From IMG/VR virus record IMGVR_UViG_3300037264_000407, positions 1-37,574 of that record: a DNA stretch of 37,574 bases; one strand, 5' to 3'. The DNA is from a virus. The position numbers were made by a program, and so were the translations under genes. Below are positions 1 through 37,574 of the stretch, in pieces (position 1 is the stretch's first letter; each line of letters opens with the position of its first letter). The notes below the pieces were generated by a model that made no database searches, had not been told where the DNA came from, and saw only the letters and a program-made list of their open reading frames with translations.

Positions 1-634
1 CTCTTACCCTCTTGGCGTTTGAAGCAAGTTCAGAGACTAGCGCAACATCAGGGACTTTTTCACCGGAGTCCTTTGCTTTTTTAATCTTTTTAACGGCAGC
101 AAATCTCTCCTCATCGGTCTTCATCCTCCAAATCGCCGTTACTTGTTTCTGGGTTAATAGTCCTGCCTCAGCTTCAAGCTGAATATCATAAGGCAGTTCG
201 AGCAACTGTATCCGAATATTGACCCAAGTAATTGACTGATTAAGTCTTTTTGCCGTCATCGCAGGGCCAAGAATAACTACAATTTTATGAATGGCCTTTG
301 CCTCTTGTAAGATTGTAAGTTGCTGTCGTTGAAGATTTTCACCAATATTTATAATTAAAGCTTCGGTTTCGTTAATGTCACTACGAATCGAAGCCTCAAT
401 AGTCTCTGCGCCATTGACTTGATGCGCTTTGAGCCTGCGGTGGCCAGCAATAACTTTATATTTTCTGCCGTCTGCCCTCTCTTCTTTGAGACGACAAACT
501 ATAATTGGCTGTAAGAGTCCTCGCTCTTTAATATCACGAGCAAGTTCAGTAACAGTAATCGCAGAGATTTCACCCCTACAATTAAATTCACTGTCAGCGA
601 CAATTTCGCTTATTTTAATACTCTGAACGTCCAT
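1..634 (-). CDS. ParB-like nuclease-domain protein, C-terminus cut by window edge
   Basis: The reading frame starts at ATG 634 behind a GGAGG ribosome site and is open to base 1, giving 211 residues without a stop. Near residues 64-67 it has GHRR, the ParB box II signature, and at 99-103 ENLQR, the conserved helix seen in ParB/Spo0J/RepB N-terminal domains. A helix-turn-helix-like stretch follows around 120-140. ParB-family proteins bind palindromic DNA, and some hydrolyse CTP or nick DNA. The start overlaps the end of the SNF2 helicase gene by 20 bp, so both are on one transcript. If the window is circular, the frame continues directly into the 130-residue frame at 37177-37569, giving about 343 residues. 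The family call is secure; the role (regulator, partition-like or nuclease) is not. Confidence 0.85.
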   Translation of the reverse strand, partial: MDVQSIKISEIVADSEFNCRGEISAITVTELARDIKERGLLQPIIVCRLKEERADGRKYKVIAGHRRLKAHQVNGAETIEASIRSDINETEALIINIGENLQRQQLTILQEAKAIHKIVVILGPAMTAKRLNQSITWVNIRIQLLELPYDIQLEAEAGLLTQKQVTAIWRMKTDEERFAAVKKIKKAKDSGEKVPDVALVSELASNAKRVR

Positions 635-2459
635 TTGTATTATCCTCCATCGCTGCTTGAATTCCCTCTTTAAGTTGTCCCATAGACATCATTTCGAGGC
701 TTCTTTTGTTTTTTAAATTTTCTAAGACTAATTTGTCTGATGGCAAATGTATAAGATCAATGATTGTTGCGCCTCTATTTACGTCCATTCCGATACGGTG
801 AATTCTATCCTCAGACTGGGTTCGATACATCCCATTAAAGTCATTGCTGTAATATAGTATCGTGGGCGATGCCGTTAGAGTAACGCCCATACTACCAGAA
901 CCGGGGTGCGAAACATAAACAATCTTTGGATACTGCTCTGTTGGATGCTGAAAAGTGTAAAGCATTTCTTCTTCGTTCTTTGTTTCTAAAGAAGTCTGCC
1001 AGTTCCTTTTTTGCCCATCAACCCGAATAAAGTGCCAGCCTTCCGCGACACAAATTTCACAGATTTTAGTAATAGATTCCGTGAAACCAGCATAAACTAC
1101 AAGTCTCCCTATTTCCGAATGCTCATCTAAAATTTCTTTTAAAATTTCGTCCTTTGGAGTTTTAACACGAATGGCTGTTCGATTTAAAATCGGAACAGTT
1201 CCAAATCCAGCACAGCCGTCACAAAGAGAGTTTGCCAAAACTTTTAGTCCGTTACATACTGAACAAGGCTGTTCTCCCATTTCCTCGACTTTATATTGAA
1301 AGCCATCACTTAGTTCTCTCAAGAGTGCCAATGCCGTTACAGTCCTCGGAGCAGTCATTGTAATAATATTGGCGTATCTGAGAGTTTCCTTTGCTGGCTT
1401 GAGATTTATAATTCTGTAATTTTTGTCCGGTAAATCTGAGCAATCCTTCTTAAACATAACAAGGACCAGCCCGTTCATCCGTTTATATAATCTTTCGACC
1501 TCATTTTCCATTGGCTCGAAATCGTGTCCAGTCCCAATGACTATGTATTCATTTTGATGGATTGCCGCTTCTTTAAATTGGCCGCAGACGTTACACTTAT
1601 TGGTGGAATCTTTCCAAGTAATAATCTTTGGAAATTTACCGCCCGTAATGGATTCTTCCATTTTAATCATGGAAAGGGAATTTCTAAATTTAAAAATATC
1701 CCCTTCTTTTAAAAAGCCCGGACACGCAATCTCGCATTGCATCCACCAGTCCGCCGGTGATTTAGGTGCGGGCGTTCCAGTCATTAAAAGAATAAAACAC
1801 TGATCCTTATACTCCATACGCATATTTTCAGCAAGGAAATACGCGGCTTGACTTCTCTGGGAAGTAGGAGTCTTTGTCAACGCCGATTCATCAAAGACTA
1901 CTCCGTGCGGCGGTTTGTCGCTAGGATTCCAATTAGCCAGAACCTTTTTAAGTTCGTCATAGGTAAGCATTCTTGGCTTGACTTTAGCTTTCCAAAGTCG
2001 CAATTCTAGTGATACTCCGCGAAGAGCAGATTTTGGTCCTATCCAGAACCAGTCATCGTAACCTGATTTTTCAATCGTTTCAATGGCTGCTAGAGTTTTT
2101 CCAATGCCCATTTCGCCAGCCAGAATACAATGCCTTCTAGTCAAGAAATGGCCGATCATTGTTTTTTGATGCTCTTTAACTGGCCTGTCGGAATTAGACT
2201 CAGAAATCGGTAAGTCATATCTCTGATAAGGATTATTGCCTGAAAGAAAACCTAGTTGGAATATGTTGCGATTGCAATAATCAACGGACCAGCTTTTTGA
2301 CTCTGGCTCGAAGCGAGAGCCTTTCATGCTCTTAACATGATCTTTGAGTATCGTGTTATAGGGAAAATTTAAAATAATCCGTTCCTTCTTCACTTCTAGC
2401 CTTGCCGGGATCAGGAACTTTCCTGCCCGTAGTTTTACTTGTCGAATAAGTTCCGTCAT
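615..2459 (-). CDS. SNF2-family DNA helicase/translocase
   Basis: This 614-residue protein has the superfamily 2 motifs in order: Walker A GEMGIGKT (115-122), FDES as the DExx box (189-192), and a C-terminal RecA-like lobe ending in motif VI, QSEDRIHRIG. The N-terminus (about 20-60) resembles the HARP-like substrate-recognition module of SMARCAL1-type annealing helicases. Two cysteine clusters, CNVC and CSVC...CDGC, probably bind zinc in the insert between the lobes. Such phage proteins are usually thought to remodel forks or displace proteins during replication or recombination. The start at 2459 has AAGGTGG just upstream and keeps the HARP-like segment, although it overlaps the preceding gene by 104 bp. 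Confidence 0.92.
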   Translation of the reverse strand: MTELIRQVKLRAGKFLIPARLEVKKERIILNFPYNTILKDHVKSMKGSRFEPESKSWSVDYCNRNIFQLGFLSGNNPYQRYDLPISESNSDRPVKEHQKTMIGHFLTRRHCILAGEMGIGKTLAAIETIEKSGYDDWFWIGPKSALRGVSLELRLWKAKVKPRMLTYDELKKVLANWNPSDKPPHGVVFDESALTKTPTSQRSQAAYFLAENMRMEYKDQCFILLMTGTPAPKSPADWWMQCEIACPGFLKEGDIFKFRNSLSMIKMEESITGGKFPKIITWKDSTNKCNVCGQFKEAAIHQNEYIVIGTGHDFEPMENEVERLYKRMNGLVLVMFKKDCSDLPDKNYRIINLKPAKETLRYANIITMTAPRTVTALALLRELSDGFQYKVEEMGEQPCSVCNGLKVLANSLCDGCAGFGTVPILNRTAIRVKTPKDEILKEILDEHSEIGRLVVYAGFTESITKICEICVAEGWHFIRVDGQKRNWQTSLETKNEEEMLYTFQHPTEQYPKIVYVSHPGSGSMGVTLTASPTILYYSNDFNGMYRTQSEDRIHRIGMDVNRGATIIDLIHLPSDKLVLENLKNKRSLEMMSMGQLKEGIQAAMEDNTNGRSEY

Positions 2460-2880
2460 TTAAAAAATCCACCTTTGATAAAATTATGTTAGTGAAGCCA
2501 GCTTGCTGCAAATATATGCCGATTTTGGTAAATAACAATCTGTGTTCGTAGCTATCGAAAGAAGTGAACTTCTCAAAAGCATCAACAAATTTATCTAATG
2601 TCCCAGATAGTAGATAAATTTGTCCGTGCCCTAGTAAAGCCAACTCAGTCTGATTTCTTAAATCAAAAATAACTTGCTCGGTCATTTCCGAGACAAGGAA
2701 GCCACAAAAAATATGTCTTGATGTTGCTCGACAAAAAAGTGTGCCACTATCGCCAAAGAATCTCTGGATATAGACATAGGCGTCTTTCAATAGCAAAAAG
2801 TCGCCAACGCTACTCTCATCTAACTCTTTTGCAAGGTTCTCAAATGAGAAGACTTGCTGCGATAGTGGCACAACACGCAT
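2356..2880 (-). CDS. hypothetical protein, 174 aa
   Basis: I do not recognise this protein. I start it at ATG 2880, five bases after the stop of the upstream gene. The same frame is open further upstream, but that part is arginine-rich and looks like out-of-frame translation of the neighbour. Residues 1-140 have the mixed hydrophobic and charged pattern of a globular protein. The last 35 residues overlap the N-terminus of the SNF2 gene and are polar and basic. It lies between a conserved phage protein and a helicase in the leftward early operon, which suggests a role in DNA metabolism or regulation. Translation is probably coupled to the upstream gene, because its own ribosome site is weak. 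Confidence 0.65.
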   Translation of the reverse strand: MRVVPLSQQVFSFENLAKELDESSVGDFLLLKDAYVYIQRFFGDSGTLFCRATSRHIFCGFLVSEMTEQVIFDLRNQTELALLGHGQIYLLSGTLDKFVDAFEKFTSFDSYEHRLLFTKIGIYLQQAGFTNIILSKVDFLNDGTYSTSKTTGRKVPDPGKARSEEGTDYFKFSL

Positions 2881-2884
2881 AAGA

Positions 2885-3529
2885 TTACACGTCCCGCGCT
2901 CCCTCTGGAGCCAACTCAACCTTAGTCTCTGCTGGATTTTTAAATCTTTCAAGTTGTTCGTTGTATTGCGCCTGCTCAGGATAACTTGGAAGTGGCGTTG
3001 ACGACGCCGTAATAATTGCGGCGTGCCACTTATAGTTCTTATTCTGAACAAGTTCAGCACCAAGCACCAGAACCTTACGATCTTTTAAAATCTGCAAGAT
3101 TGATGGGGCAGAACGCCTAGCACTCTTGGATGCCGCATGATATGTTCCGAATCCCTGCTCAGGAATCCAAACAAGAAATTCAGGTCCATACATGGCACGA
3201 GAATCTGAAACCTCAGAATCAACCTTGATTTTTTTAAACAAGTCAGACTCCATATCATAGCTTGTTAAAATCGGTTCATTCATGCTCACAGCCTTCGGAC
3301 GCCAACCTAGCACCAATGCCGTTACTTTCTTACCTAAATCAATTGCTGTGTCCTTCGAGAGAACCCACGCCCAACTGCCCATTCCAATTTTTCCGGTCTT
3401 AGCAAGGTCAGAATTTCCACCACAAAGTTGAAGTCTTGGAAGAAAACTTGAACTTGCTAATTTATTAAAATCGTCCTCATTGGAAGTGGCTGGAGTTTCA
3501 ATATAACTAGGAATCAATTCGGTTGTCAT
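2885..3529 (-). CDS. conserved phage protein of unknown function, 214 aa
   Basis: A soluble 214-residue protein with no signal peptide or membrane segment. Its pattern (FLPRLQLCGGNSDLAKTGKI near 29-48, a VLGWRPKA segment near 73-80, GPEFLVWIP near 114-122) looks like a family I have met in phage early regions next to replication genes, without an assigned function; single-stranded DNA binding is a possibility I cannot show. The C-terminal tail (about 190-214) is acidic and probably flexible. It follows the 320-aa ParB-like gene after a 179-bp gap and is followed tightly by the 174-aa gene. Codon use is less AT-biased than in most of the window, as for other likely abundant products here. Confidence 0.8.
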   Translation of the reverse strand: MTTELIPSYIETPATSNEDDFNKLASSSFLPRLQLCGGNSDLAKTGKIGMGSWAWVLSKDTAIDLGKKVTALVLGWRPKAVSMNEPILTSYDMESDLFKKIKVDSEVSDSRAMYGPEFLVWIPEQGFGTYHAASKSARRSAPSILQILKDRKVLVLGAELVQNKNYKWHAAIITASSTPLPSYPEQAQYNEQLERFKNPAETKVELAPEGARDV

Positions 3530-3708
3530 TTGAGAGTCTTTCTGTTTTTAAATTAGGCTAGTCTCTCCTAGCAGTCACCACTATCACGCAAATTGACTGT
3601 GGTTAATCTCACTACAGGGCGTGATCCCGCTTGGCATTGTTTTCCTACAACATTTGTCCAAGGTTTCGTTACCTGATTTAAAAATCAAGTAGTAGGGTCA
3701 AAGAGGTC
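3530..3708 (-). other. intergenic region with small inverted repeats
   Basis: This 179-bp gap separates the 320-aa ParB-like gene from the 214-aa gene, and no plausible gene fits in it. It holds two inverted repeats: GCTAG-(6)-CTAGC at 3557-3572, shortly before the 214-aa start, and TGATTT-(2)-AAATCA at 3674-3687, shortly after the ParB-like stop. A copy of AACATTTGTCC sits at 3649-3659 and matches, in reverse orientation, half of the hairpin in the ParB-like leader. I found no convincing -35/-10 pair and no U-rich terminator, so its function is open; a regulatory or RNA-processing role is likely. Confidence 0.45.
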
Positions 3709-4671
3709 TTACTTAATACCCAAGGCGTCTTCAATGGAAGCCGAAGTAGTCTTAGCTTCTGCGGCCTTCTTTGCCTCACGCTCTTCCTCGCGTTTCTTTT
3801 TAAGCTCTTCCTTCGCCTTCTGCTGTTCATCCCACTTCGTCTTAGCCTGATTGACGCTAACTGGATCAAGGTGAAGAACCCAAGAGATTGCCATAGTCGC
3901 GGCCTGACAAGGATCAGTAATCCCGCCATTGGTGATCAAGCTTTTAATCTCATTTAAATTCTCTTGTTCGGCCTTAATCGCGCTCATCTTTTGAGCATAG
4001 GCATGGGGCGCAAACTCCAATTTCTTGGGGTCTTGTCCCTTGCGCTTTGCGTCATTGACTTCTTTAATCCGAGCTTGGCAAGCCGAACAGAACTCAGCCG
4101 TTCCCATTGTCATAGCGCGCTCAACCCAAAGCGGTTGTTCTTCTCGGTCAAGCTTCGTCATAACGAAAGCATTGGCCAAAGCGATTTTAGAATCATCAAC
4201 AAGCGTCTTGATTTCATCGTGAAGCTTTGCAAGCGACAAACGCTGATCAATAAAGCTGCGGCTAACATTCAATCGGCCAGCAAGTTCTTCCTCGGTCATC
4301 GTCGGATTAGATGCAAGCATCTGCAAGAGTGCTTTTGTATATTCGGAGGGTTTAGTATCAACACGATGGAAATTCGCGCTAATTTGAATATCAAGATTTT
4401 CCGATTCCGACACATTTAAAATATTCGCCGGAATTTCAGTCAAGCCAGCCTCAACGGATGCAGTAAAGCGATGAAGGCCGTCCATCACTTCGTAGTAGTT
4501 TTCGCCGTTAGTCGGGTCTTGCTTGGCACGAACCGCAATCGGATTAATTATTCCTTTTGACTTAATCGAATCAACCAATTCCTGAAACTTCTCAGATTCA
4601 ACGTCGACGCCGCGAAGCGCGACCGTGTTTTTGCGAATGTCCGCAACATTAATTACACGAACGTCAGCCAT
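3709..4671 (-). CDS. ParB-like nuclease-domain DNA-binding protein, 320 aa
   Basis: First gene of the leftward operon. GLHR at 65-68 is the ParB box II core, SANFHRVD near 98-105 matches the following conserved helix, and a helix-turn-helix lies at about 125-145. The last 45 residues are a highly charged K/E-rich helix followed by a polar tail, probably for oligomerisation. The start at 4671 has AGAGG at a good distance. Its codons are richer in G and C than those of most neighbours and resemble the coat gene, which suggests abundant expression. Its promoter and leader lie in the shared control region, so it is a natural candidate to bind the palindromes there and autoregulate. Family assignment is firm; the regulatory role is inferred. 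Confidence 0.9.
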   Translation of the reverse strand: MADVRVINVADIRKNTVALRGVDVESEKFQELVDSIKSKGIINPIAVRAKQDPTNGENYYEVMDGLHRFTASVEAGLTEIPANILNVSESENLDIQISANFHRVDTKPSEYTKALLQMLASNPTMTEEELAGRLNVSRSFIDQRLSLAKLHDEIKTLVDDSKIALANAFVMTKLDREEQPLWVERAMTMGTAEFCSACQARIKEVNDAKRKGQDPKKLEFAPHAYAQKMSAIKAEQENLNEIKSLITNGGITDPCQAATMAISWVLHLDPVSVNQAKTKWDEQQKAKEELKKKREEEREAKKAAEAKTTSASIEDALGIK

Positions 4672-4698
4672 TTTAAATGCCTCTGATTATAAAATCAA

Positions 4699-4716
4699 TT
4701 TGTCCGAAAGGACAAA
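4699..4716 (-). promoter_or_regulatory. leader hairpin with tetraloop
   Basis: TTTGTCC (4699-4705) and GGACAAA (4710-4716) form a perfect 7-bp stem closed by a 4-nt loop, 28 nt before the ParB-like start codon. As DNA the same sequence is a palindromic protein-binding candidate. It has no U-run and does not look like a terminator. TTTGTCC also occurs at 5102-5108 and 3653-3659. Confidence 0.6.
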
Positions 4717-4749
4717 TGTTCGATAAAATCAAATCAAAAATAACTAACT

Positions 4750-4766
4750 AGGTTGCGGCACAACCT
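4750..4766 (-). promoter_or_regulatory. second leader hairpin of the leftward transcript
   Basis: AGGTTG (4750-4755) pairs with CAACCT (4761-4766) around a 5-nt loop. It lies in the untranslated leader of the leftward operon, between the promoter and the tetraloop hairpin. It may be an RNA element or a repressor site; nothing else supports a function. Confidence 0.4.
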
Positions 4767-4821
4767 AAAAGGTTATCAAGACTTGGGACGGCTCAAGGTC
4801 CATATTCAACCGAACAATGGC

Positions 4822-4850
4822 ATTATACCATAGAACTGCGATTTTGTCTA
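4822..4850 (-). promoter_or_regulatory. leftward sigma70-type promoter
   Basis: Read on the minus strand: -35 TAGACA (4850-4845), 17-bp spacer, perfect -10 TATAAT (4827-4822), preceded by TGG, an extended -10. Transcription should start near 4815 and give a leader of about 144 nt before the ParB-like gene. The TATGGTATAATG core is identical to that of the rightward promoter. Confidence 0.82.
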
Positions 4851-4865
4851 GTCCATAACTAAATT

Positions 4866-4873
4866 AACTGGTT
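4866..4873. promoter_or_regulatory. AACTGGTT half-site upstream of leftward promoter
   Basis: This octamer is one arm of the full palindrome at 5046-5062. It lies 16 bp upstream of the leftward -35. An oppositely oriented copy (AACCAGTT) is at 4947-4954. The placement suggests that one DNA-binding protein contacts several sites in the control region. Confidence 0.5.
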
Positions 4874-4913
4874 TATGGTGTCCTCTAATCTTCACTATAT
4901 GAGAGAGAGTAAG

Positions 4914-4933
4914 AGAGAAGATAAGAGAAGATA
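4914..4933 (+). repeat. tandem AGAGAAGATA repeat in a purine-rich tract
   Basis: Two exact tandem copies of AGAGAAGATA (4914-4923 and 4924-4933) sit in a 40-bp stretch (4901-4940) whose top strand is purine apart from a few T. It lies midway between the divergent promoters. Such tracts occur at replication origins and can form unusual DNA structure; neither is shown here. Confidence 0.5.
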
Positions 4934-4946
4934 GGGAGATACTCCA

Positions 4947-4954
4947 AACCAGTT
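4947..4954. promoter_or_regulatory. AACCAGTT half-site
   Basis: Inverted copy of the half-site at 4866-4873, 73 bp away, and the same octamer as the right arm of the palindrome at 5046-5062. Candidate operator half-site between the two promoters. Confidence 0.45.
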
Positions 4955-5008
4955 ATTCCCTTGCGAGGGTATATTATAAGGTAGCAAGTTTCGTGCCAAA
5001 CATAACTG

Positions 5009-5037
5009 TGGACAGAATCACGCTCTTATGGTATAAT
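5009..5037 (+). promoter_or_regulatory. rightward sigma70-type promoter
   Basis: -35 TGGACA (5009-5014), 17-bp spacer, -10 TATAAT (5032-5037) with an upstream TGG (extended -10). Transcription should begin near 5044, inside the left edge of the palindromic operator, leaving a leader of about 115 nt before the primase gene. Confidence 0.85.
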
Positions 5038-5045
5038 GTCCTCCT

Positions 5046-5062
5046 AACTGGTTAAACCAGTT
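5046..5062. promoter_or_regulatory. 17-bp palindromic operator at the rightward start site
   Basis: AACTGGTT, one central A, then AACCAGTT: a perfect inverted repeat placed at +1 to +20 of the rightward promoter. A bound dimer there would block transcription of the replication operon. The two ParB-like proteins are the only clear helix-turn-helix candidates in the window, so a parS-like site or autoregulatory operator is the leading inference. Confidence 0.7.
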
Positions 5063-5107
5063 TGACCACAAACCTAAGACCTCAAAGCAAATTGATTTGA
5101 TTTTGTC

Positions 5108-5132
5108 CTTGTCAAGTAAAAACACTTGTCAA
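5108..5132 (+). repeat. CTTGTCAA direct repeats in the rightward leader
   Basis: CTTGTCAA at 5108-5115 and again at 5125-5132, 17 bp apart, in the untranslated leader 28-52 bp before the primase start. They may be a binding site for a replication or regulatory protein. Confidence 0.45.
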
Positions 5133-5159
5133 ATGATTATTTAATCAAAGGTCGAATTA

Positions 5160-7859
5160 ATGGTCACTAAAACTGAGGCCATTGGAAATTTTTTAAAATC
5201 AAGGACAGTAGAAGATTTAGCTAATCTTTACAGTCCTGAAATGGAATGTCAAGTCAACGCGGCCCAAGATAACGGCCAGCGGACAGAAGGCAATTTCAAG
5301 GGGAGAAAATGGGTAGGTTGGACAGATGGGGTTCAACACTGGAAAGCTTTTAGAATCCCACTTAAAGCTAACTCCGAGCCTGAGTATATTGATGAAGAAA
5401 TCAAATGGGATTTAGACAGTCATTGCGAGGGTGTAGGCTTAACAGGCTGGAACTGGAAGCAAAGAAAATCTATTTGGGTAGCATTTGACTTTGATGCCAT
5501 TACTGGTCATAGTGATAAGCACGTTGCAAAAATACCTGAACAAGAATTAGAAAAAGTTAAAGAAGCTGCTTGTTCAATTCCGTGGGTGACTGTTAGAAAA
5601 TCTACTTCTGGCAGCGGATTACATTTATATGTTTTTCTTGATCCAGTAGAGACAGCCAATCACAATGAACATGCGGCTCTTGCGCGAGCGGTGCTAGGCA
5701 CAATGTCGGCGACTGCGGGCTATGACTTTAGCTCTAAAGTTGATGCTTGCGGCGGCAACATGTGGGTCTGGCATCGCAAAATGAAAGGCACGGAAGGACT
5801 CAAACTTTTAAAACAAGGACAGACACTTAAAAACATACCCGATGGGTGGCGGGATCATTTAAAAGTTATTACACACGCACGACAAAAAGTTCTACCTAAG
5901 TTCATTGAAGATAATCCTATGTCTGAATCTGATCGCATGTTTGCTGAACTTACGGGACAGGTCGAACACGTTCAATTAGATGAAGACCACAAGAAACTTT
6001 TAAAATTTCTTGAAGATTCACAAGCTTACTGGTCTTGGGATCAAGATCATCGTATGCTCATTACACACACGTTTCATTTAAAAGAAGCGCACGAGGCTCT
6101 GGGCCTTGCTGGAGTTTTTAAAACTTCGGCAACTGGAAAAGAGCGCGGCGTTGATTATAATTGTTTCTGCTTTCCGCTACGTCGTGGCGGGTGGGCAGTA
6201 AGGCGATTTACTCAAGGTGTGCGTGAAGAGGATACTTGGGACCAAGATGGTAAGGGCTGGACTAAGTGTTATTTAAACCGCGAACCTGATTTAAAAACGG
6301 CGGCGCGTTCAAACGGCGGCATTGAAACACCGAAAGGAGATTACGTCTTCCGCGAGGCTCAATCGGCACAGACAACCGTATTGAAACTCGGCGGGGACGT
6401 GTCCTTTCCAGTATGGGCAATATCTCGAACAACAACTATTAAACCTCATAAAGACAACAAAATAATTATAGAAGTTGAAAAAACAGATAATGATAACCCG
6501 CAAGATATGCGAGGCTGGCTAGTTAATAAAAAAGTCTGGCAAAAGATTATTACAATCAACAGCACTATAGGCACTGAACCTGAACAACAAAACCTAGACG
6601 AACTCGTTAGACACTGTGTTTCCAATACCGGAGAGGACAGAGGCTGGTTTCTTTTCAGTGACAACAAGTGGAGACAAGAACCTTTAACCCACGTTCAAAT
6701 TGCTTTAAGTTCAATGGGCTTCGAGCCAAGCCAAGTTAAAAATATACTTGGTTCAAGCGTTTTTAAATGCTGGACTCTTGTTAATCGTCCCTTCGAGGAT
6801 GAGTATCTTGGAAACAAGATATGGAACAAGGACGCAGCACAAATGCGCTATACACCTAAAACAACAACCGAAGATTTAAATTATCCGACGTGGGAGAAAG
6901 TTTTAAATCATATTGGTTCGGAGCTTGATGAACATTTAAAACTTAATTCGTGGGCAAGAGCTAATGGAATAGTCAAAGGTTCAGAATATTTAAAATGCTG
7001 GATCGCTTCACTTTTTCAAAGTCCTTTGCAGCCACTACCTTACTTGTTCTTATACGGACCACAAAACAGCGGTAAGTCCATTCTACATGAAGCTTTAAAC
7101 CTACTACTTACTTCTGGCTATTCAAGAGCAGATTCGGCACTTACTAGCCAATCAAATTACAACGGCGAACTTGTTAATGCTGTTCTTTGTATCGTGGAAG
7201 AAACAAATTTAAAAAGAAGCCAACAAGCCTATAATAAAATTAAGGATTGGGTAAGCTCACCAATGCTGCCCATCCATGAGAAGTATCGAACACCGTATGT
7301 TAAAGTCAATTCTACCCATTGGATTCAATGCGCCAATGAGTATGATGCTTGCCCAATCTTTCCGGGTGACTCCAGAATTACGATGATATATGTTGACGAA
7401 CTTCCACTTGAAGAACTAATACCTAAACGTCGGCTACTTGCACTTTTAGAAAAAGAGGCCCAAGACTTTCTAACAGAAATTTACCACTTAGAAATTCCAG
7501 AGACTCCAGATAGATTAAATGTTCCAGTTATTGACACCCCAGATAAGAAAATGACCGAAGAGGTCAATAAGACTTATTTGGAACAATTTACGGACGCCAA
7601 GGTTTTTGCTTGCGATGGCAAACATATTCCCTTTAGCGAGTTCTACGAAGAATTTATAAATTGGCTACCGGCCACTTTGCATGGAGCTTGGTCTAAGATT
7701 CGTGTTGGTAGAGAACTTAAACGTAAAATCATTGTTGGTCGTTTATCAAATAATCCGCATCACCACCTTGCCAATGTTACCTTCGATAAGGATTTAAAAA
7801 ACACAGGCGGTAAATACGTCCTGAGAGGGGAGTATTTACATGTTGAAGCAAAAAATTAA
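5160..7859 (+). CDS. primase-polymerase / SF3 helicase fusion
   Basis: This 899-residue protein combines priming and unwinding. The N-terminal part is an archaeo-eukaryotic primase-polymerase (PrimPol) fold: the metal-binding DFD at 110-112, SGSGLH (150-155) as the nucleotide-binding S-x-H motif, and KVDACGGNMW further on. The C-terminal half has a superfamily 3 helicase: Walker A GPQNSGKS (633-640), Walker B CIVEE about 50 residues later, and the asparagine of QCANEYD as motif C. A winged-helix-like region probably ends the protein. It is the main replication protein and leads the rightward operon. The ATG at 5160 has AAAGG upstream. With no separate polymerase visible, strand synthesis may rely on this enzyme or on the host replicase. 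Confidence 0.93.
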   Translation: MVTKTEAIGNFLKSRTVEDLANLYSPEMECQVNAAQDNGQRTEGNFKGRKWVGWTDGVQHWKAFRIPLKANSEPEYIDEEIKWDLDSHCEGVGLTGWNWKQRKSIWVAFDFDAITGHSDKHVAKIPEQELEKVKEAACSIPWVTVRKSTSGSGLHLYVFLDPVETANHNEHAALARAVLGTMSATAGYDFSSKVDACGGNMWVWHRKMKGTEGLKLLKQGQTLKNIPDGWRDHLKVITHARQKVLPKFIEDNPMSESDRMFAELTGQVEHVQLDEDHKKLLKFLEDSQAYWSWDQDHRMLITHTFHLKEAHEALGLAGVFKTSATGKERGVDYNCFCFPLRRGGWAVRRFTQGVREEDTWDQDGKGWTKCYLNREPDLKTAARSNGGIETPKGDYVFREAQSAQTTVLKLGGDVSFPVWAISRTTTIKPHKDNKIIIEVEKTDNDNPQDMRGWLVNKKVWQKIITINSTIGTEPEQQNLDELVRHCVSNTGEDRGWFLFSDNKWRQEPLTHVQIALSSMGFEPSQVKNILGSSVFKCWTLVNRPFEDEYLGNKIWNKDAAQMRYTPKTTTEDLNYPTWEKVLNHIGSELDEHLKLNSWARANGIVKGSEYLKCWIASLFQSPLQPLPYLFLYGPQNSGKSILHEALNLLLTSGYSRADSALTSQSNYNGELVNAVLCIVEETNLKRSQQAYNKIKDWVSSPMLPIHEKYRTPYVKVNSTHWIQCANEYDACPIFPGDSRITMIYVDELPLEELIPKRRLLALLEKEAQDFLTEIYHLEIPETPDRLNVPVIDTPDKKMTEEVNKTYLEQFTDAKVFACDGKHIPFSEFYEEFINWLPATLHGAWSKIRVGRELKRKIIVGRLSNNPHHHLANVTFDKDLKNTGGKYVLRGEYLHVEAKN

Positions 7860-8043
7860 AGATTTGCCCAAAATAGATAGGGACACTTTAATGGACGCAT
7901 TCAACAGTGAAACCTCCTTAATGGTCCGTATCGAAGATAACGAATATATCGGGGTCAACTTAATTGACAACCCTGAAATGACTGAGATTGAAAGGTGCGG
8001 TGTTTGGAGCTATGGAACGATCACTACTAACAGCCCACGGTAA
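7840..8043 (+). CDS. small protein of unknown function, 67 aa
   Basis: I do not recognise this protein. Its ATG lies within the last 20 bp of the primase gene, and a strong GAGGGGAG ribosome site precedes it at good spacing, so it is very likely translated. It has no cysteine pairs, signal peptide or membrane segment. The first 20 residues are Lys/Asp-rich and probably helical. Its end overlaps the exonuclease start by about 30 bp, showing tight packing in the replication operon. A small accessory factor for replication is plausible but not shown. Confidence 0.75.
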   Translation: MLKQKIKDLPKIDRDTLMDAFNSETSLMVRIEDNEYIGVNLIDNPEMTEIERCGVWSYGTITTNSPR

Positions 8044-8644
8044 CTTAATGGTGGCTATTGATATAGAAACGACCGGCCCAGTTGTTTCACAGGATGAACT
8101 CTATCAGCTATCAATAATGCCTCTGAACTCAAAACTGGAATATGACAAGTCGAGAAGATTTTTAAATCTTTTCATCAGGCCGGAGTGTAAGACTTTTATT
8201 GCCAGAGAAAATACTGGCAGGAAGGAGCGATTTATCCAAGCTAAACTTCACGGGCTAGAAAAACAAACAGCTCTTGAAGTTATAGACAAATGGGCCGACT
8301 CTCTTGATATAAGGCAACCCGGAATGATACGAAATAAAAAGCTAATGCCTCTCACCCATAACTGGGCATGGAAGCGAGCTTTTTTAGTTGACTTTTTGGG
8401 CTTGGAATTCTTCGATGATCTCTTTCACTGGCACGCAAGAGACTTAATAGTTGCTGGTGCTTTCTGTAATGATAGAGCAGAATTCCGAGGCGATGACGAA
8501 CACTTTTTAAAATTAACACTTGCTTCTCTTTCATCGAAACTAGAGGTTAAAAATCCCTACCCAGATGATCCGGCCCAAGACGTGCAACATTTCGCGGCCC
8601 TTTATAGGGCCATGATTCTCTGGCCTCTTGGGGAAATAGTATGA
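8012..8644 (+). CDS. DnaQ-like (RNase T superfamily) exonuclease, atypical active site
   Basis: The N-terminus has VAIDIETTG, the DnaQ Exo I motif (D17, E19). HARDLIVAGAFCNDRAEFRG and the following LSSKL segment match phage DnaQ-like exonucleases known to me. However, the Exo II position reads N117-W-A-W-K121, where an acidic residue is expected, and the Exo III region reads D185-D-P-A-Q-D190, with Asp where the general-base His normally lies. Catalysis may therefore be weak or altered. The start is uncertain: ATG 8012 (GGAG very close) is preferred, ATG 8048 is possible, and an upstream TTG at 7988 lacks a ribosome site. The gene overlaps both neighbours, so translation is coupled. Likely role: DNA trimming or repair during replication. 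Confidence 0.85.
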   Translation: MERSLLTAHGNLMVAIDIETTGPVVSQDELYQLSIMPLNSKLEYDKSRRFLNLFIRPECKTFIARENTGRKERFIQAKLHGLEKQTALEVIDKWADSLDIRQPGMIRNKKLMPLTHNWAWKRAFLVDFLGLEFFDDLFHWHARDLIVAGAFCNDRAEFRGDDEHFLKLTLASLSSKLEVKNPYPDDPAQDVQHFAALYRAMILWPLGEIV

Positions 8645-8874
8645 GACGCACTTATGTTGTAGATGACCACACTATTGAAATTGACTCCACTGATGAGAAG
8701 GCTTATGCTAGATTCAATGGAGTCGAACTTGTCAAAATTGACAGTGATGGAATATTAGATGAGTATGAATTATTTGAAAAAGTCTGTGTCTTGGTCGGAG
8801 ATTTATTTGCTAAGTTTCTTGACCAAATAAATGAGATTGACGAAGAGGAAGACGAGGACAACGAACATGAGTAA
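8641..8874 (+). CDS. small acidic protein, 77 aa
   Basis: Starts in a 4-bp ATGA overlap with the exonuclease stop. The body is a mix of beta-like (residues 3-35) and helical hydrophobic sequence (around 45-65), and the C-terminus is strongly acidic (EIDEEEDEDNEHE). I do not recognise the family. Acidic tails can mimic DNA or recruit basic proteins; this is only a possibility. Its stop overlaps the start of the next gene, which also ends in an acidic tail. Confidence 0.75.
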   Translation: MRRTYVVDDHTIEIDSTDEKAYARFNGVELVKIDSDGILDEYELFEKVCVLVGDLFAKFLDQINEIDEEEDEDNEHE

Positions 8875-9166
8875 CGGCGGCTATATCGAAGCTCTTGGAC
8901 TATTAACAACCTTGCATCCGACTATGATTATAAATACAAATGAGCCGATGCGAATGGCAAAAGAAATTGAAACTCATGTCTTGGAAAGATTTGATAAACT
9001 AGACGCTCTTGAAGCTGCTGGAGTTGATAACTGGGAAGGATATGGTGACGCTATGGCTAAATTAGAAGAGGACGAAGAGGACGAAGAGGACGAAGAGGAC
9101 GAAGAGGACGAAGAGGACGAAGAGGACGAAGAGGACGAAGAGGACGAAGAGGACGAAGAGAAATAA
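8867..9166 (+). CDS. 99-aa protein with (EED)10 acidic repeat tail
   Basis: Last gene of the rightward operon. I start it at ATG 8867, which overlaps the preceding stop in an ATGAGTAA arrangement and has GAGGAC upstream; ATG 8831 in the same frame has no ribosome site. The first 66 residues are a small mixed domain of unknown family containing a helical stretch with METH-like spacing of methionines. The tail is ten exact copies of Glu-Glu-Asp followed by EEK, about 32 acidic residues. Because the DNA repeat unit is 9 bp, slippage would change tail length without shifting frame. DNA mimicry or nucleic-acid-binding-protein titration is a guess. Confidence 0.75.
   Translation: MSNGGYIEALGLLTTLHPTMIINTNEPMRMAKEIETHVLERFDKLDALEAAGVDNWEGYGDAMAKLEEDEEDEEDEEDEEDEEDEEDEEDEEDEEDEEK
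9065..9154 (+). repeat. 10 tandem copies of GAAGAGGAC
   Basis: Ninety bases made of ten perfect copies of the 9-mer GAAGAGGAC, encoding (EED)10. The absence of any mismatch, even at synonymous sites, suggests recent expansion by slippage, so copy number probably varies between related phages. Confidence 0.95.
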
Positions 9167-9168
9167 AG

Positions 9169-9200
9169 AAAAGGCCGCCTGAGATTTCAGGCGGCCTTTT
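9169..9200. terminator. bidirectional intrinsic terminator
   Basis: Perfect 14-bp stem (9169-9182 with 9187-9200), GATT loop, GC-rich centre, and flanking A and T runs that serve as U-tracts in both directions. It lies between the convergent ends of the rightward replication operon and the leftward late block, and would end both. Confidence 0.95.
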
Positions 9201-9204
9201 CTTT

Positions 9205-9651
9205 TTAAGCTATTTCTGGAAGTTTCGGTTTCCGCAGTAAGTAATCTATTGGCGTTCTTTTAGGCATTTCTGGATCGTGGTCATACTTGATATTACGAAT
9301 ATACGGATTAAATTCTGGTGATTTTAAATTATTATCAAAGCAGTAGAAGAGATTAGGATTTCTGTGCAGTCCAGCAACTATTCCGATATGATCGGTTCCC
9401 TGCACAGAGTTTAAGTCTTCACAGACAAAAACATCGCCAACTTGAAGACCGTCAGAGACTTCTTTTCTTTGCCAGCCAGTATTTTTGAGATTAGTTGCTA
9501 AAGTCTCTGCCCATTGTTCATATTCGACGACATGGCCTAAGTGCTTCAACGCCATTGACAACGTAGCAGCGCAGGCCATTTTAGGAAATTGTGGGTATAT
9601 CTGTTTTACTTGCGAGTAAATTTCCTGAACTTCCTGTTGATTTAAAAACAT
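9205..9651 (-). CDS. endolysin, NlpC/P60- or CHAP-like cysteine peptidase
   Basis: A 148-residue single-domain enzyme. Cys27 in MACAATLS at the start of a helix is the expected nucleophile, GDVFV (72-76) is the typical strand before the catalytic loop, His88 in DHIGIVAG is the expected general base, and an Asp/Asn cluster at 106-108 could complete the triad. This arrangement is that of papain-like peptidoglycan amidases/endopeptidases. It has no signal peptide, so it should need a holin to reach the wall, and a holin gene lies 1 kb upstream in the same operon. The ATG at 9651 has AGGA at good spacing and overlaps the preceding gene by 71 bp. It is the last gene before the terminator. Confidence 0.8.
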   Translation of the reverse strand: MFLNQQEVQEIYSQVKQIYPQFPKMACAATLSMALKHLGHVVEYEQWAETLATNLKNTGWQRKEVSDGLQVGDVFVCEDLNSVQGTDHIGIVAGLHRNPNLFYCFDNNLKSPEFNPYIRNIKYDHDPEMPKRTPIDYLLRKPKLPEIA

Positions 9652-9979
9652 GATTTCCTATTAACTCCGAGAAGAAATTTCCGGCGGCTTCTGCTCCAAA
9701 TTTAAGCATATAGCTGCGCCATTCCATTTTAGCAATATTGCATTGACTAAGAAGCCGACCGACTGCTAAAAATAAAAAGCCTTTTGCTTTTTTAATCTCT
9801 GCGTCATTGTCAATAAAATAAACCTTTACGAACTCGGAGGCTCTTTTAGCAACAAGGACGGCTCTATTAAAAATTTCTGATTTTCTAAAAGGGTCAACAC
9901 TTTTCGTAAGTATTGGCACTCCAATAGTTATCAGGATTTTAATTATCTGTTCCGCTAGTTGCTTGTGTCGTTGATCCAC
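9581..9979 (-). CDS. hypothetical protein in the lysis region, 132 aa
   Basis: I choose the GTG at 9979, because AGAGGG lies six bases upstream; a TTG two codons earlier would abut that site. The protein is helical, basic in the middle, and has hydrophobic stretches near 10-25 (IIKILITIGVPIL) and 66-77 (GFLFLAVGRLL) that might associate with membrane. No family is recognised. It overlaps the upstream lipoprotein gene by 41 bp and the endolysin by 71 bp. Its position suggests a lysis accessory function such as a second holin or antiholin, but the hydrophobic segments are not clear membrane spans. Confidence 0.6.
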   Translation of the reverse strand: MDQRHKQLAEQIIKILITIGVPILTKSVDPFRKSEIFNRAVLVAKRASEFVKVYFIDNDAEIKKAKGFLFLAVGRLLSQCNIAKMEWRSYMLKFGAEAAGNFFSELIGNHVFKSTGSSGNLLASKTDIPTIS

Positions 9980-10283
9980 TTTCAACCCTCTCTATTTCTA
10001 AAGCAAAATCTTTGTCGGCTCCGTAGAGTTCCTCAATGTCATTCTGATCATATTTATATTGGTCTAAGTAGTCGTCACAGATTTTAAGTAAGTCTGCATC
10101 AGACTTAACGCAATCGAGTTCTTTAAATTCACTGATAACAGCTCTTGCATCAACGACTCCGCTTGCCAATGTTGGGGCGATAGCCGTCATTCCTTGTTGG
10201 TAAGCTTTTGCCGCCTCTAAACTCAAATGCGCCTGACTGCAAGCGCATGAAATCAATGGTAGAAGAAACAGCAGTCTTTTCAT
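9939..10283 (-). CDS. lipoprotein, 114 aa, lysis region
   Basis: The N-terminus MKRLLFLLPLISCAC is a lipoprotein signal with a lipobox LISC (Cys13; Cys15 is an alternative). The mature part is a soluble, mostly helical domain with two further cysteines (near 58 and 68) that could form a disulphide in the periplasm, and a polar Ser/Thr tail. It begins in a 4-bp ATGA overlap with the 50-aa lipoprotein gene and has GGGAGAG upstream. Candidate spanin component, lysis regulator or surface-exclusion lipoprotein; sequence alone does not decide. Confidence 0.75.
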   Translation of the reverse strand: MKRLLFLLPLISCACSQAHLSLEAAKAYQQGMTAIAPTLASGVVDARAVISEFKELDCVKSDADLLKICDDYLDQYKYDQNDIEELYGADKDFALEIERVESGSTTQATSGTDN

Positions 10284-10432
10284 TTATACTCTCCCGACGG
10301 GACTGTTGAATTAGGATTATAAGTAGTATCTGTCGTAGGGGTGGGCGTTGGCGTAGGGTCAGTAGGAACAGTATTACTGTTACACCCGCAAATTAAAAAA
10401 GTCAAAGCTAATCCAAAAAGCAATTTTTTCAT
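10280..10432 (-). CDS. short Pro/Thr-rich lipoprotein, Rz1-like o-spanin candidate
   Basis: Fifty residues. The start at ATG 10432 has a perfect AGGAGG upstream; the same frame is open further upstream but without a start of that quality. Residues 1-17 are a lipoprotein signal ending LICGC (lipid on Cys17). The mature peptide of about 33 residues is dominated by a Pro-Thr repeat. Small, proline-rich outer-membrane lipoproteins next to holin and endolysin genes are typical of o-spanins such as lambda Rz1. A matching i-spanin (N-terminal membrane segment plus coiled coil) is not adjacent; the protein at 24681-25085 has that shape but lies 14 kb away. Confidence 0.72.
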   Translation of the reverse strand: MKKLLFGLALTFLICGCNSNTVPTDPTPTPTPTTDTTYNPNSTVPSGEYK

Positions 10433-10695
10433 ATCGAGCCTCCTACTCCAAACCAGCCAATGATGTATGACCAAATCTGAGCAAGCATACCGCCCGCTCC
10501 GCCTGATCCTTGATTTCCTTCAACTGTTGCCGTCGAACTTGTCTGCGCGTCTACATGAGCTACAGTTGAAGCCGAGAACATCCGTCCACTTGAATCCAAC
10601 ATAATTTCTTGCGAATCGGCTATAGTAATATTAGGTTTATTAACAATGCAGCCGGAAAGCAAAAGGAAACAAGTTAGGACAAATAATTTTTTCAT
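10429..10695 (-). CDS. small lipoprotein, 88 aa
   Basis: MKKLFVLTCFLLLSGC is a textbook lipoprotein signal with lipobox LSGC (Cys16). The mature region is polar, with a Gly-rich linker (about 61-69), and ends in a hydrophobic segment, MLAQIWSYIIGWFGVGG, that could insert in a membrane. A lipid anchor at one end and a hydrophobic segment at the other is unusual; a unimolecular spanin-like linker between the membranes is one possibility, although 72 mature residues are short for that. The gene overlaps its neighbours by 4 bp on both sides and has AAGGAG upstream. Confidence 0.75.
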   Translation of the reverse strand: MKKLFVLTCFLLLSGCIVNKPNITIADSQEIMLDSSGRMFSASTVAHVDAQTSSTATVEGNQGSGGAGGMLAQIWSYIIGWFGVGGSI

Positions 10696-11120
10696 TTTCG
10701 CTCCTTGATTCGGTCAGCAATAGTCACTCCATTAACTTTAAATCCGCCCATCTTGGAGCGTTGAACTGCACCTTCAAGTAGTTGTTTAATTTTATCCTCG
10801 GCAATAGTCTTAGTTACGTCTATTCCTTTTTTCTTTGCGTCAGTCATCAGGTAGCCTCTAGCTTTATCAAATGCGATTGCACGTTCTGCTTTTGTTAATT
10901 TTCCATCGGCACTGGCCGTTTTAATCTCTTTAACATAAGTGTCAAAAGTTTTAAAAACTGCGTCCTCGACTAGGCCATTAATTTGACTTGCGACTTTTTC
11001 ATTTTTAATATAGATTCGGACATAGTTGGTAAGCCAGCCTACTAGCAAGGTCAGCAGCAAGCCAACGACCCCAACAATCCCGTTTATGACTTGCTCATTT
11101 GCAAGTAATTGCTCTAACAT
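10692..11120 (-). CDS. holin, LLH-like (superfamily 6)
   Basis: A 142-residue protein with one strong membrane segment at about 12-30 (INGIVGVVGLLLTLLVGW) followed by a long amphipathic, Lys/Glu-rich helical domain. Length, N-terminal membrane segment and the KAERAIAFDKA...YL region fit the LLH-type phage holins. It would permeabilise the inner membrane and release the endolysin. I start it at ATG 11120 (AGGAG six bases upstream) rather than 24 bp earlier; this gives a one-base overlap (TAATG) with the Cys-rich gene. Confidence 0.8.
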   Translation of the reverse strand: MLEQLLANEQVINGIVGVVGLLLTLLVGWLTNYVRIYIKNEKVASQINGLVEDAVFKTFDTYVKEIKTASADGKLTKAERAIAFDKARGYLMTDAKKKGIDVTKTIAEDKIKQLLEGAVQRSKMGGFKVNGVTIADRIKERK

Positions 11121-11410
11121 TATGAACTCCTGTATACTGGCCAACCGGCCCCATATCGTCTAGCGGGGTGTTTACAGCCCCACTTTGGCAAATTTTCCTC
11201 GTAAGCAGCAAGATTAATTAATCTTGTTTTAGGGTTCGATACCCGACACTTGCAAATTCCACAGAAGGCGTGATTGTCTTTTCTTAAAAATTGACAACCA
11301 CGACAAACTTCTAAACGCGCCTCTATTACATGATCTGGAACCTTGTTCCCGGTAAAGATGGCTTGCGCTAGGGTTTTTACTTGTTCAAGCGAAGGAAGGT
11401 TCAAGGACAC
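11120..11410 (-). CDS. cysteine-rich putative zinc-binding protein, 96 aa
   Basis: Starts at GTG 11410, with GGAGGG six bases upstream. Cysteines at 36, 39, 50, 53, 55 and 79, with His81, form CxxC pairs typical of a zinc ribbon or treble clef. The C-terminal WGCKHPARRYG segment is basic and may bind nucleic acid or another protein. It sits exactly between the last tail gene (26-bp overlap) and the holin. I do not know its function; a structural tail-tip cap or a late regulator would fit. Confidence 0.75.
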   Translation of the reverse strand: MSLNLPSLEQVKTLAQAIFTGNKVPDHVIEARLEVCRGCQFLRKDNHAFCGICKCRVSNPKTRLINLAAYEENLPKWGCKHPARRYGAGWPVYRSS

Positions 11411-12791
11411 TGTGTTCCCTCCAAAAATCTTCGTGCATTCGACGTAAGCCAGTTTTAACAGCCAGCATTACTTCTATTTCTGTCGAGAAATCATCGGGCG
11501 AATATGTCACAGATGTTACCATTCCTATGATGTTAAAGTCAACATAAATTATATCATCCATACGAAAGACTATATTATCAAACGGCAGAATTTGTAGCCC
11601 ATGAAGAAAAGCCTTAAACTTAACTGTTTGCCAGTAATTAGATTTACGTCTTCCCCAAAATTCTAAAACATTTCTTACTTGAGTCTCATCATTAAAAGTA
11701 AAAAAGTCGACGGTTGCTTCTCTAAGTCCAAATGCTGTGACATTGTTTTTAAAAGTTATAAGCTGAGGTTCATTATTAAAGTAATCAGTGAGCCATTGCG
11801 CTGTTATTTTTGTTAGTAAGTCATTAGTGGACGTAGCACTCCTAGTAAAAGTATCAAGTTCTATTTTTGATGAGGGTATCTCCAAGTCAACTGTGTTGTT
11901 GGCCGCTCTCTCAACAAGCTCATTTAAATTACAACCACCCTCACCCCAGATTTCATCACCCTCTACTGGAGTTTCGTCTATAATAAGTCTGCCGCCTGTG
12001 ATATAGAAAATATTGGCTGGGTTATTTAAAATAATTTTAGTGGCAATGTTTATTTGAGAATAATACATGCCCTCGATGGCGTTTCCGTCCTTATCTTGAT
12101 GATATAAATTTGGCGGAGTAACCCAACCGCCAACAGGAGGATTAGCCACAAAATCTATTATTATAAATGTCCAAGTGGCAGCAGGGACAGTTTGAGTAAT
12201 TATCCACTCTTCCCACGGTGTCGCCGGCGTCCCTTCATCCACGACTCTTCTAAATTTTAAAGAAAGAGTATTGGCCGCTATGCCAATATCTGAATAAATC
12301 CAGAAGCCTAGCTTCTTAGTTACTGACGGTATTATAAACCGTGTGGTTAGCGCGCCGCCATCGGTCTTTACATTTTGACCTAAGCCAGCAAATTTGTCTT
12401 GGACCGGATTGTTGTTTCCAAAGAGCCGAAATTTATAGCACTTATAGTCCGTTCGATTAAATTCATAAGTATGGTAGTGTGGACTTAGTGCGCCGGGAGA
12501 AGGCCAAAAAGAATTTGTGCCGTTTTCTTGTGCCAAAGGCGCAGGAAAATCTATAACGTCAAACGCCGACGCCCCACTTGAACCGGTGGCCGGAAGCCAA
12601 ACAGTTGACTGATTCCCGTTATTTGCGTCTATGACTTTACCCCAAGGATCAGTCCAATTTTCATCGCCCGTAAGTGCCCAAGGTCTAGGAGAAAGAGCAG
12701 TAATATGCACGGCAGGCATAGGCTCTTTTAAAGTCCCAAAGCCTACATCCGGTCCGTCCTCATGCCAAGGAAAATTATATGTAAATGCCAT
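11385..12791 (-). CDS. tail tip / distal tail protein, 468 aa
   Basis: A soluble, beta-rich protein with many aromatic residues and no membrane segment. The first 270 residues contain a jelly-roll-like region with W/F-rich strands (a carbohydrate-binding-like feel). The C-terminal 150 residues (from about QLITFKNNVTAFGLR) resemble the C-terminal segments of tail-tip proteins that end in an RRMHEDFWRE-type helix. It directly follows the 925-aa hub-like gene, with which it overlaps by one base, and precedes lysis genes. Likely part of the adsorption tip; the exact role is not known. Confidence 0.7.
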   Translation of the reverse strand: MAFTYNFPWHEDGPDVGFGTLKEPMPAVHITALSPRPWALTGDENWTDPWGKVIDANNGNQSTVWLPATGSSGASAFDVIDFPAPLAQENGTNSFWPSPGALSPHYHTYEFNRTDYKCYKFRLFGNNNPVQDKFAGLGQNVKTDGGALTTRFIIPSVTKKLGFWIYSDIGIAANTLSLKFRRVVDEGTPATPWEEWIITQTVPAATWTFIIIDFVANPPVGGWVTPPNLYHQDKDGNAIEGMYYSQINIATKIILNNPANIFYITGGRLIIDETPVEGDEIWGEGGCNLNELVERAANNTVDLEIPSSKIELDTFTRSATSTNDLLTKITAQWLTDYFNNEPQLITFKNNVTAFGLREATVDFFTFNDETQVRNVLEFWGRRKSNYWQTVKFKAFLHGLQILPFDNIVFRMDDIIYVDFNIIGMVTSVTYSPDDFSTEIEVMLAVKTGLRRMHEDFWREHSVLEPSFA

Positions 12792-15568
12792 TAGATTGGC
12801 CTTTCGTCCAGATATTTAAGTCTGACTATATTCCCGTCATAAATGACGCCACACTTAGCTAACCAAGCAATACTTTGAATAAGCTCTCTGGCATTATTAT
12901 TCCCAAAGATAGCGAAGTTACCCGGCAAGTCTTGGATTTTAGTGCTAACAGGAATAAAGGAGTCTTCATCAACTTCGAGTTCAAAAACATAGTTGTCAAT
13001 TATCCATGCAATAATTCTGGCTAAATTTGAAGGTAGTGAAGAACGGAGAGTTACATATATTTCTCCGCCCCAGTTCTCCCCTTCCCTCTCTTCGAGAGGG
13101 CTTTCAAGAGTGATAATAGTTGCCATGTGGTCCGCAAAAGGCGCGGCCAGTTCAACCGTATAATAGTCTCTTGGAACTTCTTTTAAAACTTGACCTGAGT
13201 TATTAACACCAGTTGTGTTGAAATTTATGACCGTGCTTTTCTTTAATTTAGGGGCCAACCCACTAGCACTTCCGATAGACTTTGTTGGGCTAATGAGGCC
13301 ACCAGAGAGACTTCCAGCAGCCGCCAGCTTGCTTGTGTTAATTTCTGTAGTTGTTTGGCCGCCAATATTCTTTGTAACACTAGATAATACTTTTGAAAGT
13401 AAAGCAACTGCTCCTACGTTAACAGTTAAGCCATCGGCATTTAAAATTCCAGTTCTGACGGTCCCGTTCTCAGTGACTATTTCATTCGTGCCTTCATCGA
13501 ATTCCACTGACTCGCCTTTGGTGGCTGAAATATAGTCAACGACATCGGAGGGGTATAAATTGGCAATATATTTAATTCCGGACTCTTCGCTTTCAAAAAA
13601 TATAAGACTGCCAGCCAAAATAGTATAGCTGCCCTTATTAAACCCCGCATCTTCTGACCATTGCCTAGTTGGAAAATTTCTTACATCTTTTATATTTGCC
13701 CCAGAGCCTAATTCCTCGACGTAACCCTCAACTGTCGCAGTTAGGGCGTCTTCACGTTTTTTATTTTCATAAGCAATATGCTCTGGCGAGCCATATTCAA
13801 CAGTCTGAGGAACTAATATTTCTGGAAATACTTCATGAGGTAAAGGAGGACCAGTTGTTATAAGAATTGGAGGCACTCTCCCAATAAGTGAGGGAATAGG
13901 TTCAAATGGCACAAACTCAGTTTCTTCTAATATAGGCAAACCGCTATCAAAATCAGCTATCCGCCTAAAATTAAACCTAGTCCCAGACTGACCAATACCT
14001 AAGACTGGCCAAGCTGGATAAACGTCATCATAATTTAATCTTAAAAGTCGCCCTCTTAAATCGAAGACATTTTCGCTCTTTAACCAAGCGTAATTGCTAT
14101 TATTAAAAAATTCCGAGTTTTCGTCTCTTTTATATAAATCTAAAATCTGATCAAAGTGAGAAGGATTAGTATCTGAAATGTAAAAAGTATTACTTATAAA
14201 TTTACCTTTAATAACTGAACGCCGAAATTGTCCATTAGTGGTGATATGCTCTATAGTTAATTTTAGTTCAACGTCTTGTGGGAATTTACTGGAGTTGGCC
14301 ACTTCAAAAGTTTTAGGGCCAGCATTTATGTCTGAGTGTAGTTCAAAGTCTACTGACACGGCAGTAAGAGGAACGGAAGTTATCCGCAACGCGGGAACAT
14401 GTTTTACGCATCCAAATACAATAGGCCAAGCATCCTCATCATCAAGAAAATAAAGTGGACTGAGGCCGGGGGCATATATTTGTCTCTGGCATAATTTAAG
14501 GCCGTCAATTCTAAATTTAATCCACCTATCCGGATTAGGAGCAGGAACGGCAGAACCATCAGCTAGTGAAATTGTCGCGATGAGAAAATGGTTATCTGGA
14601 ACGTCTCTTAAAATAGCAAAGCCCATAGATTGGTAAGTGAAATCCGCATCAAGGTCAAATTTAACCCTCCGTCTGCGCCATTTATCTTTTTCTAAACTGA
14701 AATTAATTGGAACAAATAATCTTGAAGCTTCTGTTCCTGTAAAATTTGTTGTTGGATCGAACACCAGCGCAAGATATTCGCTTTCTGGATATGAAATATA
14801 ATTCTTCTCAGCAAAATATTGAAAAGCTAAAAATAGACTATATTGGCCAGCCGGAATAGTCTTGTTCCCTGTGGCCCGATATGCTAAGTCCCCTGCTGTT
14901 GGCGAAGAATCTCTAAGGCGTATGCTTATGTATCCCGGAACACCATCACGCATTAAGCTATCAACACCTTTTCTGGTTTCGTAAACTGGGGAAAGGGAAG
15001 AAGGATTAACAATAACTTCATTGCCTCTGGTAGAATTCCAAAGAGCAGTAGGAATATCTAACCACTCACAGATGAACGGATTTTCTATCTCTTCCGTTCT
15101 TTTTAGTCCTACATTGTAAGTATCTAAAGATGCGGTGGAAGCAGTAATACTTATAGTCTTACTAACTGGAGTTATTACGCTCTCGCCTTCCGCTCGGCCG
15201 TAAAAGAGTAAAAGTAAATCTGATTCTAAAAAAGCCGGATCGTTGAAATATTGATAAACTCTTACAGGGCGATTTTCAAGCGGGTTCTCATCTAGAATAT
15301 CTAATACCGAGTCCTCGTCATCTTTAGATAAATCCAAGGTAAAATTAAAAGAAGAAATAGACGCCACATTTTCAGCATTTAAATTACTAACAAGTTGGCC
15401 CGTTTGTAATAAAGAGCCTTCAATAAATAAATTTCCTAGATAGAAGGAACGCTCGCCGTAATATCTAACACCGAATGGGTCGCCCCAATCAATCGAAACA
15501 ATTAGCTCAGGTTTGATATTAACCTTGCCTCCAATATTAGCTAGGGTTGTGGCTGTTACTGTTCTCAT
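12791..15568 (-). CDS. large tail tip / baseplate hub-like protein, 925 aa
   Basis: Largest tail protein after the tape measure. The N-terminal 160 residues (SIDWGDPFGVRYYGERSF, then VRVYQYFND and LLFYGRAEG) look like the hub/tip domains that follow distal tail proteins in siphoviruses. The middle is beta-rich, and about residues 640-780 are low-complexity, Gly/Ser/Thr-rich and repetitive. The C-terminus (SIAWLAKCGVIYDGNIVRL) resembles the region of hub proteins that contacts the downstream tip protein. Position after the tape measure and before the 468-aa gene supports this. The start (ATG 15568) lies in a 4-bp overlap without a strong ribosome site, so translation is probably coupled. Confidence 0.72.
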   Translation of the reverse strand: MRTVTATTLANIGGKVNIKPELIVSIDWGDPFGVRYYGERSFYLGNLFIEGSLLQTGQLVSNLNAENVASISSFNFTLDLSKDDEDSVLDILDENPLENRPVRVYQYFNDPAFLESDLLLLFYGRAEGESVITPVSKTISITASTASLDTYNVGLKRTEEIENPFICEWLDIPTALWNSTRGNEVIVNPSSLSPVYETRKGVDSLMRDGVPGYISIRLRDSSPTAGDLAYRATGNKTIPAGQYSLFLAFQYFAEKNYISYPESEYLALVFDPTTNFTGTEASRLFVPINFSLEKDKWRRRRVKFDLDADFTYQSMGFAILRDVPDNHFLIATISLADGSAVPAPNPDRWIKFRIDGLKLCQRQIYAPGLSPLYFLDDEDAWPIVFGCVKHVPALRITSVPLTAVSVDFELHSDINAGPKTFEVANSSKFPQDVELKLTIEHITTNGQFRRSVIKGKFISNTFYISDTNPSHFDQILDLYKRDENSEFFNNSNYAWLKSENVFDLRGRLLRLNYDDVYPAWPVLGIGQSGTRFNFRRIADFDSGLPILEETEFVPFEPIPSLIGRVPPILITTGPPLPHEVFPEILVPQTVEYGSPEHIAYENKKREDALTATVEGYVEELGSGANIKDVRNFPTRQWSEDAGFNKGSYTILAGSLIFFESEESGIKYIANLYPSDVVDYISATKGESVEFDEGTNEIVTENGTVRTGILNADGLTVNVGAVALLSKVLSSVTKNIGGQTTTEINTSKLAAAGSLSGGLISPTKSIGSASGLAPKLKKSTVINFNTTGVNNSGQVLKEVPRDYYTVELAAPFADHMATIITLESPLEEREGENWGGEIYVTLRSSLPSNLARIIAWIIDNYVFELEVDEDSFIPVSTKIQDLPGNFAIFGNNNARELIQSIAWLAKCGVIYDGNIVRLKYLDERPI

Positions 15569-15930
15569 TGTCCAATAAATTGAGCCGAGATTCGGCCTTC
15601 CTCGTCGCGCCTAGGATAAGTTATCTGCGCCGGAGCCAGAATAAATGCTCCGATCAATGGCTGCGTTTCTAATCCTTCAACTTGGAATTTGCCTTCTTTA
15701 AATAATAAAAGAAATTTAAATAATCTGTCGAGGTTGGAAAATTTAACGGACGCAAAAGAAAAATTATATGTTTTAAAAACTTGTTTGGAGAAAGTATAGA
15801 AAGTTCCATCTTGTGCAATTTTTACAGTGAAATTGTCTGGTTGGGTAGTTACCGTATTATTGAAATCTGGAGAATTCAATTCAATAATTTCTGTAAACTC
15901 AGGATATGGGGCTTTAATAATTATCTTCAT
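15565..15930 (-). CDS. tail-associated protein, 121 aa
   Basis: A beta-rich protein without signal or membrane segments. Phrases such as FSFASVKFSNLDRLFKFLL and FQVEGLETQPLIGAFILAP suggest a compact fold found in small baseplate or distal-tail components. It overlaps both neighbours by 4 bp (ATGA) and sits between the 312-aa tail protein and the hub-like protein, so a role in joining the tail tube to the tip is likely. No family recognised. Confidence 0.68.
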   Translation of the reverse strand: MKIIIKAPYPEFTEIIELNSPDFNNTVTTQPDNFTVKIAQDGTFYTFSKQVFKTYNFSFASVKFSNLDRLFKFLLLFKEGKFQVEGLETQPLIGAFILAPAQITYPRRDEEGRISAQFIGQ

Positions 15931-16865
15931 GATATTCTCTTGCAGACAAAAACTACGTTAATGGACTCTGCTCGCTTAATAAAAGTTTTTGGAGCCAAAA
16001 CCATAATGCCTTCCCAAACTCTCCCCATATAATCAGTCAATGTTATAAGCTCGCCGCGATGCGCTTCTTCAAATGCTGTAAACTCCGTTAAATGACAAGT
16101 ATTAATTTCAAAGTCGAGTGTAAATATTTCGGGCCTAGATAAATCAGATCGAACATTCCTAATATTACTCCGATCCGCTCTTATAAAAGAATTAAGGTCT
16201 AAGGAATCATTATTTCCTAATTCTGGGGCCGTAACAATAACTGTATCTATGCCAGCCTCAAAAGTTATTTTTCTGGTTTTATTAAATGTTAGTGTTTCGA
16301 TGGCTGAGTTAAGTCCAACCTTTTGTCCATTTCTGATTAAAAAAGCAAAGAGACTCTGCTTTAAATTTACGAAGTCGAATCCGCTTCTAGCTCCTTGAAA
16401 AGAGAAGCTAACTTCTTGTCCGAATGACACCCCACCTTTTTGTTGTCTCTCAGCTTCGCCTTCGTCTTCTAATTCGAGAGTGTGAGTGATAGAAGTTTTT
16501 GCCAATGACGCTGTGCCACCTACGGCTTGAGAATTTTCTAAAGTCTGTGTGAGGCTCTTAGCTGTTGTTCTTTGAATGGCTGTTAGTTGTTGAGTAAATT
16601 CAGAATTATGGTTAGAACTACTTCTGGCCACCCGCATAGTCCCAGAAACCATTTGGGTGAAACCAGAAATACTTGATTGGTCATCAGGAATATCCTGAGT
16701 AAATTCAACAGTCTGTTCTAATTCTTCTTGGTCCGTTCTCTTTTTTGCTTTTAAAAGGTGTCGAAACTTAACAGTCACCCAGTTAATAGGATTGCCGTTA
16801 AGCATAAGGCCAAGCCTTTGCTTAAAGACCCCTATTCCGTAATAACTGCTACTGCTATTAGCCAC
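15927..16865 (-). CDS. distal tail-like protein, 312 aa
   Basis: Starts with GTG at 16865, overlapping the upstream gene by 8 bp. Residues 45-150 are a Ser/Thr/Gln-rich region with repeated phrases (EFTQQL, SLTQTLE, THTLELE), probably an extended beta or fibrous insert. The C-terminal part (LDFEINTCHLTEFTAFEEAH, then LTDYMGRVWEGIM and FVCKRIS) resembles the C-terminal domain of distal tail or minor tail proteins. Its place just after the tape measure and a small protein supports that. Confidence 0.7.
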   Translation of the reverse strand: MANSSSSYYGIGVFKQRLGLMLNGNPINWVTVKFRHLLKAKKRTDQEELEQTVEFTQDIPDDQSSISGFTQMVSGTMRVARSSSNHNSEFTQQLTAIQRTTAKSLTQTLENSQAVGGTASLAKTSITHTLELEDEGEAERQQKGGVSFGQEVSFSFQGARSGFDFVNLKQSLFAFLIRNGQKVGLNSAIETLTFNKTRKITFEAGIDTVIVTAPELGNNDSLDLNSFIRADRSNIRNVRSDLSRPEIFTLDFEINTCHLTEFTAFEEAHRGELITLTDYMGRVWEGIMVLAPKTFIKRAESINVVFVCKRIS

Positions 16866-17343
16866 GAGCCGCTACCACCGTATAAGTAATGTCAATGGTG
16901 TCATTGTCTAGGACACCAACAGGAAGAGAAAAAAGTGCAGTTGACCAGAGTTTTCCAGTCGTGCCGCCTTTTGTCGAATTGCTGGCAATAAAAATACCTT
17001 GAAGCGTCCCAGTCGCATTAAAAGTAAAAGTTCGCCCAACTGAATTGGTAATAGTCTGAGTTGCCGGAACATCTGGGGCCCATTCAACTCTGTTAGCTTC
17101 ATCATAGCTTGTAAATTCAGTCCAACCACTATGAGAAGCCATTACGTCTGTATTAGCAACAGCCGAGAAACCTGATCCATTAATCATCCCAATGAACCAA
17201 GAAGCTAACTGTGCCGCCGCATTAAACATAATATCGAGAATTTGATCTAGTCCCTCGTTGGTAATATCATTATGGTCTTCAAACTCGTTAATGATGTTAC
17301 CTTCGCGCCTGTGCGTGATTTTATAAATACCTTTCAATTTCAT
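16858..17343 (-). CDS. tail-associated protein, 161 aa
   Basis: Pattern NxITNEGLDQILDIMF, then WFIGMINGSG, DVMASHSGWTEF, and a beta-rich C-terminus (GKLWSTALFS, ITYTVVAAR). I have seen this type of protein in many siphovirus tail regions; it looks like a small virion protein of beta-sandwich type, function not assigned. The start ATG 17343 overlaps the tape-measure stop (ATGA). GAGGGG lies about 12 bases upstream. Confidence 0.72.
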   Translation of the reverse strand: MKLKGIYKITHRREGNIINEFEDHNDITNEGLDQILDIMFNAAAQLASWFIGMINGSGFSAVANTDVMASHSGWTEFTSYDEANRVEWAPDVPATQTITNSVGRTFTFNATGTLQGIFIASNSTKGGTTGKLWSTALFSLPVGVLDNDTIDITYTVVAARG

Positions 17344-20300
17344 AGCCGTAATTCCCCTCGCCGGATTTTAGTCTTTATCTCTTTTATAAGAGTATTAGCC
17401 AACTGCGAATTATTTATATTCGATCCGTTTATATTTATATCCCCGAACTCAAGATTTACATTACTTGCGGCAGCCGTAGTCTTATTGGCTCTTGCGTCCG
17501 AAAGACCCGGATTGATATAATGACTTAGGTTCCTTTCCCCATTATTTATGGCTCTTAGTAAGTCCAAATTTCTTTTCGTATTGAAAGAATTGATGACAAA
17601 TTCGCCGGGAGTTAGCATCGCCGGAATTCTATCAGACCCTCTTGAAGTGCCACCAAATGCCCTATAAATGAGATTTCTTTTGTGATTAATAAATCCGCCA
17701 GAGTGTGGCTGAATCGGGCTTGGTATAGGCGTCGGCGTATTAGAATCAATACTCTCAACCGCTTTTTTAGTCGCTTCTGCGGCAGCCTGTATTGCTAACA
17801 TTTTTTGTAGAACTGTTTCCAAGCCATCACTAGCGGTCGTATTTAAAGCATCATTTACCGCAATAATTCCCTCTGGAATTTCAGTTCCGGTCTTAGTTGC
17901 TATCTCCCCAAACTTATCATTTGTTTCATTTACTTTATCAGCAAAGCTGGTGTTTATTCCTTGTAGTTCGGTCGCAGATTGAATCGCCGCCGCATAAGCT
18001 TCTGGAGAAGATTTAGCTAACTCTTGAAGATTTCTATCAAGTCTCTCAACCGCTCCGGCTGCGCCATCATTGGCTTCTTGGGCCTCTTTAGCACTTTTTG
18101 CAGTGTCTCTTGTAATCTGGCCGGGGTCAAGTCCACCGGCTTCAAGTCCGGCCTTTAATTCAGGTCTACTTAAAATTTCAGATAGTGCCGCAACATTAGC
18201 TTGAAACTCTTCCGGCGATGTGGATTGAGCCAGCGCATCGAAAGCGTTATTAACGGCTTCCGGCAATTCTTTTAGTTCCTCAAATGCGGGACCAAGATTT
18301 GCGCCTGTAACCCTTGCTGATTCAATTGCCCTCTCAGCTTCAAAAGCTATCTCCTTAGCTATTTTTAAGGTAGCCTCTCTTTGCGTATTAATCCGATTTA
18401 AGGCTATAGCTTCCTCACCAGCAAATTTAATACTCTCCGACTGCGCCTCATTTATTGCGTTAAGATTCTCTTGAATCTTTTGAGTGTTCTCGAACGATTC
18501 GATTTGAGCTTTATTAGTTGCGTCTCTTGATGTTACGGCTCCCTCAGCCGAAGTTAGTGCTTGAACAGCTTCGCCTGAACCTCCGATTCCTGCGTTTTTA
18601 AGGTTAGTTGCTATGTCCTTTATTTCTTGATTAGCTTGTTTGTATTTCTCCAGAATAGTGTTCGACAAGATTTCTTGCTGCTTGAGGGATTTCTCAATTT
18701 CAGCTTGTAGATCATTCTGCTCTTTAAGACTTGCTGTTAGCTCACCTTGCTTTGTGACCAGATTATCTAAATTAATTTTCGCCTCGTCCTCGATTTGTCT
18801 CTTAGCTTCGGCTGCTTCGATTTCTTTTTGTTGTAATTCCTCTGTTAAGTTTCGACGGGTTCTGAGTGCTTGATTTAAATTTTCCTCGGCCTGATCTCTT
18901 CGTTGAATATTGGCTACAGTCTGGTCTTTTGATGCAAGTTCCGAGGCGGCATCAAATTGGCTCTGAAGTTCTGGAATTGTCTTATCAAGCAAAGCTAGAT
19001 TTTCATTAGTTAAATCAATGCCTGCCTCGAATGATTCCGATATGTCCTTAAACTGGTCTGTAATTTCTTGCGCCGAAAGGGGTGCGCCCTCGGCCTTCTT
19101 TTGAAAAATATCTGAAAGTAGTTGACTAAAATCGCCACCCTCAAAAGCCTCTTGCGCCTGTTCGCTGAGGTCACGGACTTGTTTTTGATTTAAGTCAAAT
19201 ATTTCTTGATTAGCTTGAGCCGTTATTTTTATTTTTGCGTCTGCGGCGTCTTCAGCTATAGACTTTTGTTCGGCAGCAAGTTCCTTGTCAATTTCTAATA
19301 GTCTCTGTGAATTTTCCCCTAATTGCGCTTGTATATCCGCAAGTTTTTGCTGTTGTTGAGGATCGTCTGCATCAGATTGGATCAACTGTAGTTGATTTTG
19401 AAGGTCTTTCTCTTCCTTTAAAAGTATATCTCTTCTTGCGTCGGCTTCTTCCTGTGCTTGATTTTGAGCTACTTGAACAGCTTCTTCATTCTTGCCAATA
19501 GTTACATTGGCTGCTCTCTGACTTTGTGTGATTCCTTGTTCAAGTGCAGCCTCTCTTACCCTTTTAGCTAAAGTTGCTATTCGCTTTTCACTGTTCTCAA
19601 TGCTCGTTTCAAGAGATTTAATTAAACTTTCAGCGTCGGAAATTTCTTCTTTAAGATTAGCTGCCATCAATTCCAAAGCATTACTAGCTGAATTTATAGT
19701 TCTTTCAAATCCATTACCTACTAATTTACTAAAGATTTCTAAGGCTGCATTAGTCTTTGCATTAGCCTGTAGAACTGTTCGAGATAAATCTTCTGTAGCG
19801 TCGTTATAGATTTTCTTGACTTGGGTAATATCTTGCTCAATTTTTCTCTTGTCAATGGTCTGAAAGGCTTTTAATTTCTCTGCTGCGTTAGAAGTTGTTT
19901 CTTCTAAGGCTTTACTAATCTCAGTTACTGCAAATGCAACTGAGGCTATCGCCGCAGGAATAGCTAAAATGCTGCCGACTGTTGTGTTGGCTGCTATACT
20001 AATTGCCCTCAAGCCAGATTGAATTCCAGTCAATCCAGTTCCAGTGTTCCTAACGGCTGTTAATGCGGCCACTCCGTAGGCTGCCCAAGCTATTGCTCCG
20101 GCAACCAGAGTTTTTGTAAGGGCAGCGACGATTACATCTAAACCGCCCACTGTTCTAGAAATCGAAACGATTGCTTCGAGAGTTGTGCGACCAAAGGTTT
20201 CTTGAAAAAGAAGCTTGACTTTATTAAGTTCAATTTGGAGTTGCTTTCCAGAATTATTTAAAGTCTTATTTACTGCTTCGTTAAATGCCCTACCTGCGTC

Positions 20301-22148
20301 GGAGTTAATTTCATTTAAATTTGAATTAAATTGTTCCAGTCCTTTGCCTGTTAGAGCAATAGCCGGATTAATGGCTCTAATATCCTGTAATAGCTCTCCA
20401 AGTTCTCCCGCTGCGCCCTTCGTTCTCTCATCCAGAACGGCTAAGAACCCGCCAAGCCCAAGGGCTTGTAAGGCAGCTTGGCCAGACTCAAACCCTAAAT
20501 CTCTAAGTAGTTCCTTTAATGCAACAGAGGGTCTAATAAGTTTTTGGAAAACGTTTCTTAGCTGAGTCAATGCCACCGAAGGTGAAATACCTTGAGTTGT
20601 TAAAACTGCCAATGCTGCCGTAACTTCCTCTAAATTTACTCCCAAGACATTAGCTTGGACAGTTACAGTTCCTAAAGAATTGGCTAAATCTTCTGCCCTA
20701 AAACGACCCAAATCAATACCTTTAAATAATATTCCGCTAACTCGTTCAGCATCAGAGGCTTCTAATCCATAAGATTTAATTGCGGCTGAGAGAATATCCA
20801 CGGCATCGGAGGATGTTGAAACAGTTGCCGCCGCAAATTTAAGTGAGTCCTGTAAGAAATCAAAAGTTTGTGACGATTCAACTACTTGGTTAGAAAGTGC
20901 CTCATACGCGCCAATGGCTACTTCTGTTCCCGGTGCGCCGAATTGCTTTGACAGAGCCAAAACCCCGTCTCTGGCTTGTGAGAATGACAGTTCGGCCTGC
21001 GTAGTGATAGTTGTGATTTCAGCTATTTTTTGAGTAAATTCCCCGGCGTCGGTGACACTTTGCCTCAAGGCTTGACTAAAATTAGCAATAGCTCGTCCAG
21101 CAATATCAAAGACTAAGAGCCTTTTAATTGTAAATAAAGTTCCGGCTAATGCTTGTGCATGTTTATTTGACTCTCTTAAGCCTTTTTCAAGTGGGACTGT
21201 TGGCGATGGACCAATAGCAGTTGCGGCAATTTTATCTCTAGCTTTTTGAACTTCTTCGTTCTCGTCTTGAATTCTCTGCGCCCGCAATTCACTGTCTCTA
21301 TCGGCTCTGAGTCTTTTCTTCGTTTCAATCTCAATATTTTTAGTTATCTCGGCCTCATTAGCAAGTCTAGCATCTACATATGAGTCGTGCGCGTCTCGCT
21401 GAATTAACAGTGATTGCTTTAGTGCTGACTCGATTTTCTTATTTGTCTCAGTGGTCTCGTTGAATATATTCTGATTGACCTGAGCATATATCCGCTGTAT
21501 TTCGGCGGCACTGGTTTTACCTTCAAATAAAAGTTTTTCAATTGGAGATATTGCTTGCTTGGCCTGAATTTCCGCTCCCGGAGCGGCTAAATTAGTTCCA
21601 GCAAAATCTCTAAAAGTTTGAACTTCTCCGCGTCTCTCCTGATTAGCTTGAGCCTCATTCCTAATGCGTTCTTCTTCTTTTAAATTTCTTTCAAGCTGAT
21701 CTTGCCTTTCTTGATCTGCCTTACTTTCGGCGTTTGCGAGTTTAACTCTTTCTCTTTCAGCTCTCTTTTCTGCTTCAAGTTCTCTATCTATTCCTTCAAT
21801 AACTGCTTTGGCTTGTTTGTCTGCGGCAACTTCGGCTCTAGCTGCATTCTCTTCTAGCTGTTGTGCGCTTTTTTCATTTGCGGCAATGTTCTCTACTATC
21901 TTAGTAGTTATCTGGTCAAATCCCTCTTCGACTTTCCGAGCGGTAATAACTAAGTCTTTTTGAGAATTAACTAATCTTCCGGTCGTCGTGATAAACTGCT
22001 CGCCCTTTTTATTAACCTCTACCGTAGTTTTCTGTAATCTAAAAATAGACTCATTCACGTCCTCAAGAGCTTTTATAAACTCGTCGAGGCTTTTAACTGC
22101 GCCGAATGTTTCTATGCCCAGAACTAGCAGTTCTTCTTCGCTTGCCAT
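17340..22148 (-). CDS. tail tape measure protein, 1602 aa
   Basis: The longest gene. Residues 1-330 are charged, Ala/Glu/Lys-rich coiled coil. About 370-650 is a TP901-type tape-measure domain (ALSKQFGAPGTEVAIGAYEA, ERVSGILFKGIDLG, LTQLRNVFQKLIRPSVALKE). Hydrophobic segments around 665-750 (VAALTKTLVAGAIAWAAYGV, ILAIPAAIASVAFAV) are the membrane-interacting part typical of this family. Long coiled coils continue to about 1480, and the C-terminus contains FGGTSRGSDRIPAMLTPGEF, a motif common at tape-measure ends. The protein sets tail length; at about 1.5 angstrom per residue this predicts roughly 240 nm. The start ATG 22148 has AGAGGAAG upstream. Confidence 0.96.
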   Translation of the reverse strand: MASEEELLVLGIETFGAVKSLDEFIKALEDVNESIFRLQKTTVEVNKKGEQFITTTGRLVNSQKDLVITARKVEEGFDQITTKIVENIAANEKSAQQLEENAARAEVAADKQAKAVIEGIDRELEAEKRAERERVKLANAESKADQERQDQLERNLKEEERIRNEAQANQERRGEVQTFRDFAGTNLAAPGAEIQAKQAISPIEKLLFEGKTSAAEIQRIYAQVNQNIFNETTETNKKIESALKQSLLIQRDAHDSYVDARLANEAEITKNIEIETKKRLRADRDSELRAQRIQDENEEVQKARDKIAATAIGPSPTVPLEKGLRESNKHAQALAGTLFTIKRLLVFDIAGRAIANFSQALRQSVTDAGEFTQKIAEITTITTQAELSFSQARDGVLALSKQFGAPGTEVAIGAYEALSNQVVESSQTFDFLQDSLKFAAATVSTSSDAVDILSAAIKSYGLEASDAERVSGILFKGIDLGRFRAEDLANSLGTVTVQANVLGVNLEEVTAALAVLTTQGISPSVALTQLRNVFQKLIRPSVALKELLRDLGFESGQAALQALGLGGFLAVLDERTKGAAGELGELLQDIRAINPAIALTGKGLEQFNSNLNEINSDAGRAFNEAVNKTLNNSGKQLQIELNKVKLLFQETFGRTTLEAIVSISRTVGGLDVIVAALTKTLVAGAIAWAAYGVAALTAVRNTGTGLTGIQSGLRAISIAANTTVGSILAIPAAIASVAFAVTEISKALEETTSNAAEKLKAFQTIDKRKIEQDITQVKKIYNDATEDLSRTVLQANAKTNAALEIFSKLVGNGFERTINSASNALELMAANLKEEISDAESLIKSLETSIENSEKRIATLAKRVREAALEQGITQSQRAANVTIGKNEEAVQVAQNQAQEEADARRDILLKEEKDLQNQLQLIQSDADDPQQQQKLADIQAQLGENSQRLLEIDKELAAEQKSIAEDAADAKIKITAQANQEIFDLNQKQVRDLSEQAQEAFEGGDFSQLLSDIFQKKAEGAPLSAQEITDQFKDISESFEAGIDLTNENLALLDKTIPELQSQFDAASELASKDQTVANIQRRDQAEENLNQALRTRRNLTEELQQKEIEAAEAKRQIEDEAKINLDNLVTKQGELTASLKEQNDLQAEIEKSLKQQEILSNTILEKYKQANQEIKDIATNLKNAGIGGSGEAVQALTSAEGAVTSRDATNKAQIESFENTQKIQENLNAINEAQSESIKFAGEEAIALNRINTQREATLKIAKEIAFEAERAIESARVTGANLGPAFEELKELPEAVNNAFDALAQSTSPEEFQANVAALSEILSRPELKAGLEAGGLDPGQITRDTAKSAKEAQEANDGAAGAVERLDRNLQELAKSSPEAYAAAIQSATELQGINTSFADKVNETNDKFGEIATKTGTEIPEGIIAVNDALNTTASDGLETVLQKMLAIQAAAEATKKAVESIDSNTPTPIPSPIQPHSGGFINHKRNLIYRAFGGTSRGSDRIPAMLTPGEFVINSFNTKRNLDLLRAINNGERNLSHYINPGLSDARANKTTAAASNVNLEFGDININGSNINNSQLANTLIKEIKTKIRRGELRL

Positions 22149-22149
22149 G

Positions 22150-22638
22150 TTACTTCCTCTTGACTCCGGCCCTGAGAATCTTTAAGACTTCGCTCGCCAC
22201 TCTGCTCTCTTTAATCTTGGCTTTAAAGGCTAACCGTCCTCTACCTAGTGCATCCCACCCTAATTTTCTTTCATTTATTATCCAGTGCTTCACCCGAATA
22301 TTATAACTGAATTCATACTTGCCGGGCGAAATATTGATTTTAAAAGCAGCCTGTCCTCTATCAATTCCTGCTTCTAAAGTCTTACCGTCAGGATAACCCT
22401 TCATGGCATATGGTCTAGATCGTTTAGGGGATATTGTGGTCGGAACATTTCTTACAACCCGTCCGAGAGGAATAAGAGAGCCACGAGCCATACCCGTGTC
22501 AACTGGAACTGATGCAAATGCCGCCCGATAAAACTCTCTTACTGCCTCTCGAAAAGTAGCCGAAACTTTATCGTGAATACTTTTAAGTATTTTCTTTCTG
22601 TCAATTTGGATGGCCCTATATTTTACGCTGAATTTCAT
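22150..22638 (-). CDS. HK97 gp10-like / tail completion protein, 162 aa
   Basis: A basic protein with VPVDTGMARGSL (about 45-56), the hallmark of HK97 gp10-like/minor tail proteins that complete the tail. Usually such genes lie before the major tail gene; here it lies between the G/GT pair and the tape measure. The N-terminal helix and the many Arg/Lys residues fit. Its ATG is 22 bp upstream of the stop of the frameshifted GT frame, so the two overlap. The ribosome site is weak (GAGAG), consistent with coupling to GT translation. Confidence 0.78.
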   Translation of the reverse strand: MKFSVKYRAIQIDRKKILKSIHDKVSATFREAVREFYRAAFASVPVDTGMARGSLIPLGRVVRNVPTTISPKRSRPYAMKGYPDGKTLEAGIDRGQAAFKINISPGKYEFSYNIRVKHWIINERKLGWDALGRGRLAFKAKIKESRVASEVLKILRAGVKRK

Positions 22639-23259
22639 CTGGGACTGACTCTCGTTCTCTTATTTGATTATAAGCGATTAGGTCGCTCTGAGTTTCTAAA
22701 TCCAACTCATCAAACTCCCAAGGTCGTATTCTAAATCTCTCGCAGGCCGACCAGATTACATATTTGGCAGTTCTGCCTTTGGGTATTACTGGCTTTTTCC
22801 CTCTGATCGGCTTGAAGCTAAAAAAGATTTCCTTGCCTGTTCAATTTTATCATCATCTAGCTGATTGACCTCAAAGACAGCTAGAGTAATTCTGTTAATT
22901 TCGGTTTGAAGGAATCCAGACTCAAGTAACTCTTTTTGCCATAATACCCAAGTCTCCGGCTTATTTAAATTTACCGTCTCCCATTGCAAATCTTCGGTTG
23001 CTGAAAGGGCACAAATAAATGCCCAAGCGTTTTTGGCGTCTGAATACTTTTTCTTATTTTCTAAATACTTCGCGTCGGCAAAGTCGAATCCCTTTTCGCC
23101 TCCTGCCCGAACCACACTTGGCGGAGTGGGTTCGGGGCAGACGGCGTTAAAGTGTAGCCAGTCAGTTGGCTTGACTTTTAAATAAATTGTTTGTTCGCCT
23201 CTGATAATCGGGACGACTATCGGAGTAATTACCGGAACTTTTTGTCCGTGAATTTTCAT
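22616..23259 (-). CDS. tail assembly chaperone GT-like, made by -1 frameshift
   Basis: Joined product: residues 1-155 of the G-like frame, then a -1 shift on the slippery heptamer at 22801-22795, then 59 residues in the -1 frame up to TAG at 22618-22616, about 214 residues in total. The -1 extension (starting KPVIPKGRTAKYVIW and containing RPWEFDELDLETQSDLIAYN) has the look of T-type tail chaperone domains (short helical, Trp/acidic, IAYNQIRERE). That frame has no start codon of its own before this domain, so frameshifting is the only evident way to express it. In lambda, gpG and gpGT act with the tape measure during tail assembly; the gene order here is equivalent. Confidence 0.85.
22786..23259 (-). 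CDS. tail assembly chaperone G-like
   Basis: 157 residues, unshifted product. It directly follows the major tail protein and precedes the tape measure, the expected place for the G chaperone. It has a beta-rich N-terminal part (IVVPIIRGEQTIYLKVKPTD) and a helical C-terminal part (KNAWAFICALSATEDLQW...FEVNQLDDDKIEQARKSFL). The slippery heptamer lies three codons before the stop, so most ribosomes make this form and a minority make GT. The ATG 23259 has AAGGAAG upstream. Confidence 0.85.
   Translation of the reverse strand: MKIHGQKVPVITPIVVPIIRGEQTIYLKVKPTDWLHFNAVCPEPTPPSVVRAGGEKGFDFADAKYLENKKKYSDAKNAWAFICALSATEDLQWETVNLNKPETWVLWQKELLESGFLQTEINRITLAVFEVNQLDDDKIEQARKSFLASSRSEGKSQ
22795..22801 (-). 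promoter_or_regulatory. -1 frameshift slippery heptamer GGGAAAA
   Basis: On the minus strand the zero frame reads gaG GGA AAA agc, i.e. X XXY YYZ, the same class as lambda's GGGAAAG. Both tRNAs can re-pair as GGG AAA after slipping back one base. The zero-frame stop follows two codons later; the -1 frame is open for 59 more codons. A short possible stem (GGCA/TGCC, 22777-22766) lies about 17 nt downstream, but it is weak. Confidence 0.9.
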
Positions 23260-23271
23260 ATCAACACTTCC

Positions 23272-24219
23272 TTACAAGATGTCGCGGCCAAGAACCGCTT
23301 CCTTCGCATTGCAACGTCCAGAGCAGCTTACGCTACCATTTTGGGCGTCATGGTCCAATGTCTCCCAACGGAAGTTAGGGAGAATGATTGTTTCACTCAA
23401 GCCAGCCGAACCGCAGCCGGGGACGTTTTCAAGGATAAGATCAACGCAATAAGGTTCGCAAGAATCGTCTGACGTTGAACGCCAATCGGCTGCTAAGCCA
23501 ATGCCCTTAATAGCTTCCTCGACCGTAGGAACCGTATCGCCTGATCCAGCTTTAAGGAACTCCCACTGGAAGTCAAAGCTGACATCCATAGGTTGTTCGT
23601 CGCCTTCACGGACGGTATCCAAGGCTCCACGATCAAGTTTATATTCATATTCCTTCTTCTCCGAATAGGTTAAGTTGCCCTCACCTATTTTAACTTCAAT
23701 CTCTTCCGGCAAGTGACTTGAAAGTAAGACGGCATTATCAGCCACATCAACGTCAATAGCCGTGTCGAGTTCGATTTCGGTAGGAGTTGTCGCATTATCC
23801 TGAGCAATAATCAAGAAGGTAACAATGGACCCCGGAATATTAATCGTGTCCCCAACCGAGAGTTCGGAAGAGAATCCATCAACAATCATTTTACTAACGC
23901 CCGCAGCATAGCCAGAAGCCCAGACAATATCCTTGTCTACGCTGATAGTTAGTGCGAGTGCTGGAGTAAAGAAGATAGCAACTGCGGCTGCCGCCGCATC
24001 TTCCGTAAGGTAATAATCGGTTGTATCGCTCTCAATATTGAATTTCTGCCCTTTAAATTTCTTCGCGGGCAAAGCATCAATAGTGAGAGTATTGACACCG
24101 GCTGTTCCAGAACTAACGCCGTCAACCTGCGTGCTACCCGCATGATTAACTGCGCCCATTCCTTGAGTGCCACCGTCTCTAATTCTAATCGTGACATTTT
24201 TAAGGTCAATAACGGCCAT
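23272..24219 (-). CDS. major tail protein (candidate)
   Basis: 315 residues, first gene of the tail tube module, directly before the G/GT pair. Ig-like/beta-sandwich composition throughout. C-terminal third contains six cysteines (near CEPYCVDLILENVPGCG and CSGRC), which could bind metal or stabilise the tube. A strong AAGGAG ribosome site precedes ATG 24219, and codon use has more C/G-ending codons than the neighbours, like the coat gene, as expected for a product needed in hundreds of copies. Position and expression signals make the call; I do not see a diagnostic motif. Confidence 0.8.
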   Translation of the reverse strand: MAVIDLKNVTIRIRDGGTQGMGAVNHAGSTQVDGVSSGTAGVNTLTIDALPAKKFKGQKFNIESDTTDYYLTEDAAAAAVAIFFTPALALTISVDKDIVWASGYAAGVSKMIVDGFSSELSVGDTINIPGSIVTFLIIAQDNATTPTEIELDTAIDVDVADNAVLLSSHLPEEIEVKIGEGNLTYSEKKEYEYKLDRGALDTVREGDEQPMDVSFDFQWEFLKAGSGDTVPTVEEAIKGIGLAADWRSTSDDSCEPYCVDLILENVPGCGSAGLSETIILPNFRWETLDHDAQNGSVSCSGRCNAKEAVLGRDIL

Positions 24220-24221
24220 TT

Positions 24222-24680
24222 TTAAACTCCTTCATAGTAGCCGACATAGTGCGCTTCAATGGACGTTTGCTGAAATTTCAAAATTACATCAGGTTGTCCA
24301 AAATTCGATTGTTTAAGTGCCTCCCTTGGTCCAGATTTAGGCGACATACAAAATACAAAAGCTTCACCATCTGCGTGCTTTAATATCTCGAAGTCTCGAT
24401 CCAAATTGGTAATGACTGGACCGGACATTCGTTCGACGATATACATGTCATTGGCTATGGCGGCCTGAATTAGAATATTAAGCTCAACTTCAATAAAATA
24501 ATTATTTTTGTGCAGAACTTTTATAAATGGCCCATCAAGTCTAAATTCATAGAAATTAGGAACTTGATTAGTATCTCGATACTCCCCCTCAATAAACATA
24601 GGGTAGGTGGCCGTAAGAATTGGAACCAATTCTTTCAGAAATGATTGTTTAATCCAGCGACTTAGTCGTTCGTCTATCAT
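24222..24680 (-). CDS. neck / tail terminator candidate, 152 aa
   Basis: A soluble mixed alpha-beta protein with no recognised motif. It lies immediately upstream of the major tail protein, where the tail terminator or head-tail joining protein is usually found. The start ATG 24680 follows the upstream stop at once (TAAATG), with GAGG about 14 bases away, so translation is probably coupled. Tail terminator is a guess by position only. Confidence 0.6.
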   Translation of the reverse strand: MIDERLSRWIKQSFLKELVPILTATYPMFIEGEYRDTNQVPNFYEFRLDGPFIKVLHKNNYFIEVELNILIQAAIANDMYIVERMSGPVITNLDRDFEILKHADGEAFVFCMSPKSGPREALKQSNFGQPDVILKFQQTSIEAHYVGYYEGV

Positions 24681-25085
24681 TTAGCTGCCCATTTCCTCTA
24701 AGCGACCTTCCATCTTGGCTAATGATTTTCCAGAAGCATTCAACTCGTCGTAAATACCTGCAAAATGCTTTTCGTCCTGCTCTTCATGTTTTTTAAATAT
24801 TTCTTTTTGCTCGTTTGCCCTTCTATCTATCTTATCGGCGAGCTTTTTGTAAACGTCATCTATTCTTTTAAGTAAGCGAGTTTCCATATCAACTACATTA
24901 ATTAAGTTTTCGCCTTTCAAAGTCTGGCCGCCCGTATTCCAAGGGAGTTTCCAGCCATTTTTCCAGCAAACAAAAATAAAGAGTAGCACAGTTCCTGACC
25001 AGCCAAAATTAGCAATAAGCATACCAATGACTTTTAAAAAGTCCATTAGTGTAGCATCTAGGTTAAGTGAGGTCTGTGCATCCAT
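24681..25085 (-). CDS. membrane protein with coiled coil, 134 aa
   Basis: One membrane segment at about 19-41 (VIGMLIANFGWSGTVLLFIF), a short W/P-rich stretch, then a long charged helix (about 66-134) with heptad-like spacing. The design (N-terminal membrane anchor plus coiled coil) is like i-spanins and like some phage membrane proteins that act as holins or exclusion factors. It sits in the structural gene block next to the thermonuclease gene, far from the other lysis genes. I cannot decide between i-spanin, holin and superinfection-exclusion protein. Confidence 0.7.
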   Translation of the reverse strand: MDAQTSLNLDATLMDFLKVIGMLIANFGWSGTVLLFIFVCWKNGWKLPWNTGGQTLKGENLINVVDMETRLLKRIDDVYKKLADKIDRRANEQKEIFKKHEEQDEKHFAGIYDELNASGKSLAKMEGRLEEMGS

Positions 25086-25102
25086 TTGATTTCTCTCTAT
25101 AT

Positions 25103-25435
25103 TTAAAATATGACTTTTATAAAGCCAGCCTCTTTGATTACCGTTGCCAAATCTCGGCCATCTTCCATTGTAATATCGGCCTCATAGCGATTATAAACGG
25201 CCATCTTGTGTGATCGAAGTGTAATAACTTGCCCACCTATTAAATTTTTTACAAATTCTGTCGTTTTCAACCCGGCTTCCTTCTCTTCTGGAGTTTTGGC
25301 ATTAAAAGTTTCTGGGCAGTCAATTCCTTTTAATCTAATGCGAATTGTTACATTGACCGTAAAGCCGAGAGCAACAGCAACATCATAAGTGTCCCCGTCC
25401 ACAACTCGAAGAACTAATGCTTTATATTGATACAT
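25103..25435 (-). CDS. thermonuclease (staphylococcal nuclease homologue)
   Basis: A 110-residue single SNase domain. By comparison with staphylococcal nuclease the metal ligands and catalytic residues are present: Asp13/Asp15 in VVDGDT, Arg34 and Glu42 in RLKGIDCPE, Asp39, and probably Arg83 in YNRYEADI. It should cut DNA and RNA in a calcium-dependent manner. There is no signal peptide, so it acts in the host cytoplasm, or is packaged in the virion. The ATG 25435 has GAGGAAAAG upstream. Finding it inside the structural block, next to a membrane protein, is unusual and suggests it may be injected or act at the cell envelope. Confidence 0.9.
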   Translation of the reverse strand: MYQYKALVLRVVDGDTYDVAVALGFTVNVTIRIRLKGIDCPETFNAKTPEEKEAGLKTTEFVKNLIGGQVITLRSHKMAVYNRYEADITMEDGRDLATVIKEAGFIKVIF

Positions 25436-25456
25436 CTTTTCCTCGCAGTTTTATTA

Positions 25457-25490
25457 AGTTAGTGCGGACAGTTTATTATCCGCACTAACT
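25457..25490. terminator. 12-bp hairpin between fibre and nuclease genes
   Basis: AGTTAGTGCGGA (25457-25468) pairs perfectly with 25479-25490 around a 10-nt loop. It fills most of the 59-bp gap between the 77-aa gene and the thermonuclease gene. On the minus strand the stem is followed only by TTAATAAAA, a poor U-tract, so it may be a weak terminator or an RNA processing/stability element. Confidence 0.5.
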
Positions 25491-25494
25491 GTTA

Positions 25495-25728
25495 TTATAC
25501 TAATCTCACGTCATTAACTGAGATTGTGCCTGCACCTACAAGGCCATTAATATAGTCCACCACGCCTTGTTTAATCGTAGTAGCTTGCTGTGATTCTGTT
25601 TGACCGTAAGGAACAGAAACATTAAGGCCACCGGATGCCGGATCAGAACTGTCTGTCACAAACTGAACCGTATATTCAGCAGCCCCTGATCCATTCATTA
25701 GAGATAAGAGTAAAACGTCCGCTTTCAT
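25495..25728 (-). CDS. small protein, 77 aa
   Basis: I do not recognise this protein. Beta-rich with a Gly/Ser/Thr composition, it has no signal peptide or membrane span, although its first 12 residues are fairly hydrophobic. AAGGAAGGTG lies upstream of ATG 25728. It follows two fibre-like genes and precedes a strong hairpin, so it may be a fibre accessory or chaperone, or a small virion component. Confidence 0.6.
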   Translation of the reverse strand: MKADVLLLSLMNGSGAAEYTVQFVTDSSDPASGGLNVSVPYGQTESQQATTIKQGVVDYINGLVGAGTISVNDVRLV

Positions 25729-25749
25729 GCGTCGTCACCTTCTTTCCTT

Positions 25750-26706
25750 TTATAATTGAGAAACAAAAAGCCTGCTTAGTCTGATATTGTGCGCCCCCGC
25801 TGATATATTTCTAATAGTCTCAGCGTGTCCTAGAGATTGTGTCAGGCTTGGCAAATTTGTCGTATGGGTAGCTACGATAACTCCGTTTATAGAAAAAACA
25901 ACTTGGCCCGTGTCAGACATGTCTATTTTTAAAACATAGTTTGTGTCTATCGTTATGGGGGTAGTCGTAATAGTTGTTGTAAGTAAAGTTCCGTCGCTCG
26001 TAACGCAACGCCAAAAAGCCGTGCCATCAATATCGGTAGCATATCTAAATTCTGCGCCATGAGTTGCAACTAAAAGTGAGGCTGCACTTGGGTTTGCACT
26101 AAAAAGACCGAAATGGATTCTTGCGTCTATAAGGTCAGCAGCTAAAGCCCCAGTTCTCATTCGACATTCCCATATCGGGGTTTGTCGTCTTTGAACTTGT
26201 GTAAATGCCGAAGAAATCCAACCTGCGTCCCTATTAATCATTGCTGCGGATGCAAAATTAATAAATTGGCCGGTCGCCGACTCAAATACAGTTCCAGTGC
26301 CATTGATTGTCGGAGTTATCATCCCTACCGCTATCGTTGAAATTGCACCAGCCTGTTGCTGAATATACCATTGTCTTGTAATGCCGGGAAGACTGTCAGA
26401 CATATTAGCTTTTAAGTTTAAAGCCGCCTGCTGTGCCAAGCTAACAGGTTTATTTGCGTCTGACGTATTATCAACATCTCCTAAACCTACCGATGCTTTA
26501 CTATCGACTGCATTGGCCATGTCATAGAATACAGAATTTGTTAATCTGTAAGTTTTTCCTGTGTCCGCGCAAAAAACTATACTTCCTTCCGGCCAAGATG
26601 CCGACCGTTCTGATTCAAGATCGCACCTAAAAAACGGAAGAAGGTCAGAAGTTATTTCAGCAAAACAATTTGCCGATAATAGAAGTAATAGTAGAATTTT
26701 TTTCAT
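25750..26706 (-). CDS. fibre-like protein with Sec signal peptide, 318 aa
   Basis: The N-terminus MKKILLLLLLSANCFA|E is a classical signal peptide with predicted cleavage after Ala16. The segment LGDVDNTSDANKPVSLAQQA (about 75-95) is a motif common in tail-fibre proteins. The C-terminal half (from about 150) has the pattern of a concanavalin/LamG-like sandwich (FRYATDIDGTAFWRCVTSDG, TNYVLKIDMSDTGQVVFSIN), a typical glycan-binding fold. AAGGTG precedes ATG 26706, and the start directly follows the stop of the larger fibre gene. A secreted or periplasm-directed fibre is odd for a virion protein. Confidence 0.8.
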   Translation of the reverse strand: MKKILLLLLLSANCFAEITSDLLPFFRCDLESERSASWPEGSIVFCADTGKTYRLTNSVFYDMANAVDSKASVGLGDVDNTSDANKPVSLAQQAALNLKANMSDSLPGITRQWYIQQQAGAISTIAVGMITPTINGTGTVFESATGQFINFASAAMINRDAGWISSAFTQVQRRQTPIWECRMRTGALAADLIDARIHFGLFSANPSAASLLVATHGAEFRYATDIDGTAFWRCVTSDGTLLTTTITTTPITIDTNYVLKIDMSDTGQVVFSINGVIVATHTTNLPSLTQSLGHAETIRNISAGAHNIRLSRLFVSQL

Positions 26707-29400
26707 TTAAATCACCTTATACATGGCAACGCCGCTTACGACGTTATCGCCATTTGATCCGCTTTGGAATTCAATTTTAATTGTGTCATTTGCAATAACC
26801 GCTGTAATTGCACAAGCTCCGAATGAAGTAGTTGATGCCCGTCTAGTGGCCGAACCTTTTGCATCTACTACAGCACCAAAATTAGATGCAACAGGTAGAT
26901 TTATTTCAAAACTCGTATTAGTGTTTGTGTTCGTGCAATTAACTGTTACCGTAAAATAATATTCAACGTAAACACCATTTCTGGTAAAATAGCTTCCGAT
27001 GGCCGAACTACTATCAACATTGACCGTTGTGCTAACAGTTGGAGTGAAATCTCCTGGAGTTTGCGATAAAATCGTTTTGACCTGTGCTGCTGTTAAATCT
27101 GTTGGGTCGCCAGTTCCTGCGCCGTTAGCTCTACCTTTAATTGTATCGGCAGCCATATCTGCCGCTTTAACATTAGTCACTGCATCATTTGCAATAGTCA
27201 GTGCATTACTTCCAGCACTGGCAGTTACGTCCCCAGCCAAAGCTGCCCGTTGAAGATTTCCGCTACCATCCATCGAAAGAGTGGTATTTAAAAGAATAGT
27301 TTCGGGGTCGCCAGTAGCTGCAGTGTCTCTTCCGATTAAAGAATCAGTCACTATATTTTGAATTTTAGCAAATGTCACTCCGTCATCATTTAATGAAATA
27401 TCGGGAGTCGCTCCGCCAGTCGAAGAAATCGGGGCCGTTCCGCTAACATTAGTAACGGTTCCATTCCCAGTTCCAGCCCCAATGGTAGCTCGAACTGTTG
27501 CCGCATCAGCATCGTCTAAAAATGTCCTAGCAAAAGCACTTAAATCAGTTAAAGCTGCCGTCCCACTTCCAGTAAAATAAGGTAGTTTGTCGGCGGCAGA
27601 AATAAGACCGGCGATGGCCGTCAATTCAGAATCTAAGGGTTGTTTTCCATTAATCTGGGTTTGAACGTCCGAAGTAATCGTGCTTAAATAATCAAACTCG
27701 GTGGAAGTAACTCCGCCACCGGCTATCTTGATTGCGTCAATTCCAGAACTTAAAGTTGTTGCAAATGACCCAGTGCCACTCCCAGTTACCGCACCAGTTA
27801 AAGTTATTGTTTGATCCCCTGTATTAGTCCCAGTTGCTGTGCCACCCCCGCTTGCAAAGTCTGCGCCAGTTAAAGCGGCATTAAACTCTGCAAGCGAACC
27901 TGTAATTCCAACAATACTCGTTTGGTCGCCGGTGTTCGTCCCCATTAAATTTAAGAGAGTTTTCGCTTGAACTGTGGTTAAATCTTCCGGGTCGCCAGTA
28001 GCCGCAGTTGTTCGTCCTTTAAAAGTCGCTGTAGGGACATCAGCTAATTTTGAATTACTTACAGAATTGGCCGCAATAGTAGCAACCTGAGAACCACTTC
28101 CCGGTCCGGCAGTAACATCACCAGTTAATTGAGTTATTGCATTAAGAGGAACTTCAGTGGCGTCAATAGTATATTTAACAATTTTAATAAATGTCCCATC
28201 GAACCAAAAATGGGTAAGTGTTGCTTCTTCTAATATGTAATCAATGCCGCTGTTGTCAAAATTATTATTTGAGATCGAATTGGTGTAATCTTTAATAGTA
28301 ACCGGATCAGAAGTATTAAAAACATAAAACTCAAATTTGTTATCCGAGAGTTCGGTTGAATCCATATCAAAAAGCAACTCGGTTGGGCTATTTCCTAAAG
28401 TTAGTGCGCCGCCAGATATATTATTAAGTGTCACCATGTTCCCATTAATTTTAATGCTATCTGCAGTGTCATCTATGTCAACCTGTCGGCCATCTAAAAT
28501 CTGAGTCCCGCCCATATGAAGTATTGGAATATCTGGTGTGGCGGAATTATCCTGACCAATCTCGAAAACGGTAAAACCGTCTGTAGTTTTAAACATTGGG
28601 TCATTTTTACTTATACCGCTCATTTGTAGCTGATAAGTCCTAACTGCCGCCGAACCAATAGAGTTATCATCAATTGTTGAAATTAGCACATCGGTGTTTA
28701 ACATGTCGTCTAATATAACGTCGCTTAGATGCGTCGAATCTCTAAATGCAATTCTATTAATAAAATCTTTTTTAATGGTTATTGACCCCAGAGTAGTTCC
28801 GAGATCTAAACCGCCTAGTGCCCAAATATTTTGGTTATAAGTCATGGGCTTCATTAAAGTATTAACAATTTGAAAAGTTCCGTCCGTTGTCATTTCAAAG
28901 ACTATATCAGAGCTAGGAATAGAGGAATTAGTAATACGAAATCCAACTTTATAGCTGCCGCTGGCTCCGTTTAAAGTTAAGTATTTATTCCCACCGGATG
29001 CAGAAAAATTCCATGTATGGGGACCAGTCGCAGTATCGCCGGCTTTTAAAAGATACAAGCTGTTCGATTGGCTCTGAGAGTAAACCGGAGTCATTGTTAA
29101 ATTGCCTGCGCCATCGCTAATAGGCGCAGTTCCACTCGCTCCCAGAGTTGACAAATCCTCAACATTAACTAAGAAAATTGCGGCTGTAGTTAAAATATCG
29201 TCAAATTCTAACTCATTCCCGCCAAGATAAATTTTATCAACTCTGATATAACTGGGCACAGTCGAACTATCAGAAGCAACGACATTAGATCGCGCACTCG
29301 TGAAACGAGGGTCTTTTATCAAAATAACATTCTCGCCCGAATAAAGATTAAGCGGCAAGAATGTTATCAGTGATGTTAACAATAACATCAAATGTCGCAT
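26707..29400 (-). CDS. large fibre-like protein with Sec signal peptide, 897 aa
   Basis: I start at ATG 29400, with AAGGAG eight bases upstream. The first 22 residues ([22 protein letters not shown]) form a signal peptide. The rest is Gly/Ala/Ser/Thr-rich fibre sequence. Three related modules carry the KxKGR/GxxxGDP pattern: near 423-480 (LTGDVTAG, then [16 protein letters not shown]), near 690 ([13 protein letters not shown]), and near 719-775 (LAGDVTAS, then [17 protein letters not shown]). TGTNTGDQT occurs twice. The C-terminal 110 residues look like a compact beta domain. Likely a receptor-binding or surface fibre; the signal peptide is unexpected. Confidence 0.82.
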
Positions 29401-30157
29401 CCAAGTTCTCCTTAAGAACAAATCCGATTTTTTGAGTAAGTTCATTCTCTGGCCTATCAAATGTCATTCCGCCTGCTACCCCAAGATAAATGTCTTTATA
29501 ATCAATATTTGGTGCCCCTAAAATTGTAAGATTTCTCACAATATTATTTCGAGTATGATATATTTTTCCATTAGCTATATTTGTAACGATTCCCATTGCT
29601 GGCCTATCGCGGTCATCCTCTGAGGCTAAATATAAATCTTGCCCATTTGCAAAAATTAAATGCCCTACATTGATAGTGTCGCCAGCCGATTCACCCCAAG
29701 CCAAATCCGGTGACAAGTCAGGCGAAATAATGATATTGGAGTTGCCTTGTCCAACTTGATTTTCTAATCTTTCGACGATTATTAGGGCTACTCGGTCCTC
29801 TGGATAATCAACGACCTTTTTAACTTCAAAACGCTCATTACCTAAAATAACGTGATCGTCAACTTTTGGCTCGACTAAACCTAAATCAATATAATCAAGA
29901 GCAATCAATTGTGTCTTTGAGTCAAAAAATCCGCCATAAGTAAAATTCTTATTTGCGGCGACATAGGCAAGATCATAAATAAATTGTCTTGCCATTTTCT
30001 CAGGGAATATAAGGGCCAACCTAATATTAATTGAGAAGCAAACCTGCGCGATTGCGCCGGTATCTAAATCACGAGTTTTGGACACGAATGAACGATAAGT
30101 AAGACTACTTCCGTATCTTCTTTTAAGTGAGTAGATTGTGTTTGCTAAAAATAACAT
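29348..30157 (-). CDS. head-closure protein fused to a decoration-like beta domain, 269 aa
   Basis: Residues 1-130 have the pattern of small phage head-tail joining proteins ([12 protein letters not shown] near 14-25, [20 protein letters not shown] near 74-93, [13 protein letters not shown] near 103-115). Residues about 150-269 follow a different, recognisable pattern of an all-beta domain found in decoration and fibre proteins ([42 protein letters not shown]). So it looks like a fusion. It directly follows the coat gene. There is no convincing ribosome site before ATG 30157, and a strong hairpin lies just upstream. It overlaps the large fibre gene by 53 bp. Confidence 0.68.
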
Positions 30158-30166
30158 TTAGGGTTT

Positions 30167-30190
30167 GGGTGGCCCATTTAAGGGCCACCC
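30167..30190 (-). terminator. GC-rich hairpin after the coat gene
   Basis: GGGTGGCCC (30167-30175) and GGGCCACCC (30182-30190) form a perfect 9-bp stem with a 6-nt loop, 11 bp after the coat stop. There is no U-run, so full termination is unlikely; partial termination or 3'-end stabilisation of the coat mRNA is the better guess. Confidence 0.65.
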
Positions 30191-30200
30191 TCCCCTCCTT

Positions 30201-31625
30201 TTAGTTAAGGAGTAACGCGCCACGATTAGAATCAAGAGCCTTGACACCGCAGAGCATGTCAACAGTGACAAGATGTCCCTGCTTCGTGCCATTATAAGTG
30301 ATGCAGACCCTGATTGAGAGGTTATTGAAGTTAGCAACTGCGGCTCGCGCACCGGCGTTAGACATAGGGAGAGCTAACGGACGGCTTACGAATGCAATCG
30401 CGTGCTTCACGAAGGCAAGGTTCATGCCACCAGCAGGACCGGGATTAACGGTCGAGTTGTCAGCAATCGCCGTAACAAGCGGACGATCAAGCGTAAATGA
30501 TCCCGATCCGGTTGCAACAACAGTGTAAACGTGCTGTGCCGCCACCAGTGTCGGACTTGTCGCCAAAATACCAAACGTGATAAGCTGACCGACGTAAATA
30601 GTCGGGCCGCCATCATAAGCAATCGCTCCGTGCCATCCAAGACGATAGCCAGAAGCCGTTGCCGTTCCACCGGCATCCAAGGAAGCCGTCGGCTGATTTA
30701 TAAGTGCGCGGGTGTAGTGCGTAATAGGCGTTGACGCGGCCAAAGCCTCGCGCAATGCCGGATACACACTAATATCCACGCCAGCCGTGGCCGCATAAAC
30801 ACGACGAGGAATCTGGTCACCACCAATAACCACCCAGTGACCAATCGTTTCGTCGCCAGCCGCTGCAACCGGGACAACATTATCCCCGGCTGCCGCCGTA
30901 GCATCAGAGGAACCAGCCGTTGTCGTTCCCGTCGTCGGAAACGGCATATTCTGGCACATGAACATATCAAATCCAAGCCGACGACCTAGAGACGCCTCGC
31001 GGAGAGCCGTGCCTTGATCGCCAACCCGATCTGCATCGGTAAATGCGTCGTCAGCCAAGATGTCTGTCTCAGCCGAAGGATTTAAAATAAGGAAACGACC
31101 GTTCATCGGAACCTTATTGATGTTCATCCTCTCGCGAAGCTCAAGAATCTGCTCCTTGGCATTCGTCGAAGAGAAGTTACCAAACTCTCCAACCATGTTC
31201 TCAAGGAACTGAGCGTGTTGACCAAGGAGAATCTTGTCAACCATTTGTGCGATTGAAAGCACAGCCGGTTGAAGATACTCTTCGACCAGATTTTTAAATG
31301 ACTTGCTCTGCTCGCCGTCTTTAATAAGGAACGACGTGTGCAAGTGCTGATCGAGAGGGACAGGAATGTTAGTCGCGTTAGCGTTCTGAACAGTCACATC
31401 CGAGCGATCATCCTTACGATTGGCGGTAAACTCACCAATACTTCGGGTATTAACAACATCGCCGAACTGGGCGATCAAATTTTCAAAATCTCGGTGAACG
31501 AGACTTCCAATGACCATATTCTCTTCGAGAATAGCCAAAGACTCCTGCGCCCAAAGCTCAGGATTGAAAGCGTCCAAGCTATTATCGTAAGCAAGTTTCC
31601 AGATAAAATAACCAACAGGCTTCAT
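30201..31625 (-). CDS. major capsid protein, P22-coat-like / HK97 fold
   Basis: 474 residues directly after the scaffold gene. The N-terminal LAILEENMVIGSLVHRDFEN and the C-terminal CITYNGTKQGHLVTVDMLCG resemble P22 gp5-type coat proteins. A low-complexity Ala/Thr/Gly insert near 225-250 could be the surface insertion domain. Codons are much richer in C/G endings than in most of the window, as expected for the most abundant protein. ATG 31625 overlaps the scaffold stop (ATGA), with GGTAGGTG upstream. Residues 6-13, YFIWKLAY, nearly match residues 7-14 of the scaffold protein. Confidence 0.92.
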   Translation of the reverse strand: MKPVGYFIWKLAYDNSLDAFNPELWAQESLAILEENMVIGSLVHRDFENLIAQFGDVVNTRSIGEFTANRKDDRSDVTVQNANATNIPVPLDQHLHTSFLIKDGEQSKSFKNLVEEYLQPAVLSIAQMVDKILLGQHAQFLENMVGEFGNFSSTNAKEQILELRERMNINKVPMNGRFLILNPSAETDILADDAFTDADRVGDQGTALREASLGRRLGFDMFMCQNMPFPTTGTTTAGSSDATAAAGDNVVPVAAAGDETIGHWVVIGGDQIPRRVYAATAGVDISVYPALREALAASTPITHYTRALINQPTASLDAGGTATASGYRLGWHGAIAYDGGPTIYVGQLITFGILATSPTLVAAQHVYTVVATGSGSFTLDRPLVTAIADNSTVNPGPAGGMNLAFVKHAIAFVSRPLALPMSNAGARAAVANFNNLSIRVCITYNGTKQGHLVTVDMLCGVKALDSNRGALLLN

Positions 31626-32374
31626 TTTACACCTACCGTGTCTCGGATTTGTTTTCTGTTTTCCCGATATTTCGCGGGATCACTGACTACAGTATTTAAG
31701 TTTACTTTTCCGTCGGTTGAATTGCCGCCGCCTACGCCGCCCTTCACACCAGACTTAAAAAGATTACCAAAAATATCTGGAGTCTCTTTCATTCTCTTAA
31801 TGGTTTCAGTCGGACTCAAAATTAACTTTTGGGTCTGACCGTCCTTGATTTCATTGAATTCAATTTCAACAGCAAACGAGCCATCTTCCTTCTTATTCAA
31901 TTTTGCCTTGTTCGCAAGCAGCGTGTGGACTTGCATCGGTGAGAATGCTTCCCCATTAATAGCTGCCGCCATAATTTCAGTTTCAATCTTATGGTCCGTG
32001 AAAAGCTTGTGATAGCCATCACGTTCTTTTAGTAAATCTTCTTTTTCTTTTTGGTGGGCTTTTTTAAGTTTGTCATTTTCTTCTTTTATCAGAGTTACCT
32101 CTGATTTACTCTTGTTTTCGATCTCATCTATTTTGCCTTGGAGGTCATTAACGACATCCTGATTGCCAGCGAATTTTTCTTGCATCTCTTTGAGGCTAAG
32201 AGTCAATTTCTCGTTATCCTCTTTGAGTTTTCGCTTATCCTTAGCTAATAGACTATTAACTTCGTCTTGAGTAAATTTCTTTTCCTTTGTTGGATCAGGA
32301 TTGCCGCCGCTACCCGGATCGCCTTCACCTTCATAGCAGAGTTTCCAAGTGAAGTAATTTGATTTAAAAAACAT
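31622..32374 (-). CDS. capsid scaffolding protein, 250 aa
   Basis: FTQDEVNSLLAKDKRK (34-49) is a typical opening of phage scaffold proteins, followed by a strong coiled coil to about residue 125, the conserved GEAFSPMQVHTLL segment (141-153) and a Gly-rich, flexible C-terminus that probably binds coat protein. It is made just before the coat gene and should direct procapsid assembly and then leave. The N-terminus carries YFTWKLCY (7-14), shared with the coat protein. GGGG lies upstream of ATG 32374. Confidence 0.92.
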   Translation of the reverse strand: MFFKSNYFTWKLCYEGEGDPGSGGNPDPTKEKKFTQDEVNSLLAKDKRKLKEDNEKLTLSLKEMQEKFAGNQDVVNDLQGKIDEIENKSKSEVTLIKEENDKLKKAHQKEKEDLLKERDGYHKLFTDHKIETEIMAAAINGEAFSPMQVHTLLANKAKLNKKEDGSFAVEIEFNEIKDGQTQKLILSPTETIKRMKETPDIFGNLFKSGVKGGVGGGNSTDGKVNLNTVVSDPAKYRENRKQIRDTVGVK

Positions 32375-32386
32375 CTTAATGCCCCT

Positions 32387-32830
32387 TTAAGCTTTTAAAA
32401 AGCTTATGGTAGTTTTTCCTGCCAGAAATGGCAGTAAATAGTTCCAAGCTTCAATAGATGGAACACCTGACATGCGCCACTGTTCCTTATACTTTCCATC
32501 ATAGCTGGAGCTAATAGAGTCAATACGTTCGCTAGTAACGACAAGATTTTCACGTTCTTTTGTTGGATTGAAGCCTTCTAAGTATCTTAGTGCGATTTCA
32601 GCACAGGCCCAACCAACTTCTAGCGGAGTATAGCTATTCTCTCCGCGTGGAAATTGATTCTCCTGATCAGGATCAGTTTTACTCCCCCTATAATTTAAAG
32701 TATCAATTAGCCTAGTTGACATGGCTAAAGCTTTATCCTTATCGCTGGTCGTAGCAGTAAGCCACAATCCGGCGTTTAAGTGGTCGGCAAAATAAATATC
32801 TGCCTCGGCTGCTGTTAGGTAAGCACTCAT
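32387..32830 (-). CDS. head-tail adaptor (neck) protein, 147 aa
   Basis: YLTAAEADIYFADHL at the N-terminus, DKDKALAMSTRLIDTL, then FPRGENSYTPLEVGWACAEIALRYL follow the pattern of the HK97 gp6/SPP1 gp15-like adaptors that join to the portal (sometimes annotated DnaT-like). Helical, no membrane segment. It overlaps the upstream gene by 4 bp, with GGAGAAAGC before ATG 32830. The unusual place is between portal-proximal genes and scaffold, rather than after the coat gene. Confidence 0.82.
   Translation of the reverse strand: MSAYLTAAEADIYFADHLNAGLWLTATTSDKDKALAMSTRLIDTLNYRGSKTDPDQENQFPRGENSYTPLEVGWACAEIALRYLEGFNPTKERENLVVTSERIDSISSSYDGKYKEQWRMSGVPSIEAWNYLLPFLAGKTTISFLKA
32388..32406. repeat. 19-bp perfect palindrome at adaptor gene end
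   Basis: TAAGCTTTT and AAAAGCTTA flank a single central base at the 3' end of the adaptor gene, just before the scaffold gene. It encodes the last codons (SFLKA and stop) and contains TTTAAA. As RNA it could form a hairpin with almost no loop; chance or an mRNA-end signal are both possible. Confidence 0.5.
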
Positions 32831-33234
32831 GCTTTCTCCACAACAAGTCTAACATAGGTTTTAACCATTCCGGCCATATTAGTAAAATTTGCGACAATTC
32901 TTAAAGACCCGTCAAGAGCATAACTGTAAAGACCTCTCGACCTAAAAAACACGTCACCCGGATTAATAATAAGAAGGTCCAAACCTCCGTTTTCTAAAAT
33001 CGTAAAAATGTTTGCGCTAGTTTTATTGCCGGAAACATTTAAAGTCCAAACATCTGGAGGGGGATTATCTTGGCCTTCGCAGGTTTCAATCTGGACAATA
33101 TCCCCAAATAGCCGAGAGTCAAATAACTCTCCTTGCACGTCTCCATTGCCATCAGGAATAAGCTCAAAATCAAAAATATTATGAAATCGTTTTTCGTTAA
33201 TGACTTCATTGATTGTGCCTAATGTTGTCATCAT
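32827..33234 (-). CDS. hypothetical virion-region protein, 135 aa
   Basis: Beta-rich, soluble. Phrases such as GELFDSRLFGDIVQIETCEG, LDLLIINPGDVFFRSRGLYS and TYVRLVVEKA give no family I can name. It starts at one of two adjacent ATG codons (33234 or 33231) with GGAGAG upstream, and overlaps both neighbours by 4 bp. The order portal, 139 aa, 135 aa, adaptor suggests a minor head or decoration component. Confidence 0.65.
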   Translation of the reverse strand: MMTTLGTINEVINEKRFHNIFDFELIPDGNGDVQGELFDSRLFGDIVQIETCEGQDNPPPDVWTLNVSGNKTSANIFTILENGGLDLLIINPGDVFFRSRGLYSYALDGSLRIVANFTNMAGMVKTYVRLVVEKA

Positions 33235-33650
33235 CTTGGTCTCTCCACCATAAAATTAAGTCTTAGTTGTCCGCCGGTAACGAACCCATCAACCTGAATC
33301 AAAATATTTTGGGCGTGAAACTGTCCAGTATTTATAAAAACTTGTTGCTCAGTATTTGGAATTTCGACTATTGGTATAATAAGCTCAGGTGGGAAACAAT
33401 GTCCAAAACCTTCCGATTGAGAATGAAGCCGAAAAAATGTTGGAAAAGACGGAGGGCTATCTAAATTAGTTAAATCAACCATAATATTTTTAACTACCCC
33501 GTCGAACCTGTCATCGGCTACAATGAAAAAAGCTACAAAATTGGCGGGCGCAGTAAGGACCATTGTTACAAAAGAGAAACGGCCCTCAGTTCTCATCAAG
33601 GCGTCAACAGAGCCTGTAAAAGTATTGATCTGTATGGGTTTAAAGCTCAT
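33231..33650 (-). CDS. hypothetical virion-region protein, 139 aa
   Basis: Beta-rich protein with a hydrophobic core and no membrane or signal segment. It lies immediately after the portal gene (one-base overlap) and before a similarly sized beta-rich protein. Both might be small capsid decoration or vertex proteins; this is from position and composition only. No motif recognised. Confidence 0.65.
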   Translation of the reverse strand: MSFKPIQINTFTGSVDALMRTEGRFSFVTMVLTAPANFVAFFIVADDRFDGVVKNIMVDLTNLDSPPSFPTFFRLHSQSEGFGHCFPPELIIPIVEIPNTEQQVFINTGQFHAQNILIQVDGFVTGGQLRLNFMVERPR

Positions 33651-35320
33651 TATTTGCCTTCCCCTCTATCAGTGTCTTTTGGTTCATCTTTATTTACCTT
33701 CTTTTCCTCTTTTGCTTCTTTAGAAGGATCAGGGCTAGTGTCGTTAATGCCTCTAGCCGCACCACCACCGGGTGCTTGAGAAATTTGAATGAGTTTAAGT
33801 CGTTCCGTGTGTTCCTTTTGGGCAGTCTCTACTTCACTTGCAGGGTATCCCTTAGCTTTGGCTGCCGTTTTACGCGAAAGAATACCATTTTCGAGGTCTT
33901 GGTGAATAACGTCAGTGTCGACATTAACAACCTCGGCTGCGTCAACCTCTTTTTTAATTTTCTCAAGAGTGTCTTCGCTAATTTTATGCCCAAGAAGCAT
34001 TGTTGCTATATTTTTTGAAACTTCTCGTTGATAAGTCATCGAACTAGCAGCAGTTTGTAACTTTTGAAGCTCCTTAGCTTGATTTAAACGATCATCATCA
34101 GTCTGTAACTGATACCTTTTAGGGTATCTAACTTCGGCAGCCTCTTCGTCCATATAGCCTGACCACAAATCAGCAAATTTATTCTCAAATCTTTCGATTT
34201 CAAGACCAATTCGTGATAATCCTGCCTCTAGCCCCGATACGTCTTTGTCTTTTGAATCCGCCGACGCTCTAACAGGCTGTAAATTCTGGACAGCTAGATG
34301 AAGAAGATTACGAATCTCTCGCTTCATCTGCTCTTCCTTCTCCATATTAGCTTTTAAAGGCTCACTAGAAGGATGAATAAAGTCTGGCTTATTTGTTCCT
34401 TGGGCATACTGTCGGCCTTTCATCGGACCAACAGCAGTTTTGCTCTCAGAATCAGTGTTTTCAAAAGCTTCATTCTCTGATTCAGCAATGTAACGAGCGA
34501 TTGAACGATTATCCGATTCTTCAACATAAAATGGAAAATTCGCCTTGATGCCATAATAAATGTCGGATGAAATAAGATTAGTTAAAGCAATTTGATAATC
34601 AGCAACATCTACTAAAAGCGAATCAGGTAACTCAAGAATTATAAAAGGGATTTCAGGAATATCCAAAATCCTTTGTTCAGCCGTATCTTCTGCTCCAGAA
34701 GAGTAGCTTTCTACAATAACCTTCCCGTCGTCTGATTTAAAAATCTTTCTAATAGAAGTTTTTGTAGAAATTGGGAGTCCGATTAGATCATAATCATAAG
34801 AGCATTGTTCTAATTGGAGTGCTTTCAGACGACCAAATTCATCGTATGCATAATTTAAAATCTGCTCAACTGAATAAGTATAAATATATGGGCGAATGTC
34901 TTTTGTCTCATAAAGGCTAGGAAAATCAGAGATAGCTGGCATGTCCACGAAAACGCCAACTTTGCCCATTGAAAGGAGTTCTAAGAGAATTTTTGAAGCA
35001 ATAAAGCTTTCCATTGTGTTGCCAGTTAAGTCAACACCGCGAGCATCAACGCCGGAAATAGCTTCCAGATACTTCTTTGATCCCCCAACTCTAACTACAT
35101 CAGAAATTCTCTGAAAAATCGAGTTGGCAATCTCACGAATCCCTGATTTAGCATAAGCCGCACAAGGAGTTACTTTCTTGCGCTCTGTAAAATCAACTTC
35201 AGTCTCTCGGTCAGAGAATTTTATTAAATATCGAGTGACAAAATTCGGCCCACCCTCCATTGTTAAACGGAATTTCTCGTAGTCAGTAAGCCACTGGAGA
35301 TATTTAGGGTGATTAGCCAT
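33650..35320 (-). CDS. portal protein, 556 aa
   Basis: Follows the large terminase, as portals do. The size, the early YLQWLTDYEKFRLTMEGG segment, the central GIKANFPFYVEESDNRSIAR and the helical SGLEAGLSRIGLEIERFENK segment fit the portal clip and stem regions of siphovirus portals. The last 30 residues are a charged, flexible Lys/Glu/Asp tail. It forms the dodecameric DNA channel at one capsid vertex. ATG 35320 has AGGA upstream and lies directly after the terminase stop. Confidence 0.88.
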   Translation of the reverse strand: MANHPKYLQWLTDYEKFRLTMEGGPNFVTRYLIKFSDRETEVDFTERKKVTPCAAYAKSGIREIANSIFQRISDVVRVGGSKKYLEAISGVDARGVDLTGNTMESFIASKILLELLSMGKVGVFVDMPAISDFPSLYETKDIRPYIYTYSVEQILNYAYDEFGRLKALQLEQCSYDYDLIGLPISTKTSIRKIFKSDDGKVIVESYSSGAEDTAEQRILDIPEIPFIILELPDSLLVDVADYQIALTNLISSDIYYGIKANFPFYVEESDNRSIARYIAESENEAFENTDSESKTAVGPMKGRQYAQGTNKPDFIHPSSEPLKANMEKEEQMKREIRNLLHLAVQNLQPVRASADSKDKDVSGLEAGLSRIGLEIERFENKFADLWSGYMDEEAAEVRYPKRYQLQTDDDRLNQAKELQKLQTAASSMTYQREVSKNIATMLLGHKISEDTLEKIKKEVDAAEVVNVDTDVIHQDLENGILSRKTAAKAKGYPASEVETAQKEHTERLKLIQISQAPGGGAARGINDTSPDPSKEAKEEKKVNKDEPKDTDRGEGK

Positions 35321-35322
35321 TA

Positions 35323-36972
35323 TTAAATCCTACTTATCGTTCTGCTACTGGTGTATTTTTCAGCCAAGGCGCAAGCTATCTCACAATAGTTTCTGGCGTG
35401 GCCATAGTGATCATCGTCAGTATTAACATATTTTGCCACCGGGTTTCCATCAGAGTCCTCATTTAAAACTCGAACAAGGGCGCAAAGGTGTTGCTTGTAT
35501 TCGTGCGGAGTGTCCTTTGGAATTAAAATAGTTTTTCTAAAAAATCTTCCAAGAGACAAGTCAAGCCACGAAGTTCTATCGACAGTAACAGTAGGCTGGT
35601 CGCCAGAAAACATAATTTCTTTGCCAGCAGCGTTATTACCATAAAAGACAAGCTTAACTAAGCCACGGAACCGATGCGCAAACTCAAGTGCCTTACGTCT
35701 TTCTGGGTTTGCGTCAATCGCGCAGCTAACGATGCGGTATCGAACCATCAATTCGTCAAGTTCTTCAAAATTAGAAACTTTTCCGATTCTTAAAACTTTT
35801 GCTTCAAGAGTCTTACCCGTGGTCCAGCGGGTGATTTCATAGTGCAAGTTTGTTCCTACGTCCACTCCCATTGTAATTAAGCCGGGTTCGGCTTTACTTG
35901 TCAGCGAGTAGTCGCCAAGTTGCCCATTTACAATATTTAAATCTAGCCGGGCGTTCTCTGTTAAGTGGGGGACGCCAAGCATACTGTTATAAAATTGTTG
36001 TGCGGCGGCAGGATTACGCTCGCTTCGTAAAAATGCCTGAGCTATCTCTTTCGGAGTCTTGGAGAAAGAGTAAAGCTGATTAATATAAAATCCACGACTG
36101 TCGCGTCCCGGAAACTGGGCGATATATGCGCCGTTAGAAAGCCAGTCCTCTTTAGTCTCGTGTGGCAGGACTCCGTGACACTCTTTACATTTATAGTGTG
36201 ACTCGTTAATACGCTCGTCATTTATGTCGTCGGCAGTCACAACCAAACACTCAGGAAAAGTTAGTTCGGTTATACGCCCGCAACAAGGACAATTAAAAAA
36301 GAAATGCTCCTGAGTGCTTTCCAAGTAAAATTTATTTATGCCAAAATTGCCGATAGTCGGAGTCGAAATGATCTGAGTTGTTTTTTTAATCTGTCCGGCC
36401 ATGCGCTCAAGAGCCAAAGGAATATTATCTTTTGGCATTTCGTCAACTTCGTCCAAAGTAACATTACCAACCGGAATAGACTTCAAACCGGATTTAGATT
36501 TAGAGCCACGAATATAAAGGCTGACTGCCCCTGCTCTCTTATGACCGACGTTTTTAACATCAGAAAAAAGGTTGGTTAAATGCGGTGAGAGTTCAATAGC
36601 GGGGTCGAAACGAGACGCGCTGAAGTCAGTCGCATCAGGCGATTTGGCAGGGAGAACATAGAGACAGTCCACTCGCTCAACATCCATTTTAAATAAGACG
36701 ATGTTAAGAACAGCTTCGGTCAGACCCATCTGGGCCGCTTTTTGACTGATGATGAGTTCGGATTTACAGTCGTGAATCTCTCTCGTCCAAGGATAGAATT
36801 TAAAAGACCAAGGACCGGGATATTGTCCGGCCATCACGCGATAGTTCTCCGCCCACTTACTTGCTCGCTGTATGCTGCGGCGCGTAAGCCCTTGCGTGAG
36901 AGTTTTGGAAAATACTTCTAACAAGTTAGGCTCCAGACTTCTGATACTAAGTGCGTAGCACCTAGTCTTCAT
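35323..36972 (-). CDS. terminase large subunit, GpA family
   Basis: 549 residues. The N-terminal AENYRVMAGQYPGPWSFKFY...PWTREIHD matches GpA-type terminases. The ATPase has a Walker-A-like SQKAAQMGLTEA (76-87) and Walker B VTLDEVDE (171-178). A zinc ribbon CPCCG...CKEC follows near 230-270. The nuclease begins with TMGVDVGTNL (about 370) and has further acidic residues (CAIDANPERRKAL, TDDDHYGHARNY). It translocates and cuts phage DNA. ATG 36972 has AAGG immediately upstream, which is poor spacing; a TTG at 36924 with GGAG six bases upstream is a second candidate. GpA-type terminases are typical of cos-like or other defined-end packaging, but I cannot tell the end type here. Confidence 0.92.
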   Translation of the reverse strand: MKTRCYALSIRSLEPNLLEVFSKTLTQGLTRRSIQRASKWAENYRVMAGQYPGPWSFKFYPWTREIHDCKSELIISQKAAQMGLTEAVLNIVLFKMDVERVDCLYVLPAKSPDATDFSASRFDPAIELSPHLTNLFSDVKNVGHKRAGAVSLYIRGSKSKSGLKSIPVGNVTLDEVDEMPKDNIPLALERMAGQIKKTTQIISTPTIGNFGINKFYLESTQEHFFFNCPCCGRITELTFPECLVVTADDINDERINESHYKCKECHGVLPHETKEDWLSNGAYIAQFPGRDSRGFYINQLYSFSKTPKEIAQAFLRSERNPAAAQQFYNSMLGVPHLTENARLDLNIVNGQLGDYSLTSKAEPGLITMGVDVGTNLHYEITRWTTGKTLEAKVLRIGKVSNFEELDELMVRYRIVSCAIDANPERRKALEFAHRFRGLVKLVFYGNNAAGKEIMFSGDQPTVTVDRTSWLDLSLGRFFRKTILIPKDTPHEYKQHLCALVRVLNEDSDGNPVAKYVNTDDDHYGHARNYCEIACALAEKYTSSRTISRI

Positions 36973-37180
36973 CCTTAAAAATATGTTTACTTACCCGACT
37001 CTGTTGGGTTTCAAGCCATTCGGCAACTACGCCACGACAAGCATAAAAATTACCGCCATGCCGGTAAATGCTAATAGACTGACCTTGTTCGTCTCTAGCG
37101 GAGATAAGAATCAAGCAAGAATCTGCATGTTCCATTATCTGGCTCATTGCCGTCTTGGAGATTTGGGATAGTGGAGTCAT
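36962..37180 (-). CDS. small protein upstream of terminase, 72 aa
   Basis: ATG 37180 overlaps the upstream stop (ATGA), with GAAGAGAAATC before it; the same frame is open further upstream but that part is Arg/Cys-rich and out-of-frame-like. The protein is helical then beta (ILISARDEQGQSISIYRHGG), ending in a basic/acidic tail. Position immediately before the large terminase makes it a possible terminase partner, but 72 residues is short for a small subunit and no helix-turn-helix is evident. Confidence 0.65.
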   Translation of the reverse strand: MTPLSQISKTAMSQIMEHADSCLILISARDEQGQSISIYRHGGNFYACRGVVAEWLETQQSRVSKHIFKDED

Positions 37181-37569
37181 GATTTCTCTTCGAGAAGAAT
37201 GGCAATCTTTTCGGCAATTTCTTCTCTGGCTTGGGAGTCTTCGACATAAGCACAAATAATGTCGAGAATGCTACTGGCGACTACGATGAGTTGCTCTTTA
37301 GAGAGCAAGCGTTTTTCGTCCTGATCCAATTTATGGGCGGCTTCGAGCGCAGCCTTGATTTTCATAACAAGGTCGCCGATAATTGGCGCACTGGCTATGA
37401 AAAGGTCATCATTATCACAGCGGTTAATCGCTTTTTCTAAAGAAAGCCGGAGAATGGCGACTTCCTCATGTAAACTTTTATGCGCCTTCCCGACTGTAGT
37501 TAGCTCTGTTACCCGCGCCCCGTATTTTAAAAGTTGATACGCTGCTTTGTCTTTTTTAAGTATGTCCAT
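37177..37569 (-). CDS. helical protein, 130 aa; probably C-terminal half of the ParB-like protein
   Basis: All-helical, charged, without a known motif. Read alone it would start at ATG 37569, five bases from the right edge. However, joining base 1 to base 37574 gives an open frame from the ParB-like protein (through VRGIMDILKKDK) with no stop, making one protein of about 343 residues whose C-terminal half is this one. If instead it is translated separately, the only ribosome site would be the GAGGG that the joined ends create. I earlier considered small terminase because it precedes the large subunit, but there is no sequence support. Confidence 0.6.
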   Translation of the reverse strand: MDILKKDKAAYQLLKYGARVTELTTVGKAHKSLHEEVAILRLSLEKAINRCDNDDLFIASAPIIGDLVMKIKAALEAAHKLDQDEKRLLSKEQLIVVASSILDIICAYVEDSQAREEIAEKIAILLEEKS

Positions 37570-37574
37570 GATCC

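Follow-up and report, generated by a model that had tools for sequence, protein, structure and literature searches.

Phage-type fiber repeats joined to a signal peptide have been described in Bdellovibrio bacteriovorus, where the mosaic adhesive trimer (MAT) fibers, which end in diverse C-terminal tips, are displayed on the bacterial surface (PMC10769870). The two fiber-like proteins considered here, fib897 and fib318, share this combination of signal peptide (SP) and repeats, but they are encoded within the structural operon of a phage, between its head-closure and tail genes, whereas MAT fibers are encoded by the predator itself and carry a conserved N-terminal beta domain of ~130 aa. Membership of fib897 and fib318 in the MAT family was rejected because this defining domain is absent, and an HMM of five presumed MAT N-termini yielded no match in fib897, fib318, gp68 of the Bdellovibrio phage phi1422 (discussed later), or the other phage fibers bearing SPs. 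MAT-like adhesins of 1.5-2.5 k aa, with an SP, phage-fiber repeats and, in several, an LTYQGR-type domain, are present in Bdellovibrionota genomes (L160-L165).

Among phage products, Llp of T5 is an exported lipoprotein that blocks the receptor; it resembles the fibers studied here in being phage-encoded, exported and receptor-related, but it is a small lipoprotein and no fiber. We know of no precedent for a Sec-exported tail fiber in a tailed phage, and no account of an SP as a feature of tail-fiber loci was found in the literature (open PMC papers). Phage DGR proteins lacked signal peptides in one survey (PMC6199706). The tail fiber of siphophage ctIqW946 (MW202657; locus L171, 12818-13978) has a fiber repeat like that of fib897 and a tip that is 38% identical to the C-terminal 200 aa of fib318; unlike the proteins described here, it has no SP and is placed after the central tail protein.

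The fib897 and fib318 genes lie in IMGVR_UViG_3300037264_000407, the whole 37,574 bp of which we refer to as the window. It represents a tailed phage whose capsid is P22-coat-like and whose terminase is of gpA type, and which also has a portal and a long tape-measure protein. Along the minus strand, the genes for terminase, portal, capsid, and the head-closure homologue (HC) are followed by fib897, fib318, a 77-aa protein, and an SNase-like nuclease, and then by a membrane protein, a tail-completion-type gene (TC), the major tail protein, tape measure, hub proteins, and lysis genes (Table 1). The window encodes ParB, and no recognized integrase was found in it. Identity to phage isolates is no more than about 34%, and comparison of the capsid and terminase with Bdellovibrionota, Pseudomonadota, and Bacteroidota genomes gave only distant matches. 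Directly after a holin-like gene, the minus strand encodes three short exported proteins (9939-10695), two with a clear lipobox and one Rz1-like, which indicate that the host is a diderm; in any case, the phage uses the Sec pathway of its host. A 111-aa protein encoded on the plus strand (8831-9166) ends in a long DEE repeat tract.

Table 1. Features of the fiber locus, in window coordinates or, for protein layouts, in residues
Feature	Position	Strand	Details
HC, head-closure homologue	29348..30157	-	C-terminal extension; 269 aa vs ~140-185 in many relatives
fib897 ribosome site, AAGGAG	29401..29413	-	7 nt from ATG 29400
fib897	29400-26707	-	897-aa fiber-like protein, ORF as placed in the preliminary description
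fib897 signal peptide	29338..29400	-	likely cut ^GENV; the end of HC, in another frame, covers its first 53 bp
fib897 layout			SP, aa 1-21; N-terminal region, 22-~420; fiber repeats, ~420-785; C-terminal tip, ~785-897
fib318	26706-25750	-	318-aa short fiber, ORF as placed in the preliminary description
fib318 signal peptide	26659..26706	-	MKKILLLLLLSANCFA^E; AGGTGA ribosome site 5 nt upstream of ATG
fib318 layout			SP, 1-16; short N-terminal region; NVDNTSDANKPVS fiber motif, ~65-105; tail-fiber tip, ~118-317
Inserted cassette, HC-TC	24681..29347	-	fib897, fib318, 77-aa protein, SNase-like nuclease, membrane protein
SNase/thermonuclease-like gene	25103-25435	-	in cassette with both fibers; no signal peptide
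Membrane protein	24681-25085	-	one helix + coiled coil; within cassette
TC, tail-completion-type gene	24222..24680	-	

Signal peptides on two fiber-like proteins

Both proteins were originally described as starting with a Sec signal, and a rule-based tripartite scorer of our own making (cut-off 9) agreed, giving a strong score of 11.8 to fib318 and a moderate 9.2 to fib897. Among the 37 window genes, the only others to reach 9 were those for the three lysis-region (lipo)proteins. The scorer passed 10 of 11 known E. coli-type signal peptides, failing PhoA, and assigned a score of at least 9 to 3 of 709 cytoplasmic virion homologues. As to the cleavage sites proposed earlier, the predicted cut before E in fib318 was retained, whereas LYSG^E in fib897 would place Tyr at -3, and LYS^GEN, with Leu in that position, is likelier. 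Neither N-terminus has the lipobox with a +1 Cys that marks a lipoprotein: LSANC in fib318 lacks G, A, or S at -1, and there is no Cys at the fib897 cleavage site.

The ribosome sites are good and stand exactly at the two starts, as had been reported. The fib318 frame opens at its ATG (26706), with a stop codon directly upstream; in the fib897 frame, 12 ATG, GTG, and TTG codons were examined, and only ATG 29400 has a Shine-Dalgarno sequence. Other starts, which would leave the protein without its signal, were ruled out, as none has a ribosome site, which bears out the earlier view that the signals are not artifacts of start choice. When the SP region of fib897 was recoded by synonymous changes in HC that keep the second frame open, 211 of 2715 recodings (8%) were also SP-like, so fib897 alone is suggestive; the pair is convincing because fib318 stands alongside it, the ribosome site is unique, and the arrangement recurs elsewhere.

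The bodies of the two proteins are fiber-like. Tail-fiber PHROGs 2631 and 36707 were matched by fib897, and several tail-fiber and minor-tail PHROGs by fib318, residues 230-294 of which also gave a weak SO2946-like_C match. Fiber repeats or motifs are present in both, and the tip of fib318 is of tail-fiber type. Relatives were sought for the N-terminal region and the tip of fib897 and none were found, nor did the N-terminal region of fib318 have relatives in the sequence data searched. A sequence search against solved structures returned nothing of use, and the structure of fib318 predicted from one sequence had a pLDDT of 33. From their sequences, fib897 and fib318 are very probably real fiber-type receptor-binding proteins that are exported via the Sec pathway.

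Export had been called unexpected for such proteins, and the base rates agree. A convincing SP was present in one of ~43 phage fibers with fib897-type repeats (L027, from a Bacteroidota-looking phage) and in none of 73 closed ORFs with the fib318 motif, the single formal match among these being a false positive by inspection; the genes directly after generic phage fibers yielded 1 in 86, a doubtful match. SPs on phage fibers are thus rare, and the idea that all phage fibers with these repeats carry signals was rejected on the first two counts.

An insert between head-closure and tail-completion genes

The location of the fibers between head-closure and tail genes, already noted as odd, proved more striking than claimed. 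HC and TC abut in 58 of 61 capsid relatives, and in the window they are separated by a 4.7-kb cassette, which therefore looks like an insert. The C-terminal extension of HC has no relatives that we could find. Relatives also house accessory genes in this region. Two members of the clade to which the window belongs have HC joined to adhesive-type domains, with no SP (DUF6923 repeats in L120, LRR/PKD in L125). Other relatives encode separate exported proteins in the structural module (L073, L109), and L096 has several signal-bearing genes in the terminase-portal interval.

Further unusual genes were encountered around these modules. One-helix proteins similar to the membrane protein of the cassette lie between capsid and HC in L002, L120, L125, and L130, and may be holin-like or linked to the host membrane. 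Inserted genes adjoin HC/TC at L067 (12235-13373) and L130 (6036-7644), one of them glycosyltransferase-like, and are accompanied by LYLQSGQFTSTIK repeat proteins that form fusions with TC or HC. Relatives also encode, among their structural genes, exported proteins whose tail is PEP-CTERM-like (L109, 13303-14321; L143, 951-1502), apparently phage cargo that uses host exosortase sorting. Several capsid relatives encode, upstream of terminase, a protein of ~332 aa that carries a twin-arginine-like signal (MNRRGFLG...): L064 (581-1579), L094 (1432-2430), and L123 (729-1748).

Recurrence in Bdellovibrionota and Bacteroidota-type phages

The search for recurrence was entered through a relative of fib318 in a Bdellovibrionota genome. 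A repeated layout, in which a fiber or adaptor without an SP is followed at once by a large SP-bearing fiber-like protein, was found in three Bdellovibrionota prophages (G068, G062, and G127), the phylum being that of each search's center genome. Here and below, the loci came to light partly through one another, and their counts are not an unbiased census. Prophage G068 also exists as a free IMG/VR viral contig (L340), G062 has a tandem of two SP-bearing proteins, and G127 is of podophage type; the environmental podophage ct8d5349 has the same layout, with an SP-bearing fiber that shares domains with the proteins of all three. G194 is an exception to this layout, and L327 does not fit the picture of a split, exported fiber. 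In the window, the order HC, fib897, fib318 resembles a base without an SP followed by SP-bearing fibers in position only, but the HC extension is not a recognized adaptor.

The cultured, lytic Bdellovibrio phage phi1422 (JQ177062) has the same layout: gp67, a fiber without an SP that shares the NVDNTSDANKP motif, is directly followed by gp68, which has one. Like the window, phi1422 thus has an SP-bearing, multi-domain fiber-like protein at its fiber locus, but it is a myophage, the pair lies at the baseplate end, and gp68 has no sequence match to fib897 or fib318. The JQ177062 annotation gives gp67 as a tail-fiber protein and gp68 as a hypothetical protein, and the paper on phi1422 does not mention a signal peptide. 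The fiber regions of four sister phages of phi1422, from Vibrio, Aeromonas, and Pectobacterium, carry no signal (0/4).

A short adaptor, WFxTGxKPTQxQFW, served as the guide to Bacteroidota-type loci. Where the adaptor is its own gene, SP-bearing fibers were present in eight of nine loci, adjoining the adaptor or after a few lysis genes, and where it is fused to the fiber they were present in none of seven (Fisher p=0.0007); the five viral contigs of this group are labeled Bacteroidota-type by gene content and signal style, not by a named host. This dichotomy suggests that the SP-bearing fiber is the distal, host-recognition part moved to a gene of its own. Several of these fibers have in common a ~50-aa module right after the signal, and that of L290 ends in a minor-tail-protein tip, with BppL_N/minor-tail matches. 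The genome that holds G026, one of the Bacteroidota-type loci, was listed as Bdellovibrionota, probably because of a binning error. Six Pseudomonadota gp48 prophages had no such SP-bearing fibers (0/6).

A protein whose disulfides form outside the cytoplasm tends to have an even number of cysteines, which gives an indirect test of export. When only sequences containing cysteine were considered, the number was even in 12 of 14 mature SP-bearing fibers, both window proteins included, vs 21 of 55 fibers without an SP (p=0.0016). Cysteine density was higher in the Bdellovibrionota-type SP set (p=0.0003) but not raised in the Bacteroidota set, which does not fit the picture of a split, exported fiber. 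Taken with the window, recurrence among phages of predatory bacteria (Bdellovibrio and related forms) and among those of Bacteroidota type points to a class of exported phage fibers that has received little notice.

Two further loci were noted. In two Bacteroidota prophages, a DNA adenine methylase-like gene comes after tandem SP-bearing fibers (L325, 5379-10225; L326, 183-5516). At L007 (4511-6190), a tailspike-like protein of beta-helix type has an apparent SP (MLNIFILLLLACVSGFA), and the phage has further exported genes; this protein is possibly a member of the class from a different group of hosts.

Possible roles of the putatively exported fibers

The preliminary description had offered surface display, secreted decoys or adhesins, and late addition as explanations. 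That export is real is supported by the starts, the anatomy of the signals, their recurrence at fiber loci, and the cysteine parity, and among these options the data lean to receptor-binding fibers. Our tentative interpretation is that such proteins may be distal host-recognition fibers, split from a virion-anchored base, that are exported and join the particle at lysis; for fib897 and fib318 themselves, we infer a distal-fiber role as the most likely one. The base would be assembled in the cytoplasm, as HC with its C-terminal extension here and as a short adaptor or tail fiber without an SP elsewhere. The distal fiber, from its own gene, would be exported and fold outside the cytoplasm in an oxidizing compartment and, being outside, would meet particles only at or after lysis, when the mixing of the two would allow it to join them. 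For T4 and P22, fibers or tailspikes are known to be added late in vitro. The only other recognizable candidates for host binding in the window phage are its tail hub proteins. Several points stand against the distal-fiber interpretation: it has no known precedent and would require an as yet hypothetical docking step after lysis; the N-terminal regions of fib897 and fib318 and the HC extension, for which no relatives were found, yielded no recognizable docking pair; the SP-bearing genes of the window occupy the neck and not the tip of the tail; the overlapping frame of fib897 gives SP-like recodings in 8% of cases; and L327, G194, and the cysteine density of the Bacteroidota set are misfits. 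More broadly, and with somewhat less assurance, we suggest that in Bdellovibrionota, Bacteroidota, and perhaps further diderm hosts, tailed phages could possess a two-compartment receptor-binding apparatus, consisting of a cytoplasmic particle with its base plug and a Sec-exported, oxidized fiber that is docked at lysis.

Nearly as likely as a distal-fiber role is that these proteins are exported adhesins that never enter the virion, the infected cell either carrying them on its surface or releasing them. There they might mask receptors, providing superinfection exclusion or shielding progeny from debris, or might equip a lysogen with a new adhesin, as MAT fibers do for Bdellovibrio. The MAT proteins establish that an SP with a phage-type fiber works on a bacterial surface (PMC10769870), and an SP is combined with the same repeats in the 1.5-2.5 k aa Bdellovibrionota proteins; also in keeping with adhesins are the presence of ParB in a window with no recognized integrase and the other exported cargo in the structural module of relatives (L073, L109). 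However, the class is present in phi1422, a lytic phage, and no surface anchor (lipobox or MAT domain) was seen in fib897 or fib318. In addition, SP-bearing fibers elsewhere occupy the distal-fiber position, and do so only when the adaptor has been split off; for this reason we favor, without proving, putative exported receptor-binding fibers over host-adhesin cargo.

It is improbable that the N-termini are merely SP-like and belong to cytoplasmic virion fibers, the hydrophobic stretch being a membrane-proximal or docking element or a product of chance. The overlapping frame does favor hydrophobicity at the N-terminus of fib897, but fib318 has a textbook signal peptide, SPs recur at equivalent positions in unrelated phages and are absent from fused or control fibers, and the SP-bearing fibers mostly have even numbers of cysteines. 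Least probable of all is that the fibers are morons, surface proteins taken from a host not long ago, that serve no phage function and have landed in a permissive head-tail site: the contact between HC and TC in nearly all relatives, the insert-like cassette, and its SNase-like gene would suit such an origin, but the tip of fib318 has its closest match in a phage tail fiber, the tandem, co-oriented fibers are tightly coupled to the structural operon and have ribosome sites, and the same theme appears in other phages.

If these proteins are indeed exported fibers, a class of phage adhesins would be used only after leaving the cytoplasm, contrary to the textbook picture in which that compartment brings together every part of a tailed phage. 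Lysis would then be a step of assembly, or else infected cells would bear phage adhesins on their surface. Host-range prediction would be affected, as such genes, phi1422 gp68 among them, tend to be annotated as hypothetical proteins. The finding is also relevant to phages whose hosts are predators or Bacteroidota and to the origin of the Bdellovibrio MAT fibers, and phi1422 provides a cultured, lytic test case.
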